Shown: positions 1 to 64,000 of the stretch, one piece after another
Layout: the number at the start of each line of letters is the position of its first letter
Position numbering within the stretch: position 1 is the first letter of the stretch
Assembly (NCBI GenBank): GCA_005223125.1
Contig: NJBH01000016.1
Location: 1-64,000, forward strand
Direction: 5' to 3'
Length of the DNA: 64,000 nucleotides
Origin: Promethearchaeota archaeon Loki_b32
GTDB taxonomy: Archaea > Asgardarchaeota > Lokiarchaeia > Sigyniarchaeales > SOKP01
Position numbers and translations under genes: made by a program
The notes under the pieces: generated by a model
What the model was told of the DNA's origin: nothing
The model's input: the letters and a program-made list of their open reading frames with translations, nothing else
Database searches by the model: none

Positions 1-1112
1 AAGAAGAGAGAGGAGGAGAGTGTAAGAGCGAAGGGAGGCTATGGAGAGGTGGAGAGGAGGGATGGCGGAATAGAGAGAGGGACAGAGAGAGCGAGAGTGA
101 GGGAGTGAGAGGAGGTATACATGTACACAAAGGGGGTTAGAGAGATAGAGTGAGTGTGGCAGCGAGACAGAGTTAGAGAGAGAGTGAATGTGGCAGAGAG
201 AGGGAATGTGGCAGAGCGACAGAGTGAGAGAGTGAAAAGGCGAGATAGAGGCAGGCAGAGGCAGGCAGACAGAGGCAGAGACTTTTTGGTAATTGGTTCG
301 GTAATATTAGAGTGAGGGAATTGGACACCATTTTAGCTGGGCCACATGAGACTTGCAGTACAATGAGAGGAAATTCGAGCTGTGAGGTTTTAGAATGTTG
401 TACAGAATACAGCATCCATCCGTGATTAGTGCTTAAATGAAGGAGCTTGTCCGCGCCATTTGATTAGTTACCCACTCCATCCACTTTTTACAAATATGGA
501 TGGGAAATAGAATTTGATAAGATCCCACTTTAAAAAAATGTGTATATATTGAATGTCCCAGACATAGGTTGATTGAAAGTCTCAGACGTGGTTGGACGCC
601 CATTCACACATGGAAACAGACTGGTAAGCGATAGTCCTCAGAGAACATATCAATAATTGCATTACTCCCACGGAAAACCCTTGGGCGATAGACGCACGGA
701 CAGACAGATTAAAGGAGGCACTGGTGGGACATCAGCAGGGAGTGGTGGGGAATAACACCCGGCTGTCATGGATGTATAGTGGAAAAATGGCGTTGATATT
801 CCCCGGAGATTTGGGAAGGTAAGAATGACGAAAGCAGAAGGGTTGTAGTGATGGTGGATGACCTCCACTGGGAGATGGCCGTGGTAGAAACCTTCAAGGC
901 ATTGATGGACTGACTGTCTGACTAGATGAGGAGACTCAAGGTGGAGGAGTTTTAGCGCTGGTGGTGTACCCTCATTAGAGTCTGTACCTCTTTACCTCAT
1001 CAGGGGCAGACCCTACAGTGCCTGGGTGCCAACAGAATGCCTCAATTCACCCAAGACTGCAGAGGCAAAACCTTCATGAAATATTTAAAGGGTGCAGAGT
1101 ACCTTCAAGGTA
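1..1112. other. Probable eukaryotic or otherwise foreign sequence (assembly chimera)
   Basis: The first ~1.1 kb differs sharply from the rest. It starts with long purine tracts (GA-rich, with repeated GTGGCAGAG-like units to about position 290), then runs through visibly GC-richer, stop-rich sequence with no archaeal-type gene and no credible ribosome binding site. Composition switches to the AT-rich archaeal style between about 1075 and 1125. The only open frames are short, low in complexity (Leu/Ser-rich, antisense to the purine repeats) or unremarkable. It resembles non-coding animal genomic DNA with a decayed microsatellite. That identity is inference; the compositional break is seen directly. 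Confidence 0.75.
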
Positions 1113-1401
1113 AATAATATGTATGTTCAATGAAAATTTATTGAAAAATAATATTGAAATAGCTTATTTAAAGTCCGAAAGTTTGCGAGATTAGAAATTT
1201 TTAAATAAAGCAATTAGGATTAGCACATCTATGGCTTCACATTAAAGCGGAAAAGGACAATTTATTTAAATTTAATAGAATCATTATTTAAGGGTTATTG
1301 TAATATTTGTAAATAACTTTTAAGAGTTGTTTATGTCCTTTATATTGATTGAAATGTTTATAATAATATGAGTTATCAAATTCGTTCGAAGATGGTAAGT
1401 A
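1113..1401. promoter_or_regulatory. AT-rich leader of the truncated luciferase-family gene
   Basis: About 290 bases of AT-rich archaeal-type sequence with no gene. An A/T box near 1353-1368 (TTTATAATAATA) lies a suitable distance upstream of the ATG at 1402 and could be its TATA element. No strong Shine-Dalgarno is visible. The junction with the foreign sequence lies at the left edge. Confidence 0.35.
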
Positions 1402-1890
1402 ATGAGTAAAATAAAGTTTGGAGTAACTATAAATGCAGCACACGAAATGCAATACCAATCCAATTATGATTCAATTAAAAAAATAGCACAGGAGTGTGAA
1501 AGATTAGGTTATAACTCTCTTTGGGCCATGGATCACCTTATGTGGGGAATAAATAATGAAGGAAGCGTTTTCGAAGCATGGACGCTGCTTTCTGCATTAG
1601 CTGAAGAAACCAAATCTATCAAGCTTGGACCTTTGGTTGCTTGCAATTCATTTAGAAATCCTACTCTGACAGCTAAAATCGGATCCACTTTTGATGTTAT
1701 CTCCAAGGGAAGATTGATATTTGGCTATGGTGCCGGTTGGAAGGAGGAAGAATACGAAGCTTATGGATTTCCATTCAGGGATCCAGTTACAAGAGTGAAT
1801 CGAATGGGAGAAGGGATACCTCTAATAAAGAAACTCTGGACTGAAGATATAACGAGTTTCCAAGGAGATTTTTATGAGTGGCTTATATAA
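1402..1890 (+). pseudogene. LLM-class flavin-dependent oxidoreductase, C-terminally truncated
   Basis: The 162 residues match the N-terminal half of the bacterial-luciferase-like (LLM) family, whose archaeal members often use coenzyme F420. Seen are the opening beta strand KFGVTINA, ERLGYNSLWAMDHL, the strand IKLGPLVACNSFRNP, the GRLIFGYGAGWKEEEYEAYG segment and LWTED near the end. Family members usually have about 300-340 residues, so half of the TIM barrel is missing. The frame closes at FQGDFYEWLI with TAA, two bases before the end of a second broken gene on the other strand, which suggests a deletion junction near 1875-1892. A short functional protein is unlikely. Confidence 0.75.
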
Positions 1891-1892
1891 TT

Positions 1893-2396
1893 TTATAAAC
1901 CATTTTTTATATCACCTATTGAGCTTTTTTTCTTTTGTCCTTCTATTTTGCTAAAACCTATACCAGCAATTCCCAGCAATAAGAAGATTAGACCTGCTTT
2001 TGTTGTGGTATCATAGATATGACCAATTGGAGATCTATTAAGATCAATATCCATGACAAAGGGATTAGCAAATAAGATGACCATTAAAAATAAAGAAATT
2101 CCACCAATCACACTCATGATTATAAATAATTTCCTATAACTTGTGATTGGTTCTTACCTATCTTCTACAAACAATTTTATCCATAAGCTAAGAAGAAATA
2201 AACTCATTACTATTAATACCATTAAATCGATAAATAGATTTGTAAGGCTAAATTACCCCTCCTCTGTAATTAATATCCCTTCTCCTCTCTGAATTATATT
2301 TAATAACTGAAATAATCCTAATATTGTATCAAAAATTAAAAAATAAAAACTAACGCAGAAAATAAGTAAAAAGTAATATTTTTTTTGCATTCTCAT
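1893..2396 (-). pseudogene. Four-helix membrane protein gene interrupted by two in-frame TAA codons
   Basis: Read from an ATG at 2396 on the minus strand, a single uninterrupted frame of 168 codons runs to 1893 but contains TAA at 2253-2255 (after residue 47) and at 2154-2156 (after residue 80). The three pieces make sense together: a hydrophobic segment near residues 7-32, a second near 49-75, a charged loop with EPITSYRK, then two more helices in the 74-residue downstream part beginning MSVIGG. Length and four-helix layout match the intact neighbour at 2425-2907, so it is probably a decayed paralogue. The last 74 codons could still be translated alone from the internal ATG at 2117, but no good ribosome binding site is seen there. 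Confidence 0.6.
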
Positions 2397-2424
2397 CACA
2401 TTTTGTATATTTTGTTATTTTTAC

Positions 2425-2907
2425 TTAATCACTTTTTTTATCATTTGTCTGCTTACTTTCATCAGGAAAAAAGAAAATACCAAATATTGTAATAAATAAA
2501 CCCATCCATAAGCCTACGTAAAAAAATAAAAAATGAATATCTACTTGAATAGCTTCCTCACCTACTAACACCAGTATATAGAACATTGATAATGCTGAAC
2601 CACATTCAAAAGAAATAGCAATTATTACTATAATAATTATAAAAATTTTAAGCTTCCGCCAGGGTTTCTTTTTCTTATTAACATCTTCTTCAGGTTGTCT
2701 AGGGGTAATCATTTTTAATATTAAATATTCAATCCCAATTAGACTTATTAAAACTAGAAGAGTTGTCATCATATTGAACGCCCAAAATCTTTTCTCAAAA
2801 GTTCCTACTTCATAAATTATCGTTTGAACCATACTATAAAATAAAAAAATAGACAGAATTATAGCTATGACAGTTAAAATCCAATCCAATTTATACTCTC
2901 GTTCCAT
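2425..2907 (-). CDS. Four-helix integral membrane protein, unknown function
   Basis: This 160-residue protein has hydrophobic helices at about 9-31, 42-64, 87-115 and 126-147. A basic loop with NKKKKPWRKLK follows helix 2 and the tail is charged (DESKQTNDKKSD). No catalytic motif is visible. It resembles the broken gene just downstream (1893-2396) in length and topology, suggesting a local duplication. It lies 37 bases downstream of the beta-helix/membrane protein at 2945-3658 on the same strand and may be cotranscribed with it. No family is recognised. Confidence 0.6.
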   Translation of the reverse strand: MEREYKLDWILTVIAIILSIFLFYSMVQTIIYEVGTFEKRFWAFNMMTTLLVLISLIGIEYLILKMITPRQPEEDVNKKKKPWRKLKIFIIIIVIIAISFECGSALSMFYILVLVGEEAIQVDIHFLFFYVGLWMGLFITIFGIFFFPDESKQTNDKKSD

Positions 2908-2944
2908 TGTTTATCGTTTTGTCCTTTAATTATTCTCAATTAAT

Positions 2945-3658
2945 TTAAAGATCTGATTTTGAACGAAATTCTTTTCTTTCTCTCCAACTTATATATTTAA
3001 GAAAAATCATTAAAAAAATTAATCCCCCCAGCAGTAGGATAGGATAAATCACCCCTTTTGTGCCCATAGGTAAGGAGTAAAAAAATATAAGGAAGAAAAT
3101 TAAAATACCAGTTGTCACAGAAATAACTGTAACAAATGCTAATTTATAATCTGAAAATATATACTTTATCGATTTATATGTATAAAGCTTTAAAATTTTA
3201 GTATTTTCAAAATTAATTCCTCTTGTATGACTTTTTCTAATCCGATTAATAGTACAATTTAAAAAAGAAATATGGAGTGTTGAATTTTGTATTTTAACTC
3301 TTTTGAAAACACTATCTTTAACATCTGTATATGAGCAATATGAAATCTTTAAATAATCTGCAGAGATTTTTCTAATATTTGTATGTGGACTATGATTCAA
3401 AATACAACTTTTTAATATACAATCTTCAACGTTCACATTCTTACAAGAATTTATACTTATTCTATTTTTATTCGAATTAAAATTTTTAATGAGGATATGG
3501 ATGTTGGAACCCTTGAGAAAAAAGATTTGGGGTATTTTAACTGAAGGTTCTATTATTATTGGATTTTCTTCAGTTCCTATTCCTCTACATTCTAATTCAA
3601 TAGCCTCAATTTGAGGTGTTTTCACCGGAGTGTACCATCTGTAAATAGTATACTTCAT
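2945..3658 (-). CDS. Beta-helix-like repeat protein with two C-terminal membrane helices
   Basis: In this 237-residue protein, residues ~20-165 contain short repeated strands rich in N, I, C and S (for example NVNVEDCILKSCILNHS and DVKDSVFKRVKIQNSTLH) spaced like turns of a right-handed beta helix. Two hydrophobic helices follow at about 172-194 and 203-222, then a basic tail. There is no signal peptide at the N terminus, so the repeat part would be placed by the C-terminal helices. It is probably cotranscribed with 2425-2907. Beta-helix repeats are seen only as a pattern; no catalytic residues of a pectate-lyase-type enzyme can be assigned. Confidence 0.55.
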   Translation of the reverse strand: MKYTIYRWYTPVKTPQIEAIELECRGIGTEENPIIIEPSVKIPQIFFLKGSNIHILIKNFNSNKNRISINSCKNVNVEDCILKSCILNHSPHTNIRKISADYLKISYCSYTDVKDSVFKRVKIQNSTLHISFLNCTINRIRKSHTRGINFENTKILKLYTYKSIKYIFSDYKLAFVTVISVTTGILIFFLIFFYSLPMGTKGVIYPILLLGGLIFLMIFLKYISWRERKEFRSKSDL

Positions 3659-3851
3659 AATGATTAATTTTGACCCTTCAAATTTTTGGTAGAAAAAAAT
3701 TTCTAATATGTTATAAATTTAAGTGTAATTACATAATTTGACATAGCGGTACTAAGATGAAAATGATATCAAAAAACTATGATAGATATATAAGAATTTT
3801 ATGTTATATTGGTTTTATACCTCTTGGGCTTAGTAAAAAAGTTGGCATCAC

Positions 3852-4526
3852 CTAAATTATTTTTTCTTTCCATTCGCCATTGTGATAATAAAGGGATTTT
3901 CCTAAGAATTCGGATATTATTATCCCTAGAGTCTTACATTCTTCTATAAGTCCATAATAAATGATTGATTCTTTCAATTTTCCTGTTTAAAAAGATAAAG
4001 AATATATGTCTGGTGATAAAGCTGGATCAGCCCATTTGTAATGATGATATATTAAATATTCAATTTCAGAAAAATTTACTTCTTTAAGGAGTTTATAACG
4101 AGGATTTATCTTGATATAAAAAGCTTTTAGAGATTCTTTATTCAAATCCCATTTTACTTTCCGAATTTTATAGAAAAAGTATAAAATAAGGAGTGGAATT
4201 ATAAAAATAAAAGTAAATATAAGATAAAGTAGTCCAGTAATAATATCAATTAGTAGCGATAGTGAAAATATTACTGGTGATGGTATTATGAAAATAAGTA
4301 TTAGAAATCTATATGTTTTTGAAGAACGTATGTAAGCTCTATTAACTATCAGTTTGTTATTTAATTCTACTATCGAACATTCATTATTGATAATTAATTT
4401 TTCTTGTTTCCTTATTTTATTTCCAAGAATATTTTCCTACCCTTCATCTTTAATTTTAATTTTCGATTAATATCGGATATTCTCTATAAATCGTATTCAA
4501 TTTTCTTCCTGATTTGGGTTTTCCAT
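3852..4526 (-). pseudogene. Decayed paralogue of the 180-residue membrane protein at 4648-5190
   Basis: On the minus strand a start-like ATG at 4526 (MENPNQEEN) is followed by stops and a frame change. An open stretch from about 4436 to 3990 then encodes two membrane helices and the segment FSEIEYLIYHH, with a TAA at 3987-3989, and resumes in the same frame as LIEECKTLGIIISEFLGKSLY, closing at 3852. The neighbour at 4648-5190 carries FSDVEWLIYRR and FKEECKQLGIIISDFIDKKLY in the same order, which makes homology clear. At least one frameshift and two stops are present, so this is a dead duplicate. Confidence 0.8.
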
Positions 4527-4606
4527 TTCCCTTTTGTGATATATAAACAATTAAGACTTAATAAATGAAATTATAAATATGACATTCGAATTTTTATAAG
4601 TAGCGA

Positions 4607-4631
4607 CGGTTCTGAACCGAGCGAAATTCGC
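4607..4631. repeat. Two adjacent short perfect palindromes
   Basis: CGGTTCTGAACCG (4607-4619, 5-base arms and 3-base centre or better) is followed directly by GCGAAATTCGC (4621-4631). They stand out by GC content in an AT-rich intergenic stretch and lie 17-41 bases past the stop of the minus-strand gene at 4648-5190. They could act as a terminator or processing hairpin for that gene, or be the remains of a mobile element end. No U-tract follows on the minus strand. Confidence 0.4.
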
Positions 4632-4647
4632 GAGATCTAGTAAATTT

Positions 4648-5190
4648 CTAAAAAAAATCCCGAGTTAAGGGTCCATATAATTTTTTATCTATGAAGTCTG
4701 AAATTATAATTCCAAGTTGTTTGCATTCCTCTTTAAATCCTTTAAAAATTGTAAGATCTTTGGTATTTTTTAATACAAATTCCAATTTGTACATTTCCCC
4801 ATACTCCATTTGATCACGTCGATAAATAAGCCATTCTACATCGGAAAAGGAAAAAGTTCTAATTTGTTTCAAATAAGTAAAGACTTTATGGGACGTAATT
4901 ATCTGCGATGATTTATCAATAGTCAACGTGTGTTTCTGAAATATAAAATATAAAAATAAACAAGGGAAAAATGAGAAAACTAAAAATGACACCCCTACAA
5001 TAATATTATCAATTGTTAATAAAATAAAAAGAAAAACTACTGCGAATAAGATAATTAAGACTATTAAAAATTGATAAAATAAAGATATTTTGGATTCATT
5101 CATTAATATAGTTAGTCGATTATCAGATTTTTTGACTGAGCAATGTTTATCAATAAAGATTTCTGGTTCTGAATTTTGCATTTCATTCAT
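4648..5190 (-). CDS. Two-helix membrane protein with a PH-like cytoplasmic domain
   Basis: This 180-residue protein has a short polar N terminus, two membrane helices at about 33-57 and 60-87, and a C-terminal ~90-residue beta-rich part (HTLTIDKSSQIITSHKV, then FSFSDVEWLIYRR) ending in a helix with EECKQLGIIISDFI. This layout resembles bacterial PH-like (bPH) membrane proteins, but the family link is inference. A broken paralogue lies just downstream (3852-4526), and the 154-residue protein at 8563-9027 has a similar layout, so the family looks expanded here. Confidence 0.55.
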   Translation of the reverse strand: MNEMQNSEPEIFIDKHCSVKKSDNRLTILMNESKISLFYQFLIVLIILFAVVFLFILLTIDNIIVGVSFLVFSFFPCLFLYFIFQKHTLTIDKSSQIITSHKVFTYLKQIRTFSFSDVEWLIYRRDQMEYGEMYKLEFVLKNTKDLTIFKGFKEECKQLGIIISDFIDKKLYGPLTRDFF

Positions 5191-5312
5191 TCTTTTACAT
5201 TCATTTTAATTTAATTTTTCCATCTAATTTCTTATACGATACACATAAGAAGCGTTCACAGTTATACGATTTTTTTTTATTTTATTTACTTCCTTTTCAA
5301 AAAGAAAAGAAT

Positions 5313-5981
5313 TTAGAATGGGGCAACTGCCGCAGTTGATCTTGATATTATTATATCCTCTATTGCTTTAATAACGCTTAAGATCATTTCTCGTGTTTCA
5401 GGTGCGTAATATGAGGAATGAAGTAGTTCCTTAATTCTTCTCTTAACATATTTTCTATATTTTCTTATAAAATATACTTTGATTAGTCTGCATGCTTTCA
5501 TTAAACTCAATAAACTTAGTAATTCAATGCCAGGATTCATATCATATATTAAAACATTTTTTATTTGTTCTAACAATGATTGCTTAACTTCTGGTTTTGC
5601 TAAATAAAACCTCTGAGCTTTAAAGATTCTTAGTATGGTCTTAATTTCACTAATTAAAAAACCATTATTTTCCAAACGTCGAAAAAAAGACGTGTAATAT
5701 TGTTTGAAAAATCTTGAAAGTTTTTCTACCCACCTTTTTAATTTTTGTGGCTTTTTTGAGCTATTTAAGAATACTAATATCATATCTAAATAAGGATCTC
5801 CACAAGTATTATAGTCTAAAATCCTTAATCTTTTCCTGTAAATAGCAAGCTTACCTTTAAAATATAAGTCCAATATCATAGCTCCTGCTAATCCTAGATC
5901 CTTAGTAGCCTGAACTGCTGAATATCTTTTACCTTTATACTCATCAAGAAGCATTAATAAAAATTTTTCTGACAGAAGCAT
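5313..5981 (-). CDS. GPP34 (GOLPH3/Vps74)-family protein
   Basis: The 222 residues follow the GPP34 fold from end to end: an opening LLSEKFLLMLLDEYKGK, a DLGLAGAMILDLYFKGKL helix, a short strand pair RLRILD, TCGDPYLDMIL, then WVEKLSRFF, FRRLENNGFLISE and IFKAQRFYLAKPEVKQSL, and a helical C terminus with VKRRIKELL. In eukaryotes GOLPH3/Vps74 binds PI4P on Golgi membranes and retains glycosyltransferases; bacterial members are found mainly in actinobacteria. The eukaryotic PI4P-binding residues cannot be mapped with confidence here. The length (222) fits bacterial and archaeal members rather than the ~300 residues of human GOLPH3. The gene stands alone on the minus strand. Role in the archaeon is unknown; peripheral membrane association is the family expectation. 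Confidence 0.8.
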   Translation of the reverse strand: MLLSEKFLLMLLDEYKGKRYSAVQATKDLGLAGAMILDLYFKGKLAIYRKRLRILDYNTCGDPYLDMILVFLNSSKKPQKLKRWVEKLSRFFKQYYTSFFRRLENNGFLISEIKTILRIFKAQRFYLAKPEVKQSLLEQIKNVLIYDMNPGIELLSLLSLMKACRLIKVYFIRKYRKYVKRRIKELLHSSYYAPETREMILSVIKAIEDIIISRSTAAVAPF

Positions 5982-6274
5982 AATAAATTAACCTCTTTTT
6001 TTCCTTCTTTCATTGTTTTTCTAATTTTGTTGTATCTTTTCCACTCTAAATCCACGAGCATAGATCTTCCCATTTTTCGAGATTTATGTTCTAAAATTTT
6101 TTTGAATCATTTATTGTCATATATATAATATAATGGTCACATATTTAAATATTATGTTCATTAATATAAATTAGAATGGACAGAAAAATAAATTCTATGG
6201 TATATTATATCTAAAAATAATAAGATAAAAGTGAAAATTTATGAACATAGATTTGTATATATTAAGTAATAACT
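5982..6274. promoter_or_regulatory. Divergent intergenic region with AT-rich boxes
   Basis: A ~290-base gap between the GPP34 gene (minus) and the ribbon-helix-helix-like gene (plus). A strongly AT-rich block at about 6118-6165 contains ATATATAATATAATGG and a near-palindromic CATATTTAAATATTATG, good candidates for TATA elements or an operator. Nothing coding is seen. Confidence 0.35.
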
Positions 6275-6907
6275 ATGCTCAAAAAGGAGAAAAAAGATTT
6301 GAACGATAGTAAAAACATAAAAGAGAAAAGATTAACCATTCATACTACTATTACTGAAAAAGCAAATGGATTATTAGAAAAATACGCTGATTTAAAAGAT
6401 GACAACGGTAATAAGATTTTTGGACATAAATCTAAGGTAATTGAGAGGGCATTAGAATTGCTTGATCAACATTATTATCCTGATAAAGAAGATCAACACA
6501 CTATTTGGAATAGAGCGAGGGAAGAACTTAATATGGTATTAGTTGGAAAAACGACATTTCTTTCTTATATTTCTGGAGATTACAAGAAAGCTTTTAGAGA
6601 AAACATTGCGATTGATATTTTAGAGTGGTATAAAAATAAAAATATCGTCGAAATGTCCTTAATTGAGCTTTTAGATTCAATTAAAGATGTTTGGTTAAGC
6701 GCAAATTACTTTTATAAAATAGATAGTGAAGTTGGGAGTAAGGGTAGTTATCAAATGTCGTTTTACCATGATTTACATAGTAAAAGATATAGTGATTTTT
6801 GGGGAAATTATTTTAGTGAGTTATTGTCCCATCAAAAGCAATGTGATGTTGAGATTTTTGCTAGACATGAATCTTTGATTTTAAGGATTTCTTCATCAAA
6901 AAAATGA
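6275..6907 (+). CDS. Ribbon-helix-helix-like DNA-binding protein with an extra C-terminal domain
   Basis: In this 210-residue protein, residues ~18-68 have the pattern of an Arc/MetJ-type ribbon-helix-helix domain: a basic strand (KRLTIHTTIT), a helix (EKANGLLEKYADLK) and a second helix (HKSKVIERALELLDQHY), with an inserted DDNGNKIFG loop. Residues 75-210 are an unrecognised alpha/beta domain. No catalytic signature is seen. A role as a transcriptional regulator is inference from the N terminus. The first of three copies of a short repeat starts 30 bases after its stop codon. Confidence 0.55.
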   Translation: MLKKEKKDLNDSKNIKEKRLTIHTTITEKANGLLEKYADLKDDNGNKIFGHKSKVIERALELLDQHYYPDKEDQHTIWNRAREELNMVLVGKTTFLSYISGDYKKAFRENIAIDILEWYKNKNIVEMSLIELLDSIKDVWLSANYFYKIDSEVGSKGSYQMSFYHDLHSKRYSDFWGNYFSELLSHQKQCDVEIFARHESLILRISSSKK

Positions 6908-6936
6908 GTTTAAGTTTTAGTCTGGATCGATGGTTT

Positions 6937-6967
6937 GAGATGAGACGAGAAGGAGTATGTTCATGAG
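6937..6967 (+). repeat. Series-A repeat, copy 1
   Basis: A 31-base unit with core GAGACGAGAAGGAGTATGTT, ending in CATGAG. It sits 30 bases after the stop of the ribbon-helix-helix-like gene and supplies the ribosome binding site (GGAG at 6952-6955) and start codon of the degenerate GTPase gene. Two further copies lie at 7594 and 8279. Confidence 0.85.
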
Positions 6968-7550
6968 TAGCAATTTTAATTTTTCTTTTTTATTATATGA
7001 TTTATTTATGAGGATTTTTTATAGATATATAGTGGAGCCAACATATTTATTCAAACTTTTAATTATTGGTGATAGAGAGGTTGGGAGACGTACCTTTCTT
7101 AGAGAGTCAATAGATGATAATTTTTTTGTTGAAGATTATATAGAAACCGTGGGAGTAGATATTTATAGAAAGGAGCTAATTGTTGAAGAAGGTGTAATTG
7201 ATTTAATGATTTGGAATGTTTCTACCAAAGAAACCTTTGGAACTCTTTTAACATCATACATAAATACATCAGATGGAGTACTCCTAATGTTTGATATAAC
7301 AAATTTAAGTACGCTATATTTTCTATCCAAGTATCCACAATTGATTAGAGAAAAAGCTGGAGAGATACCTATTTTATTAGTTGGCAATAAACTTGATTTA
7401 AAATGGAAGCGTGAAGTATATGTAGAAGAAGGGGCTGCATTCGCAAGAGGTAATGATTTATTGGATTATATCGAGGTTTCTGCTAAGACAGGGAAAGATT
7501 GTGAAAAAATACTTGAAGTTTTAGTGGAAAATATATTAGTTCAATTTTAA
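6963..7550 (+). CDS. Ras-superfamily small GTPase homologue with degenerate nucleotide-binding motifs
   Basis: The fold follows Rab/Ras GTPases. The P-loop position reads GDREVGRRT, so the invariant Lys and the following Ser/Thr are both Arg. The G3 position reads WNVSTKE instead of WDTAGQE, losing Asp and Gly. G4 (GNKLDL) and G5 (VSAKTGK) are intact. Start ATG 6963 is preferred over ATG 6957 because GGAG lies 7 bases upstream of it and only 1 base from the other. Residues 1-28 are hydrophobic/basic (FSFLLYDLFMRIFYRYI) and could anchor the protein to a membrane. Retained G4/G5 suggests guanine recognition, or inheritance, without normal hydrolysis. Probably a pseudo-GTPase. Confidence 0.75.
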   Translation: MSSNFNFSFLLYDLFMRIFYRYIVEPTYLFKLLIIGDREVGRRTFLRESIDDNFFVEDYIETVGVDIYRKELIVEEGVIDLMIWNVSTKETFGTLLTSYINTSDGVLLMFDITNLSTLYFLSKYPQLIREKAGEIPILLVGNKLDLKWKREVYVEEGAAFARGNDLLDYIEVSAKTGKDCEKILEVLVENILVQF

Positions 7551-7593
7551 ATTCAAGATTAATTATTTATTAACTTGGAGAAGTAAGGATTTA

Positions 7594-7623
7594 GAACGAG
7601 ACGAGAAGGAGTATGTTCATGAG
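7594..7623 (+). repeat. Series-A repeat, copy 2
   Basis: A 30-base copy matching the other copies over GAGACGAGAAGGAGTATGTT and followed by CATGAG. It starts 43 bases after the GTPase stop. The ribosome binding site and ATG it contains (ATG at 7619) open only a 9-codon frame (MSKVLIFNL, stop at 7646-7648), so here the unit does not serve a gene of normal size. Confidence 0.85.
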
Positions 7624-7680
7624 CAAGGTTTTAATATTTAATCTGTAAATATATTTAAAAGATTCTAAATTATAAGGGTT

Positions 7681-8232
7681 ATGCTCACCAATTTAAAACC
7701 TTCAATAAAGGAACCGCTTATTGTCTATGGTACTGGGCTTATAATAACTGTTCTTTCAGGGATTTTTTTTTCTATTAGAGGTTATCCTTTAGTTACAACT
7801 GCTACTGAAACATTAAATATTATTAGCCCTCCCTCATACATGATTTCAATTTTTCTTCCTTATGGGATTTTAATAGGTGAGGTAATTTGGCTCTGGAATG
7901 AAAAAAAAGAACGCAATTTTTACATTTTATTATTAATTGAATGTATCATCGTTGCCATATTCTCTTTTACTCGATATATTATAAGTATTCCATTTAGCGG
8001 TCACACAATTATATTATTTTTTTATTTGTCTCATCAAGCGATAAGTAATAGATTTCACCTTCCATTAAGATTTCTAATTGGAATAATAGTCCTTATTATA
8101 ACCATGATTTACAAAATTATTCTGTGGAACGATCCAATTACTTTTTTACTAGGGGCTCTATTAGGAATTGTTTTATGGCTTCCAGAATTTTTATATCAAC
8201 GAAAAAAAGTTTTAGTGAGCGGTGAAACATAA
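7681..8232 (+). CDS. Multi-pass membrane protein, unknown function
   Basis: This 183-residue protein has about five or six hydrophobic helices (roughly 13-32, 53-72, 79-100, 106-122, 128-147, 153-170). A short motif IPFSGHTIILFF between helices recalls the PSGHT signature of PAP2 phosphatases, and WNDPITFLLGALLG could stand where the third PAP2 motif lies, but the catalytic His/Asp set is incomplete. The assignment is therefore open. The ATG at 7681 follows a GGGTT stretch with no clear Shine-Dalgarno. It is bracketed by series-A repeat copies 2 and 3. Confidence 0.55.
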   Translation: MLTNLKPSIKEPLIVYGTGLIITVLSGIFFSIRGYPLVTTATETLNIISPPSYMISIFLPYGILIGEVIWLWNEKKERNFYILLLIECIIVAIFSFTRYIISIPFSGHTIILFFYLSHQAISNRFHLPLRFLIGIIVLIITMIYKIILWNDPITFLLGALLGIVLWLPEFLYQRKKVLVSGET

Positions 8233-8278
8233 GCTGGAAGTAAAAAGGGTTATGGAGTGGACCAGTAAGTATATGTTT

Positions 8279-8309
8279 GAGATGAGACGAGAAGGAGAAT
8301 GTTCTAGAG
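8279..8309 (+). repeat. Series-A repeat, copy 3
   Basis: A 31-base copy, GAGATGAGACGAGAAGGAGA followed by ATGTTCTAGAG, 46 bases after the stop of the membrane protein. Relative to copy 1 the internal T is A and the second ATG is lost (TCTAGAG for TCATGAG), so it no longer provides the same start. The distance between copy starts is 657 and 685 bases. Confidence 0.85.
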
Positions 8310-8562
8310 CAGCGAATTTGATAATTCTATTTGTTTCAATTATTTTAAATATGTTCTTTATTATATAATCAAATGAGAATAGCAAGTATATTCAAATAAT
8401 TAAAATATTCAATCCTATGTCAAGAGCTATTGACATCTTCAATGCTTCGCTTTATCTACTATCTGGTTTGTTATGCTATAATAACTACCATTTTATGATA
8501 ACTGGGTGAGAAAAACATTTTAACTTAAAGTAAACAAGTAATTAAAATACAAATTCTTTATC
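8310..8562. other. Gene-free AT-rich gap with one inverted repeat
   Basis: Together with the repeat copy this makes a gene-free gap of ~330 bases. It holds an inverted repeat TGTCAA-GAGCTA-TTGACA at 8418-8435 that could be an operator or a small hairpin. Nothing coding is seen. Confidence 0.3.
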
Positions 8563-9027
8563 ATGAACAATAAAAAAGATAAGATTGAAATTGAAGTTAA
8601 ACAAAGAGGATTCTTAATTGGACAATTAGTTTTAACAACTTTATTTTGGGGTTCTATTAATTATTTTCTTATTGCTGTAGGAATTTTCTTTTTGAAATCT
8701 CAAATAATATCTTTTTTAATAATAATGATGATACTAGTTATATTTAATATTTCTTATAGAAGGGCGTTCAAAAGAGTAATTAAGACCGAAACTCCTATTC
8801 ATAAAGTTCGGTTTTCTGTGTCCGATAAAAAAATCGATATTTACCTTCAAAATAGGTTATATAAGCAGTATTATTGGAAAGATCTTGATAAAATAGAGTT
8901 AGTTAAGGAAAAATATAGTGGAAAGAGAATTCTAACTTTTAGAAAGAAAAATAATATTATATTTCACGGACCCCATTTATCTGATTCAGTACGGTTGTTT
9001 AATTTAGTGCTGTTCAATAAAAATTAA
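8563..9027 (+). CDS. Two-helix membrane protein with a C-terminal PH-like domain
   Basis: This 154-residue protein has a basic/acidic N terminus (NNKKDKIEIEVKQRG), membrane helices at about 19-43 and 45-66, then ~85 residues of alternating strands (HKVRFSVSDKKIDIYLQN, RILTFRKKNNIIFHG) and a final helix. The layout parallels the 180-residue protein at 4648-5190 but is shorter and not clearly the same family. No enzyme motif is seen. Function unknown. Confidence 0.55.
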   Translation: MNNKKDKIEIEVKQRGFLIGQLVLTTLFWGSINYFLIAVGIFFLKSQIISFLIIMMILVIFNISYRRAFKRVIKTETPIHKVRFSVSDKKIDIYLQNRLYKQYYWKDLDKIELVKEKYSGKRILTFRKKNNIIFHGPHLSDSVRLFNLVLFNKN

Positions 9028-9147
9028 AGAGAAACCAATTCCAAACCTTATCTCTTCAATTTTGTCATCCCATAATTCTATTAAATATTCTTTAGGCGAT
9101 TTTTTTTCTTGTTGTATTTTTAAATACGATTTGATTTCATTCTGATT
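9004..9147 (-). pseudogene. Possible C-terminal gene remnant
   Basis: A 47-codon open stretch without a start codon reads as well-formed protein (KSPKEYLIELWDDKIEEIRF) and stops at 9004-9006, overlapping the end of the plus-strand gene by 24 bases. It is opened by a stop upstream at 9148-9150. Amino-acid content is more protein-like than chance AT-rich sequence, but this is a weak case. The remaining gap to 9446 shows nothing. Confidence 0.25.
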
Positions 9148-9446
9148 TCATTAAAATTTGATCTAGTATAATGTAAAATAATCAGATTGATTAGCATTTA
9201 AATATTTATGATTTTTGCTTTTTATTTGGAGACCAACAGTTGTCCTCAAAATTAAAGTAAAAAACATACGAAATAATATTCTTTTTGAAGACACTTTTAC
9301 TTGTATAATTTGACACCCTTTTTATCTAAGAGTCTAGAGCTTTATCTGAATCTGCGATAAGACGGCTAACATATAAATAAATTTTAATTTCTCAAAAGCC
9401 AAAATTTAAAGATCAAAAAATAAACTAAAAATAAAATATAATAAAA

Positions 9447-9716
9447 TTATAAAGGAAACACTTGCTCGGCTTCCTTCTCATCATACTCCACTTCTCGTAA
9501 GCGCATCCGAATTTCTCGCGGAGTAAATGAAGCTTTCAAGATTTCTAACACATTATCATGCAAAGCTTTTAAATTATCTACCGCTGCCGCATGGTAGAAG
9601 TCTTTCTCATTAAAATTAATCGTGATAATATCGCTTAAGCCCGAAAGCGCTTCGCGAATGTTCTTATAACTGGCCATCACATCATCCAATTTTTCTTCAT
9701 TTTCTATAGGTCCCAT
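9447..9716 (-). CDS. Small helical protein, unknown
   Basis: The 89 residues are almost entirely helix-forming and acidic (ENEEKLDDVMASYKNIREAL, then FTPREIRMRLREVEYDEKE). There is no cysteine, signal peptide or membrane segment. The codons used (GCG, CGG, CTC, CGC) are GC-richer than in surrounding genes, as in the 113-residue gene at 10308, with which it is divergently arranged across a 590-base region. The two may form a unit of separate origin. No family is recognised. Confidence 0.55.
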   Translation of the reverse strand: MGPIENEEKLDDVMASYKNIREALSGLSDIITINFNEKDFYHAAAVDNLKALHDNVLEILKASFTPREIRMRLREVEYDEKEAEQVFPL

Positions 9717-10307
9717 TTTATTACCTCAATTTTTTTATTGTTTTACAATTAATGATAATAAATTTCAGTATATAAATGTGACGATTTTCGATCATTATGT
9801 TGCGGTGAAGCGATCAATCTTTTACATAATTCGAGCAAAATTAATGTTTACAATCACAAATTTTATCGGTTTGAAAAATCTTAAATTCGATAAAATGATG
9901 ATTTTTAGTGACGAAAAACGGCGATGGTGTTCGGTTTCGTTAATGGATCCTGGCATCATTTCGAATCATGATCATTTTTTTGTCGTTGGATGACCGAAGG
10001 GTGACTTTGCCCACCAGATTTTGCATTTTTCGGTCATGAGCATTCCGAAATCGTTTCTCAATTTCTAGACAAAAAATAGTGAAAATGAGGTAGTCCCCAA
10101 AAAGATCCCACTGCACTATGAGATCATTTTTCCGTCATTTTGTAGGAATTAAAATTACTAAAAATTTGATTATGACTTTTTTCGCACTTTTTAGTCGGGA
10201 TTTTGACCGAAAACATTTAAATATGAGGGTGATAATTATTAGATCAGTCAAAAAAATTAAAAAACTTACTAAAAAAAATCAAAAAAGTAGGATGTGAGTG
10301 AGGAAAA
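9717..10307. promoter_or_regulatory. Divergent regulatory region with a cluster of TGACCGAA/TTCGGTCA sites
   Basis: This gene-free region lies between two divergent small genes. A word TGACCGAA or its complement recurs: 9991-9998 and 10204-10211 (forward) and 10030-10037 (reverse), with near matches TGACGAAA at 9909, TTCCGTCA at 10130 and TTCGATCA at 9787. The copies at 9990-9998 and 10029-10037 form a perfect 9-base inverted repeat, ATGACCGAA/TTCGGTCAT, with a 30-base loop. The copy at 10204 lies just before an A/T box (ACATTTAAATATG) that could be the promoter of the 113-residue gene. An operator array or a structured RNA would both fit. Confidence 0.4.
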
Positions 10308-10649
10308 ATGGAACAAATCCCAAAAATAGAAGAAAAGGTAGAACAGCTAACAGACATCCAAAGAAGCGAAATTTACGAGTATGCTCGGAGGGTCAGTCGA
10401 GAGACGATAGAAGAAGTTTGTCCCGCACTTTTACGTTTAGCCTTAGATTCAGAGAGGGGGAAGCTCAAAAATCAGTTGGGGATGGTAATTTTCCACCTTC
10501 AGAAGAATGAGCGTATTAGTACCGTGATTGGGCTCCAAAAGTTGTTGGATGCGGCTTTAATAGTTAATCCTGAGGAGTTGTTTAAAATTCTCGAAAGTGC
10601 CGACGAGGGAGCTCAGGAGTTAGCCAAAAAAATTAAAGGAATATTATAA
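10308..10649 (+). CDS. 113-residue helical protein whose 3' end recurs downstream
   Basis: An all-helical acidic/basic protein with no membrane segment or cysteine pair: EQIPKIEEKVEQLTDIQRSE, a middle part ETIEEVCPALLRLALDSERG, and a tail KLLDAALIVNPEELFKILES followed by ADEGAQELAKKIKGIL. The ATG at 10308 follows GTGAGTGAGG, a plausible ribosome binding site. Its last 14-43 codons recur four times on the same strand downstream (11157-11288, 12430-12560, 13317-13361, 14417-14455), each ending at the same stop position. Codon choice is GC-richer than that of its neighbours. Function unknown; a helical bundle or adaptor is the most that can be said. Confidence 0.65.
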   Translation: MEQIPKIEEKVEQLTDIQRSEIYEYARRVSRETIEEVCPALLRLALDSERGKLKNQLGMVIFHLQKNERISTVIGLQKLLDAALIVNPEELFKILESADEGAQELAKKIKGIL

Positions 10650-10710
10650 TTCGGAAAAAAAAAAATGAAATTAAAATAATTTTTTCACTTATTTAGTGTA
10701 TAATTTTATT

Positions 10711-11007
10711 TTACTTTTTTAAATCGTCTATAACTTCTTGAACTTGATCTACTGTTGCGATTGCTTTTATATCAAATTTGGTAAACGGAACATATTTTTG
10801 TAATGCTTTACCAAGTTCTACCTCAGATGCTTCCATGATGCTATAACCATTTGTTTCCCCTGCGAATGCTCCCCAATCCTTTGTTATACCTTCTTGTATA
10901 TCTTTCTTAACTAAAGCTACTAAACCATTCCAACCGATGCCTCTTTCTTTTCGATCGATTGGAATTTTAGTCCAATCTACTTCCCATAAGACTAAATATT
11001 TACCCAT
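10711..11007 (-). CDS. Small dimeric alpha/beta-barrel protein (DUF3303-like)
   Basis: The 98 residues begin MGKYLVLWEVDWTKIP and contain DWGAFAGETNGYSIMEAS and FDIKAIATVDQVQEVI, the pattern of a small ferredoxin-like (dimeric alpha-beta barrel) fold seen in DUF3303-type proteins. No catalytic residues are evident. The gene is on the minus strand between two copies of the plus-strand gene tail (10649 and 11157), so it forms the first unit of that array. Function unknown; the fold assignment is by pattern only. Confidence 0.6.
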   Translation of the reverse strand: MGKYLVLWEVDWTKIPIDRKERGIGWNGLVALVKKDIQEGITKDWGAFAGETNGYSIMEASEVELGKALQKYVPFTKFDIKAIATVDQVQEVIDDLKK

Positions 11008-11156
11008 AAATTATCACTCTCTTAAATTTTTTTGATTTGAAATTTTTAAATTATTGGACGTTCATGTACAAATTTCTGTACCAAGATTCTTATTATTTCA
11101 CACTATTTAAAAATTCTTCTTGAAATTAAAAGAAAATTTGGAATTGAAGGGGAATT

Positions 11157-11288
11157 AACGCGGTAATTGCCCTACAGGAATTGCTTGATGCGGCGTTGAT
11201 TGTGGCTCTTGAGGAGCTGTTTAAAATTATTGAGAGTTCGGATGAGGAAGTTCAGGAATTAGCCAAAAAAATAAAAGAGATATTATAA
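11157..11288 (+). pseudogene. Gene-tail copy 2 (last 43 codons of the 113-residue gene family)
   Basis: The translated stretch NAVIALQELLDAALIVALEE continues through LFKIIESSDEEVQELAKKIK and closes with TAA at 11286-11288. It matches the last 43 residues of the 10308-10649 product with many synonymous and conservative changes, and stays in frame. No start or N-terminal part precedes it. Confidence 0.85.
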
Positions 11289-11417
11289 ATTTTTTTTCAA
11301 TCTAAAGTTTTGGAATGGATTTTTGAAATTCGTAGTTAAATATTTTAGCTTTCTTCCGTGTTCTTGAATTCGAAGGTGTAGCTTTCTCTTCATGACTGAA
11401 AAAAATAACATGCGTAC

Positions 11418-12278
11418 CTATCTATATATTTGAAACAACATTTTCCACATTCCTAAATCTAAATATTCTTTTCTTGGTCTTAAATAATACATCATGTAAC
11501 ACTTTAGTACCCATCTCTCTAAGTTTTCTTTATGTTTTATGATTTGTTTTCCCGAAGTATAATTAAAGTAATTGAAATCCGTGATTAAATCATCTTTTAT
11601 GTATTTTTCATAAATTTTTGTACCTGGTAGAGGGATTAAAATTCTGAAAGATACTATTGTAGGATCCATCTTTTTAGCAAACTGTATCGTTGCATTCAAA
11701 TCAGAATTTGTTTCATCTATATACCCTAATATAAAGAGACCAGTAAAAAAAATTCCTTTTTTCTTTAATCTCTCAGCAGATTTTAAAACATCCTTTTTTT
11801 TTATTCTCTTATTGTAGGATTTCAGTATTTTTTCAGAACCTGACTCAACACCTAAAAACAAATGCATACAGCCAGATTTTTTGAATAAATCCAATATATC
11901 TTCACTAATATTCGCTATAGTATCGACTCTAGCATTTGCATCCCAATAAATTTTAATTCCTTCTTCCATTATTTTATTGCATATTTCTTCTACTCTTTCG
12001 ATTGATACCATAAAATTATCATCAACAAAAAAAACCATTGGTCTCTTGCCTTCTGGTCCACTTACCTTTTTTATATTAGGATGGTTTTTGATTAGTTCTT
12101 TAATCTCTTCAATAATATTCGCTGCAGATCTATGTCTCCATTTTAACCCATCTTTTCCGGAAACTTGGCAAAATGTACATCCAAAAGGACATCCCCTCGA
12201 AGTCGAAACGGTAAAAGCATGAGTTCCATATTTTTCAAGAGGTACCAAATGTCTTGCTGGAAAAGGTAATTTATCCAA
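11418..12278 (-). pseudogene. Radical SAM protein lacking its N-terminal cobalamin-binding domain
   Basis: The 286 residues begin at a TTG with LDKLPFPARHLVPL, the linker that in B12-binding radical SAM proteins follows a ~150-200-residue cobalamin domain. The [4Fe-4S] cysteines are present in STSRGCPFGCTFCQVSG, with the later strands VVFFVDDNF-like, LGVESGSE and FILGYIDET and an IPLPGTKIYE segment. Upstream the same frame shows only a few codons (SDNFIAD) before a stop at about 12319-12321, and the next element is gene-tail copy 3. The B12 domain is therefore missing, probably by deletion at the unit boundary. The core could still fold, but function is doubtful. Confidence 0.7.
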
Positions 12279-12429
12279 ATCTGCGATAAAATTATCGCTA
12301 TAGATCTTGTTCTATCCAAATTAGACCAATATTCAATAATAATCATTTATAAAAAATTGATTTGCACAAAATTCTTTAACTGTATTGACAGGGAACAAAT
12401 TGGAATTGCAGGATGCTGTATAGAAATTT

Positions 12430-12560
12430 AACACGGTGATTGGGCCCAAAAGTTGCTTGATGCGGCTTTAATCGTCAATCCTGAGGAGAAGTTTAAGATT
12501 CTCGAGAGTGCCGACGAGGGCGCCCAAGAGTTAGCGAAAAAAATTAAGAGTATCTTATAG
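12430..12560 (+). pseudogene. Gene-tail copy 3, frameshifted
   Basis: Starts like the 113-residue gene (ACGGTGATTGGG) but has lost one base at GGGCCCAAAAG, so the first part is out of frame. The rest reads LLDAALIVNPEEKFKILESA and EGAQELAKKIKSIL and closes with TAG at 12558-12560. It is the copy closest to the intact gene. A one-base deletion plus no start codon means it cannot encode the family protein. Confidence 0.85.
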
Positions 12561-13001
12561 GTTATTTTTACATACTATTTCTTTTCTACTATTCATAGAA
12601 TTTTATTTGGTGGATATTTTTGCATTTTTTTATAATCCTAGACGGTAGCATGAAAGCTTTGACAATTTGCCAAAAATACTTTAATATTAAATAGATCTTA
12701 GAATAGTTTGGGTTCACACGATCTTTTGTGGATACAAAGTTAATTGATAATATGGAGAAAAATGGTATAAATCATTTCTCATTTTGATTAAGAGTCTTTT
12801 TTAAAAAATTAATACAGTATTGGGGATAATTATACCTATCAGTATAAAAAGAAAATCAATCTACATATAATATCACCTAAGAAGGGAATTCATAGACAAT
12901 CTGAATAAACATTGGATTTCGCCCTCTATTAAACTCTATTAAGTTTAATTCACTCCCTTATTTTAAAAAATTGATTCAGATTTCTCTTCTCTTCTTTTTC
13001 T

Positions 13002-13235
13002 TTAACATTTGAAGATTTTTGGTTCAACAGATTGTAAATTAAATAAGTCTTTAACGCCCTCTCCATCTCTATCTGGTGGTGGGGGATTATCTTGTCCTGA
13101 GTTTGAACTGCCACATTCACAATCAGTATACCCTGTATAATTAAGGATCCAATTAAATACAGTATCACAATAGTAAACCGCTTGATTTAGGTTGTGGGTT
13201 CTACAATTGATTTTTAGAGAGAGTAAGGGCTTAAA
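13002..13235 (-). pseudogene. Cys-rich C-terminal gene fragment
   Basis: A 77-codon open stretch with no start codon: INCRTHNLNQAVYYCDTVFN, then WILNYTGYTDCECGSSNSGQ, a proline-rich DNPPPPDRDGEG linker and a closing VEPKIFKC. The Cys, Pro and Gly content is that of a real extracytoplasmic-type protein rather than chance, and it outcompetes a Leu/Ile-rich frame on the same strand (12950-13168). No family is recognised. It lies in the third unit of the gene-tail array, next to tail copy 4. The region 12561-13000 holds nothing else that I can read. Confidence 0.4.
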
Positions 13236-13316
13236 TTAAATATTACCTAAGATAACAATTAAAAGGTAAAATCAAAAATTGTCAAAATTTTAAAGAAAAA
13301 TTTAAATTAATAAAAA

Positions 13317-13361
13317 GCGGATGCTCAGGAGTTAGCAAAAGAAATTAAGAATATATTATAA
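13317..13361 (+). pseudogene. Gene-tail copy 4 (last 14 codons)
   Basis: Encodes ADAQELAKEIKNIL followed by TAA, matching the last 14 residues of the 113-residue protein, with changes mostly at third codon positions. It ends 6 bases before the stop of the minus-strand MarR-GNAT gene (13368). Confidence 0.8.
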
Positions 13362-13367
13362 ATCTAT

Positions 13368-14291
13368 TTATAAATCCAACTCCCAATCTTCTTCGGTTAA
13401 GGTTTGTCCCCAAATAGGGTGTGTTTTGGAATTAACTAATTGAAATCCATTTTTTTCATATAACCTACGAGCCATTTTAAGGTCGCTGAACGTCCCTAGA
13501 ATAATTTTTTTATAACCTTGATATTTACAGAAACTAATTGCTTCATACATTAGTTTTGTCCCGATTCCCTTATTTCGTGCATAGGGTTCAACGAGAAGCC
13601 AACGTAGTTGCGCAATGTTGTCGTTTACATTAACAATGGCAATTGAACCAACAACCTCAGTTCCAATCTCAACAATCCATAAACAATCTTTAGCGGGATC
13701 ATAATTTTCAACGAATTGCGCCATATATTTAGCTACATAAGCTTCAAACGTTTCATCGAGCTGATATTCCATTGTATAAATCACTCCATGTCGATATGTG
13801 ATATACCCTATATCACCCGGTTTATGAGATCGTATGCTATAAAATTCTGACTTCTCTGGTTCTCTTTTTAAAATTCTCTCAATAACTTCCATTGAATTGA
13901 CAAGTTTATTTTGATCCTCATCTGTTAAATTGGATAATAACATTATAATTTGTTCACTTGCTCTCTCTTGAAGTTCTGAAATCAAATCCTTTCCCGTGGA
14001 TGTTAATGAAAGCAATCGTTTTCGCATATCCTTACTTGAACGTTCTTTTAGAATCAAATTTTTTTCTTCAAAACTACTCAATATACGGCTGAGATATGCA
14101 GGATCCAAGTTTAGTAGTTTTACAATTTCACTCGCAGTTGAAGTTGATAAGTTGTTAAGTTCAAATAAGATTCTCACGTCAGTTAAAGAATATGCACTTT
14201 TCAATAAAGTTTTATCTAAAAGCCCTAGTAAATTGGTATAGAAACGGTTAAAACTTCGAATTTTCCCAATTCTTTCTGTTTTTTCTATCAT
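13368..14291 (-). CDS. MarR-type regulator fused to a GNAT N-acetyltransferase
   Basis: The 307-residue protein has two domains. Residues ~10-145 are a MarR winged helix (SYSLTDVRILFELNNLSTST, LNLDPAYLSRILSSFEEKNL, RSSKDMRKRLLSLTSTGKDL). Residues ~150-307 are a GNAT acetyltransferase with the acetyl-CoA loop LLVEPYARNKGIGTKLMYEA and the final YEKNGFQLV. This fusion is a known architecture in bacteria and archaea; it acetylates an unknown small substrate, and the MarR part presumably regulates its own or neighbouring genes. It lies between gene-tail copies 4 and 5. Full length for the family. Confidence 0.88.
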   Translation of the reverse strand: MIEKTERIGKIRSFNRFYTNLLGLLDKTLLKSAYSLTDVRILFELNNLSTSTASEIVKLLNLDPAYLSRILSSFEEKNLILKERSSKDMRKRLLSLTSTGKDLISELQERASEQIIMLLSNLTDEDQNKLVNSMEVIERILKREPEKSEFYSIRSHKPGDIGYITYRHGVIYTMEYQLDETFEAYVAKYMAQFVENYDPAKDCLWIVEIGTEVVGSIAIVNVNDNIAQLRWLLVEPYARNKGIGTKLMYEAISFCKYQGYKKIILGTFSDLKMARRLYEKNGFQLVNSKTHPIWGQTLTEEDWELDL

Positions 14292-14416
14292 TACACCTCA
14301 TTCTATATAATGATTTGTGCAATTTAAACTTTGACAAAGTCAACTAAATACTTGATAAGATCAAGTAAATATTCAAACTCCCTTTTTATTTCATGAAATA
14401 ATTAATTAGACCTTAA

Positions 14417-14455
14417 ACTCAGGAGTTAGCCAGAAAAATTAAGGGAATATTATAG
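14417..14455 (+). pseudogene. Gene-tail copy 5 (last 12 codons)
   Basis: Encodes TQELARKIKGIL followed by TAG, matching the end of the 113-residue protein. It is the last recognised copy, 125 bases upstream (plus-strand right) of the MarR-GNAT start at 14291 and 46 bases before the stop of the M28 peptidase gene. Confidence 0.8.
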
Positions 14456-14500
14456 TTTTTTTAATAATTAAACTTTTTTAGATGAGATTATAGTTTTGAT

Positions 14501-15661
14501 TTATTTAATATAATTGGAATCATAATCTTTTAAAGCATCTGTTAGAACCAAACACACTTTCTTCAAAAGGTTCGTATCGATTTTGTCGATTGTATCATTA
14601 GGGGTATGCATATAAGCATATGCTTCCACTTCACCAATACCATATCCTTGAAGACCTCTATCTCCTAAAAAACCTCCATCGGAATGAGTGCCGAAAACTC
14701 TATTCGTAATGAAATGGTTAATCCTAAGATCTCTTTTGTTATTTATTAACAAATTATCAATATCCTTAGCGTGATCCCCTTCTTTACCTCCTGGGAATAG
14801 AAATGCATGTTTGGCTATAGATTCAAAATTAAAAATTATCGATTTCTCAGTATCAAAATTTTCCAGATTATTATAAAAATGCCTGATCCCCATAGTTCCG
14901 CATTCTTCAGCGCCAGTAAAGAGGAACCAGAGGTTAAAGTTTGTTAATCTGTTTTCTGGAATGGTATAGTAATTTACAAGTTCTAAATTACATGCTATAC
15001 CGGAAGCGTTATCTACAGCACCAATAGAACTATTATCTGTAGTGTTAAGAATCATTATTATTGAGGCAAATATGTTTAATATTAAGGGAAACACCCCGAT
15101 AATATAAAAAATTAGTTCTAATCCTATAAATACTGAGTTTTTAAGGATGATAATAGCAGCTAGAACAATTGATGAAGAGATCCAAAGCTTAATTATTCTT
15201 ATCCGTATTCTAACTTTGAATCTTTGGGCCTTGGAATCCAAATGACTCATAAACAATGCAATTCTGTCATTATTCTTTATATCATTTGATATAGACTTAA
15301 TCTTTACAAGAAGGTTCTGTGAACGTAATCTTGAAATGAATTGAATCTTTTCCGGATTTCTCGTTAATATAATAGAGGCAATCAATATACTTAGTAATAT
15401 GTGTATTAAAATCAAAGACATAATCATTAAAATATTCAAATATAGTAGGAATATTATTAAAGAAAAGGATAAAAATGCTATTTTAGGATATAATCTCGAA
15501 TAAAACGAACTGAACGTAAATCGTTGGATTTCAAATTCTAGATTCAAATTCTCTACAGCTCTTTTTACTTTATTAAAAGCTTTAAGTTCAAATTCTGTTC
15601 CAGATAATCGAGGAAAAGCAAACTCTTTAAGATTTTTTTTAATTCGGGCTTCTTCAATCAT
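14501..15661 (-). CDS. M28-family metallopeptidase with internal membrane helices
   Basis: In this 386-residue protein, the M28 zinc-ligand pattern is split by hydrophobic stretches: MSHLDSKAQ (H140, D142), then GAVDNASG (D217), TGAEECG (E252-E253) and, near the C terminus, HTPNDTID (His). Four membrane helices lie at ~60-80, 81-100, 160-178 and 180-205, so the first ligand segment sits in a loop between two helix pairs. Family activity is zinc aminopeptidase or related amidohydrolase. The inserted second helix pair between the first and second metal ligands is unusual and would hold the active site at the membrane surface. Start ATG at 15661. Confidence 0.75.
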   Translation of the reverse strand: MIEEARIKKNLKEFAFPRLSGTEFELKAFNKVKRAVENLNLEFEIQRFTFSSFYSRLYPKIAFLSFSLIIFLLYLNILMIMSLILIHILLSILIASIILTRNPEKIQFISRLRSQNLLVKIKSISNDIKNNDRIALFMSHLDSKAQRFKVRIRIRIIKLWISSSIVLAAIIILKNSVFIGLELIFYIIGVFPLILNIFASIIMILNTTDNSSIGAVDNASGIACNLELVNYYTIPENRLTNFNLWFLFTGAEECGTMGIRHFYNNLENFDTEKSIIFNFESIAKHAFLFPGGKEGDHAKDIDNLLINNKRDLRINHFITNRVFGTHSDGGFLGDRGLQGYGIGEVEAYAYMHTPNDTIDKIDTNLLKKVCLVLTDALKDYDSNYIK

Positions 15662-15827
15662 TTTATGGGTACAAAGGATAATAAAATATATACTTAAGTA
15701 AAGTTGTTTAATTTTTATTTATTTTTCTACTATAGATTTGGGAGAACTAAAAAATAAAAGTCGAAAATTTAGAAAAATAAAATACTAATTTGATATTCTG
15801 GTTCCTTATGTCCATAAATTAAGTGAA

Positions 15828-16058
15828 CTATTTAAACACAAATTTATAGAAATGTTGTTCAAATTCATTCAAGAAAGTATTTTCGGTCATATCAAATTTA
15901 GAATAATCAAACCACTTAAAGAATCTTACATGAAAGTTAGATTTCTTTTCATTATTATAATATTTCTTAAAAAAGTGTTCATAATCAAACAATAGCATGC
16001 TATTCAATTCTGCAACATCAGATTTTTGAAAGAATAATTCAGCACTCAGATCAGACAT
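15828..16058 (-). CDS. Small protein overlapping the nitronate monooxygenase gene, unknown
   Basis: The 76 residues are rich in Phe, Asn and Lys (AELFFQKSDVAELNSMLLFD, KSNFHVRFFKWFDYSK). It has no motif that I recognise. Its ATG overlaps the last 8 bases of the upstream gene (16051-17103), so it is translationally coupled to it; that coupling is the main reason to accept it as a gene. Confidence 0.5.
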   Translation of the reverse strand: MSDLSAELFFQKSDVAELNSMLLFDYEHFFKKYYNNEKKSNFHVRFFKWFDYSKFDMTENTFLNEFEQHFYKFVFK

Positions 16059-17103
16059 TTTTTATAAGCCCTCTCTCAAGATTTATCATGTTATAAGCAA
16101 TTTTTAAACAATCCTCCGCGTCATCTACAATTGAATTAATAATGTTTGCGACACGATCAATCTTATTCACAAGTCCGCAGCTCTGTCCCAAGAGTACAAT
16201 CCCATCATTAATATTTCCCTTATATGCTTTTTCTAACTTTACTACACCTTCTCTTACAATCTCCATTGATGTTTCTTCGGCACGTTTTTCAGTTTTATTT
16301 GAAACTGATGTATGATTATGGGCATAATTGTTATTCCATACTCTAGCAGGTCCAAAAACCCCTGTTACTAATTTAGTATCAGAAATAGTTGAATTTTGAA
16401 CTATATTCTTATAATTTTCATGAAATTCACATTCTTCAGATGCGATAAGTCTAGTTCCCATTGAAATTGCTCCTGCACCCATCGCTAAAGCTGAAGCTAA
16501 TCCTTCTCCAGTAGCATAGCCACCACTAGCAATTACAGGTAATTCTGGTAATTCTGTTCTAATTTGTTGTAGGAGAACTAACGTGCTTGTATTCTCATAA
16601 GATTGGTGTCCTCCACCCTCATGTCCAGTTGCAACAACACCATCAACCCCATACTTTAGTACATTCTTAGCTAGTTCTAAAGAAGGTATTACATGAAAAT
16701 GCTTTAAATTTGTGTTATTCTTTAATGTCTCAAAGTATTTGTTATTTAATAGTTTTGGAGATCCGGCGCTAGTAATTATATAATTACATTGTTCCTTTAT
16801 TTTTGGATTGTTCATTATAAATCTTGGAATTTGTCGACATAGTTTTATTGCATCGGGTTGTAGTTTAGCTGTCCTTATATTCAATCCAAAAGGCTTATCA
16901 GTGTACTCGACCACATATTTCATACTTTCTTTTATTTCAGTTAAAGAGACTGTATTATTTAAAGTAATATGGCTTAATACACCCAAACCACCTGCTTCCG
17001 AAACCGCAATTGTTAGTTTCGTAGTGTAAAAAGGCCCCATAGGGGCTGCGATAATAGGGTGCTTAATGCCTAACATTTCAGTTATTTCCGTTTTTATTAC
17101 CAT
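16051..17103 (-). CDS. Nitronate monooxygenase / FabK-family flavoprotein
   Basis: The 350 residues follow the FMN-dependent nitronate monooxygenase (2-nitropropane dioxygenase) fold, a TIM barrel: GIKHPIIAAPMGPFYTTKLT at the N terminus, VVATGHEGGGHQSYE with the catalytic-region His, and the FMN phosphate site ASGGYATGEGLASALAMGAG followed by ISMGTRLIASEE. The family also includes enoyl-ACP reductase FabK, so substrate is open; detoxification of alkyl nitronates or a reductase role are both possible. Full length. Coupled to the small downstream gene at 15828. Confidence 0.85.
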   Translation of the reverse strand: MVIKTEITEMLGIKHPIIAAPMGPFYTTKLTIAVSEAGGLGVLSHITLNNTVSLTEIKESMKYVVEYTDKPFGLNIRTAKLQPDAIKLCRQIPRFIMNNPKIKEQCNYIITSAGSPKLLNNKYFETLKNNTNLKHFHVIPSLELAKNVLKYGVDGVVATGHEGGGHQSYENTSTLVLLQQIRTELPELPVIASGGYATGEGLASALAMGAGAISMGTRLIASEECEFHENYKNIVQNSTISDTKLVTGVFGPARVWNNNYAHNHTSVSNKTEKRAEETSMEIVREGVVKLEKAYKGNINDGIVLLGQSCGLVNKIDRVANIINSIVDDAEDCLKIAYNMINLERGLIKNV

Positions 17104-17191
17104 TTTTTCCTACCTTTTTTTATTAAATTTTTCTTTATATTTTATTAAATGAATATCTATTCAGTGTAATATTTGTTTGACTTAATAGATA

Positions 17192-17464
17192 TTAAGTTGA
17201 ATAATCAGCATCATATATAAGTTTAACTAATTCGCCAATATTAGTATAATGTGTATATTCAATATGAGATTTATGGGGGATCTTTAAGGGATTAAGAAAT
17301 TTTTCAACTAAATTAAAATTTTGAATGAACATTCGTTCAATATCAAAGTAGGAGTAGTATTTGAAATAATCCGTGTTATTAAAAAAAGTAATCCAAATTA
17401 ATAAATCAATTATTAAAAATAAATTCATTAAATTTTTTATTGCTAAAAATTTATGTTTTTCCAT
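17192..17464 (-). CDS. Small protein with one hydrophobic segment, unknown
   Basis: The 90 residues have a hydrophobic helix at ~11-28 (LMNLFLIIDLLIWITFF) and an aromatic-rich remainder (YFKYYSYFDIERMFIQNFNL). It lies upstream of the nitronate monooxygenase gene on the same strand, with an 88-base gap. It could be a gene fragment; no family is recognised. Confidence 0.4.
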   Translation of the reverse strand: MEKHKFLAIKNLMNLFLIIDLLIWITFFNNTDYFKYYSYFDIERMFIQNFNLVEKFLNPLKIPHKSHIEYTHYTNIGELVKLIYDADYST

Positions 17465-17561
17465 GGCAGTTCAAACTTTAACAAATGGACTCCATTTGAT
17501 TAATTAAAGGTAATTCATAACTCTAATTTAAAGAAAAAAAGACTAAAAAGGAATTCTTAAA

Positions 17562-18026
17562 ATGAGAAAAATAGAATTACAGGATGTTATAGATACTAAC
17601 CTTCCAATTGATGAAGTTGTTCAAAGAATTATGGATTTTTGTAATCAAAATCAAATTAAGATAAAAGAAATGAATGATAAAGTAATAAATGGCATGTATG
17701 GTTCTAGATTTAAAGCTCATACAAAAGGTATGCTTGCTGAACCTTCAATTCTACCAGTAAAAATTTCAATTAATTTTCAAGATAAAGGAAATAGTACAGG
17801 ATTAAATGTTCTGATGAAGGAAGGTTTCATTGGTTTTCCCCCCTTAGGCATGAATAAGAAATACCCGATAATCTTTGCTCGATTAATGAATAACCTAAAA
17901 TTGCAATTCTATAAAGAAATGTCCATAAAAGAAGATACAAGTAAATGTAATAATTGTGGCAAAGATATTTTCTATAAGAACCAACGATACTGTGAAGTGT
18001 GTGGTTATGAATTATTAAAGATTTAA
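17562..18026 (+). CDS. Protein with a C-terminal zinc ribbon, unknown
   Basis: In this 154-residue protein, residues 1-120 form an alpha/beta domain (DTNLPIDEVVQRIMDFCNQN, VKISINFQDKGNSTGLNVLM) that may be a SRPBCC/START-like helix-grip fold. The C terminus carries a short zinc ribbon CNNCGKDIFYKNQRYCEVCG. Such zinc-ribbon tails are common in Asgard proteins of unknown role. Start ATG at 17562 is the first in frame. Monocistronic by spacing. Confidence 0.6.
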   Translation: MRKIELQDVIDTNLPIDEVVQRIMDFCNQNQIKIKEMNDKVINGMYGSRFKAHTKGMLAEPSILPVKISINFQDKGNSTGLNVLMKEGFIGFPPLGMNKKYPIIFARLMNNLKLQFYKEMSIKEDTSKCNNCGKDIFYKNQRYCEVCGYELLKI

Positions 18027-18046
18027 GATGTTACTCTTTCTTTTTC

Positions 18047-18202
18047 ATGATATTAATTGAATATTCCGGAGGACGTTATACATTAAGGTATATTCGTGTC
18101 AAAGATTCTTCTACTAATAAATATCACATATTGAGCGTGCCTAATGATACAAGAACATGTAAGGAAGGAATCGCGTGGACTTTTGGAATGACTCCATCCT
18201 AA
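18047..18202 (+). CDS. 51-residue protein or remnant with a conserved-looking C-terminal motif
   Basis: A short frame, ATG at 18047, encodes SGGRYTLRYIRVKDSSTNKY, then HILSVPNDTRTCKEGIAWTF and GMTPS. Sequence of the type Y-x-L-x-VP followed by T-x-x-EA/G-IAWTFG recurs in my recollection at the C-terminal ends of larger DUF6745-like proteins, so this may be the surviving tail of one. It is too protein-like to be chance. It starts 20 bases after the zinc-ribbon gene. Confidence 0.5.
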   Translation: MILIEYSGGRYTLRYIRVKDSSTNKYHILSVPNDTRTCKEGIAWTFGMTPS

Positions 18203-18297
18203 TATAATCCAATCAAAGAAACATAATAAAAAAAGTTCCAATTCATTTTTTAGTCTAAAAAATTGGCTTTTAAAAAGCTAATTTTAGATGCATAATC

Positions 18298-18891
18298 ATG
18301 ATTATAGATCATTGTGATAAGACAATAAGCTTAAAAATAGTGTATTTTGGTCCCGCTTTTTCGGGTAAAACAACTTCTATTAAGGCATTATTTTCTCATT
18401 TTGGCAAGGGTGAAGCACTTCATAGTATTGAAAGTACTGTAAATCGAACTTTATTTTTCGATTATGGTACAGTTACATTTCAAAATCAGGATTGGAGATT
18501 AAAACTTCATATTTACACCACCACGGGTCAGGATTTCTATTTTGTTACAAGATCAATTACTTTACGAGCTGTTGATGGGATTATTTTCGTAATAGATTCT
18601 CAAAAAGATGTATATGAGCGAAATTTAGCTTCTTGGAAAGAACTCCTCTCCTATTTTCGTGAAACTCTAGAAGATATTCCAATTATTATTGCATTCAATA
18701 AACAAGATTTACCAAAGAAATTTAATCCAACGAAGTTCTTAAATGAAATAAAATTTTATGATTATAAAAAAATTGATTCAAGATATACTATTGCCGTTAG
18801 CGGAGAAGGAATCTTAGCTTGTTTTGAAGATATATTGCAATTGATTTTGAGAAAATATTATAATTATAAATTAGTCTCAGCTATAAATTGA
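18298..18891 (+). CDS. MglA-like small GTPase
   Basis: This 197-residue protein has a P-loop in VYFGPAFSGKTTSIKAL, a G3 region IYTTTGQDFYFVTRSITLRA and G4 in FNKQDLP. The G3 form T-x-x-GQ in place of DxxGQ, with R-x-x-x-LRAVDGIIFV, is typical of MglA-type GTPases, which in bacteria act in polarity and motility and in Asgard archaea form a large family. The Lys and Ser/Thr of the P-loop are intact, so it should bind and hydrolyse GTP. No roadblock partner is adjacent. The gene is convergent with the metallo-hydrolase gene. Confidence 0.85.
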   Translation: MIIDHCDKTISLKIVYFGPAFSGKTTSIKALFSHFGKGEALHSIESTVNRTLFFDYGTVTFQNQDWRLKLHIYTTTGQDFYFVTRSITLRAVDGIIFVIDSQKDVYERNLASWKELLSYFRETLEDIPIIIAFNKQDLPKKFNPTKFLNEIKFYDYKKIDSRYTIAVSGEGILACFEDILQLILRKYYNYKLVSAIN

Positions 18892-18906
18892 TTATACCTG
18901 TTTTAT

Positions 18907-19845
18907 CTAAGTATCTCTGCTATCAGCAGTTTGATTAATGAGGTTTTTTATCCAATCGATTTTAGGAGGATTATACTTACTAGTCTCTTCAAGTAATTTC
19001 TTGGCTTTAATATTATCTGGTTCAATCTCTAGTAAATAATGACAAAAATCTAATGCATTTTCATAGAATCCTACCTCAAATGACAATGATGCTAAATCAA
19101 GAAGAATTTTCGAATCTGATGGATTTTTTAATACAATTATATTCAAACTTTTATTAAATTCCATGTAAGCTTTAATAAATTTTAACACTTTTTCTGCGGG
19201 TTGAATAAGGTCTTCATGTCCCTCGCATAGTATATCTAGATTTAATCCTAAGAGCTTTGGCATCGATTTGAGATAGGCATCTAAGTCACCGCCACGAATA
19301 TTTATAGCTATCCCTGGGAGATCTCCACCAAATAAAATCCTTTTACCCCCAGTTTCTAAAAGATAGGCTACTGAGCCAGGAGTATGTCCAGGAATGTGAA
19401 TACATTTAAACTCATAATTTCCAAATTTTAAAATCTCATTATCATTTTTAATTTTATTTGTGATTTTAACGGGTTCATATTTATAGTTTGCATATATTTG
19501 AGCAATATAAGGATCTTTTATTTTTAACTCATTGTCTTCAGCATCTAGCTCATGTACATAAAATTTGATATCCTTGTTAAAATCTTTAAGCTTATGACAT
19601 GCTCCATAATGGTCTATATGACCGTGTGTTATAAGACAGTGTTTAATTTCTTTTAGATCAAACCCATCTTCCTCGATAACTCGGAGGAGTTCTATATCCA
19701 TTCCAGCATCAATTAAGACCAATCCATCATCGCTTTTAGTATCAATCATATAAACACAGGATCCCTGAACATTAGGGTCAAAAGGTTTAACAATATAGAC
19801 ATTATCTACAACTTTTCTCATTTTTATCACGAAAAATTTTAACAT
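18907..19845 (-). CDS. Metallo-beta-lactamase-fold hydrolase with C-terminal TPR-like tail
   Basis: The 312 residues include the metal-binding THGHIDHYG, the HIPGHTPGSVAYLL loop and GGDLPG and CEGHED, all in the order expected for the MBL fold. Residues ~240-300 add a helical repeat (LDLASLSFEVGFYENALDFC, IEPDNIKAKKLLEE) resembling TPR units. The substrate is unknown; glyoxalase II-like thioester hydrolases are the closest pattern. The ATG at 19845 could be replaced by the in-frame ATG 8 codons later (MRKVVDNVYIV), which is the more typical MBL start. Confidence 0.82.
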   Translation of the reverse strand: MLKFFVIKMRKVVDNVYIVKPFDPNVQGSCVYMIDTKSDDGLVLIDAGMDIELLRVIEEDGFDLKEIKHCLITHGHIDHYGACHKLKDFNKDIKFYVHELDAEDNELKIKDPYIAQIYANYKYEPVKITNKIKNDNEILKFGNYEFKCIHIPGHTPGSVAYLLETGGKRILFGGDLPGIAINIRGGDLDAYLKSMPKLLGLNLDILCEGHEDLIQPAEKVLKFIKAYMEFNKSLNIIVLKNPSDSKILLDLASLSFEVGFYENALDFCHYLLEIEPDNIKAKKLLEETSKYNPPKIDWIKNLINQTADSRDT

Positions 19846-20083
19846 TTAAAGTGAACTTAAATATTTACTATTTTTAAAAATATTTTGCTTACTCGAAAAG
19901 TTTTGTAGAAATATTTATGTTATTATGTTATATATTTCTAAATTTTAAGTATAATAGATCTATCTTAGTAATAATTTTAAAATACAGTAAGCTTCTAACT
20001 AATTTGCTAGTGACTAGGATTTTATAAAATTTGTATTGTTTAACTAATCATTCAAAATTATATTGAAAATTGGGTAATCAAAT

Positions 20084-20674
20084 TTGAAATTAAAATTAGA
20101 TGATGTAAAAGAAGAAGATAAAGGAATTCTCGCTCCATGTGGTATTATTTGTTTAGGATGTGATACTCATATTGGTGAAGGATTAGATGCTGCAAAGAAT
20201 CTTAAGGAGATTTGGGAAACGAGTAATTTAAGAGATGCCGGTATTGCAATCGGATTAGACTTAAAGGAAATAAATACAACATTAGAAACAATAAGTAAAT
20301 ACATTGAGAAGTCTGGTAGAGGAGGTTGTCCTGGATGCTTTAAAGGAGGTTTTGCTTCACAATTTTGTGGTATTGCAAAATGTGTTAATTCTAAAGTTTA
20401 TTTTACTTGTGCTGAATGTGATGATTATGATCCTATGGCAGAAAATCCATGCCCTAACGAGGACCCTAATCCCGTGCCAATGGCAAATAGAGCTCAAATG
20501 ACTAAAATGATCTGTATGCGATACAATAAGGATACATGTAATAATTTGAAGAAATGTCGTGAAATGGGTTATAAGGCATTTATAAAAGAAGCGAAAGAAA
20601 AAGTCGAAAATGGTTGGAGAACTTGGAAAGTAATTAGCGATGAGATGGTTTTTACAGAGGCTATGAAAAAATAA
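20084..20674 (+). CDS. DUF3795-like cysteine-rich protein
   Basis: The 196 residues begin at a TTG. Cys-rich segments: LAPCGIICLGCDTHIGEG, GRGGCPGCFKGGFASQFCGI, KCVNSKVYFTCAECDDYD and ICMRYNKDTCNNLKKCREMG. The APCG...C..C start and C..GC..G arrangement fit the DUF3795 group, thought to bind zinc or an iron-sulfur cluster; function is not established. TTG is the only start upstream of the conserved part. Convergent with the Lrp gene, whose stop is 1 base away. Confidence 0.65.
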   Translation: MKLKLDDVKEEDKGILAPCGIICLGCDTHIGEGLDAAKNLKEIWETSNLRDAGIAIGLDLKEINTTLETISKYIEKSGRGGCPGCFKGGFASQFCGIAKCVNSKVYFTCAECDDYDPMAENPCPNEDPNPVPMANRAQMTKMICMRYNKDTCNNLKKCREMGYKAFIKEAKEKVENGWRTWKVISDEMVFTEAMKK

Positions 20675-21145
20675 TTAAATAATTCGTCCTTCAGATTGAT
20701 TTCGCGAAACTTTAATAGGTCTTAAAACTACACATACTCTTTCAACGCTTTTTACATCAGCACGAGCACGAAATGACTCTATTAACGCATCTAGCTCAAT
20801 TATTTCTGGTACATTAACCTTTACTAAAACACCACATTCTCCAGCAAGAAAGTAAACTTCCTCACATTGAGGAAGAACCTGTGCCTCTCTTAATAACTCT
20901 TTTGTTTCAGCTTGAGTTTTTGGAATTAATGTAATGAATGCAATAATACATCTCTCATCTTCGCGACATATCTTTATGGTAAATTTCTCGATTACCCCCT
21001 CTTCTTGAAGCTTGATAGTTCTTTTTCTTACAGTAGATTCAGATAACTGTACTTTAGAATCATTTGCTATTTCGTGATATGGTCTTCTAGAATCCTCAAG
21101 AAGCATTTCAAGAATTCTTTTATCCTTCTCATCAAGACTTTTCAT
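20675..21145 (-). CDS. Lrp/AsnC-family transcriptional regulator
   Basis: This 156-residue protein has an N-terminal winged helix (DEKDKRILEMLLEDSRRPYH, ANDSKVQLSESTVRKRTIKL) and a C-terminal RAM/ACT-like ligand domain (AFITLIPKTQAETKELLREA, EVYFLAGECGVLVKV). It lies 88 bases downstream of metF at the end of the Hdr-MetVF gene string, same strand, so it may be cotranscribed and regulate it. Full length for the family. Confidence 0.88.
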   Translation of the reverse strand: MKSLDEKDKRILEMLLEDSRRPYHEIANDSKVQLSESTVRKRTIKLQEEGVIEKFTIKICREDERCIIAFITLIPKTQAETKELLREAQVLPQCEEVYFLAGECGVLVKVNVPEIIELDALIESFRARADVKSVERVCVVLRPIKVSRNQSEGRII

Positions 21146-21233
21146 AATCAGCCCTTTTATATTTATTTTCTTTATTAAAAAAATTTAATTAAATTTTAAA
21201 AAATTATTTTTCTTTAAATAAATATTCCTATTT

Positions 21234-22166
21234 TTAAAAGTCCTTAAGGAGTGGTTCAAACAATCTTTCATAATGTACTGCCATGCAATGAATTCCTGCA
21301 GCTTTCGTGGTTTTCTTAATTTCTTTAATAAATGGTTCGTAAAATTCTAGATTAATTTTATCGATCGCCGCATATTTTTGTTGTTTATCTTTTATTTTTT
21401 TTGTTGCCTTTAGAGCGTCAAGAAAATCCTTAGGAACCGAAACCCCGGGAATATATTCGTTGAAATACCAAGCAATTCCATAATTTTTAATTGGGAATAA
21501 TCCAAGCAAAACAGGTATGTTGTATTTTTCTAATTCCTTTAAAAACTCCTTAGCATCATCTACATCAAAACTTGTTTGTGTTTGTATGAAATCAGCACCA
21601 ACATCTACCTTTCTACCAACTTTTAAAATTTCTGGGTCTCTTGGATTTGAATTTGGATTCGCTGCACACCCCACATTTATCTGGGGTTTTCCACCTTGTA
21701 TTTCATTTCCTTCTAAATCAGTGCCTTCATCAACCATCTTTGAAACGAGTTCTATCAATTGAGTGGAATCTAAGTCATAAACCGCTCTAGCGTTGCCATG
21801 ATCTCCAAGAGCCGAATGATCTCCAGTTAACGCAAGTAAATTTTTAAGACCAAGTATCGATCCACCTAAAATATCACCAAATAAGGCAATTCGATTTCTA
21901 TCTCTAACAGTCATCTGCCAAATTGCTTCTAAACCAACCTTTTCTTGAACTAAGTAGCAAGGTACCATGGAACATGTATAAGCATCTCCCTGAGGGCCAT
22001 CTGTAACATTAGCGGCAATAATTTTTCCGGTTTTTTTCATTTCTTCTGCAGAATGTAGAACATGCTTTAAATCAAAATCCTTTTCAGGTTCTAATTCACC
22101 AGTGAATACAAACTTTCCTTCTCGGATTGCTTTAACTAAATTACTATAAGCAGGTCTTTGTGGCAT
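21234..22166 (-). CDS. metF: 5,10-methylenetetrahydrofolate reductase (MetF)
   Basis: The 310-residue flavoprotein reduces methylene-THF to methyl-THF in the methyl branch of the Wood-Ljungdahl pathway. Seen: FVFTGELEPEKDFD at the N terminus, ANVTDGPQGD, DRNRIALFGDILGG, LLALTGDHSALGDHG, then VGADFIQTQTSFDVD and NIPVLLGLFPI. The start is placed at ATG 22166, preceded by AAGGAGG, rather than at an upstream in-frame ATG (22289) whose 41 codons overlap metV and are not family-like. One base separates it from metV. In acetogens MetF without its own NAD(P)H site works with MetV and an Hdr-type complex, which the neighbourhood here repeats. Confidence 0.93.
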   Translation of the reverse strand: MPQRPAYSNLVKAIREGKFVFTGELEPEKDFDLKHVLHSAEEMKKTGKIIAANVTDGPQGDAYTCSMVPCYLVQEKVGLEAIWQMTVRDRNRIALFGDILGGSILGLKNLLALTGDHSALGDHGNARAVYDLDSTQLIELVSKMVDEGTDLEGNEIQGGKPQINVGCAANPNSNPRDPEILKVGRKVDVGADFIQTQTSFDVDDAKEFLKELEKYNIPVLLGLFPIKNYGIAWYFNEYIPGVSVPKDFLDALKATKKIKDKQQKYAAIDKINLEFYEPFIKEIKKTTKAAGIHCMAVHYERLFEPLLKDF

Positions 22167-22167
22167 T

Positions 22168-22866
22168 TTATACCTTTTCCTCCTTTTTTGGTTCTTTCTC
22201 ACTTGATATAGGTTCATAAATATGTAAAAATCTTGGGCTCGACCATATCTGATAATTCCTTGGAGGTCTATATATTGTGAATAGATCAAGTCTATTGAAT
22301 TTCTTCAATCGTTCCCAGATTTTCACCCACGCACAATCATGTATATATCCTCCTACTTCACATTTACCTTCGACTTGTCCTCCACAAGGACCGTTACTTA
22401 GGTTTTTGGCACATCCTGCCATAGGACAGATACCACCTGTTTCTCCCAGTAGACATTCACCACAAGTTTCACAATACTCAACGAAATAATTTTCTCCATT
22501 ATTCTCTGCTCCTCCAAACATACTGTCTTGCGCTGGAAAAGTGAGAATTGTCGGAAAAATTCTATTTAACATTCCTACTCCTAAACCACATGCTAATGAC
22601 ATAATTGCATCATATTCTTCAATAAAAGGTCTTATTGTTGTTGCTGCAATTCTATCATCACACTGTCTTAAAACAGTAATGGCTTTCCACTTTAATTCTT
22701 TTCCATTACTCCTTGCTTTTAATTCGAGCATTTGTGCTAGTACTTTTGCTTCGTTAATTGAGCGTGGAGGTTGACAACAACCATCACACCCCGCAACAAG
22801 GATTTTTGAGTATGGTTTTATCATTTCATATATTTCTTCAATATCCTTTTGTTTAGTTATAATCAT
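22168..22866 (-). CDS. metV: MetV-type zinc/iron-sulfur subunit of methylene-THF reductase
   Basis: This 232-residue MTHFR C-terminal-domain protein (MetV) has an N-terminal CDGCCQPP, a central alpha/beta part (MSLACGLGVGMLNRIFPTIL), then CETCGECLLGETGGICPMAG and NGPCGGQVEGKCEVG near the C terminus. MetV supports MetF and passes electrons to it. The gene is 17 bases downstream of the HdrA-MvhD fusion gene and 1 base upstream of metF, with the three certainly cotranscribed by spacing. Cys motifs are complete. Confidence 0.9.
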   Translation of the reverse strand: MIITKQKDIEEIYEMIKPYSKILVAGCDGCCQPPRSINEAKVLAQMLELKARSNGKELKWKAITVLRQCDDRIAATTIRPFIEEYDAIMSLACGLGVGMLNRIFPTILTFPAQDSMFGGAENNGENYFVEYCETCGECLLGETGGICPMAGCAKNLSNGPCGGQVEGKCEVGGYIHDCAWVKIWERLKKFNRLDLFTIYRPPRNYQIWSSPRFLHIYEPISSEKEPKKEEKV

Positions 22867-22883
22867 ATTAAAAAACTCCTAAT

Positions 22884-25800
22884 TTATCTAGCAATTAAAA
22901 TTTCTTTTTTTTTATAGTCATTTTCAATAGGACCTAATTTTTTTAACTTTTCTGTAAAATTTGTGATGGTTTCAGCATATATTTTTCCTTCACTCGCAGA
23001 AACCCATTTTCGCATGAATCTTTCTGGATTAATTCCAAGAGATCCTATTATCTTTTCAATTTCATTAGTTCTTCTTAAAGTATCTTGATTTCCGGCTATA
23101 TAATGACAATCTCCTAGATGACATCCACCTACAAAAACACCATCAGCACCTTCTAAAAATGCTTGTAATATAAAGCTCTTAGGGATGCCCCCAGAACACA
23201 TAACTCTTATAGTCCTTATATTTGGAGGATACTGATATCGACTTACTCCGGCTAAATCAGCTCCAGCATAACTACACCAGTTACAGAGAAAAGCAACAAT
23301 TCTTGGTTGTCCATCTGAAACTGTAACTTTAGCAGCTTCAGTTATCATTGGTTCAATTTGAATACGGCCGAAATGACTCATTGTTATAGCTTCCGCAGGA
23401 CATTCAGCAGCACAATCTCCACAACCTTTGCAAAGTAAAGGATTAACTTCAGAGATCATTATACCTTCTTCATATTTTACACCAACAGCACCATAATTAC
23501 AAACATCAGCACATCTATTACAACCAATGCATAAAGCGGGATCAACCTTAGAAATAATACCCTCAGTTATTAAAATATCTTTAGATAAAATTGTGGTGGC
23601 TCTAGATGCCGCGGACATTGCCTGTGCTATACTTTCACTTATTGTTGCAGTTCCACGAGCAGTACCACATAAAAAGATACCTTCAGTTGCGAAATCTGAT
23701 GGTCGGAGCTTTACATGAGCCTCTAAGAAAAAATTATCATCATTAATAGGAACCTTCAACATTTTTGCCAAATTTTCATTGGTTTCGCCATCAGCAACTA
23801 TACCGGCGCTTAGAGCAACTAAATCCGCATTAATCTTGATATTTCCAATATCAGGTTTGTCTATATAAATAGCTAATTTACCATTTTCTAGGTTAATTTC
23901 GGGAGGTTTGTCATCTTTAAACCTAAGAAAAATTACTCCTTTTTCTCTAGCTAAATTGTAATACTTTTCTTTAAAACCATAAGTTCTAATATCCCTATAG
24001 AGAACAATAATATTAAGATTCGGGTTAATTTCTTTTGCTTTTAATGCATTTTTAATAGCTTCACTACAACACATTCTACTACAATAAGGATTCTCTTCAT
24101 TTCTTGAACCAACACACTGGATCATTACAACTGATTTTAGATCATTAATTTTTTCTTCTTCAGTAAAAAGAATTTTCTCAAATTCTGATTGCAAAATAAC
24201 TCGTTTATCTTTGCTAAACAAAAATTCACTATTTTTAGGTTGATATTCATGAGCTCCCGTAGCAACTATAATAATACCGTGCTGGAATTCTTTCTCTTGT
24301 TTCTCTTTACCATAAGTAATTTTAGTAGTAAAGTTGCAAACATAGCCACCTATTGAGCTAATTCTAGCGTTTAGAAATATGTTAATAAGTTTATGTTCAT
24401 TAACTTTATTAATTAAATCTTTAAGAAATTCTTGAACGTTATAATTTTCTATAGTTTGATAAATATTATTAGAAAAACCCCCTAAATTTTCACTTTTCTC
24501 TACCAGGAACACTTCAAATCCTTGATTTGCCAGATTCAAAGCTGCTGTCATTCCTGCAACACCTCCGCCAACTATCATTCCCTTGTGAATTACTTCTACT
24601 TGTTGTTCTTGAAGAGGAACTAATTTTCGAGCTTTTGCAACAGCCATTCTCACTAAATCCTTCGCTTTTTCTGTAGCTTCCTCGGGTTCATGCATATGTA
24701 CCCATGAGCATTGATCCCGTATATTTGCTAAATCGAAGAGATATTTGTTCAAACCTGCCTCTCTAATGGTCGCTTGAAACAATGGTTCATGAGTTCTTGG
24801 TGTACATGAAGCAACTATTACTCTATTTAAATTAAACTCTTTGATTTTTTCTTTAATATTAGTTTGGGTATCAGCAGAGCATGTATACAAATTTCTTTCT
24901 GAATATATTACATCTGGTAATTGATTTGCATATTCGACAACTTCAGGAACATCTACAACGCCTCCAATATTAATACCACAATGACATATGAAAACACCGA
25001 TGCGAGGTGGTTCTCCACTTATATCAATTTCTTTTGGTAATTCTTTTTCCGTGATTAAAGTGTTCCTAACATCAGATAAAAGAATATTGACAGCACCTGC
25101 GGCAGCACTCGCCTCTACAACTGTTTCTGGAATATCTTTAGGTTCTGAAATCATACCACATACATAAATTCCTTCTCTTGACGATTCTACAGGGGAGAAT
25201 GGTTTTGTCTTACAAAAATCATAACCATTCAATTCAATGTTTAATTTTTTTGCCAACTCTTTTGTACTATGATTTGGTAAAGCTCCTACCGCTAAAACAA
25301 CTAGATTAAAAATTTCACTAACTATCTTTCCTTCTTCATTTTCAAAATGAAGAATTAGATCTTTCGTCTCTGATATTTCCTTAATATCAGATATTCTGCT
25401 TCTAATATATCTTATACCATACTCATCTTGAGCACGTTCAATATATTTATCAAAATCTTTTCCAACAGCTCTCACATCCATTGAGAAAATCGTGGGATCA
25501 ATGATTTCCATATGTTCTTTCGCAATTACAGCTTCTTTAGCGGTATACATACAACAAACTGAAGAACAATATTCTGCACCACGCTTTTTGTCTCTTGAAC
25601 CAACACATTGCAAAAATGCTATTTTTCTTGGGATAATTCCATCTGAAGGCCGAAGAATAATTCCCGAATGTGGACCACTTGCACTTAATATTCGCTCAAA
25701 TTCAATACTAGTAACAACATTCAAATATTTACTATACCCATATTGCTGGATAATACTAGGGTCATATTCATCAAAACCTATTGCTAAAATAATAGCTCCA

Positions 25801-26345
25801 ACATTTAGAGTAGTGAATTTATCCTCAAGAGTATAATCAATGGCTTTAGCTTTACAGACACCTTTACAAAAACCACATCCGATGCATATATCCTGATCAA
25901 TTGAAAAAACTAAAGGAACTGCTTGTGGGAATTTAACTGATATAGCGGCTCTATTTGAAAGCCCCTCATTAAAAAAATCGATAGCCTCTACAGGACATTC
26001 TTGGGCACATACTCCACAGCCAGTACATTTTTCTTGATCCAATAATAAAGAATTTTGTTTCAACTCAACAGTAAAATTACCGGGATTTCCATCAATTTTT
26101 TCTAAATTTGTATTAATCAAAAGTGTAATATTTTCATGACGTCCAGCAGCAACCAATTTAGGAGCGAGAATACATATAGAACAATCATTCGTAGGAAAAG
26201 TTTTATCTAATTGAGACATAACACCTCCTATACTCATTGATGATTCAACTAAATAAACTTTATAGCCAGAATCTGCTAAATCCATTGAAGCTTGGATACC
26301 TGCTATTCCTCCACCTATTACTAGAACTGAACCAATTTTTTCCAT
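22884..26345 (-). CDS. hdrA: HdrA-HdrA-MvhD fusion protein
   Basis: This 1153-residue protein has, in order: (1) an HdrA N-terminal half, residues ~1-440, with FAD motif GGGIAGIQAS, Cys motif PTNDCSICIL, [4Fe-4S] sites at ~107-117 and 154-164 (CTGCGVC, CIGCGFC) and CVGS...CSSVCCM at ~247-265; (2) an HdrA C-terminal half, ~445-1010, with FICHCGINIGG, a second FAD site VGGGVAGMTAALNLAN, CVGSRNEENPYCSRMCC and two ferredoxin sites (CIGCNRCADVC, CKGCGDCAAEC); (3) MvhD, ~1014-1153, with FLCNWCSYAGADLAG and VMCSGG...GCHLGDCHY. HdrA carries the bifurcating FAD. The three parts match the products of the next three upstream genes, so this is a fused duplicate of them. Confidence 0.92.
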   Translation of the reverse strand: MEKIGSVLVIGGGIAGIQASMDLADSGYKVYLVESSMSIGGVMSQLDKTFPTNDCSICILAPKLVAAGRHENITLLINTNLEKIDGNPGNFTVELKQNSLLLDQEKCTGCGVCAQECPVEAIDFFNEGLSNRAAISVKFPQAVPLVFSIDQDICIGCGFCKGVCKAKAIDYTLEDKFTTLNVGAIILAIGFDEYDPSIIQQYGYSKYLNVVTSIEFERILSASGPHSGIILRPSDGIIPRKIAFLQCVGSRDKKRGAEYCSSVCCMYTAKEAVIAKEHMEIIDPTIFSMDVRAVGKDFDKYIERAQDEYGIRYIRSRISDIKEISETKDLILHFENEEGKIVSEIFNLVVLAVGALPNHSTKELAKKLNIELNGYDFCKTKPFSPVESSREGIYVCGMISEPKDIPETVVEASAAAGAVNILLSDVRNTLITEKELPKEIDISGEPPRIGVFICHCGINIGGVVDVPEVVEYANQLPDVIYSERNLYTCSADTQTNIKEKIKEFNLNRVIVASCTPRTHEPLFQATIREAGLNKYLFDLANIRDQCSWVHMHEPEEATEKAKDLVRMAVAKARKLVPLQEQQVEVIHKGMIVGGGVAGMTAALNLANQGFEVFLVEKSENLGGFSNNIYQTIENYNVQEFLKDLINKVNEHKLINIFLNARISSIGGYVCNFTTKITYGKEKQEKEFQHGIIIVATGAHEYQPKNSEFLFSKDKRVILQSEFEKILFTEEEKINDLKSVVMIQCVGSRNEENPYCSRMCCSEAIKNALKAKEINPNLNIIVLYRDIRTYGFKEKYYNLAREKGVIFLRFKDDKPPEINLENGKLAIYIDKPDIGNIKINADLVALSAGIVADGETNENLAKMLKVPINDDNFFLEAHVKLRPSDFATEGIFLCGTARGTATISESIAQAMSAASRATTILSKDILITEGIISKVDPALCIGCNRCADVCNYGAVGVKYEEGIMISEVNPLLCKGCGDCAAECPAEAITMSHFGRIQIEPMITEAAKVTVSDGQPRIVAFLCNWCSYAGADLAGVSRYQYPPNIRTIRVMCSGGIPKSFILQAFLEGADGVFVGGCHLGDCHYIAGNQDTLRRTNEIEKIIGSLGINPERFMRKWVSASEGKIYAETITNFTEKLKKLGPIENDYKKKEILIAR

Positions 26346-26347
26346 CT

Positions 26348-27118
26348 TTAAACCTCTTTAATCGATTTAAAAGTGGGAATTTCTTCATTTATTTGATCAA
26401 CATCAACTAAACCTCGAGCTCGAAGAGTAACAATATGATGCAATACCTTATGAGGTTCAACCTCAATTTCCTTTGCAATATCAGGAACAGATTTACCCTC
26501 TTTTTTAATTTTTTCTATAATTTTATGTCGAATGATTTCATTTTCAATAGCATTATCAAGTATTTCCTCAAATTCTTCTGTTGGAATTATTTCGCCATAT
26601 ACATTCCCCTCTGTTGTTAATTCTCTTTGCCTAGCAACTAAAGCTCTTAACCTTGTATCACATAGAGCAAATTTGACAGCATTTAGATTGTCAATTATTT
26701 CTTTTTTTATCTTTTTATTTTTAACAGGAGATGGTCCCAATTTACGAATATGCTCAGTAAAATCACGGACTATTTGAGCGAATCTATTTCCTTCTGCAGC
26801 AGAAACCCAATCAAGTCGTACTCGATCAGAGAAGCTTATCATAGATAAAGTTTTACTTAACATTTTCATTTTTAATTCTGCTTCATAATTACCACTTATA
26901 TAATGGCAATCTCCTAAATGGCATCCTAAAACAAGTACTCCATCAATACCATTCATAAATGCTTCAGCGATAAATACAGGATCAACTCTTCCCGAACACA
27001 TAACACGAATAACTCTGACATTCGTTGGATATTGGATTCGACTAACACCTGCTAAGTCTGCTCCTGCATAAGAGCACCAATTACATAAAAATCCCAAAAT
27101 TTTTGGTTCAAATACCAT
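26348..27118 (-). CDS. mvhD: MvhD-type [2Fe-2S] subunit with a C-terminal helix-turn-helix
   Basis: In this 256-residue protein, residues 1-~145 are an MvhD/FlpD delta subunit (FLCNWCSYAGADLAGVSRIQ, RVMCSGRVDP, GCHLGDCHY), which links HdrA to a hydrogenase or other electron donor through a [2Fe-2S] cluster. Residues ~150-256 are extra: a helical stretch and then a winged-helix-like part (KEGKSVPDIAKEIEVEPHKV, LHHIVTLRARGLVDVDQ). The tail may dock to other subunits or bind DNA; which is not shown by the sequence. The gene is 3 bases from hdrA(C) and 2 bases from the fusion gene. Confidence 0.88.
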   Translation of the reverse strand: MVFEPKILGFLCNWCSYAGADLAGVSRIQYPTNVRVIRVMCSGRVDPVFIAEAFMNGIDGVLVLGCHLGDCHYISGNYEAELKMKMLSKTLSMISFSDRVRLDWVSAAEGNRFAQIVRDFTEHIRKLGPSPVKNKKIKKEIIDNLNAVKFALCDTRLRALVARQRELTTEGNVYGEIIPTEEFEEILDNAIENEIIRHKIIEKIKKEGKSVPDIAKEIEVEPHKVLHHIVTLRARGLVDVDQINEEIPTFKSIKEV

Positions 27119-27121
27119 TTA

Positions 27122-28786
27122 TTATCCACCTCCATAAGTTACAATTTCAGCAGTTATTTGATCACTAGTAAAGTGGTGTATGGTTATTGCATTTTGCGGA
27201 CAACTAGCGCCACATACTCCACACCCTTTACAAACAACCTTATTAACTACTACAGTATCTGTTTCTTCATCTCTAGATATTGCACTATAGGGACAAATCT
27301 TAATACATGCTTCACATCCCACACATAAATCTGTATTAATTTCGGCTGTAGAACCTTCTACTTCTAGCATTTCTTTCGAGATTATTGTACTTGCTCTAGA
27401 AGCTGCCGCATTTGATTGTGATATAGATTCTGATATATCTGCGGGCCAATGAGCTGAACCACATACAAATATACCATCAGTAGCAAAATCAACGGGTCTC
27501 AATTTCACATGAGCTTCTAAAAAGAAGTTATTCTCCTCTAACGGAACTTTTAACATTTTAGCTAATTGCTCTGAATCTTCATTTGCAATAAGTGGCATTG
27601 ATAATACCAATAGATCATATGGAACTCCAATACCTTGATTCATAAATTCATTATAAACTTCAATATGATCTTTCTTAATAATTGGAGGTTTTTCTGGCAA
27701 ATAATTTATAAATAATATTCCCATCTCTCTTGCTCTTCTATAATATTCCTCATAGGCAACACCCTGAGTTTGTAAATCTCTAAATATTATAGTAACATTA
27801 GCATCTGGATTTTGCTCTTTGAGTAAGATTGCATTTTTAAGAGCAGTCATACAACAAATATTCGAACAATATTTTCGTTCTTCATTTCTACAACCAACAC
27901 ATTGAATCATAGTTATGTTGTTGGTGTTGATTGAATTCTCTTTTAATAGTCCCTCTAATTCTAATTGACTTATTATATTTTTTCCATTATAATTATAATA
28001 ACCTTCTGGTGATAAAGCTTTCGCCCCTGTAGCAACAATAATTGCACCTGCTTCAATTTCAATTATTTTTTTATTTTGGAGAATAATTACTTTAAAATTT
28101 CCTACATATCCTTCAATTTTTTCTATTACAGCAGATTTATATACATCTATTTTTTTATGGTTCTCTACTAAATTTCTTGTTTCTAATAAATTTGAAGCAT
28201 CTTCATTAGTAGGATATACCTTATTCAGATATCTGAGTAATCCTCCTAATTCAGAGTCCTTTTCTATTAAACTTACTTTAAAGTTTTGGTTTGCTAGATT
28301 TAAAGCAGCGTTCATTCCTGCGATCCCTCCACCTATTACTATAGCAGAAGGTATCACACTAACTTGCATTTTTTCTAATGATTCTAATAGGGCAGCCTTA
28401 TAAACTCCCATTCTAATGAGATCTTTGGCTTTTTCGGTGCCTTTTTCTGGTTCTTTCATATGAACCCAAGAATCTTGATCTCGAATATTTACCATTTCAA
28501 ATAAATAAGGATTTAAACCAGCTTCTTGACAAGTTGATCTAAATAAAGGTTCATGGGTTCGAGGAGAACATGATGCTACAATAACACGATTTAAATTATG
28601 TTCTTTTATATTTTCTCTGATCTCACTTAATCCCACTTCTGAACATGTATAAAGGTTAGCAGCACTATACACTACATTTGGTAAAGTCTTGGTATATTCT
28701 GTTAACTCAGGAATATCTAAAACACCGCCTATATTAGTACCACAATGACAAATAAAAACTCCAATTCTAATAGCTTCATCCGACAT
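27122..28786 (-). CDS. hdrA: HdrA C-terminal half
   Basis: This 554-residue protein opens with FICHCGTNIGGVLDIPELTE, carries an FAD site VIGGGIAGMNAALNLANQ, CVGCRNEERKYCSNICCM, and two C-terminal ferredoxin clusters (CVGCEACIKICPYSAI, CKGCGVCGASCPQNAI). It corresponds to residues ~445-1010 of the 1153-residue fusion. Split HdrA is known from other Hdr systems. The gene starts 5 bases after hdrA(N half) and should be assembled with it. Confidence 0.9.
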   Translation of the reverse strand: MSDEAIRIGVFICHCGTNIGGVLDIPELTEYTKTLPNVVYSAANLYTCSEVGLSEIRENIKEHNLNRVIVASCSPRTHEPLFRSTCQEAGLNPYLFEMVNIRDQDSWVHMKEPEKGTEKAKDLIRMGVYKAALLESLEKMQVSVIPSAIVIGGGIAGMNAALNLANQNFKVSLIEKDSELGGLLRYLNKVYPTNEDASNLLETRNLVENHKKIDVYKSAVIEKIEGYVGNFKVIILQNKKIIEIEAGAIIVATGAKALSPEGYYNYNGKNIISQLELEGLLKENSINTNNITMIQCVGCRNEERKYCSNICCMTALKNAILLKEQNPDANVTIIFRDLQTQGVAYEEYYRRAREMGILFINYLPEKPPIIKKDHIEVYNEFMNQGIGVPYDLLVLSMPLIANEDSEQLAKMLKVPLEENNFFLEAHVKLRPVDFATDGIFVCGSAHWPADISESISQSNAAASRASTIISKEMLEVEGSTAEINTDLCVGCEACIKICPYSAISRDEETDTVVVNKVVCKGCGVCGASCPQNAITIHHFTSDQITAEIVTYGGG

Positions 28787-28791
28787 TTTTT

Positions 28792-30087
28792 TTATCCCCT
28801 CATTACTATTTCAGCAGCTTTAGCGGCTGCTCCACTTGCATCAACAACTGAACTTGGAATATCCATTGGTTCTCTACAAGCACCGCAGAGAAATATTCCT
28901 TCTTTAGAGGATATTTGTGGTTGGTAACTATTTGCTTTGAAAAAGTTAAAATCATTTATTTTAATTCCAAGAATTTTAGCTAAATTTCCGGCATCTTTTT
29001 TAGGTATCATACTAGTAGCTAAAATTACTAAGTCAAATTTAAGTTGTTTAACTTGTGAAGTAGTAATATCTTCATAAACAATAAGAGGATTTTTCTGGTC
29101 ATCTTCTAATATCTTCGCTACCTTTCCTTTAATGTATTTAATAGCATAATCATCGCATCCCCTTTGAATATATTCTCGAAAACCTTTGCCAGCGGCTCTA
29201 AGATCAATATAGAATATTGAAGTATCTATTTCATTGTCATGCTCATAGGCGATCATTGCTTCTTTAGTGGTATACATACAACAACAAGATGAACAATATG
29301 GATTGTTTTTTATATCCCTTGAACCTACACAATTAATAAAAGCAAGTTTTTTAGGGTCATTTTTATCTGAGGGTCTCTTCAAATGACCATCTAAAGGTCC
29401 AGAAGCACAAATTAATCTTTCAAATTCTAAAGCAGTAACAACATTGGGATATCGTCCATATCCTAAAGATCCAAGAGTTTTTGGATCAAATATATCATAA
29501 CCTGTTGCCACGATGATTGAACCTACGTTTAATTCTAATTCTTCATCCTTTTGGTCGAAATCGATTGCTTCTCTCTCACATACTTTTTCACAAATCCTAC
29601 AAGCATCTTTTGTGAAAAGTAAGCAGTTTTTTCTATCTATTCTCATTATTGATGGAACTCCCTGAACATAATCGATATATATTGCTCTACGCTTCCTTAA
29701 TTTCATATCAAATTCATCATCTACCCTCATTGGGCATTTTTCTATACATAGTCCACAATTTATGCATTCATCTTCTTTTACATATCTTGCTTTCTTGAAT
29801 ATTTTCACATTGAAATTCCTTGGTTGGCCTGACAAGTTCTTTACTTCTGAAAGAGTATGTAAAGTAATATTTGGATGTCGAGAACACTCTGCAAGCTTAG
29901 GAGCTAAAATACAGATAGAACAGTCATTAGTAGGGAATGTTTTATCAAGCTGAGCCATCCTTCCACCAATGCAGGCATTTTTCTCAATTAATTCGACTTT
30001 TATACCTCTTTCCGCCAAATCTAAGGATGCTTGAATCCCTGCGATTCCTCCCCCAATAACCATTACTCTTTTTAAATTTTTACTCAA
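28792..30087 (-). CDS. hdrA: HdrA N-terminal half
   Basis: This 431-residue protein has the FAD site VIGGGIAGIQASLDLAE, CSICILAPKLAE, ferredoxin sites CINCGLCIEKCP and CRICEKVCEREA, the characteristic CVGSRDIKNNPYCSSCCCM, and ends DIPSSVVDASGAAAKAAE. It corresponds to residues 1-~440 of the fusion at 22884. The second ferredoxin-like site has an unusual spacing (CLLFTKDACRICEKVC). It lies 20 bases from hdrB. Confidence 0.9.
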   Translation of the reverse strand: MSKNLKRVMVIGGGIAGIQASLDLAERGIKVELIEKNACIGGRMAQLDKTFPTNDCSICILAPKLAECSRHPNITLHTLSEVKNLSGQPRNFNVKIFKKARYVKEDECINCGLCIEKCPMRVDDEFDMKLRKRRAIYIDYVQGVPSIMRIDRKNCLLFTKDACRICEKVCEREAIDFDQKDEELELNVGSIIVATGYDIFDPKTLGSLGYGRYPNVVTALEFERLICASGPLDGHLKRPSDKNDPKKLAFINCVGSRDIKNNPYCSSCCCMYTTKEAMIAYEHDNEIDTSIFYIDLRAAGKGFREYIQRGCDDYAIKYIKGKVAKILEDDQKNPLIVYEDITTSQVKQLKFDLVILATSMIPKKDAGNLAKILGIKINDFNFFKANSYQPQISSKEGIFLCGACREPMDIPSSVVDASGAAAKAAEIVMRG

Positions 30088-30107
30088 ATTAGATCATCCT
30101 CCATATC

Positions 30108-30977
30108 TTAAGGAATTTTTTGTAGGATCTCATTCACTTTGATCCTATGGAAATTTAATCCAAGGTCCTCTGTTTTTATTCCTAAAGCTAAAGCAATTAA
30201 CTCGGTTATGTAAAAAACAGGAAAATTATAGTCAGTATTTTTATTTTTATTTATTTCTCTCTGATTAAAATCAAATTGCTGATAACAAGCGGGACAGACA
30301 CAGACAATACAATCTGCTCCTGCTTCTTTCATGCTTTTAAGTTTGCTCTCTAACATACTTAGGGAGATCTCTTTATCAGATTTTTCTACTGGATTTCCAC
30401 AGCAATCGTTCTTCATATCATACTCAATAGGATCTGCTCCAATTGCTTCTATTAATTCATCTAAAGTTTTAGGATTAAGTGGATCATCCCAATTAATTAT
30501 TTCAGATGGACGTAAATAATGACAACCTGGGTGACCAGCGACTTTTAGATCTTTTAATGGTTTTTCAACCTTTTCTTTAATTTTTTCCATATTTTCATGT
30601 AATACTTCAGCAAAATGTTTAATATAAATATCTCCTTTATAAGTTTTTCCTATTACTTTTAATTTCAAATTAATTTCATTTTTCTTCTCATCATCATTAT
30701 CTAAAATATGTTTAACCATTTTGAGAGACTCTGTACATCCAGAACAGAGGCTTAATATATTGTTGTTACTTTCTTCAAAAAGACATAAATTCCTTGCTCC
30801 TAAGGCTAAGAATGTTTCATGATCCAATTGAGCTGCTCCAGTAGGATCTGGACAACACGAACATTTAGCTTGATCTCCGACTTTTATACCAATTTTTTCA
30901 AATGTTCTGCGCGCTGATGCTTCCAAAAATGGAAGCCTACCGGGAATAACACAACCTAAAAAGTAGTTATAAGACAT
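30108..30977 (-). CDS. hdrB: Heterodisulfide reductase subunit B (HdrB)
   Basis: The 289 residues contain both CCG domains: KCSCCPDPTG with LCSGCTESL, and NDCCGNPVEK with VCVCPACYQQ. In methanogens these bind the non-cubane [4Fe-4S] clusters that split the CoM-S-S-CoB bond; in Asgard archaea the substrate could be another thiol or a protein partner. The start ATG lies 1 base after hdrC. Both Cys sets are complete, so catalysis is expected to be intact. Confidence 0.92.
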   Translation of the reverse strand: MSYNYFLGCVIPGRLPFLEASARRTFEKIGIKVGDQAKCSCCPDPTGAAQLDHETFLALGARNLCLFEESNNNILSLCSGCTESLKMVKHILDNDDEKKNEINLKLKVIGKTYKGDIYIKHFAEVLHENMEKIKEKVEKPLKDLKVAGHPGCHYLRPSEIINWDDPLNPKTLDELIEAIGADPIEYDMKNDCCGNPVEKSDKEISLSMLESKLKSMKEAGADCIVCVCPACYQQFDFNQREINKNKNTDYNFPVFYITELIALALGIKTEDLGLNFHRIKVNEILQKIP

Positions 30978-30978
30978 T

Positions 30979-31485
30979 TTATTTACTTTCCTCTAATATT
31001 TTTATTTTTTTTTCAAAATCAGTAGCATCTAACAATTTTTTTAACTCACTAATATCAGCAGATTCTACATTCGGAAGTCCCAATTGATCTCTTCTACGAA
31101 TGATTGGTTGTGTTAGTGGAATTGCTAACCCATTTTCTATTATACTTTTTGCTTGCATTTTAAAAGTCTCAGGATAAGGTTCTCCTAATAAAACAATCTT
31201 ATTTTTAATTCTCTCAAAAATTTCTGTTAAAAAAACGTTTTGGGGGCATTCTTCTACACACATCTGACAAGTACAACATAACCATACATTAGGTTTTTGA
31301 TCTTTTAATAGCAAGTCTTTAAGCCCTAAAAGCGATTGTTCGATAATTTTTCGAGGATTATATTCACCATTAGTGATAAAAGCGACAGGACATGAGCTAG
31401 AACAAGTTCCACATTGATAACAATAATTTAATGAAAAATCGTCCTTTATAAGCTCTTTTCGAAATTCAAAATCAACCATTTGCAT
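30979..31485 (-). CDS. hdrC: Heterodisulfide reductase subunit C (HdrC)
   Basis: This 168-residue protein has two [4Fe-4S] ferredoxin motifs, LNYCYQCGTCSSSCPVAF and LCCTCQMCVEECPQNV, in the usual HdrC arrangement; it passes electrons from HdrA to HdrB. It is the first gene of the string that runs down to metF. ATG at 31485; an internal ATG two codons later is also possible. The 187-base region upstream separates it from the divergent frhB-type gene. Confidence 0.92.
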   Translation of the reverse strand: MQMVDFEFRKELIKDDFSLNYCYQCGTCSSSCPVAFITNGEYNPRKIIEQSLLGLKDLLLKDQKPNVWLCCTCQMCVEECPQNVFLTEIFERIKNKIVLLGEPYPETFKMQAKSIIENGLAIPLTQPIIRRRDQLGLPNVESADISELKKLLDATDFEKKIKILEESK

Positions 31486-31672
31486 AATTTTTTAGCCCAT
31501 ACGCGATATGTTTTAGATTGTAATTTTCTATTTTATAAATATTGATATTTTTAATAATATATTCATTATATTTTTAAGGATTACATTAATTTTTTCCAAT
31601 ATTATAATTATTATTAGAAAATATTATAAAATTATTAATTAACTTTTGAAAAAATAGCAATGGTAAATTTGT
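31486..31672. promoter_or_regulatory. Divergent promoter region between hdrC and the frhB-type gene
   Basis: 187 AT-rich bases between two divergent starts. A/T boxes at about 31532-31546 (TTTTATAAATATTG) and 31620-31640 (AAATATTATAAAATT) could serve the hdrC and frhB sides. The adjacent genes suggest co-regulation. No operator palindrome is obvious. Confidence 0.35.
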
Positions 31673-32803
31673 ATGGCTGAAGATCCTACAGCAAAAATAA
31701 GTGATATCAAGCCTAAATCTTTTGAAGATCTCATTAAAAATGTTCATGAAAAAGATATATGTGGAGAATGCGGGGGCTGTGTAAGCTTTTGCACCGCAGC
31801 AGATATAGGAGCAATCGAAATGACTGAAGATGGACCACCTCATTATTCTAATGAAGAAAATTGTTTACATTGTGGAATTTGCTATTTAATTTGTCCTGAA
31901 ACTTTTGAATTGGATAATGAATTAAATATTAAATATGATTTTAAACCTCCAATTGGAAATTGGCTTAAAATTGTAACAGCTCAAGCGAAAGATCCAAAAA
32001 TTCGAGAAATAGCTACTGATGGGGGCGTTGTTACAGCTATTTTAATTGCTCTTTTTGAAAATAATTTAATAAATGGCGCACTTATTTCAAAACGAGTTAG
32101 CTCTTTTCAGAGAATATCTTTTTTTGCTAAAAGTAGGGAAGAAATTCTTGAAGCAGCAGGAACTTATTATGATTTAAAAGGACCCGTTCCGGAATTAGGG
32201 AACTATAATACTTTTGTTTCCACTATTTCTGAATTAAAAAAAATTAATTATTCCGATTATATGAAAATTGCTGTTGTTGGAGTTCCCTGCCAGATTCACT
32301 CCATTAGAAAAATGCAAGAACTAAATATTATTCCTGCTCATATTGTGAAGTATACTTTAGGTTTATTTTGCTATGAGAATTTTAAATTTGATGATGTTGC
32401 TAGAGCGAAAATAGAGGAGAGGTTCAACTTTTCTTTTAAGGACATTGAGAAGATAAATATAAAAGACAATTTGATAATTAATTTAAGAAATAAAGATACT
32501 CCCTTAAAAATACAATTTTCTGAACTTAGAGATATTATGAGACATGCATGTAGAGTATGTGAAAATTTTTCAAATTATTTTGCGGATATTTCTTTCGGAG
32601 GGTTGGGCTCTCAAACTGGTTATACCACTGTTATGGTTAGGACAAAAACAGGAGAAAGAATTTATAATCTCGCTCAAAATAAAGGATATATTATTGAACC
32701 AAAGGATTTAAATAGTTCTGTAGAAAAATCAAAAATACTAGCACAAATTATTAGTTTTAGTAAAAAAAAGTTAAAAAGAACTGAAGAATTTGAAGTAAGA
32801 TAA
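31673..32803 (+). CDS. FrhB/FdhB-family F420 (or ferredoxin) oxidoreductase subunit
   Basis: In this 376-residue protein, the N-terminal ferredoxin part has CGECGGCVSFC and CLHCGICYLICPE. The FrhB core follows: ATDGGVVTAILIALFENNLI, a VVGVPCQIHSIRKMQEL segment, and DIMRHACRVCENFSNYFADI with further cysteines and SFGGLGSQTGY. FrhB-type proteins carry FAD and exchange electrons between F420 and iron-sulfur clusters. Divergent from the Hdr string, it is a candidate electron donor or acceptor for it, for example F420H2-dependent reduction. Partner not proven. Full length. Confidence 0.88.
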   Translation: MAEDPTAKISDIKPKSFEDLIKNVHEKDICGECGGCVSFCTAADIGAIEMTEDGPPHYSNEENCLHCGICYLICPETFELDNELNIKYDFKPPIGNWLKIVTAQAKDPKIREIATDGGVVTAILIALFENNLINGALISKRVSSFQRISFFAKSREEILEAAGTYYDLKGPVPELGNYNTFVSTISELKKINYSDYMKIAVVGVPCQIHSIRKMQELNIIPAHIVKYTLGLFCYENFKFDDVARAKIEERFNFSFKDIEKINIKDNLIINLRNKDTPLKIQFSELRDIMRHACRVCENFSNYFADISFGGLGSQTGYTTVMVRTKTGERIYNLAQNKGYIIEPKDLNSSVEKSKILAQIISFSKKKLKRTEEFEVR

Positions 32804-33125
32804 GTAATTTGAAACAATTAAAAGCTCAGTTCATAATAAGAAATACAAATATTTCAAATATTATTAGAAAGAAAATTTAGAAAATCTGATTTAAAACTTA
32901 AAGAATCAAGTGAAGACTAGCTAATTTAATTATAAATTATTATTCTCTAGTGTTTACGAAAAATTGAAATGAAAATAATTATTTTATTATATTTAAAGCA
33001 TGAATTAACTATTAAAAATATTAAAAAATAATAATAAATATAATATCCAAGTATATTATCCTTTAATTAAATAAAAAAGTAAAATCTAGTTAAACTCGCA
33101 TTACTAAAAAATTGGTGAAACAACA
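32804..33125. other. Gene-free AT-rich gap
   Basis: About 320 bases with no readable gene, repeat or strong palindrome. The A/T-rich stretch around 33020-33050 could contain the promoter of the GTPase gene starting at 33126. Confidence 0.3.
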
Positions 33126-33806
33126 ATAAAGATACTGGTGTCTGGTCCATTACAATCGGGTAAATCGAGTTACATAAAAGCCTTAGATCCAAATGCTTTA
33201 AACGTTGAAGCGAAAGGAAAAGATGAGAAATTTTATACAGTTGGGATGGATCTTGGGAGTATAAAGCTAAACGGATTTGATTGTTATTTATTTGGTACTC
33301 CAGGGCTTTTAAGATTCTCTATAATGCGTCGTATCGTCTCTACTGGTTCCGATGGATTAATATTTATTTTTGATGCTGCGGCTCCTGAAAAGGATGATAG
33401 TGCAATTGTAATATTAAATTCTATTAGAAAGATATTACCCCCTAATATTCCAACAGTTTTTATAGCAAATAAACAGGATATTGACGACGCTCGATCTCCA
33501 GATGTGATCCGTTCCCAAAATTATTTACATAAAGATAATAAAATCTTCCCTACAAGCACTCAAACTGGATTAAATATAAAAGAATCTATTACTTATTTAG
33601 TAAATCATATATATGAAGAATATTCATCATTACTTAAAACTCTTCGAGTGTATGAGAATGATATTGAAGGATTAGCACAAGAACTAAAAAAAGATAAGAT
33701 GCAAATGCGAGATTTATTAAATAATTTAGAAATTAAACGATTTGTTGAATTAGATAGGATAAATAAGACTTATAAAGTAAGATCTGGCTTAAAATATTTA
33801 GTTTAA
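33126..33806 (+). CDS. Ras-like GTPase with C-terminal helical extension, apparent ATA start
   Basis: The coding sense clearly begins KILVSGPLQSGKSSYIKALD, but the only ATG/GTG/TTG in frame is a GTG at 33138, which would cut off the first beta strand. An ATA at 33126 lies 7 bases after GGTGA and would give the natural (M)KILVSGP start, so an ATA start or an ATG-to-ATA change is likely. G1 GPLQSGKSS, G3-like FGTPGLLRF and G4 ANKQDI are intact. Residues ~165-226 are an alpha-helical extension (YENDIEGLAQELKKDKMQMR, then IKRFVELDRINKTYKVRSG) that may be a winged-helix-like or dimer element. Family: GTPases with GTPG in G3, seen in bacteria and archaea. Confidence 0.75.
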   Translation: MKILVSGPLQSGKSSYIKALDPNALNVEAKGKDEKFYTVGMDLGSIKLNGFDCYLFGTPGLLRFSIMRRIVSTGSDGLIFIFDAAAPEKDDSAIVILNSIRKILPPNIPTVFIANKQDIDDARSPDVIRSQNYLHKDNKIFPTSTQTGLNIKESITYLVNHIYEEYSSLLKTLRVYENDIEGLAQELKKDKMQMRDLLNNLEIKRFVELDRINKTYKVRSGLKYLV

Positions 33807-33831
33807 TTGCTTTTTTTAAGTTAAATACTTT

Positions 33832-35715
33832 TTAAAATAATAAGGGAGAGATTTCTTCAGAATTTGACTTATTTTTTAAATTTATTACAAGTTTTCTTTG
33901 ATTATTAAGTATATTCCAGAAAAATTCTGGAACCCCCTTTTCTTTTTTATACATAGCTTCAATACGATCTAATTTTTCTAATATTTTTTTAGGTCTTATA
34001 GAAAATTGTTCAATGTAATGCTCTTCTTTATAATTTTTTTCAAGGTATTGTTTAAACAGTGTTTTTAAATCTAAATATTTAGGTATATAGCCAATGGGCG
34101 TTTTTATAGCATTAAAGTCATTATGAACTCGACCTTCTGCCCAGATTACCCAACATAATTTATCTAAAATACCATTTAAATATTTTCCTTCTTTATTTTT
34201 AAGAAAATAATTAGTAGCAAATACTTTTGGACAATGTTCTAACCTGTTGCCAAAGACTCGGTGATTTTTGATATATTTTCCCAAACTAACAACCATAAAG
34301 TCTAGATTGGCCATAGGCTGCTTCATCCTTACTCCCTCCGCACCTAACGTAGCAGAAGTAGTTTCTGATTCGATTGAGGCACCCAAGAAAACTCCATGTT
34401 CCCAATCAAGACTTTCAATTACTGGGGGCATTGTATCACTATCGCGCCCTCCATAAAAAATGCCATGTACTGGTACTCCATCTGGTTTATGGAGATTAGG
34501 ATCAGCATTATTCAATTCTTCAATACGAATTGTATAGCGAGCATTTGGATGTGCTTGAGGTATTTCTCTCCCATTTTTATCTTTCTTTCCTTTACTCCAA
34601 TTACCCGAAAAATTTAATCCCTCATCTGGGGTTGCTCTTCCATCTCCAATCCAATAAGGATTTCCATCTTTAACTAGCACATTAGAAAAAATAGTTTCAC
34701 GAGGAGTTGTGAGGGCATCAAATATAACAGGGTCATCTTTAGCATTTACATCCTTAATTATTCCGAAAATACCTCTCTCAATGTTTACCGAATGAGCATA
34801 TCCATCCTCCCACTCCCGAAGATAAGCGATATCATCTCCAACTACAGTTTGTCCGGGTAACATAGCAGTGCTGGTTTTACCGCACGCAGAGGGAAAGGCA
34901 CCACAAAAAAATGAAGTTCTTTTTTTCCCTTTTGGATGAACACCCATTATAAAATAATGCTCTGTTAACCAATCTTCATTATTAGCTTTATAAATTGCTA
35001 ATCTTAACGCAAGTTTTTTTAATCCAAGTGAATTTCCTGCATATTGATTATTTACTGAGAGTACACGTCCTTCTTTTAAGTCAATATAGATTCTCCTTTT
35101 ATCGAGATTTTTTGTAACTGGTGGCATACCAGTTAATTCTCCAGAAGAATGTATAAAATAGAAGAAATCATCGGATCCGTTGAGTTTCTTGAATTCTTCA
35201 TAGCCTGCTCTATAAAGAAGATCTTCTGAATGGGCAACGTAAAAAGAATCTGTTAATTGAAGTGCAAGAATTGAAAATTTGGAGTTTTTTGGGCCTAAGC
35301 AAAAAAACCTTATTACACATTCATGGCCTTTCATACATCCCTCCATAATGTGCATTATTTCTTTTAAGCCCTTTTCTCTTTCCATTGTGTTTATCCAAGG
35401 ATAAGAATCTTCTTCTCCTTTAGTGACTAGCACTTGAGTATTTCCTTTATCCCTTGCTTGATCATGATTATTCATTGTGAAGAACCCATCATAATGTACA
35501 GTATGCCCTTTTAGATTTAGTTTTATTTCTTCACCAAGCCCAATAGCTCTGTTTCTTACGTAATCGATATCTTCTTTTGAATCTGTTATAACTATGACCT
35601 TAGAAGGTTTACATAAGGTAACAAACTCATTTACAATTTTTAAGACTTGTTTGTTACTTAGAGCTTCTAATTTTTCAAGATTAACTTTATCGATAATAAC
35701 GTCCAATTTAATCAA
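33832..35715 (-). CDS. pckG: Phosphoenolpyruvate carboxykinase (GTP)
   Basis: This 627-residue protein has a P-loop/kinase-1 motif FCGAFPSACGKTSTAMLPG, GDDIAYLREWEDG, YGGRDSDTMPPVIE, and ETTSATLGAEG with the Mg-binding region. Length and motifs match GTP-type PEPCK (PckG), which interconverts oxaloacetate and PEP for gluconeogenesis or anaplerosis. ATG at 35715. Standing alone on the minus strand, convergent with the preceding GTPase gene. Confidence 0.95.
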   Translation of the reverse strand: MIKLDVIIDKVNLEKLEALSNKQVLKIVNEFVTLCKPSKVIVITDSKEDIDYVRNRAIGLGEEIKLNLKGHTVHYDGFFTMNNHDQARDKGNTQVLVTKGEEDSYPWINTMEREKGLKEIMHIMEGCMKGHECVIRFFCLGPKNSKFSILALQLTDSFYVAHSEDLLYRAGYEEFKKLNGSDDFFYFIHSSGELTGMPPVTKNLDKRRIYIDLKEGRVLSVNNQYAGNSLGLKKLALRLAIYKANNEDWLTEHYFIMGVHPKGKKRTSFFCGAFPSACGKTSTAMLPGQTVVGDDIAYLREWEDGYAHSVNIERGIFGIIKDVNAKDDPVIFDALTTPRETIFSNVLVKDGNPYWIGDGRATPDEGLNFSGNWSKGKKDKNGREIPQAHPNARYTIRIEELNNADPNLHKPDGVPVHGIFYGGRDSDTMPPVIESLDWEHGVFLGASIESETTSATLGAEGVRMKQPMANLDFMVVSLGKYIKNHRVFGNRLEHCPKVFATNYFLKNKEGKYLNGILDKLCWVIWAEGRVHNDFNAIKTPIGYIPKYLDLKTLFKQYLEKNYKEEHYIEQFSIRPKKILEKLDRIEAMYKKEKGVPEFFWNILNNQRKLVINLKNKSNSEEISPLLF

Positions 35716-35943
35716 TTTTTATTATAGAATCATTTAATAATGATATTAAGGGTGTTACAAGAAAATTTTTGAACTTTTTTAATTTTACTTTTTTTATTCT
35801 TTCAGATCTTTAAGTCGATATTACCAAGTTGAGAAGAATTAAGCATGGGATCTTCATAAAACATGAATAAAACTCATTAAAATATATTAAAAAAAAGAAA
35901 TAAAAAAGAATTGTATTTAACTATTATAATCAGTAGCTAAGGA

Positions 35944-37521
35944 TTATCTACTACCTTTCGCGCTTATGATTCTATCTACTCTTAGGATAAGATTAGCTAA
36001 TTCACTTCCAGATTTTATGATGTGATTGATTAATTCGGCAGGTTCAACGATTCCCTTTTTAAAATTATCCCCAATTGCATTTGTTATAGTGTCTATTCCA
36101 ATCCATTTATCATCAGCAGTTTTATGTGCTGCCCTCAATTCAGTTAACATTTCGATTTCTTCTAATCCTGCATTCCTTATTAAAGTTTTAGGGATCTCTT
36201 CAAGTGCTAAGGCGAATGCGTTTACAGCAAGTTGTTCTTTTCCACCAATTTCATTTGCATATGCACGAATTCTTTTAGCAAGTTCAATGTAAATTGCTCC
36301 TCCTCCAGCAACAACAGTTTTAGTATCTATTACTTTAGCAATCACAGATAATACATCATTTAAAGAGACTTCAGCAGTACTAAGAATTTTATCAAGACCA
36401 CCTTTGAGTAAAATAGAAACAGATTTAGGATTTTTACATCCTGAAAATAACGTATATTCATCGTCACCCAGTTTTTCAAAATGTACTTTTTCAGCAAAAC
36501 CTAAATCTTCCTCTGAAAGTGATTTTAAATCATCTACAAGATTAGCACTTACAGCTTTTAAAATTGATTTATAATCGCTCTCACCTACATTTTTAATACC
36601 TGCTATTCCTTCTTTTGCTAAGTAACCACCAAATTTATCAGAGATATCACTACTGTTTACAATAACATTTACTCCCAAATCTTTAAAAATTTTCAAGTAA
36701 TCCCGCAGAATTTTCTCTTCTTGATCTAAGAATTTCTGGATTTCAGATGGGCTAGAAATTCGAACTTGAGCGTCAAATTCAGTTTTCTTTACATCTAATT
36801 TTCTTCTAATAACTGCGATTTTTGCGTCTTTTATTAATTCAGGCATCATTGCATTAACTTTATCTTTTTGTGTATATACTCCATTGATTAATTCTGAATC
36901 TTTAAGTGATTTCCCTGGAGACTTGACAATCTTCACATTACTAACTCTAGCAAATGTTTTTCCATCTTCTTCTGCTATTTGTTTGATAGCATTAAGAGCT
37001 AAATTTGAGAAAAAATCCTTTAATGGAGCAATGTCTTTAGCATTCATTGCGGTTTTAGCCACGTTTTTTAGAATCTCATCATCTTCACTTGAAATTTTTG
37101 CTGCAATTTCTTTTATAATTTCAAGAGCTTTATCTGCTGCTAATTTGTATCCATGCATTACAGGTTTGGGATGGATACTTTGCTCAATTAATTCTAAAGC
37201 GTTATTTAATAAAGCAGCTGAAAAAATTACTGCAGAAGTTGTTCCATCACCAATATCTTCATCAATAGATTTAGCTACATTTACCATCATGTTTGCAGCA
37301 ATATTTTCAATGTCCAAATTATTGAGGATCTCTGCTCCATCATTGGTAATAGTAACATCTCCTAATGAATCAACAAGCATTTTAGACATTCCTTTAGGAC
37401 CCAGAGTGGAACGAACAGTTTCAGCAATAGCGACCATTGCTGTAATATTCTGCTTTCGCGCTTCTCTTTCCCTAACTTCCTCTGTTCCTTCTTTAAGTAT
37501 TATAATCGGTACATTTGACAT
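35944..37521 (-). CDS. thsA: Thermosome subunit (group II chaperonin)
   Basis: This 525-residue chaperonin has VRSTLGPKGMSKMLVDSLGD, ITNDGAEILNNLDIENIAAN and GDGTTSAVIFSAAL at the N terminus (ATP site), a GKTFARVSNVKIVKSPGKSL-type apical domain, and VVAGGGAIYIELAKRIRAYA toward the C terminus. It folds proteins in the cytoplasm. The C terminus ends RVDRIISAKGSR without a Gly-Gly-Met repeat tail, as in some archaeal paralogues. Only one subunit gene is in the window. ATG at 37521; an upstream A/T box near 37542-37556 is a plausible promoter. Confidence 0.95.
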   Translation of the reverse strand: MSNVPIIILKEGTEEVREREARKQNITAMVAIAETVRSTLGPKGMSKMLVDSLGDVTITNDGAEILNNLDIENIAANMMVNVAKSIDEDIGDGTTSAVIFSAALLNNALELIEQSIHPKPVMHGYKLAADKALEIIKEIAAKISSEDDEILKNVAKTAMNAKDIAPLKDFFSNLALNAIKQIAEEDGKTFARVSNVKIVKSPGKSLKDSELINGVYTQKDKVNAMMPELIKDAKIAVIRRKLDVKKTEFDAQVRISSPSEIQKFLDQEEKILRDYLKIFKDLGVNVIVNSSDISDKFGGYLAKEGIAGIKNVGESDYKSILKAVSANLVDDLKSLSEEDLGFAEKVHFEKLGDDEYTLFSGCKNPKSVSILLKGGLDKILSTAEVSLNDVLSVIAKVIDTKTVVAGGGAIYIELAKRIRAYANEIGGKEQLAVNAFALALEEIPKTLIRNAGLEEIEMLTELRAAHKTADDKWIGIDTITNAIGDNFKKGIVEPAELINHIIKSGSELANLILRVDRIISAKGSR

Positions 37522-37629
37522 AGTATGACACTTTTTTTTGAAAATTTATTTATATAGATCTCTAAATCATAATTTCCTAAAAAATTTTCCGATAAACAGT
37601 TATACCAAATTATTAAAAAATTAAACTTT

Positions 37630-38091
37630 TTAAATTTCTACAAAAGAAGAGTTTTTGTATTCCTTTAGAATCATATTAGAATTAGTTCTTGTAATATACT
37701 CTTTCTGATTTAAATATCGGATGAATTTATGGACATCCTCACTCTCTTTAAAACGACAAATTAATGCTGCCGATTGATCACCCGTTGTATGGAAAACGGA
37801 GCACACTTCTGGGATATCTTTGATATCATTAAGGATCTCTTCAGTAAATTTACCATCGCAATTGATCCGTATAAGAAATGTCAATTTATATCCTAATTTC
37901 TCATTGTTTAGCTTCAATGTATAGCCCTCAATGACCCCATTCTTTTTTAACTTTGAAATCCTATTATGAATTGTCCCAATTGAGATTCCTAATTTATTCT
38001 GGATCTCTCTATATGATTTTCTCGCATCAACTTGCAATATTCTAAGGATATTTCGATCGATTTCATCGAGGACTTTCTCTTTCTTCATCAA
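37630..38091 (-). CDS. Lrp/AsnC-family transcriptional regulator
   Basis: In this 153-residue protein, the N-terminal helix-turn-helix (LDEIDRNILRILQVDARKSY, IQNKLGISIGTIHNRISKLK, NGVIEGYTLKLN) is followed by an RAM/ACT-like domain (LTFLIRINCDGKFTEEILND, VFHTTGDQSAALICRF). Full length. It lies 108 bases upstream of the thermosome gene on the same strand, so the two might share a transcript, but the gap is wide. Ligand unknown. Confidence 0.88.
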   Translation of the reverse strand: MMKKEKVLDEIDRNILRILQVDARKSYREIQNKLGISIGTIHNRISKLKKNGVIEGYTLKLNNEKLGYKLTFLIRINCDGKFTEEILNDIKDIPEVCSVFHTTGDQSAALICRFKESEDVHKFIRYLNQKEYITRTNSNMILKEYKNSSFVEI

Positions 38092-38261
38092 GAATCAACC
38101 TAAATATAATTATGATTAGAATGATCAATATATTTTATTGTGAGAAATATATAAAAGTTTAGAAAAATCTGATTTTCATTGAAAATTTTTTAATAATAAT
38201 TTTTAAAACTTTTAAAACATTATTTTTAAGATCAATAGATATGAAGTGAGTAAAGAAAAGC

Positions 38262-39365
38262 ATGGTTGACAACGACTTTAAAATAGACCCTTGGGGTGGC
38301 TCAGCTCTTCAAGATGAAGATTATACTAGGTTAATTAGAAAATTTGGAATCGAGGAAATAACAGACACATTGCGCCTTAAAATGGAGGAGAATCGTTTTA
38401 TTCGGAGGAAAATTATTTTTGGGCATCGAGATTTAGGTCTTATTTTCAAAGCTATAGAAAAAGGTCAACCATGGGCAGTGATGAGTGGAATTAAGCCTTC
38501 TGGACCATTTCACTTAGGAACATCAACTACAGCCTTAGAGATTGTGGAATTTCAAAAAATGGGCGGAAAGGCATATTATGGAATAGCAGATATTGAAAGT
38601 TGGGAAGATAATGGCATTCCATGGGAGGAAGCAGAAGAAACCTCCGTTGATAATCTGGCAGATATACTAACACTCGGTTTGGATCCCTCTCCAGAAAAGG
38701 CCTATATTTGGAGGCAATCAAAAGAACCTCATGTTAAGGATATTTGTTTTAAGGTGAGTAGATTAGTTACGCAGAATATGCTTAACGCTATTTATGGTGA
38801 GCGAACATTCGGACTTTATATCTCATCATTAATTCAAATTGGTGATATTATTTTACCCCAAGTGCTAGAAGGCCCACAACCAACCCTTGTACCAGTAGGA
38901 ATTGATCAAGATCCTCATTTACGTCTTACTAGAGATTTAACTCGTAGGAATTATAAGAATTTTTTCTTACCAGGTGCTACTTATCATTATTTATTAGCGG
39001 GAATTGATGGTTCAGAAAAAATGGCTAAAAGGCATCCAAACAGTTACTTTACATTTAATGAATCGCTAGAATCAATTGAAAAGAAGGTTAAAGGAGCACT
39101 TACAGGTGGCAGAAAAAATCTAAAGGAACAGAAGGAATTAGGTGGTGAGCCACAGAAGTGTATGATTTATAAAATGCTTATGTATCATTTTGAAGAAGAT
39201 GATGAAAAATTAGCGAAAGATTTTGAGATGTGTATTAAAGGAGAATTAATGTGCGGAGATCATAAGCGTGAGTGTGTTGAGAAAGTGTTAAGATTCATAA
39301 AAGACCATCAAGAGAAAAAAGAGAAACTAATAGACAAAGCTCGAAGTCTTCTCAATATAGATTAA
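38262..39365 (+). CDS. trpS: Tryptophanyl-tRNA synthetase
   Basis: This 367-residue class Ic synthetase carries the HIGH-like site GIKPSGPFHLGTST, the VPVGIDQDPHLRLTRDLTRR segment typical of archaeal/eukaryotic TrpRS, and KMSKS-like DGSEKMAKRHPNS. The N terminus contains IDPWGGSALQDEDYTRLIRK, characteristic of archaeal TrpRS. It charges tRNA-Trp. ATG at 38262; the gene is divergent from the Lrp gene. Confidence 0.93.
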   Translation: MVDNDFKIDPWGGSALQDEDYTRLIRKFGIEEITDTLRLKMEENRFIRRKIIFGHRDLGLIFKAIEKGQPWAVMSGIKPSGPFHLGTSTTALEIVEFQKMGGKAYYGIADIESWEDNGIPWEEAEETSVDNLADILTLGLDPSPEKAYIWRQSKEPHVKDICFKVSRLVTQNMLNAIYGERTFGLYISSLIQIGDIILPQVLEGPQPTLVPVGIDQDPHLRLTRDLTRRNYKNFFLPGATYHYLLAGIDGSEKMAKRHPNSYFTFNESLESIEKKVKGALTGGRKNLKEQKELGGEPQKCMIYKMLMYHFEEDDEKLAKDFEMCIKGELMCGDHKRECVEKVLRFIKDHQEKKEKLIDKARSLLNID

Positions 39366-39390
39366 AACTATTTATTCCCTTTAACTTGGT

Positions 39391-40323
39391 TTAAATTATT
39401 TGTTCTAAAATCTTTAATAAATCATCAAGAAATTCAGGAAATCTTTCAAAGAAAATGATTTTTTGTTCGTCCTTAAGTACTGCTGATACGAAAAACATAT
39501 CAGTCTTTACTTTTATTCTAAGTAAGTAAGAAAAAAGTATACCTTCAGTTGAAGTAAAATCAAAATTCCCTTCAATCTTTTCTTCATCCATCCTTTTAAG
39601 TAAAAAGAGATGTTCTTTCATTGATTCTATCAACGCAACATACACCTCTGGCTCGATATCGCTGTAATATTCAGAAATAATTATCCCATTACGATCAAAT
39701 ACGATTAGAGCTTGACAATTAAAAATTTCTAAATAGTATTCTAATAATTCTGAAAGTTCAAAAAATTTCTTATCAAACACAGAAAGACCGTATGAAACTA
39801 ACTGGATGATTGAAATGATGTCATAAATTGAGGTTTGTTGAAATAAAATATTGAAGTCAGGATATTTATTTAAAATCTTTTCTCTTAATGATTCTATATT
39901 TTCTAAAATTACATTATCATTCCTTAAATCAGGGTCGTATTTATGAAAAGTTATTATTATCGGAACTGCCATTTCACTTTCCGAGAAAAATGTTAAAATC
40001 GCATTCAAGTATTCCAGTGAGGTATTAAATCTTTCTGGATCTTGAATATCTATTACATAGATAAGTAAATCAGTAGAATCAAAATATACATCCTGATAAT
40101 TAACGTAAACCTCTCGATATGTTTCCTGACCACCCATATCCCAGAATATAGTGTTACTTCTTAGAAAGTTCATCTTATGATATTCTACTCTAATGGTTGG
40201 TTTTAGTTGGACAACATCTTTTTCAAAATCATATTTCTTGTCTAAAGCTGTTAAGATCGAGGTTTTGCCCGCTGCATCTAATCCGGAAATTATAATTTTT
40301 AGAAAATTCTCCATTAAATTCAA
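39391..40323 (-). CDS. Rag/Gtr-like GTPase with C-terminal roadblock-like domain
   Basis: This 310-residue protein has an N-terminal GTPase domain with G1 GLDAAGKTS (residues 14-22), G3 FWDMGGQET (~60-68) and G4 FHKYD (126-130), where the usual Asn is replaced by His as in Rag/Gtr GTPases. Residues ~175-310 form an alpha/beta domain starting at SELLEYYLEIFNCQALIVFD with a RNGIIISEYYSD loop, the layout of a roadblock/longin-like domain, matching the Rag GTPase domain order. Eukaryotic Rag proteins signal amino-acid sufficiency to TORC1 as dimers through this domain. Asgard genomes are known to encode Gtr/Rag homologues. No partner roadblock gene lies next to it. The first ATG or ATG at residue 4 could start it. 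Confidence 0.78.
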   Translation of the reverse strand: MNLMENFLKIIISGLDAAGKTSILTALDKKYDFEKDVVQLKPTIRVEYHKMNFLRSNTIFWDMGGQETYREVYVNYQDVYFDSTDLLIYVIDIQDPERFNTSLEYLNAILTFFSESEMAVPIIITFHKYDPDLRNDNVILENIESLREKILNKYPDFNILFQQTSIYDIISIIQLVSYGLSVFDKKFFELSELLEYYLEIFNCQALIVFDRNGIIISEYYSDIEPEVYVALIESMKEHLFLLKRMDEEKIEGNFDFTSTEGILFSYLLRIKVKTDMFFVSAVLKDEQKIIFFERFPEFLDDLLKILEQII

Positions 40324-40623
40324 CTCACACTTGTTAAAGGTATTTTTAAGAGTTTAATAAAATAATAGATTCATATCAATTTAAATTTCTGTGAAAGCAC
40401 AATGGAGTTTTTTAATCTTAACCTTGAAGTCCTATGGTATTTTGTTTGTTATAATATCGAGAAAATATCTAAATAATATTCTTATGTTTATAATTTGAAA
40501 TTCTTAAGAGAAACTACTAAAAGAATAGTGATATTAGAGTAATTTCGATGACATATATATGATATTTATATTATTAAAAGCGGTTAATCTGATTTTACTC
40601 AATGATTTAATTTATAAAAGAGG
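40324..40623. other. Gene-free AT-rich gap
   Basis: 300 bases upstream of the divergent small gene at 40624 and the Rag-like GTPase. No coding remnant or strong repeat was seen. The right end is very A/T-rich (for example ATATATATGATATTTATATT) and probably carries the promoter for 40624. Confidence 0.3.
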
Positions 40624-40863
40624 ATGATGTATTTGACAGAAGTAGAAAATAATTTTTTAGAAAATTTAGAATACCAAATTAGTCTAAAAGTAGAAAGTTA
40701 TAAAACATTCAAAAGGATTCCCGTATTTACTGACCAAGTTATGCAATTCGATAAATCAGTGGTAAATCTTACAGAAAAATTTGAGAAAATTCGTTTGCGA
40801 GATAAATATCATATTATAATTACAGAATTGGATAATTTGATAAAAAATTCGAAATCAAAATAA
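40624..40863 (+). CDS. Small helical protein, unknown
   Basis: The 79 residues are helix-forming (TEVENNFLENLEYQISLKVE, KYHIIITELDNLIKNSKSK) with no motif. The ATG lies 5 bases after AGAGGATG, a plausible ribosome binding site, which supports it. Function unknown. Confidence 0.5.
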   Translation: MMYLTEVENNFLENLEYQISLKVESYKTFKRIPVFTDQVMQFDKSVVNLTEKFEKIRLRDKYHIIITELDNLIKNSKSK

Positions 40864-40900
40864 AATTCCATTTATTTTTTTTTTAAAACACGGATATTAT

Positions 40901-41329
40901 TCAATCGCCTACTATCATACAATATATTTTTCTGGATCTCCCTTTTTCGTCACTTTCGACAAAGATAATTTGCTGCCAGGTTCCCAAAATCAATTTTTGA
41001 TTTTTAAATGGAAATACTTGAGATGTTTTAATTAAAAAACTCCTTAAATGTCCTGCTCCGTTATAATCATGCCAAGTTTTATGATGAGCATAATTCTGAT
41101 CATAGGGTATCAATTTTTCCAATAATTCTAAGATATCTTTTTTCACTAAGCCTGGTTCATATTCAACAGTAGATATTGCACCCGTAGATCCAGCTACATG
41201 GACATTTACAATTCCATCGTTTATACCACTACTGTTAATGCATTGCTGAACTTGTTCAGTAATATTAATAACATCACAATAGGCTTTTGTTCTTAGTTCA
41301 AATGTTTTTAATACAGTGGTCATTTTCAC
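40901..41329 (-). CDS. YjbQ/UPF0047-family protein
   Basis: The 142 residues carry the family signature: VHVAGSTGAISTVEYEPG, HHKTWHDYNGAGHLRSFLIK, and KNQKLILGTWQQIIFVESDE. YjbQ members have secondary thiamine-phosphate synthase activity in vitro; their physiological role is uncertain. The gene overlaps the upstream gene by 4 bases, so it is cotranscribed with it. Full length. Confidence 0.88.
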   Translation of the reverse strand: MKMTTVLKTFELRTKAYCDVINITEQVQQCINSSGINDGIVNVHVAGSTGAISTVEYEPGLVKKDILELLEKLIPYDQNYAHHKTWHDYNGAGHLRSFLIKTSQVFPFKNQKLILGTWQQIIFVESDEKGRSRKIYCMIVGD

Positions 41330-42369
41330 TTTTTAATTTTTTCACACATATTAATATTTTTTATTTGTTTTAACACAGATTTTGGGAGATTATTCTCATT
41401 ACCTTGTTTTAAGGCAAGTATTTTGGTTAAAATAAGAAGTTCAATTTGATCAAATCCATTGATATTAGTCCATCCAGTTGATTCTCCTGCTTCAATACAT
41501 AGGAAAAAAGGTGCTTTCTTCACTTTCAAACATTTTTCGTCCTTGCATTTTTCACATATTTTGGGAAAATAATATACATTACCATTTTTTAGATATATTG
41601 AAAATGTTCCAAAATTTTTATTTTTAATTTTAAGCCAATTAGCAGATTCAAAATGAACATCTAATTTTAAATTCAAAATGTAATCTACGAGAAGTTCGGT
41701 ATTTATTTGCTGAATAATTTTAGTATTACGAGTTTCGGGTTCATAATAATCGTTACAATCATCAGAAACATCAGAATGAACGAATAAAAAATTTAAAGGA
41801 ATGAAATCAATGATATAAGAATTATCTAATTCTTTGTATTTATCTTTTTTTAGGAAAGTTGAACAGATTTGATCTAATATATCTGTAGGTTCAAATATTT
41901 CATTAATTTGAATATTGTTTGATTTAATTATTGAATTAAAATCTTCATTTTTAAAATGTCTATATATAATTTCCTCTTTAGTAAATTGCTCAAGGATGAT
42001 GCAGAATACTAGAGCAACGGAGGGCAACCGCGCTTGGATTTCATTAAAATAATGAATAATTTGATCTACTTTTGTTTCGGATATAAGTATTATTATCGCT
42101 TCAGCTCCATTGTAGAAAATCGTGCGTAAATAAGCTCTTTGTTGCCTACAATCAATATTCCATAAAAGAAATTCAAATTTTTCATTTTTTTTAAATGAAA
42201 AATCAATTTTACTTATATTAACACCTATATTTCGCTTGTTCTCGATAGGTAAGGCATTTGAACTCAATTCTTTTTGAAACTCGTCTTTATAGTCTTCAAC
42301 TCCACCTAAAACACAAATTTTTTTTTTTAACACATAATTTTCTTGAAGAGGAGATTCTAAAGAGCTCAT
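41326..42369 (-). CDS. Degenerate Ras-like protein with C-terminal Cys-containing domain
   Basis: In this 347-residue protein, residues ~15-165 follow the Ras fold by strand pattern: KKICVLGGVEDYKDEFQKEL at the P-loop position has no GxxxxGK[ST], and FEFLLWNIDCRQQRAYLRTI stands at the G3 position (normally WDTAGQERY). A VALVFCIILEQF strand replaces the NKxD region. Residues ~185-340 are a separate domain with CEKCKDEKCLKV and PFFLC, a likely zinc site. It cannot bind GTP in the normal way. It overlaps the yjbQ-type gene by 4 bases. The fold assignment is inference from the WN-x-x-x-x-QR pattern and helix-strand order. Confidence 0.5.
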   Translation of the reverse strand: MSSLESPLQENYVLKKKICVLGGVEDYKDEFQKELSSNALPIENKRNIGVNISKIDFSFKKNEKFEFLLWNIDCRQQRAYLRTIFYNGAEAIIILISETKVDQIIHYFNEIQARLPSVALVFCIILEQFTKEEIIYRHFKNEDFNSIIKSNNIQINEIFEPTDILDQICSTFLKKDKYKELDNSYIIDFIPLNFLFVHSDVSDDCNDYYEPETRNTKIIQQINTELLVDYILNLKLDVHFESANWLKIKNKNFGTFSIYLKNGNVYYFPKICEKCKDEKCLKVKKAPFFLCIEAGESTGWTNINGFDQIELLILTKILALKQGNENNLPKSVLKQIKNINMCEKIKK

Positions 42370-42515
42370 TTTGCCATCCTTTAAATTTTAAAGAATATAG
42401 GCTAATTCTATTTAATAATAAATTTATTTATGAATTTTAATTTAACTATCTAGATCTTAACTATATGAACTTTTTGAAATATTACTTTTAATAATTAAAA
42501 ATTAATGAATCAACC

Positions 42516-42941
42516 ATGAGTGCTAAAAGAATCGATGAGTTCTTGAAGAAAATCCATAATCCAAAAAATAAAATTCCAGAGTATGCAACAATAATCGTTC
42601 GTCCTGGCAGAAAACTTCTTGACTTCAAGATAAAAAAGGAAAATGCAAATATTCTGAAAGTAATTGCTCATGAAGAAAAGACTTCTGGATGGTTCCTACA
42701 TTCTGTTCATATTCCTTTAAAGAATTTGGGATTATCGTATAATTCCAAAGACAAGGAAATATTAGAGATTCTATCTGAACCAAACAAGATCACAGGTAGT
42801 AAACCTACTAAAGAGTATATTGAGGATATTTTAAGAAAATACCTAGATATTTTGCCCGAAAAGAAGAAACATTTTTTTAAAACTGAAAGATATAAGAAAA
42901 AGAAAGAATATAGAACTGGGGCTCAATTGAAAGGGTTTTAA
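42516..42941 (+). CDS. Basic protein of unknown function
   Basis: This 141-residue protein has an N-terminal alpha/beta part (EYATIIVRPGRKLLDFKIKK, GWFLHSVHIPLKNLGL) followed by a highly basic tail (KKKHFFKTERYKKKKEYRTG). The tail suggests RNA or DNA contact. Stop is adjacent to the stop of the convergent tRNA-binding gene. No family recognised. Confidence 0.55.
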   Translation: MSAKRIDEFLKKIHNPKNKIPEYATIIVRPGRKLLDFKIKKENANILKVIAHEEKTSGWFLHSVHIPLKNLGLSYNSKDKEILEILSEPNKITGSKPTKEYIEDILRKYLDILPEKKKHFFKTERYKKKKEYRTGAQLKGF

Positions 42942-43274
42942 TTATTTTATTTTTGATCCAGGGGGAATTGGCTTTTTCTCATCAATTTTTAATAAATATG
43001 GTTCATTATTGAGATCGGCAGCAAGAAGCATACCCTGACTTTCAATTCCCATAAATTTACGTGGTTTTAAGTTAGTTAAGACAATGATCTTCTCATTAAT
43101 CAATTCTTCTGGTGAGTAAAAGTGAGCTATTCCTGTAACAATTTGTCTTAAGTTTTTTTCTCCACAATCCACCATTAATTTATAGAGATTCTTTGATTTA
43201 GGTATTTTATAACAACTTTTTACTAACCCAACACGTATGTCTAATTTTAAAAAATCTTTATAGTTAATCTCCAA
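42942..43274 (-). CDS. tRNA-binding OB-fold protein (MetRS C-terminal/CsaA-like)
   Basis: The 110 residues form a Trbp111/EMAP-II-like OB fold: FLKLDIRVGLVKSCYKIPKS, QIVTGIAHFYSPEELINEKI, VLTNLKPRKFMGIESQGMLL. Such domains bind tRNA non-specifically and occur at the C terminus of MetRS or as stand-alone proteins. The gene lies 7 bases downstream of trmI on the same strand, consistent with a tRNA-related role. Confidence 0.88.
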   Translation of the reverse strand: MEINYKDFLKLDIRVGLVKSCYKIPKSKNLYKLMVDCGEKNLRQIVTGIAHFYSPEELINEKIIVLTNLKPRKFMGIESQGMLLAADLNNEPYLLKIDEKKPIPPGSKIK

Positions 43275-43281
43275 AAATCCT

Positions 43282-44148
43282 TCACCCTCTCAATGGCATG
43301 TTATCTAAACTGATAAATTCATTTACTTTAGGTTTTCTTTCACGATATGGATTTTCAATATTATCCAATTTTCTACCAAAAGTTAGATACCCCGTGTGTC
43401 CAATCATTCTTACTTCTGGACGTGTAGCATTTTCTTTTACTTGTATTCTTCTTTTTATTAACTCATATGTATTAACCTCTATAAATCCGTTGATTTTCAT
43501 TGCTGAAACTGTTTTTTTAACTTGCTCAATAGTAGGGGAAAAGGATCCAAGTGTACCACTGAATTTTAAATAGTTTAATACTTTTTTAATAGCATTCCAG
43601 GGAGTCGCCATATCTAAAACAACCGCATCTACATTTTCTAGCTTAAGATCATCATTTAAAATATCTCCATATTGAATTGAAACAAAATCATCTAATTTTG
43701 CTCTTTTAACATTTAATTTGGCTCTTTTAAGCGATTTTTCCCGAATATCATATGAGTAAATGTGCCCCTTTGGGCGTACAAAATTTCCTAAAATGCATGT
43801 TAAAGCCCCAGAACCACATCCTGCTTCAATAACTATGCTGCCTGGTCCAATCCCAGTATAAAGTAAAATTAATCCCGCATCTTCGGGATATATGATTTGA
43901 GTTTTTCGTGTCATATGAAGAATGTAATCAGATGGTAAAGGTTTTAATACATAAAATTTATACCCTTGAGTTTCAAAAGGTCTTGAAAATAAAACTGAGC
44001 CAAATTTCTTTCCAATTACATCATCAAACTCAATAATTCCTTTATGGGTATGAAAATTACCACCGGATTTCACTTGAACGAGCCACCTTCTCTTTTCATC
44101 AAGAATCAAAAAGATTAAATCATTTTCTTTAATTATATGAGTGCTCAT
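43282..44148 (-). CDS. trmI: tRNA (adenine-N1)-methyltransferase TrmI
   Basis: This 288-residue protein has an N-terminal beta domain (FLILDEKRRWLVQVKSGGNF), then a Rossmann methyltransferase with IGPGSIVIEAGCGSGALTCI (SAM motif I), YSYDIREKSLKRAKLN and DAVVLDMATPW (motif IV), and a C-terminal RRIQVKENATRPEVRM. Archaeal TrmI makes m1A57/m1A58 in tRNA. Full length. Cotranscribed with the tRNA-binding protein. Confidence 0.92.
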   Translation of the reverse strand: MSTHIIKENDLIFLILDEKRRWLVQVKSGGNFHTHKGIIEFDDVIGKKFGSVLFSRPFETQGYKFYVLKPLPSDYILHMTRKTQIIYPEDAGLILLYTGIGPGSIVIEAGCGSGALTCILGNFVRPKGHIYSYDIREKSLKRAKLNVKRAKLDDFVSIQYGDILNDDLKLENVDAVVLDMATPWNAIKKVLNYLKFSGTLGSFSPTIEQVKKTVSAMKINGFIEVNTYELIKRRIQVKENATRPEVRMIGHTGYLTFGRKLDNIENPYRERKPKVNEFISLDNMPLRG

Positions 44149-44320
44149 TTTAACTGTTATCTTTTTTAATATCTGAAGTATCTAAATCTTTAATTCTTTA
44201 TAAGAAAACTTCCTTTTATTATTCATTTATTTACAAAAAATATATAAAAAATCTATAACTCCCAAATATATTAAACTTATAAAAACGCTTTTTTATAAAG
44301 ACTCTTTAATGAAATAATTT

Positions 44321-45238
44321 ATGAGTAGAGAGAAACCCCATAACGCTCGAACATCACGAACTTCTTTTAGAGATCTTCAGTTACAAATTGAAGATTTACG
44401 ACAAAGGAGAGATGAATTAAATAAGAAAACAAAAGAATACATTAATAGGCTTCAAGAAAATGAAATAGAAATTACAAATTCTCTGAAAATTGCTAAGCAA
44501 AAATACAAAAAGAAAAGAGATTACTGGAATAATAAAGTGAAACAACTAAAAGAGAAAAAAATTGAATATAAAACTCTTTTCGACAATTTTATTGAAGAGA
44601 AAAAAAGTCTTCAAAAATCCCAAAAAAACACAATAGATAACAAACAATTTCTCTCAATAAAACAAATTGAACGCAAAATTGACAACCTAGAGAGGATAAT
44701 TGAAACCGAAAAACTCGATATTGCTGAAGAAAATGCTATAATTGACAAAATAAGGGAATTGGCGGCTATGAAACATGAATTTTTATCTGAAGAAAAAAAC
44801 AATGACCTTTTCAAGATTGAGAGAAAAATCGAAATAGTAAAAATTAATTTGAATAAGATATATGAGCAATTGAATAAATGGTCCGATAAATCTCAAGAAA
44901 ATCATACAAAAATGCTTGAAGAGTTTCAAAATGTTGATAAATTAAAAGAAGATAAGAAAAAGCTTGAAGAAGAATTAATTGAGAATAAAAAAACAGCTGA
45001 TCGCTATCACAAGCAATATTTAAAGGTAATGAATCAAAGAAAGAAGAATTATAAAGGCAAAAAACCTTACAGCCATAGTAAAAAACCTACCAGAAATTTC
45101 AATCAATCTAATAAAAAATATGAAATGATGGAAAAACTTAGACAAGATAAATTGGCTACAGCACTTGAAAAGCAAAAAGCTGGAAAAAAACTTAATTTAT
45201 TTGAAGCTAGACTAATTCTTGAGAAATCTAGAGAATAG
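44321..45238 (+). CDS. Long coiled-coil protein
   Basis: In the 305 residues, ~20-245 form continuous heptad-like coiled coil (SFRDLQLQIEDLRQRRDELN, then KSLQKSQKNTIDNKQF and IERKIDNLERIIETEKLDIA) followed by a basic linker (NYKGKKPYSHSKKPTRNFNQ) and a C-terminal helix (EKQKAGKKLNLFEARLILEK). Related coiled-coil proteins are widespread in archaea next to translation genes; function is not established. No enzyme motif. Confidence 0.7.
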   Translation: MSREKPHNARTSRTSFRDLQLQIEDLRQRRDELNKKTKEYINRLQENEIEITNSLKIAKQKYKKKRDYWNNKVKQLKEKKIEYKTLFDNFIEEKKSLQKSQKNTIDNKQFLSIKQIERKIDNLERIIETEKLDIAEENAIIDKIRELAAMKHEFLSEEKNNDLFKIERKIEIVKINLNKIYEQLNKWSDKSQENHTKMLEEFQNVDKLKEDKKKLEEELIENKKTADRYHKQYLKVMNQRKKNYKGKKPYSHSKKPTRNFNQSNKKYEMMEKLRQDKLATALEKQKAGKKLNLFEARLILEKSRE

Positions 45239-45412
45239 TTACACCTTGTTAATTTAAAATTTTTTAGATTTGTTTAACTAAGTCAGTTCTCGTTAATTTT
45301 CGAATTTAATTTGAGAATTTTTATTAAAAATAAAGAGATCTGAATAAGGTTTAAAAAAATTGTAGATTTATTATTTAAATAATGCTTAAAAATAATAGAA
45401 GGGATTATAAAT

Positions 45413-46741
45413 TTGAATAAAAAATTAGCTGAAATTCGAAGTATCTTATTAGAACATCACGATTGGTTCCAACAATCAATACCCCTAATTGCTTCTGAAA
45501 ATATCACTAGCCCTGCTGTGGATGAAGCTTGTGCTTCTGATTTTTCTCATCGATATGCAGAAGGATGGAGCGGCCAGAGAGTCTATGCAGGATGCAGATA
45601 TATAGATCAGATCGAAGATATTTGTATGGAACTTACTAAAGAATATTTTAAATGTATCCATGCCGATGTACGACCTATATCTGGAGTTGTAGCGAATTTA
45701 GTCATGTATAACGCATTTACTTCGGATAATAATGGTAAAATGTGCTGTATGTCTATTGTCCGGGGAGGACATATTTCACATGGTCCAAGATTTGCAAAAA
45801 GTGGTAGAGAAATTTTTGGGACGGCTGGAACAACAAGAGGTATCAATATTGAATATTTAGCATTTGATAATGATGAAATGAATCTTGATATTGATGCATC
45901 CGCTAAAATCATTAGAGAATTTGAACCTGAATTAGTTCTATTTGGTGGCTCAGTATTTTTATTCCCACACCCTGTTAAAGAACTTGGTGAGGTCGCAAAA
46001 GAGGTTGGAGCATATGTCGGGTACGATGCTGCCCATGTCTCAGGTTTGATTGGTTCTGGATATTTCCAGGATCCTTTAAGAGATGGAGCAGACGTTATGA
46101 CTATGAGCACGCATAAAACACTTCCAGGGCCGCAACATGGTGCTTTAGTATCAAATAGGGAGGATTTAATTGAAACTCTTAGATCTTGCGCTTTTCCAGC
46201 TTTATTATCCAATCATCATCTTCATAATGTTGCCGGTTTGGCAATAGCTCTAGCAGAAATGATAGAATTTGGAAAAGAATACCACAAGAACGTTATAGAA
46301 AATGCAAAAGCACTAGGACAAGCCTTATCAGATCAAGGAATAAAAATATTGATGGAACATAAAGGTTTTACTGAATCTCATCAAATAGTAGCGGACATTA
46401 CAGAATTTGAGAAGACTATTGGATTGGGTGGAGACATAGAAAAATTATTGGAAGAAGCAAATATTATTCTTAATCGTAATCTTTTACCATATGATATCGC
46501 AGAGGGTAGACATTATCAAAATCCTGGAGGTTTAAGAATGGGGACTTCTGAAGTCACCCGGCTTGGAATGGGAAAAAGTGAAATGGTTGATATTGCTGAA
46601 TTCTTTAAAAAACTAATAATTGATAAGAAAGGCCCTAAAAAAGTAAAAAATGAAGTAATAGAATTTCGAAAAGATTTCCAAGAAATAAAGTATTGCTTTC
46701 AATCTCCAAGTAAAGCTTATGAATATTTAAAGTTTTATTAA
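45413..46741 (+). CDS. glyA: Serine hydroxymethyltransferase family
   Basis: The 442 residues start at TTG 45413. Seen: QSIPLIASENITSPAVDEAC, HRYAEGWSGQRVYAGC, VGAYVGYDAAHVSGLI (Asp and His for PLP) and the Schiff-base Lys in TMSTHKTLPGPQHGAL. The last motif departs from the usual HKTLRGPRGG, so it is an archaeal-type or divergent SHMT and could use another aldol substrate. Standard reaction: serine + THF to glycine + methylene-THF. The neighbouring window encodes THF-type MetF, which makes THF use plausible. Upstream ribosome binding site: GAAGGGAT. Confidence 0.85.
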   Translation: MNKKLAEIRSILLEHHDWFQQSIPLIASENITSPAVDEACASDFSHRYAEGWSGQRVYAGCRYIDQIEDICMELTKEYFKCIHADVRPISGVVANLVMYNAFTSDNNGKMCCMSIVRGGHISHGPRFAKSGREIFGTAGTTRGINIEYLAFDNDEMNLDIDASAKIIREFEPELVLFGGSVFLFPHPVKELGEVAKEVGAYVGYDAAHVSGLIGSGYFQDPLRDGADVMTMSTHKTLPGPQHGALVSNREDLIETLRSCAFPALLSNHHLHNVAGLAIALAEMIEFGKEYHKNVIENAKALGQALSDQGIKILMEHKGFTESHQIVADITEFEKTIGLGGDIEKLLEEANIILNRNLLPYDIAEGRHYQNPGGLRMGTSEVTRLGMGKSEMVDIAEFFKKLIIDKKGPKKVKNEVIEFRKDFQEIKYCFQSPSKAYEYLKFY

Positions 46742-46830
46742 TATATTTTATTCTTATTTTTTCAGTAGAATAATAAAACTTATCTTAAACGATTCATTTA
46801 AGACTTATTATAATTTTAAATTAATGATTA

Positions 46831-47673
46831 ATGAAAGTCATGAGTCTCGAAGTTCTTGAAAAAAACGACAGGAACCTTATTTTTATAGTAGAAGGGATTT
46901 CTATTGAAATGGCAAATGCTATTCGCAGAATTATTATTTCTGAGATACCTGTAATGGCAGTAGATGAAGTTATCATATTAAAGAATGACTCCCCTCTCTA
47001 TGATGAGATTATATCTCACAGATTAGGCTTAATTCCTTTAACTACAGATTTAGATGTATATAAGCTTCCACGAGAGTGCTCTTGTGAGGGTTACGGGTGT
47101 GCTCTTTGCCAAGTCTCTTTAACATGTGAGGTTACTAACACATCAAATAATCCAATGGAACTTTATTCAGGTGATTTAAATTCTAATGATCCAAAAATAA
47201 TCCCTGTTAATCCAAATATACCAATAGTAAAAATTGATAAAAATGACAAAGTGATAATCGAAGCTTATGCAATTTTAGGAGTAGCAAAAGATCATGTCAA
47301 ATGGCAAGCAGTTTCAAATATCTTCTATAGATTTTATCCTCAGATTGATTTCGATGATAGTAAATGTGCTAAATGTCCAGAGAAATGTGTAGTGTCTCGT
47401 TTATGTCCTGAAAAACTATATGATTTTTCAAATAAAAAAACTCCAAGATTGATGGATGAATACTGGAAAACATGTACTTTATGTAATTCTTGTCAGAATG
47501 ATTGTCCAGAGGAGGCTATAAAAGTAGGTTGGAAAGACGATACTTACATTTTTTCAATTGAGAGTGATGGTGTTCTCGAATTCGATGTTGTCCTGAAGAA
47601 AACATTTGAGGTTTTCTTAGAAAAAATTGATGAATTTGTTGAAAAACTCGAAGAAGTAGAGATAGAATCGTGA
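46831..47673 (+). CDS. rpoD: DNA-directed RNA polymerase subunit D (Rpo3)
   Basis: This 280-residue protein has the alpha-like dimerisation part (SIEMANAIRRIIISEIPVMA, SHRLGLIPLTTDLDVY), the insert with KCAKCPEKCVVSRLC and the ferredoxin-like CTLCNSCQNDCPEEAI, and the C-terminal IESDGVLEFDVVLKKTFEVF. The [4Fe-4S] insert is typical for many archaeal Rpo3 proteins and stabilises assembly with subunit L. First gene of the D-L18e-L13-S9 string. Confidence 0.95.
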   Translation: MKVMSLEVLEKNDRNLIFIVEGISIEMANAIRRIIISEIPVMAVDEVIILKNDSPLYDEIISHRLGLIPLTTDLDVYKLPRECSCEGYGCALCQVSLTCEVTNTSNNPMELYSGDLNSNDPKIIPVNPNIPIVKIDKNDKVIIEAYAILGVAKDHVKWQAVSNIFYRFYPQIDFDDSKCAKCPEKCVVSRLCPEKLYDFSNKKTPRLMDEYWKTCTLCNSCQNDCPEEAIKVGWKDDTYIFSIESDGVLEFDVVLKKTFEVFLEKIDEFVEKLEEVEIES

Positions 47674-47737
47674 ATTATCAAAAAATTATTAAAATATTAT
47701 AAATTTAAGATATCAGATTTATTGGTGGTTGTAAGTC

Positions 47738-48094
47738 ATGTCCCATAAAATTACTGGTCCAAGCAACTATTATATCAGAAAATTAATAAGAGATTTATGG
47801 AAAACGAAGATTAAAATCTGGAAAACAGTTTCAACAAAGCTAAGTGGTCCAAGAAGGAATAAAGTTAAAGCAAATTTATACCGTATTAACAAGAAAACAA
47901 GTAAAAATGAAGTAATCGTCATTCCCGGAAAGGTTTTAGGGATGGGGGAATTAGATCATGCTCTTACAATAGCTTGCTTAGAATATTCAAAATCAGCAAA
48001 AAAAAAAATTGAATCATCTGGTAGTAAACTAATAACAATTGAAGAGTTATTAGAGCAAAACCCTAAGGGTAGTGGAGTTAAGGTTTTTTATTGA
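47738..48094 (+). CDS. rpl18e: Large ribosomal subunit protein eL18 (L18e)
   Basis: The 118 residues are those of an L18e family member: GPSNYYIRKLIRDLWKTKIK, VIPGKVLGMGELDHALTIAC and SKLITIEELLEQNPKGSGVK. Full length, 64 bases after rpoD and upstream of L13, the standard archaeal order. Ribosome binding site GGTGGT. Confidence 0.93.
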   Translation: MSHKITGPSNYYIRKLIRDLWKTKIKIWKTVSTKLSGPRRNKVKANLYRINKKTSKNEVIVIPGKVLGMGELDHALTIACLEYSKSAKKKIESSGSKLITIEELLEQNPKGSGVKVFY

Positions 48095-48127
48095 AATATC
48101 AAATATCTTATTGAGTGTCAAAAAAAT

Positions 48128-48601
48128 ATGTTAATCGAATATCAATTATATGATGCATCAAATAAAATTTTAGGACGATTCTGTAGTCAAATTGCGAAAA
48201 GAGCTATATTAGGCGAGTATATAGTAATAATTAATGCGAAAGATGCAATTATAAGTGGAACAAAAAGAGATATTCATGAAAATTATTTAGCAAAATTAAA
48301 TATTTCAACAGCAACTAATCCACGTAGAGGACCATTTCATGAGAGAAGACCAGATACTTTTATGAGAAGAGTTATAAAGCAAATGTTACCAAGAAAGAAA
48401 TTACGAGGAAAAGAGGCTCTTAAAAGAGTTCATATCTATATAACGGATATTCCTGAACGATTTAAGAGCAGGTATCAAAAATTAGTGCCTACTGAAATTA
48501 ATAATGCAGATAAAAAGCGTCTTTCATATTATAACAAGTTTATCACTTTAGATAATTTATGTCAACGAATAGGGTGGAAAAAAACCGAGATAGAGGCTTA
48601 A
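48128..48601 (+). CDS. rpl13: Large ribosomal subunit protein uL13
   Basis: This 157-residue protein has LGRFCSQIAKRAILGEYIVI, NPRRGPFHERRPDTFMRRVI and MLPRKKLRGKEALKRVHIYI, the uL13 fold and basic loop. Full length. It is followed after 4 bases by S9. Confidence 0.94.
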   Translation: MLIEYQLYDASNKILGRFCSQIAKRAILGEYIVIINAKDAIISGTKRDIHENYLAKLNISTATNPRRGPFHERRPDTFMRRVIKQMLPRKKLRGKEALKRVHIYITDIPERFKSRYQKLVPTEINNADKKRLSYYNKFITLDNLCQRIGWKKTEIEA

Positions 48602-48605
48602 AAAA

Positions 48606-49016
48606 ATGTCAATGAAAGTAATTCAAGCATCAGGAAAAAGAAAAATGGCAATAGCACGAGCAGTGTTGAGACATCCCGCCAAAGGCCAAATAAAGATAAA
48701 TAATATACCCTTAAGATTATATGAACCAGAAATCGCTCGATTGAGAATTCAAGAAGTATTTGAGATAATAAATCACCCAAAACTTGAAAAATGCGATATC
48801 AATGTCAGAGTTCATGGTGGTGGCATAATGGGTAGAACGGATGCGGTTCGAATAGCAATTGCAAAATCTATTAATAAATTTATAGGAACAAAAACTATTG
48901 AGAAATCTTTTAGGGAGTATGATGATTCTCTATTATCTGGAGACTCGAGACGAACCGAGCCGAAACATTTTGGGGGGAAGAAGGCCAGATCTCGAAGACA
49001 AAAGAGTTTTAGATAA
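48606..49016 (+). CDS. rps9: Small ribosomal subunit protein uS9
   Basis: This 136-residue protein has QASGKRKMAIARAVLRHPAK, VRVHGGGIMGRTDAVRIAIA and the basic end AEPKHFGGKKARSRRQKSFR-like (seen as PKHFGGKKARSRRQKSFR). The terminal lysine/arginine-rich tail reaches the decoding site. Full length. Unlike many archaea, rpoN does not follow; the convergent aroA gene does. Confidence 0.94.
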   Translation: MSMKVIQASGKRKMAIARAVLRHPAKGQIKINNIPLRLYEPEIARLRIQEVFEIINHPKLEKCDINVRVHGGGIMGRTDAVRIAIAKSINKFIGTKTIEKSFREYDDSLLSGDSRRTEPKHFGGKKARSRRQKSFR

Positions 49017-49030
49017 TTTTATTAATTAAA

Positions 49031-50347
49031 TTAAACTTGTTCAATTTGGGCCCCTAATTCTTTTAAATCTCCAAAAAAGGAAGGATAAGAATCTTTTATA
49101 ATTTCACTATTTTGAATATACGAGCTGGAATCAGCATATAATGCAGCAATACTACAAGCCATTGCAATTCTATGATCATTATTATGATTAATTGTAGTAC
49201 CTTTAATTTTATCGCAATGAAATATTGTTAATTTATCATCTTCTTCAATGATTTTAATGCCCATATTACTTAATTCTCGAGCTATAGTAGAAATTCTATC
49301 AGTTTCTTTTAATCTTAGGTTAGATGCATTATAGAGAACTGTTTTTCCCTCCGCAAAAGCTCCGATAACAGATAAAATTGGAAATAAATCAGGAATGTCT
49401 TTGCAATTAATCTCAATTCCTTTTAAAGGATATTTTTTAATATCTCCATTTAAAATTATTTGATTTTTATCCTCATCCATATTGATATTAGCACCCATTT
49501 CCCTTAAAATCTCGATAATTTTTTTATCTCCTTGAGAATTCTTAATGCTTAAATTATTGATAATTATAGAAGATGGTTTTTTAGATAATACTGCAGCTGC
49601 TATAATAAACGCTGCGGAAGAAAAATCTCCTGGAATAGTATAAGACTGAGATCTATAGGTTTGATCGTTTGTTATATAGAATTTACCGATTTCAAAATTA
49701 GCTTGGATATTAATTCCAAATGTTTCTAAAACATCTAATGTGATTTCGATAAAAGGTTTGGAAACTAATGGGGTTGTGAGTTCGATTTCAAAGAAATCTT
49801 TGTTCTCACATTGTAATTGGGGACATAACATTAATAAGGCAGTTATAAATTGTGAACTTTTATTACCCTGAATCTTAATTTTATTACACAGAATTTTTTT
49901 ACGTTTAATTTTAAGTTTACCACCTGATAATTTAAAAACGGCACCAATCTGTTCAAGTGATTTGAGGAGGGGAAGAATTGGTCTATTAAGTTTAAAGAAT
50001 TCTCCTGATAATGAAAGTCCATCTTTAAATAATAAACTTAAGGCACTAAAAATTCTTATGGTTGTTCCAGAGTTTCCACAATCCAGAGTTTTTTTATAAG
50101 ATCTAAAAGATTCTTTACCACTTTTAATGATATACGTATTATCCGATTTTTCTAAGATTTTAACTCCTAAAGTTTTTAATACATTCATTGTAACTTCAAC
50201 ATCTCCACTTTTTAGAGGATTTTTAATTATTGAAATACCATCAGCAAGACTCGCAGCTATAAAAGCTCTATGCGAATAACTTTTGGATCCTGGTGCTATG
50301 ATTTCACCATTCAAACTGCTTGTAATTGGATTAATTTTAAGATTCAT
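49031..50347 (-). CDS. aroA: 3-phosphoshikimate 1-carboxyvinyltransferase (EPSP synthase)
   Basis: This 438-residue protein has APGSKSYSHRAFIAASLADG (PEP/shikimate-3-P site), LDCGNSGTTIRIFSALSLLF, GNKSSQFITALLMLCP, and near the end NLRLKETDRISTIARELSNM and DHRIAMACSIAALYAD. It makes EPSP in the shikimate pathway. Divergent from aroC, with an 86-base gap. Confidence 0.95.
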   Translation of the reverse strand: MNLKINPITSSLNGEIIAPGSKSYSHRAFIAASLADGISIIKNPLKSGDVEVTMNVLKTLGVKILEKSDNTYIIKSGKESFRSYKKTLDCGNSGTTIRIFSALSLLFKDGLSLSGEFFKLNRPILPLLKSLEQIGAVFKLSGGKLKIKRKKILCNKIKIQGNKSSQFITALLMLCPQLQCENKDFFEIELTTPLVSKPFIEITLDVLETFGINIQANFEIGKFYITNDQTYRSQSYTIPGDFSSAAFIIAAAVLSKKPSSIIINNLSIKNSQGDKKIIEILREMGANINMDEDKNQIILNGDIKKYPLKGIEINCKDIPDLFPILSVIGAFAEGKTVLYNASNLRLKETDRISTIARELSNMGIKIIEEDDKLTIFHCDKIKGTTINHNNDHRIAMACSIAALYADSSSYIQNSEIIKDSYPSFFGDLKELGAQIEQV

Positions 50348-50433
50348 TAATTACTAAATAGAAAGTTATAGATATAATATTAATTAAATAATCTAGTAAG
50401 ACTAATGTTTTATTAATCCTCGAAATCGTGTAA
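50348..50433. promoter_or_regulatory. Shared divergent promoter region of aroA and aroC
   Basis: An 86-base AT-rich interval between divergent shikimate-pathway genes, with an A/T-rich box around 50368-50386 (TATAGATATAATATTAATT). Both genes probably initiate here, which would coordinate the last steps to chorismate. Confidence 0.4.
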
Positions 50434-51546
50434 GTGATGGATAACTCATTTGGTACTATCTATAGAATAACATCATTTGGAGAAAGTCATGGAGCTTTAG
50501 GAGGAATCATATTAGACGGTGTACCGGCAGGACTAGAATTTGATTTAGAATTTATCCAAAATGAACTTGATAGAAGAAGACCAGGTCAATCAAATTTGAC
50601 AACGACTCGTGTTGAGGAGGATCAAGTAAAGGTATTATCTGGCATTTTCAACAATAAAACATCAGGAGCACCAATTTGTTTGATAATTGAAAATAATGAT
50701 ATTAATTCATTAATTTATGAAAATTATAAGCAATTCTTACGACCCTCCCATGTAGATTATTCTGCATTAAAAAAATATGGGGGATATTCTGATTATCGAG
50801 GATCAGGGAGATTTTCTGGCAGAATTACGGCTGGCTTTGTCATGGCTGGAGCTATTGCAAAACAAATATTAAAAAAATATAATATCGTGATATTTGCTTA
50901 TACTAAAAGTATTGGAAAGGTTATCGACGACGATGAGAGGCCTTCTTTAAATGAATTAGAAAAATTGTTCGAAATAAGAAACAAGTCTCTTGTTAGGGCT
51001 ATAAATCATGAGAAATCGAAATTAATGGAGCAGTTAATTGAAAATGTTAAAAATCAAAAGGATTCTATCGGAGGGACTATAAAATGCATTGTTTCAAATT
51101 TTCCTGCTGGGAAGGGAGGGCCGATTTTCAATAGTATTGAGGCAAACATAAGCAAGGCAATTTTTGCGATTCCTGCCATAAAGGGCATTGAGTTTGGAGC
51201 TGGTTTTAAAGCATCCAAAATGAAAGGTTCAGAACATAATGATCCATGGATTTTAAAGGATGGAAAAATCCAAACAATTAAAAATGATGCTGGTGGAATA
51301 ATTGGGGGAATTTCAACTGGTATGCCGATTGAATTTACTATAGCAGTAAAACCACCATCTTCTATAGGGGTTCCACAGAAAACTGTTAATATTGAGATGA
51401 TGGAAAATGTAGAAATTGAATTTAGTGGTCGTCATGATCCGTGTATAGTACCAAGGGTAGTCCCCGTTGTAGAAGCTATGACAGCAAACGTTTTACTAGA
51501 TTTTTTACTTATAGAAGGTTATATTCCTAGGATTTTTAAACAATAA
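50434..51546 (+). CDS. aroC: Chorismate synthase
   Basis: This 370-residue protein has FGESHGALGGIILDGVPAG, DRRRPGQSNLTTTRVEEDQV, RPSHVDYSALKKYGGYSDYR, GSGRFSGRITAGFVMAGAIA and SGRHDPCIVPRVVPVVEAMT, the standard family signatures. It uses reduced FMN to convert EPSP to chorismate. Full length. Confidence 0.96.
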   Translation: MMDNSFGTIYRITSFGESHGALGGIILDGVPAGLEFDLEFIQNELDRRRPGQSNLTTTRVEEDQVKVLSGIFNNKTSGAPICLIIENNDINSLIYENYKQFLRPSHVDYSALKKYGGYSDYRGSGRFSGRITAGFVMAGAIAKQILKKYNIVIFAYTKSIGKVIDDDERPSLNELEKLFEIRNKSLVRAINHEKSKLMEQLIENVKNQKDSIGGTIKCIVSNFPAGKGGPIFNSIEANISKAIFAIPAIKGIEFGAGFKASKMKGSEHNDPWILKDGKIQTIKNDAGGIIGGISTGMPIEFTIAVKPPSSIGVPQKTVNIEMMENVEIEFSGRHDPCIVPRVVPVVEAMTANVLLDFLLIEGYIPRIFKQ

Positions 51547-51649
51547 ATGAAGGCTATAAGTTTATTAATAAAAATTAAATTATCTTTATGTTCATAATAA
51601 AAAATAATAATTATTGATAATGATTTGAGTATTATAAAAAGGAATTATC

Positions 51650-51886
51650 ATGCCCCTTTCAGTTCAAGAAAAGCTTATCGAAGATGTTATGAAATTAATA
51701 GATAGATGGTCTTTTGAACAGTGTGCTTATTGCGATGATGGAACACTGGTTTCAATTGAAGGAATGCTTGATTTCAGGTGTAGTAAATGCGGAAAGTCAA
51801 TGAATCCTTTAGAATATTTAGGGGAAATCGGCAAAATTGTTTTTCATTATAGAGAAAATCAAAATAATCTCAAAATTAAGCATTAG
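51650..51886 (+). CDS. Small zinc-ribbon protein
   Basis: The 78 residues have one treble-clef-like set of cysteines: FEQCAYCDDG and FRCSKCGKSMN. N-terminal helix SVQEKLIEDVMKLIDRW. The ATG follows a GGAATT box. Function unknown; zinc-ribbon proteins of this size often bind nucleic acid or RNA polymerase. Confidence 0.6.
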   Translation: MPLSVQEKLIEDVMKLIDRWSFEQCAYCDDGTLVSIEGMLDFRCSKCGKSMNPLEYLGEIGKIVFHYRENQNNLKIKH

Positions 51887-51992
51887 AGATATTAATAACT
51901 TATAAAATAAAGAATATATTGATAAAATTAGCAACCATTAATTTTCAAGCTCAATTCTTCTCAATATAAAGCCAAGGTTTTAGGTGTTTATA

Positions 51993-53420
51993 ATGAATTC
52001 ACCAATTACAGCCGTTTTATTGGGGGCAGGAAGACGAGGATTTCACGTTTATGGAAATTATGCTCTTAAAGAAAAAAAAAAACTAAAATTTATTGCTGTA
52101 GCTGAACCCATTAAAGCAAGACGTGAAAAATTCGCTAATTTACACAGAATTCCTTCAAATAGATGTTATGAAAGTTGGGAGGATTTACTTTCACAGGATA
52201 AATTAGCAAATATAGCTTTTATTTGTACTCAAGATCAGATGCACACAGAACCTACTTTATTAGCTTTAGAAAAAGGATATCATGTACTTTTAGAGAAACC
52301 TATGGCCCAAACTCTAGAAAATTGTATTAAAATAGTGAAAAAAGTAGAAGAAACGGGAAGAATTTTGGGTGTGGGTCATGTTTTAAGATATACTAGTTTT
52401 TTCTCAACTATATATAAAATAATCCAAAAAGGTCTACTTGGAGATATTGTTAATATTTCTCATAGAGAAAATGTTATGTGGTATCATTACGCCCACAGTT
52501 TTATAAGAGGTCCATGGTCAAATGTAGAAAAATCTTCTCCAATGATTTTAGCAAAATGTTGTCATGATCTTGATTTACTTTTTCATATGACAGGCTCACT
52601 TCCAAAGAAAATAAGTTCTTTTGGAAACTTGTACCATTTCAAGCCAGAAAATGCACCAAAGGGAGCACCAGAATATTGTTTAGATGGATGTCCAGCTAAA
52701 GCAAAATGCTTATATTATGCTCCAAGAATATATATTGATATTATCCCCCAAATTCAATTTATGGAAAAAAGTGATAATAAGTTTTTGAAGATATTAGGGA
52801 AGTTAAGAAAGAACCATGTGAATTTCTTAACATATCTCTCAAAGTTGGTACCTCTATTAAAAGAATTAAGGTATTATAAAGATTTTCCAATTTATTATTT
52901 ATATACAGGTCAAAAAGAAGATTATTCTGACGAGGCAAAAGCTAGAATTTTGAAAAAGAGTCCCTATGGTAGATGTGTATATCACTGTGATAATGATGTA
53001 GTTGACCATCAAATAGTAAATATTGAATTTGAAAATGGAGTTACAGCTAATTTAACGATGCATGGTTTCAGTGAGCGTGAAGGTCGGACATTAAGAATTG
53101 ATGGAACAAAAGCAACATTGATAGGAGAGTTTCATATTAGTGGGGAGAAAATCATATTTTATGATCACTTTTCTGGAAAAGAAACACTGATTTATGCGAA
53201 AAAATTAACACGTGAGTCCGGTGAGCATGGTGTTGGAGATTTTGAACTAGTAGATGACTATATTGAATCACTCATTAGTAAAGAAAAAACTCAACCTTTA
53301 ACAAATGCACAGGAGACTGTTGAGAGCCACTTAATGGCTTTTGCTGCTAATGAATCGCGCTTAAAAGGAATTGTGGTTGATATGAATAAATTTCGTAAAA
53401 AAGTATACAAATTAGGATGA
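51993..53420 (+). CDS. Gfo/Idh/MocA-family oxidoreductase
   Basis: The 475 residues begin with a Rossmann site AVLLGAGRRGFHVYGNYAL and contain the family EKPMAQTLENC with the Lys and VGHVLRYT, then CHDLDLLFHMTGSLPKKISS. A Cys-rich segment CLDGCPAKAKCLYYAPRIY occurs in the C-terminal part, as in some sugar-dehydrogenase relatives. NAD(P)-dependent oxidation of a sugar or cyclitol is the family expectation. ATG 51993 is preferred to GTG 51984 because AGGTG lies 7 bases upstream of it. Confidence 0.85.
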   Translation: MNSPITAVLLGAGRRGFHVYGNYALKEKKKLKFIAVAEPIKARREKFANLHRIPSNRCYESWEDLLSQDKLANIAFICTQDQMHTEPTLLALEKGYHVLLEKPMAQTLENCIKIVKKVEETGRILGVGHVLRYTSFFSTIYKIIQKGLLGDIVNISHRENVMWYHYAHSFIRGPWSNVEKSSPMILAKCCHDLDLLFHMTGSLPKKISSFGNLYHFKPENAPKGAPEYCLDGCPAKAKCLYYAPRIYIDIIPQIQFMEKSDNKFLKILGKLRKNHVNFLTYLSKLVPLLKELRYYKDFPIYYLYTGQKEDYSDEAKARILKKSPYGRCVYHCDNDVVDHQIVNIEFENGVTANLTMHGFSEREGRTLRIDGTKATLIGEFHISGEKIIFYDHFSGKETLIYAKKLTRESGEHGVGDFELVDDYIESLISKEKTQPLTNAQETVESHLMAFAANESRLKGIVVDMNKFRKKVYKLG

Positions 53421-53531
53421 TTTTATCAAAAAGAAATAATGTTTGAATAGAAAAATTTTAGTTAATTTTATTATAATTGATATCATAAAGTATCTTAAAG
53501 TTAAAACTAAAATTTGGGAAGTTTAAATAGA

Positions 53532-53759
53532 ATGGATAGAAAGATTGACACTTCTGCCCAATTTATAGAATTTTATAAGAAAAAGGGAGATTATTTGGTA
53601 TCTCTTTCAGAAAATCATTTTAAAAATATAGAATATCGTAAATGTCTTGAATTATTGAACCAAGCTTATGGAATGTATATGAAAGGGAATTATACTGAAC
53701 TTTCTGAAAAAACAAAACAGAGATTCTTAGAAATTAAAGAAAAATATTTTCAAAAGTGA
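53532..53759 (+). CDS. Small helical protein, unknown
   Basis: The 75 residues are predicted helical (FYKKKGDYLVSLSENHFKNI, RKCLELLNQAYGMYMKGNYT) with a TPR-like spacing. Start at ATG 53532 is preferred over TTG 53514. It lies between the oxidoreductase and the convergent Mut7-C gene. No family recognised. Confidence 0.5.
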   Translation: MDRKIDTSAQFIEFYKKKGDYLVSLSENHFKNIEYRKCLELLNQAYGMYMKGNYTELSEKTKQRFLEIKEKYFQK

Positions 53760-53764
53760 AATCT

Positions 53765-54259
53765 CTAATCAAATTCTAAAGCTTTGTCCAATCTATCTTC
53801 AATATCTTCAATATGAGAGCCTTGCCAATATACTTTTTTACATTGAAGATTTGAGCACTGATAAAACTCGTTGTAATTATTATATGTATCTTTTAAAACA
53901 AGATCTTTTATTGAATTTTTAGACGGAACTTTATTTAAGTATGAATTGCAAATAGAACATCTGGCTTGAGTTATATTAAATTTAAAATTCAAACCAAATG
54001 TCTTATTGAGTTGATGAAGGTAATTATATATTCCTTTTCCTCTCAAATAAACACTTTTTTCTTTATAGTTCTTATACAAGGGATAGTCTTTAGTAATAAT
54101 AATCCTATCATCTTTATTTGCATATTCTATTAATTTTTCATCTGGTACAGGATCCATCTTAAAATAGTCTATTAAATCATTTGCATAGATAGTATCAAAT
54201 CCAAAAATTCTTAGGAATCGCGCTAATTTGCCTAACATTGAATCAGCTAAAAATTTCAT
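53765..54259 (-). CDS. Mut7-C RNase-domain protein
   Basis: This 164-residue protein has an N-terminal KFLADSMLGKLARFLRIFGF and DTIYANDL, followed by DDRIIITKDYPLYKNYKEK, which form the Mut7-C (PIN-like) nuclease fold with conserved acidic residues. A zinc ribbon follows: ARCSICNSYLNKVP and FYQCSNLQCKKVYWQG. Such proteins are common in archaea and thought to cut RNA. Full length. Confidence 0.85.
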   Translation of the reverse strand: MKFLADSMLGKLARFLRIFGFDTIYANDLIDYFKMDPVPDEKLIEYANKDDRIIITKDYPLYKNYKEKSVYLRGKGIYNYLHQLNKTFGLNFKFNITQARCSICNSYLNKVPSKNSIKDLVLKDTYNNYNEFYQCSNLQCKKVYWQGSHIEDIEDRLDKALEFD

Positions 54260-54363
54260 CTTCAGGAAGTCAAGCTTTTATAAAGTATTTCTAGATTAAA
54301 TAAATTAAAATTTAATTTTAAATTATATAACTGAAATTCAATCAAAAAAAAAAAAGATTTTAG

Positions 54364-54891
54364 ATGGAAGCTAAAGAATTAATGGAAAAAGCAGTTAGAT
54401 TTCATGGACATATCTGTCCTGGTTTGACAATTGGTGTGCTAGCTGCTAAATATGTTTTAGAGCATGGATATGAATATTCTCCAAATGAAGAGTTAGTAGC
54501 GGTTGTTGAAAATGATAACTGTAGTGTTGATGCTCTCCAAGTGTTATTAGGTACAACTTTTGGGAAGGGAAATCTTGTACATCAGGATTATGGTAAAATT
54601 AATTATATATTTTATGATAGAAGAACAAAGAAGGGTGTAAGATTATCTATAAAAAGTAAAGAATTTGGTGATAAAAAGCTAACAAGAGATGAAAAAATCC
54701 AATTATTACTAAATTCAAAACCAGAAGATATATTTAATATATATGAAATTGATTACAATCCTCCCGGATTAGCTGAAATTGAAGAATCTGTACCCTGTGA
54801 GATATGTGGAGAACTTATTATGAATAGTCGACTTATGACATATAATGATTCTGAAATGTGTATTCCTTGTTATAAAAAAATGAGGAAATAG
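54364..54891 (+). CDS. FmdE-family protein
   Basis: This 175-residue protein starts FHGHICPGLTIGVLAAKYVL with DNCSVDALQVLLGTTFGKGN, the metal-site region of formylmethanofuran dehydrogenase subunit E relatives. The C terminus has a TraR-like zinc finger CEICGELI and MCIPCYKKMR. Role is not established; FmdE is found beside tungsten/molybdenum enzymes. No fwd/fmd genes are nearby here. Confidence 0.88.
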   Translation: MEAKELMEKAVRFHGHICPGLTIGVLAAKYVLEHGYEYSPNEELVAVVENDNCSVDALQVLLGTTFGKGNLVHQDYGKINYIFYDRRTKKGVRLSIKSKEFGDKKLTRDEKIQLLLNSKPEDIFNIYEIDYNPPGLAEIEESVPCEICGELIMNSRLMTYNDSEMCIPCYKKMRK

Positions 54892-54999
54892 TAGGAGAAT
54901 AAAATTAATTCTTTAGGTTTATTTCTTTGAATTGTACTCCATAATACTTTTTTACTTCTTGGTTTGTAAATCTTAATATTGTGATGTTTGTGAGATATA

Positions 55000-55764
55000 A
55001 TGGTCGATAATAATATTAAAATTATGGAGGGTGCTGGTCCCTTTTATTTTGAAGGAAGTAGAGTGGGAATTATAATGATACATGGGGGTGGAGGAGGTAC
55101 GTGTGCTGACTTGAAACCACTTGCAGAAGATTTGCATAAGAAAGGAGGATATACAATTTCTGTTCCTTTACTCCCCGGATTTGGTACTACACCTAAAGAT
55201 TTAAAAAATACTCATATTGAAGAATGGAAATCTGCTTTAAATAAGGAATTGGGTATGTTAATGGAAAAATGTGATAAAATTTTTATGGGTGGTCATTCTA
55301 TGGGAGGTGTTTTAACACTGATATTAGCAGCTAATAAGAATTTGGATGGAATTTTTACCATTAGCGCTCCTATAGGCGTGCGGAAATTTTTATTTCATCT
55401 AGTACCATTCTTCCAACTTTTTGTAAAATATCATTCTGTTAATTCAGAACAATTCAAAAAAGATACAAATGGAAAGTGGATTGGATATAATAAGATTCCC
55501 TTAAATATCGCGATAAAAATAAAGAAATTGATGAAAGAAATGAAGAAATCCTTATCCAATGTAAATGCTCCAGCTTTATTATTTCAAGGATGTTTAGATT
55601 CAGACATAAAAAAAAGCAGCATTGATTATATTTTCATTAATATCAGTACAAAGAATAGGAAAAAAGTTTGGCTAACACAAAATAGCCATCCTATATTAGA
55701 AAGTCCAGATCATCATCAAATCGTTTCAGAACTTTTTAATTTCATTAATAAAATTTGTCCTTAA
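55000..55764 (+). CDS. Alpha/beta hydrolase (carboxylesterase-like)
   Basis: This 254-residue protein has an oxyanion region VGIIMIHGGGGGTCADLKPL, the nucleophile elbow MGGHSMGGVLTLILAAN with Ser, and near the C terminus QGCLDSDIKK (Asp) and TQNSHPILES (His). This is the monoacylglycerol-lipase/carboxylesterase layout. Substrate unknown. No signal peptide or membrane helix, so cytoplasmic. Confidence 0.85.
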   Translation: MVDNNIKIMEGAGPFYFEGSRVGIIMIHGGGGGTCADLKPLAEDLHKKGGYTISVPLLPGFGTTPKDLKNTHIEEWKSALNKELGMLMEKCDKIFMGGHSMGGVLTLILAANKNLDGIFTISAPIGVRKFLFHLVPFFQLFVKYHSVNSEQFKKDTNGKWIGYNKIPLNIAIKIKKLMKEMKKSLSNVNAPALLFQGCLDSDIKKSSIDYIFINISTKNRKKVWLTQNSHPILESPDHHQIVSELFNFINKICP

Positions 55765-55967
55765 ATTATTTATTTATAATTAAATTACTAAGAATATCAA
55801 AGAGTAGACTTTTGAAATTTTTAAAAATTTTAATAATAATTGAATATTATTTATTTGGTAGAGTTTTATGAGATCAATTCTTAATTACTATAGAGGTAAC
55901 AGAAATTCCATTAAATTTGTTAAAGGGTATCCTAATTAAATTATTTTAAAGATGAGAGAAATATCTT

Positions 55968-57197
55968 ATGATTAAGAATATAAATAAAGGACATACTTTA
56001 CTTGTAAAGGGTCCAGCAAGAATAACAATATTGGAGGGAAAAATTGATGTTTTTGGCAAGATATATCTCCCTGAAAAAGAAAAAGAAGAATCATCCTCAT
56101 CAATAGAGAAGGAAAATGTTTTAATAGTCCCTAGTGCCCAATGTTATCCTCTATTTACAGTAGACAATTCAAAATTAGAAATATATAGTAATGTTGAAGA
56201 TAATATTATAGAAGTCGAAGAAAATTCAATCTCTCCTAAGTGGATTGAAATTAAAGATTCAATTATAACAGAGATGACCCAAAATGTTAGTAAACCTTTA
56301 AAGATCATGGTTTTAGGAATAAGTAGTGGAAAAACAACTTTTATAAAATATCTAGCTAATAATTTCCTGAAAGAAGGACTAAAAGGTGGTTATCTTGATT
56401 CTGATTTAGGGCAACAAATTATATACATTCCTACTACAATTAATATTGGGACAATTAAAGATTATATCGTTTCAAGCGAAAATATTAATTCTGAAAAAAC
56501 TGTGTTTATTGGCGCAACTTTTCCTAAAGGAAGTAATAAATATATCGTCTCTCTCTCGTCTAGTGATCTAATTAAGGATTATTTGACTAAAAATAAAGAA
56601 ACTAATTTTGTATTAATTGATACAGATGGTTGGATAAAAAACGAAGCGGGGATATTATACAAAAATTTTTTCATTAAAACAGTAGATCCAGATATTTTAA
56701 TTGTATTCCATGATGAAACAATTGAAGAACTAGAAGTTATAGAAAAAACATCCTCAAGTTCAAGAAAGGATAGAAAAACATACTTAATTAAAGAGGAAAA
56801 TAAATATTTTTATGAAAAAGACAAAGAAGAGAGAAGGTTTTTACGTCAAAGTCAATTTTCTAAAAAGTTTGAAGAGTTTAGAAAAATTTCAATTCCTTTA
56901 GATAATATGAAATTTATAAAGGCGGATTATAATAAAGAAGAAGACCAAATTATCGAAATGGAGATTAGCGTTAATGATCTTGTCAATCTTCCTTATCATT
57001 ATGTAATAATAGGTTTAATGACTGAAAAATCAGAATTGATAGAAATAGGTCTTCTGTTTATAGTAAATATTGATAAGAATTATATCTTACTATATTCAAA
57101 CTTAACCTATAAAGAACAACTCAAAATAAAGAAAATCCTGCTTGGTAGTCTCAGATTATCAACAAAAGGAAATCATCAAGGGTACCTATATCTCTAA
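55968..57197 (+). CDS. Clp1/Grc3-type polynucleotide 5'-hydroxyl kinase
   Basis: This 409-residue protein has an N-terminal beta domain (residues ~1-105), a kinase domain with MVLGISSGKTTFIKYLANNF (~114-132), GGYLDSDLGQQIIYIPTTIN (~140-160) and a later KFIKADYN, and a C-terminal beta domain. Archaeal Clp1 homologues phosphorylate RNA 5'-OH ends. Oddity: the P-loop reads LGISSGKT, one residue short of the usual GxxxxGKT, so the first Gly is displaced; the rest of the site is in place. Could still be active. Confidence 0.8.
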   Translation: MIKNINKGHTLLVKGPARITILEGKIDVFGKIYLPEKEKEESSSSIEKENVLIVPSAQCYPLFTVDNSKLEIYSNVEDNIIEVEENSISPKWIEIKDSIITEMTQNVSKPLKIMVLGISSGKTTFIKYLANNFLKEGLKGGYLDSDLGQQIIYIPTTINIGTIKDYIVSSENINSEKTVFIGATFPKGSNKYIVSLSSSDLIKDYLTKNKETNFVLIDTDGWIKNEAGILYKNFFIKTVDPDILIVFHDETIEELEVIEKTSSSSRKDRKTYLIKEENKYFYEKDKEERRFLRQSQFSKKFEEFRKISIPLDNMKFIKADYNKEEDQIIEMEISVNDLVNLPYHYVIIGLMTEKSELIEIGLLFIVNIDKNYILLYSNLTYKEQLKIKKILLGSLRLSTKGNHQGYLYL

Positions 57198-57263
57198 TTT
57201 TTAATTTTTATCAGATTATATTAAGACCAATTTATTTAAATTGTGTTGTAATTATAATAATTT

Positions 57264-58709
57264 ATGGATGATGATCTTCTTACTAAGTTTCTAAAATTGA
57301 TGAACTCAAAAATTACAGATTCAGATTTAGAATTAACCGCCCTAGGAAAATCTTTAGGGTTAGATTTAATATCTTTTGCGGATTTAAGAGCTTCTCAAGA
57401 AGATACTTTTGCCGATGAAGTGAGGAATAGGGCTATAGAGAAGATGGAAAAGGAGAAAGATAATTTTTTAAAAAATACTCACTCATTTTATGCAGGTAGT
57501 ATTGACTTCATGGTATCTGATGATCTTGAGGGGAAAAAGTTTTTCCTATTAGAAATTAATGGAGGATCTCATAGAGGTCTTTCAATTATAACCAAAAAAC
57601 AACAATCTCTTTTATATGATGGTTATTTTGAAGCTATTATGCAAGCTTCTAGGAAAAAAACGAATAAGGATAATAAAATCTTTATTTTAATCGGTGTACC
57701 AGTTAACGATGGTCTAATTCATGAAAAAGTAATAATGATTGAATATTTTAGAAAAAAACTTAAAAATAACGGTTATACAGTGAAGATTTTTAATACTGAC
57801 AATTATGATAAACATTTTAAAGCAGAATTTGTATTTCTAATAGCAGATTATCGACAACTATCCACATCAATTACATTTTCAAATAATTGGATTAAGTTTA
57901 ATGAAGAAGAAATTAATGTTTTAATAGGAGACGGTATTCCAAGGCGCTTAGAAGATGAAAATTTCTTAAAATTTATTAAAGAAGATTTCCGTAAAATTAA
58001 TTCGATTATTGTTAATCCTATTTTTAGAATAACTGATGATAAATCTTTAACATATTTAGCAAGCTATTTCAGTAAAGAGGTGTTAATGAAATACAATTTG
58101 CGATATCTCTTATTTACTAAAGCTTATACAGAAGAGGAATTAATTAACAAATTAGAATATCTCATAAATACATACCAAAGATCTTTTATTATTAAACCAC
58201 GTGGAGGATCAGGAGGTGCTGGAGTTATGCCGGTTTCTAAAGACGAAGATTTTCTCAGTATAAAAAAGATTTTAGAAGAAAGTAAAAAAGAATTTTATAC
58301 TAAATTTATGGAAAATCGTGAGCCTTATCCGTATACTATTCAAGAAATGGCAGAGTTCTCATTAATTAATTGGAAGGAAGGAAATCATACATTTGATTTA
58401 CGGATTTATTTATCTCAAAGAGAAGGTAAAGTTATACCTGTAGGAGGTTTAGCTAGGATAGCTCGAAATGAATATAGTGGGCGTGGGAGTTTAAATAAAC
58501 AAGAATTTGTAGTAAATTTATCTGGGTATAATGGTCAAATTGAAGTTGAAAGAGGAATTGGGTTTTCTGAAAAAAATTGTAAGTTATTAAATTTGACCAA
58601 AGATGATTTTGTAAATATGTTTTGCATAGGTTGTGTATTATTTGCAAGTATTGTTGAGAATTATGAAACAATCATTAATTTCTCAGATTGGGGTAAAATA
58701 GTAGATTGA
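57264..58709 (+). CDS. ATP-grasp-fold protein
   Basis: In this 481-residue protein, residues ~245-481 hold the ATP-grasp core: FIIKPRGGSGGAGVMPVS, a middle FDLRIYLSQREGKVIPVGGL and YSGRGSLNKQEFVVNLSG. Residues 1-240 contain SIDFMVSDDLEGKKFFLLEI and FLIADYRQLSTSI and are not recognised. Glutathione-synthetase-like ligases have this core; the substrate is unknown. Tightly followed by a 64-residue gene. Confidence 0.72.
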   Translation: MDDDLLTKFLKLMNSKITDSDLELTALGKSLGLDLISFADLRASQEDTFADEVRNRAIEKMEKEKDNFLKNTHSFYAGSIDFMVSDDLEGKKFFLLEINGGSHRGLSIITKKQQSLLYDGYFEAIMQASRKKTNKDNKIFILIGVPVNDGLIHEKVIMIEYFRKKLKNNGYTVKIFNTDNYDKHFKAEFVFLIADYRQLSTSITFSNNWIKFNEEEINVLIGDGIPRRLEDENFLKFIKEDFRKINSIIVNPIFRITDDKSLTYLASYFSKEVLMKYNLRYLLFTKAYTEEELINKLEYLINTYQRSFIIKPRGGSGGAGVMPVSKDEDFLSIKKILEESKKEFYTKFMENREPYPYTIQEMAEFSLINWKEGNHTFDLRIYLSQREGKVIPVGGLARIARNEYSGRGSLNKQEFVVNLSGYNGQIEVERGIGFSEKNCKLLNLTKDDFVNMFCIGCVLFASIVENYETIINFSDWGKIVD

Positions 58710-58710
58710 A

Positions 58711-58905
58711 ATGAATCTTGAAACATTAAACTCACTGTTAAATATATCAAATCGGACTACATTATATAGCAAAATATTAATTGAATTAGAAAAAGTTAAA
58801 AATTTAGATTATATTATTTATCAACCTTATGAAACTGCTGAAGAAATTATGCCGCTCATAAAAATTTCTAAAAATTCTAATTTTAATGAAATTAAGCATG
58901 TTTAA
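58711..58905 (+). CDS. Small protein coupled to the ATP-grasp gene, unknown
   Basis: The 64 residues (TLYSKILIELEKVKNLDYII, YQPYETAEEIMPLIKI) show no motif. The ATG is 1 base past the stop of the ATP-grasp gene, so translation is likely coupled. It could be a helper of that enzyme or a fragment. Confidence 0.5.
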   Translation: MNLETLNSLLNISNRTTLYSKILIELEKVKNLDYIIYQPYETAEEIMPLIKISKNSNFNEIKHV

Positions 58906-58967
58906 ATCTTTATGGAGCACAACATAATGAATATAATGGTCTTTTTAGTATATTAGAGTTCACACAG

Positions 58968-59966
58968 TCATGAATTTAGAAAATTGAGAGTAGCACCAAC
59001 TAATGCACACTCGTTTTTCTTTTGTGAATGTCCTCCTTTCTTTAATATAAGCAAATTTTTCTCTGGAGATTCTAAAATCATTTTATTTTCTTTAAAATTC
59101 TTGAATTTTATTACTCTGTCATTTATACAATGAATTAACATAACTTTCTTAGAGTAAATCTTCCAATCTTCTAATGTTAGTTCTTTTTTTGCAGTTTGTA
59201 TCAATGAGTAAGGAGATAACATTTTATTTTCCTCATCATTAGGGAACAATTTTACTCCTTTCATTAAGTAACTTAGCATTATAATAGGATTGTATTTCGG
59301 TATATTTTGCTTGTAATGTGACATTGAAGAAATTGCAACAATTTTTTCAATATTTCTATCTAAAAAACCTCCAGATAAAACTGTTATAGCACCTATGCTA
59401 AAACCAACACAAGAGATTTTCATATTTGAAAATTCTTCTTGATTTTTAACCCACTCAATTATTTTTTTAAAATCCTCAATTCTTTCTATAAAGTCACTTC
59501 TCTTTCCTGCTTTTTTAGATTTTCCCGTACCTCTAGCATCATAAGCTAAAACAACATAACCTTGATAAGCAAGCGGATAATAGAAATACTCAAGTGTTTC
59601 TTTCGTGTCAGAAAATCCATGACAGACTATAACTAGAGTATTTTTTAATTTAATTTTTGCTTGATTCTGATTCTTTACCAAATTTGCTGATAAGAGTCCA
59701 TTAGAAACATTTATTTTTGTGTTTGATACTTTTAAATCTTTTAAATAAAGTTTTGGCCAACGATCGAACCAGAGATCTCTAAAGGACCAGTAAATCTCAA
59801 AAGGAGTATAAACAATTAAGAAGGTGGTTAATGATAATAAAAAACAACTTGAAAAAGCAGTTGTATAACATGGATTTCCTAACGAAATATTTACTTCCCA
59901 GATGTACCAGCTAAATAATACATCAATAATGATTAATATAATGCGTTTATATGTATTTGAAAGCAA
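58968..59966 (-). CDS. Membrane-anchored alpha/beta hydrolase
   Basis: This 332-residue protein has two N-terminal membrane helices (~8-26 and 35-58, TTAFSSCFLLSLTTFLIVYT), then an alpha/beta hydrolase: VIVCHGFSDTKETLEYFYYP, VVLAYDARGTGKSKKAGKRS, SCVGFSIGAITVLSGGF (nucleophile Ser) and KKGGHSQKKNE (His). Substrate unknown; the anchored layout resembles lipase/esterase relatives. The Asp of the triad is likely in IHCINDRVIKF. Confidence 0.78.
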   Translation of the reverse strand: MLSNTYKRIILIIIDVLFSWYIWEVNISLGNPCYTTAFSSCFLLSLTTFLIVYTPFEIYWSFRDLWFDRWPKLYLKDLKVSNTKINVSNGLLSANLVKNQNQAKIKLKNTLVIVCHGFSDTKETLEYFYYPLAYQGYVVLAYDARGTGKSKKAGKRSDFIERIEDFKKIIEWVKNQEEFSNMKISCVGFSIGAITVLSGGFLDRNIEKIVAISSMSHYKQNIPKYNPIIMLSYLMKGVKLFPNDEENKMLSPYSLIQTAKKELTLEDWKIYSKKVMLIHCINDRVIKFKNFKENKMILESPEKNLLILKKGGHSQKKNECALVGATLNFLNS

Positions 59967-60037
59967 AATTTTCCACTAAAAAATATATTCAAGAATAACT
60001 TAAGCAATTAAATAATAAAAAAAATAAAATGTTATTT

Positions 60038-60355
60038 TTATGGCTTTTTTGGTTTTGGACACCCATGATCATGGGCAATTTTACAATCTGGTTTACTTTT
60101 TAAACCCGGGCAAGGTTTACATTTGACATCTCGTAACATTTTAACAACATCATCGACTTCCATACCTAATTCCTCATCTTCATCTTCGTCTTGCAACATA
60201 TCATCTTTGATTTTACTAAGATCATAATCTAAATCTTCTTCCAAATTATCATTCCAATCATCTAGATCTATCACTTCATCTCCATCTTCATCCTTTTTTC
60301 CATCAGGAATTTCATAATCTTCATCTTCACTTGGAACTCTCTTTTTTTTCGCCAT
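60038..60355 (-). CDS. Highly acidic protein with a C-terminal Cys/His tail
   Basis: The 105 residues are dominated by Asp/Glu (DEDGDEVIDLDDWNDNLEED, LQDEDEDEELGMEVDDVVKM) and end with a Cys/His/Pro/Lys tail CKPCPGLKSKPDC and HDHGCPKPKKP that could bind one metal. No family recognised. Such an acidic protein may bind a basic partner. Confidence 0.6.
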   Translation of the reverse strand: MAKKKRVPSEDEDYEIPDGKKDEDGDEVIDLDDWNDNLEEDLDYDLSKIKDDMLQDEDEDEELGMEVDDVVKMLRDVKCKPCPGLKSKPDCKIAHDHGCPKPKKP

Positions 60356-60473
60356 AGTTCTTACTCACAATTTTAATTGATTTTTACTTGGTAATTTTTT
60401 AAATATATAATCTTTGTTAAAATTTAATTTTATTTCGATTTTACAATAAGAAAAATTAAATTAAAATTGCCTT

Positions 60474-62570
60474 TTAACTGAAATCGTTTTTTAGTATATC
60501 ATCTAATTGATTTATTAAACCTATATTATTGTGTAATCGGTTATATAATTTTTTTATTTTGGTTAAAATAGAATCTAATTCATTTAATGAATAGACTTTA
60601 TAATTACCTATATCAAATCGAGGAATTAAAAATTTAAATGGAATTTTTTGTGGTTCTATATTTAAATCTAATAAATCTCTTAATAAATAATAATCTAAAT
60701 TAGACTCTAAGAAAAATTCATCTAAAAACAATAATTTCACTAAGGAATTGCTTAATCTTTTAAAAAATTTAAGATAAATTTGTATTTGATTATAGTATTT
60801 ATTGTTAAATCTCTCTAATTCAGGATTTTTTACAATTTCAGACTCTTTTGAGTCAAGATCATATATTAATTGTGAAAGCAGTTGTAGGATTTTTCCCAAT
60901 TGTGATAAAAACAAAGGAAATTTACTTGGTAATGGTAATCTTTTAATAAAGCTACCATTGAATCTTAGATAACCTCCAGCCATATGTAATGTACTAAACA
61001 GTGTTTTAAACACCAAGTCTAATAAGTTTGAATTTAGAATGGTTAAAAGCCCGAATAATTGATCAGTATTAAACGAATCAATCTTTATAAAATAAAGACC
61101 TGTTATATTGGTAAATATCCCCGGATCGTAACAGCATGTTAAACATTTCGCGATTTCCCTAAAGATTAGTTTTTCGCAACTAAGAGCGCTCCAAATATGT
61201 TCAAAACTAGTATTATAATTAAAAAATGAAATTTCAATATCTTTCCCCGCAATTTTTATTCTTTTGTTAAATTTGACATGATATTTTTCAATATTTCCTG
61301 TTCCAATTAATAACAAATCATTATCAGATTGGCGTTCATCACTTACATTATCAAAGTGTTTTCTATATTTTAAAAAACCAAATGGTCGATATATGATTTT
61401 TAAATCTTTAACAGTTTCAGCAAAGGTTTTAAAGTTTTTAAATAGATATGTGATTAATTTAATATTTCCTGAGATTGGAATTACATTAGAAGGAAATTTA
61501 TGAATTACGTTTTGATGGAATTTTATAGTTCTAATATTACTATTTTCAAGTAATTCATCCATACCATTGAAGATTCTAACATTTACCTCTTGTTCCTCAC
61601 TTTGTTTACCTTTTTTTAAAGTTAGGATAATAGGATATGTAGCTGTATTTTGAAATATTGGTATTGACGAGATATTTACGATTTCTTTAATTTCTGATTC
61701 ATTTAATAATAGTTTTCTGATTTTAATACCATAATCTGCAGATAAGAATTTATTAGGTAAAATAAATGAGAGATATCCATTATTTTTTAATAATTCTAAA
61801 GATCTCTCAATAAATATTATTGAAAGGTCAAATAAACGAAACGCTGTTTTAAATCTTTTAGTTATTTTTTTCTTAAATTCTATATCTTTAATCTTTTTAT
61901 TTTCTACATAAGGAGGATTTCCAATTATTATATCGAATTTGTCAGACCTAAATTCTAAGAGAAAATCAAAGTTGAAAATATTAAATTTTAAATCGAATTT
62001 ATCAATAATTTGGTTAAAATTTGTAAGGTTTAGACTCTTTAAGTCTATATTATGAAGGATAGATAGGTCCACATTAGTAGATATAAGCCATTTTATTAAC
62101 CTCAATTTTGAGATAATATAAGCAGAGTTATCAATTTCAATTCCATAAAGATTTTTCTGAATTATTGCTTTTTTTATATCATAATCAGATAATTCTGGGT
62201 TTAAAATTCGATATAATTGATATAATTTTTCAGCTATAGTTATCAAAAATCTCCCAGAACCACAGGAGGGGTCCAAAATCCTTATATTTTTAATTTTTTT
62301 AATTAAATTCTCTTTCACTTTCTGATTTTTTATTTTTAAAGGAATTATTCCGTCTAAATTCTTTAAGTTTTTATTTAGATTTTGAAAATCTATGATTTTT
62401 TCATAGTAAATTCTGAAAATATTAGAGACAATATAATCTACAAGTTCTTTTGGAGTATAAATTATCCCTAGACTGCGACTAACTTCTTTTTCAAGAAATT
62501 TTTTATTTTCAAAATTTTCAATATGCTTCTCAATATAGGTTAATAACTTATGAGTCAGTGATTCTTCCAT
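60474..62570 (-). CDS. N6-adenine DNA methyltransferase with target-recognition domain, no nuclease
   Basis: This 698-residue protein has IYTPKELVDYIVSNIF, SAM motif I ILDPSCGSGRFLITIAEKLY, YGIEIDNSAYIISKLRLIKW and catalytic motif IV DIIIGNPPYVENK, followed by GYLSFILPNKFLSADYGIKI. Residues ~400-620 form a TaqI-type/Eco57I-type recognition part (LLIGTGNIEKYHVKFN, KLIFREIAKCLTCCYDPGIF, LTILNSNLLDLVFK, MAGGYLRFNGSFIKRLPLP). No PD-(D/E)XK nuclease is visible in residues 1-80 or the tail, and no restriction gene flanks it, so it is probably a stand-alone methyltransferase. Confidence 0.88.
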   Translation of the reverse strand: MEESLTHKLLTYIEKHIENFENKKFLEKEVSRSLGIIYTPKELVDYIVSNIFRIYYEKIIDFQNLNKNLKNLDGIIPLKIKNQKVKENLIKKIKNIRILDPSCGSGRFLITIAEKLYQLYRILNPELSDYDIKKAIIQKNLYGIEIDNSAYIISKLRLIKWLISTNVDLSILHNIDLKSLNLTNFNQIIDKFDLKFNIFNFDFLLEFRSDKFDIIIGNPPYVENKKIKDIEFKKKITKRFKTAFRLFDLSIIFIERSLELLKNNGYLSFILPNKFLSADYGIKIRKLLLNESEIKEIVNISSIPIFQNTATYPIILTLKKGKQSEEQEVNVRIFNGMDELLENSNIRTIKFHQNVIHKFPSNVIPISGNIKLITYLFKNFKTFAETVKDLKIIYRPFGFLKYRKHFDNVSDERQSDNDLLLIGTGNIEKYHVKFNKRIKIAGKDIEISFFNYNTSFEHIWSALSCEKLIFREIAKCLTCCYDPGIFTNITGLYFIKIDSFNTDQLFGLLTILNSNLLDLVFKTLFSTLHMAGGYLRFNGSFIKRLPLPSKFPLFLSQLGKILQLLSQLIYDLDSKESEIVKNPELERFNNKYYNQIQIYLKFFKRLSNSLVKLLFLDEFFLESNLDYYLLRDLLDLNIEPQKIPFKFLIPRFDIGNYKVYSLNELDSILTKIKKLYNRLHNNIGLINQLDDILKNDFS

Positions 62571-62673
62571 CTAAATATAACTTTTAATCTTAATTTCCTT
62601 TATTTATAAAAACATTAGAAACTATAATAAAAATAATTGACCTAATATAATAAAGTTAAAACATACTATTATC

Positions 62674-63582
62674 TTGAACTTTGATTTGAATGAAATCTCA
62701 CTTTTACCAAATTTAATAAACAAACCAGAAAACATCTCAAAATTGAAGATTGATGAAATCTCAAAAATATTAAAGACAGTTAAAAATATTTTGGAAGAGG
62801 AAAATTTACTCATAAAATTCAGTATTAAAGAAAAAGCTGAGGAAGTTTATGTGATAGGTGATATCCATGGAAACTTAGAAACACTAATGAAATTAGTCGA
62901 AATCATTAATAAAAATAACCCTAAAATCATCATTTTTTTAGGAGATATCGTTGATCGAGGACCAAAACAATTTGAGTGTTTATTAATTGTTTTAGCTTTA
63001 AAGATTCTTTATCCATCCAGATATTATTTTTTAAGAGGAAATCATGAAACCGTAGAAATGAATCAAATTTATGGTTTTTTTCAAGATTTTATTCATAGAT
63101 TCAATGATAAAATTAATTTCAATGAGATTTTAAACATTTACAATGTACTTCCATTATGCGCGTTAATTAATGAAACAATTCTATGTCTACATGGAGGAAT
63201 TCCGCAAGATATTGATATCTTAAAGAGACTAGAGGATCTTAAAGGAAAAGATTTCAATAGAGTATTTAAATCAATAGAACAAGGAATAGTTCAAATTATG
63301 TGGAATGATCCCAAAGATGGATTAACAGGTTTTTCAAATAGTTTTAGAGGTCCAGGAATTAAATTCTATGGAATCGAAGCTTTTGGGAATTTTATGAAAG
63401 CAAATAACCTTAAATATCTTATAAGAGCACATGAATGTTTTCCTGAAGGATATAGATGGTTCTTTAATAAAAGATTATTATCGATATTTACTTCTGCGAA
63501 TTATAGAGGATTTTATGCTCCAAACCCAGCATCTTATGCTGTTATCAAAAATAATGAAATAATTCCAAAATTTATAGAATAG
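62674..63582 (+). CDS. PPP-family serine/threonine protein phosphatase
   Basis: This 302-residue protein starts at TTG 62674. All PPP metal-site motifs appear: GDIHGN (62-67), GDIVDRG (90-96), RGNHE (121-125), then LCLHGGIP, MWNDP, IRAHE and FTSANYRGFY in the right order. These match eukaryotic PP1/PP2A-type phosphatases closely. Residues 1-55 are an extra helical N terminus. The expected role is protein dephosphorylation. No kinase gene is seen nearby. The gene is divergent from the methyltransferase. Confidence 0.92.
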   Translation: MNFDLNEISLLPNLINKPENISKLKIDEISKILKTVKNILEEENLLIKFSIKEKAEEVYVIGDIHGNLETLMKLVEIINKNNPKIIIFLGDIVDRGPKQFECLLIVLALKILYPSRYYFLRGNHETVEMNQIYGFFQDFIHRFNDKINFNEILNIYNVLPLCALINETILCLHGGIPQDIDILKRLEDLKGKDFNRVFKSIEQGIVQIMWNDPKDGLTGFSNSFRGPGIKFYGIEAFGNFMKANNLKYLIRAHECFPEGYRWFFNKRLLSIFTSANYRGFYAPNPASYAVIKNNEIIPKFIE

Positions 63583-63665
63583 TCAATTAATTTCTGAATG
63601 AAGATTTCTCTATTTTAAGAAATATAGTCTAAATGAAGATTAAATTAATACGAAAATTTCTTTAT

Positions 63666-63929
63666 TTATGTGATTTGAGTGGCATCTGGTTTTATGAAGA
63701 GAAGATTATTCCCACGGATGAAAATTTCATTATATTTAGCCACAGGCGTGCCTTCTAACAATTCAGTGCAATCTTCTAAGATGAGATTCATGTATGCGTC
63801 GATTTCCTTTAATAATCCCCTATATTCCGTTCCATCTTTTAATCTGAGTAAAATTATTGAGCTTTGAGCTGCTTGAAGGATAGATAAAGGGTTTTTTGAC
63901 CTTTGTTGATTATTGTTTCGACTTGACAT
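63666..63929 (-). CDS. Sm-like archaeal protein (SmAP)
   Basis: The 87 residues have Sm1 (SSIILLRLKDGTEYRGLLKE, IDAYMNLILEDC) and Sm2 (IFIRGNNLLFIKPD). Sm-like proteins form heptameric rings that bind U-rich RNA. N-terminal ~18 residues are polar and Gln/Asn-rich. Full length for archaeal SmAP. No L37e gene follows within the window. Confidence 0.93.
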   Translation of the reverse strand: MSSRNNNQQRSKNPLSILQAAQSSIILLRLKDGTEYRGLLKEIDAYMNLILEDCTELLEGTPVAKYNEIFIRGNNLLFIKPDATQIT

Positions 63930-64000
63930 TTTAAATTAACAAAATTATTATTATATTTATTGAAAAGATAATTTAAAGATAGAATTATTTAAATTAAAAC

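Follow-up and report, generated by a model that had tools for sequence, protein, structure and literature searches.

The 3' ends of three genes in a genus of Lokiarchaeia (c3, c2 and a paralogue of c2 on another contig) probably serve as entry points for foreign genes, which would arrive by homology-anchored recombination and leave the old gene ends displaced as tails. The tails are former gene ends, displaced by arriving DNA with a fresh gene end and cargo. The window, i.e. the whole stretch of DNA analysed (64,000 nucleotides), comes from a Lokiarchaeia MAG, hereafter G000. Every genome compared was a MAG, and those of the relatives are named Lokiarchaeota or Lokiarchaeia.

The gene order at the locus is conserved in the genus: genes that look MetF/MetV-like are followed by c2 (minus strand), c3 (plus strand) and an M28 peptidase gene (Table 1). 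Gene content varies in almost every genome at two intervals, MetV to c2 and c3 to M28. Orthologues of c3 are present in nearly all members of the genus and in the Lokiarchaeia family; 17 of the 19 genomes of the genus encode it, a count that takes in G013, whose only copy is 5'-truncated. The encoded C-terminus is conserved and unvarying. Searches for c3 in Pfam, NCBIfam and PDB folds gave no match, and a viral origin was rejected, with 0 relatives among 2.9 million viral contigs.

Table 1. Features of the c3 locus in the window, in order of position.
Feature	Position	Strand	Description
c2	9447..9716	-	gene of an 89-aa helical protein, divergent to c3
c3	10308..10649	+	intact; 113-aa, all-helical protein
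DUF3303-like cargo gene	10711..11007	-	weak match; common to G014 and G018
Tail 1	11154..11288	+	codons 70-113; 76% to c3; orthologous to tail 2 of G018
Radical SAM cargo gene	11418..12287	-	PF04055, E 1e-24
Tail 2	12428..12560	+	codons 70-113; 85% to c3; one 1-nt deletion
Cys-rich cargo fragment	13001..13196	-	3' fragment; residues ~330-382 of a 423-aa family
Tail 3	13317..13361	+	last 15 codons of c3
MarR-GNAT gene	13368..14291	-	complete
Tail 4	14417..14455	+	last 13 codons of c3; adjoins M28
M28 peptidase	14501..15661	-	right border of the variable region, conserved

Four copies of the c3 3' end lie downstream of the gene, all on the plus strand, with unrelated minus-strand genes in between. 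These copies had been reported in the initial annotation, and all of them were recovered with a 45-nt weight matrix built from 14 orthologues. The tails scored 43–59 bits and the best score in the reversed sequence of all loci (445 kb) was only 6.8 bits, which rules out chance matches. A 28-bp tail match on G000:C38 was below the matrix threshold and was dropped. A core of ~40 nt is common to all c3 tails, and the tails in the window end in TAA or TAG. When 15 tails were compared with c3, 73, 57 and 192 differences were counted at codon positions 1, 2 and 3, respectively, placing 60% at third positions (gene-to-gene comparisons, 70%; neutral, 33%). The tails therefore derive from once-coding copies, as had been proposed. 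The region of tail 4 is also found elsewhere, with a tail at the same place in G014 and a flank up to M28 that is common to G018. Tails and flanks match across independent MAGs, and an assembly artefact is thus unlikely.

The genes between the tails were mostly as first described. The one likened to DUF3303 is present at its position, but the family match is weak (E 0.1, below the cut-off). The radical SAM gene, said to be without its N-terminal domain, lacks ~165 N-terminal residues compared with its relatives, and the descriptions of the Cys-rich piece as a gene fragment and of a MarR-GNAT gene were both correct. The cargo varies from species to species and has been exchanged out of order. 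The Cys-rich family is also present at the c3 locus in G005, G013, G015 and G017, and a relative of the MarR-GNAT gene is located beyond M28, on its far side, in G001, G004 and G008. Shared cargo includes a ferredoxin-like gene (unit 1 of G001 and unit 3 of G005, 94% DNA identity), a radical SAM gene (G007 and G018, 93%), a 149-aa gene (G008 and G015, 91%) and an MFS-like gene, named by eye (G003 and G014, 88%); for comparison, core genes are mostly 75–85% identical. Several families, among them Cys-rich and LRR-type ones (the latter named by eye), occur at the c2-paralogue loci as well as at c3. Among the cargo proteins that were scanned, a part of the total, no member of an integrase or transposase family was found. 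The genome of the window has two strong tyrosine recombinases, neither of them on the contig of the locus.

The tails are recognized as displaced ends because two pairs of genomes (G000/G018 and G008/G015) show the same end attached in one and detached in the other. In the window, a stretch that runs from the c3 end through the DUF3303-like gene to tail 1 (10584..11272, +) aligns collinearly with G018 2482–3164 (87%, 690 bp). The G018 counterpart begins with a tail, and a new c3 end and a 110-aa gene stand in front of it. The order of events in this pair could be the reverse, through excision between repeats. The other pair concerns c2: G008 8367–9179 and G015 5575–6387 are 95.5% identical over 814 bp. 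On the G008 side, the match covers the intact c2 end and its neighbour, reaching 41 nt into c2; on the G015 side, the 41 nt are a c2 tail, behind which come a cargo gene and then intact c2. The match stops exactly at the edge of the c2 tail. The intact c2–c3 genes of these two genomes are 87% identical and the flanks 91–95%. At the position of the G018 insertion, G014 retains an eroded old c3 end, ~70 bp behind the new end. G013 and G017 are 97% identical downstream, and a tail-bearing stretch of 280 bp is present in G017 only; the c3 copy of G013 starts at codon 28 (83–84% identical), where G017 has the whole gene. Such before/after pairs, together with the differing cargo in relatives, support the earlier proposal that insertion or recombination takes place preferentially at 3' ends.

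Among the 15 genomes that have the locus in this order, 8 carry c3 tails, and the cargo differs between them. Four tails are present in G000, three in G005, two each in G009 and G018, one each in G001 and G017, and one plus an eroded one in G014. The single c3 tail of G013 (codons 28–113) is its only c3 copy, in a MAG that is 79% complete. The weight-matrix scan found no c3 tails in outgroups that have c3 and c2 in tandem. Parts of c3 without the 3' end were limited to two rearranged cases (G001 and G015). In half of the genomes, cargo is present and c3 tails were undetected, so gene gain also occurs without the tail process.

The same behaviour was observed at c2, where it had gone unnoticed in the initial annotation. 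Since c2 is divergent to c3, its 3' tails are on the opposite side from those of c3. Three c2 tails are on the locus contig of G009 and three on its other contigs; G012 has one nearby and two at a remote place beside remnants of the M28 end, and G015 has one, plus one inverted. They were also found in G004 and, weakly, in G008. The c2 tail of G000 is on contig C45 (L141 3277–3411), which also has the MetF/MetV-like genes seen beside c2 in relatives. With tails at c2 as well as c3, both outward-facing ends of the gene pair act alike. The c2 paralogue has tails in G000 and G004, and so does the 493-aa gene adjoining it. Two cases look recent: at the c2 paralogue of G000, an insert of ~2.4 kb is enclosed by 226-bp direct repeats (97%, gene end and flank), and at L174 a 96-bp repeat includes the downstream flank.

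The 5' edges of c3 tails range from codon 12 to codon 102, and many tails are mosaics in which one part, either the 5' or the 3', is decayed and the other intact. Repeat lengths are variable (~40–300 bp). The junctions are seamless on the gene side and variable on the tail side. A fixed attachment core, considered for the ~40-nt minimum tail, was rejected on the varying breakpoints, and a retro-copy model, with 5'-truncated copies made from mRNA, was discarded as the tails are continued by hundreds of bases of the gene that natively lies downstream. Pairwise identity was correlated with that of the host marker c2 (rho) at 0.79 for the c2–c3 spacer, 0.49 for the 5' part of c3, 0.37 for its 3' part and 0.00 for the 60 nt after the c3 stop. 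The host-marker signal thus declines through c3 and is gone after the stop, as predicted by homology-anchored entry with a variable far junction.

In homology-anchored entry, the incoming DNA would come from a related Lokiarchaeon and carry the end of the same gene (or the whole gene) with unrelated cargo. Its upstream side would recombine with the resident gene by homology, so that the gene would always be made whole again and acquire a new 3' end. At its other extremity, the piece would join at some point within the old 3' end, and the latter, with its native downstream neighbour, would be pushed outward as a tail. Repeated rounds would produce an ordered array like that of the window, the oldest unit being next to M28 and new units presumably entering beside the gene. 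Because each tail repeats the gene end in direct orientation, units can also be lost or exchanged. Host homologous recombination, by a circular intermediate or one-sided end joining, is likely to act here with no dedicated recombinase. The circular-intermediate model and homology-facilitated illegitimate recombination both fit, and the data do not separate them. Several points count against homology-anchored entry: no donor molecule was seen; events in the G000/G018 pair could have run in the reverse order; cargo without detected c3 tails is found in half of the genomes; missing 5' heads upstream are not explained by recombination alone; an 80-nt hairpin after the c2-paralogue units looks site-specific; and some short c2 tails have nearly the same edge, 39–47 nt from the stop.

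A recombinase acting in trans might instead insert cassettes at a site within the gene 3' end, as phage-type integrases do at the ends of genes and tRNAs. Arrays that are ordered and in which the gene is always restored, the common ~40-nt core and the hairpin, an imperfect inverted repeat that follows the cargo genes of c2-paralogue arrays in 8 genomes and was found nowhere else in 1.5 Mb, would agree with such an integron-like process, and integrons are reported to be enriched in Asgard genomes (PMC9668308). We nevertheless regard it as unlikely: the hairpin repeat was not found at c2 or c3 tails, the ends of c2, the c2 paralogue and c3 have no obvious sequence in common, and variable tail edges, mosaic breakpoints and cargo in which no recombinase gene was found among the proteins tested favour homology-anchored recombination over a fixed attachment site. 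Similarly doubtful is a focused acquisition, integron-like in effect, in which a dedicated factor would direct DNA to chosen 3' ends (c2, c3 and the hairpin-bearing c2 paralogue) and the c2 and c3 proteins might take part.

Simple decay of a tandem family, in which duplication of c3, with other genes between the copies, was followed by erosion of every copy but one from the 5' end, is not supported and is very improbable. It had been weighed in the initial annotation for the case that tails were absent elsewhere or that close relatives carried full paralogues without cargo; the search of relatives found tails elsewhere and no such paralogues. A nearly full second c3 copy in G005 (codons 12–113), distal tails that tend to be shorter in G000, G005 and G009, and the coding past of the tails are what decay would produce, but the displacement pairs contradict it, with pre-insertion states that have no extra copies (G008 for c2; G000 for the G018 unit). 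The cargo is, moreover, unrelated and differs between genomes, and 3' parts nearly always survive, which is not expected under neutral decay. The other option raised initially, that the tails are kept for a function, is likewise not supported and hardly credible. As transcription terminators they would fit the T-tract after several tails, and as silent donors for c3 gene conversion they would fit the stretches of gene–tail identity in G014 and G018, which suggest occasional conversion. Stop, frame and T-tract have, however, been lost in several genomes (G000 tail 3, G001, G005 tail 2, G017 and G018 tail 2), one tail is missing from G013 within sequence 97% identical to its sister G017, and diversification would serve no purpose with an invariant encoded C-terminus.

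How general the process is was estimated from samples of seven genomes of the genus (~1,040 ORFs) and three other Asgard lineages (650 ORFs). The genus sample contained ~6 clean downstream 3' tails of unrelated genes (judged by eye) and 0 upstream 5' heads, and the other lineages 0 tails and 1 head. This points to a higher tail rate in the genus, in numbers too small for significance. Gene gain in Asgard archaea bears directly on how the ancestral lineage of eukaryotes came to be mixed, and displaced gene ends are a readable record of it, giving the site, the adjacent gene and the order of arrivals with no need for a mobile-element gene. One script that looks downstream of each gene for partial same-strand copies sharing its 3' end is enough to search any genome for the pattern.

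Integrons exist in archaea (PMC9668308). Like them, the locus has ordered single-gene units parted by repeated sequences, the newest apparently nearest the fixed point. Unlike in integrons, no IntI was found beside the array (the strong tyrosine recombinases of the genome lie on other contigs), the separators are the resident gene's own end and differ per locus, and cargo is on either strand; c2 and c3 tails have no attC-like folded site or fixed crossover, and the hairpin is confined to c2-paralogue loci. Some integrative elements rebuild the 3' end of the gene that they enter, be it for a tRNA or a protein, and here, too, the incoming copy restores the gene and the old end is displaced; the crossover, however, is variable, the cargo consists of single genes and the cargo tested has no integrase. 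Transposon insertion differs in that no transposase family was among the cargo tested and the repeats, of ~40–300 bp, vary in length. Homology-facilitated illegitimate recombination has been proposed for T6SS arrays (PMC5361080), and its part in DNA uptake is discussed there and in PMC3240628. Its one homologous end would explain the restored gene here, and its one illegitimate end the variable tail edge. That events should return to the same gene ends is unusual for it, and to our knowledge it has not been demonstrated in Asgard archaea. The initial statement that no element of this form is described was half right, as the closest process is the C-terminal displacement of Rhs loci, for which a circular-intermediate model was proposed (Jackson et al. 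2009, PMC2935791), and of T6SS effectors in Vibrio cholerae, where displacement is sequential (Kirchberger et al. 2017, PMC5361080). In both, as here, a string of 3' fragments lies behind a full gene on its own strand. The fragments reach back to variable points towards the 5' end, each having been displaced when DNA entered through homology with the gene, and an end attached in one strain (here, genome) is detached in another. Their C-terminus is a variable toxin cargo with an immunity gene, whereas that of c3 is conserved and the gene is small and non-toxin; the cargo here comprises unrelated metabolic, regulatory or transport genes, the host is archaeal, and the hot genes number at least three, with others scattered. 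Because the c3 C-terminus is conserved and the cargo unrelated, the locus works like an Rhs/CDI-type array and is not a member, and C-terminal displacement is extended from bacterial toxins to ordinary genes.

An imperfect inverted repeat of ~80 nt (CCAGTTCCCTGA...TCAGGGAGCTGACC; predicted −28 kcal/mol) was found behind the paralogue of c2, the divergent 89-aa neighbor of the intact 113-aa gene c3, and this paralogue locus was the only site where the repeat was found. The arrays contain at most five copies, positioned after cargo genes (unrelated genes between tails, the displaced 3′ gene ends). In two genomes, long 3′ tails (176–245 nt) were observed downstream of a 493-aa gene adjoining the c2 paralogue.

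The MarR-GNAT gene of the window lies between c3 tails 3 and 4, whereas its relative in three genomes of the genus (G001, G004, and G008) is located past the M28 peptidase gene, the right border of the variable region; the window gene has apparently been relocated into the array. Within the c2-side cargo, a Ras-like GTPase gene has its start covered by a 71-bp repeat (79%), which represents a 5′ head, the reverse of the 3′ tails. Fragments of c3 retaining the middle and missing the 3′ end from about codon 78 were rare (G001 and G015).

In the single-contig genome G012, two tails of c2 and two 3′ remnants of M28 adjoin each other at a great distance from the c2-c3 locus. Their co-occurrence suggests that the variable region was formerly located there, or that it was split by rearrangement.

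Coordinates of the features (G001 and G015 fragments: sequences oriented with c3 on the + strand)
Feature	Source	Positions
Inverted repeat, two copies	L057 (G000:C38)	6112–6196; 8743–8827
Inverted repeat, further loci	L144, L145, L148, L149, L150, L151, L156	
493-aa gene and its 3′ tails	L148	15292–18998
493-aa gene and its 3′ tails	L150	3575–9780
MarR-GNAT gene	window	13368–14291
71-bp repeat	window	6933–7003; 8275–8345
c3 middle fragment fused to M28 end	G001 (L060)	7005–7177
c3 middle fragment fused to c2 codon 27	G015 (L052)	12137–12170
c2 tails with M28 3′ remnants	G012:C1 (L143)	558508–561400 (8508–11400)
Beta-helix (NosD) protein gene, cargo	L049	9383–13465
PIN-domain gene and AbrB-like neighbor, cargo	L042	3320–3996

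Among the other cargo was a gene whose 1361-aa beta-helix (NosD) product carries a TIR domain at its C-terminal end. The PIN-domain gene and its neighbor, labeled AbrB-like by eye and not through a search, look like a toxin-antitoxin pair.
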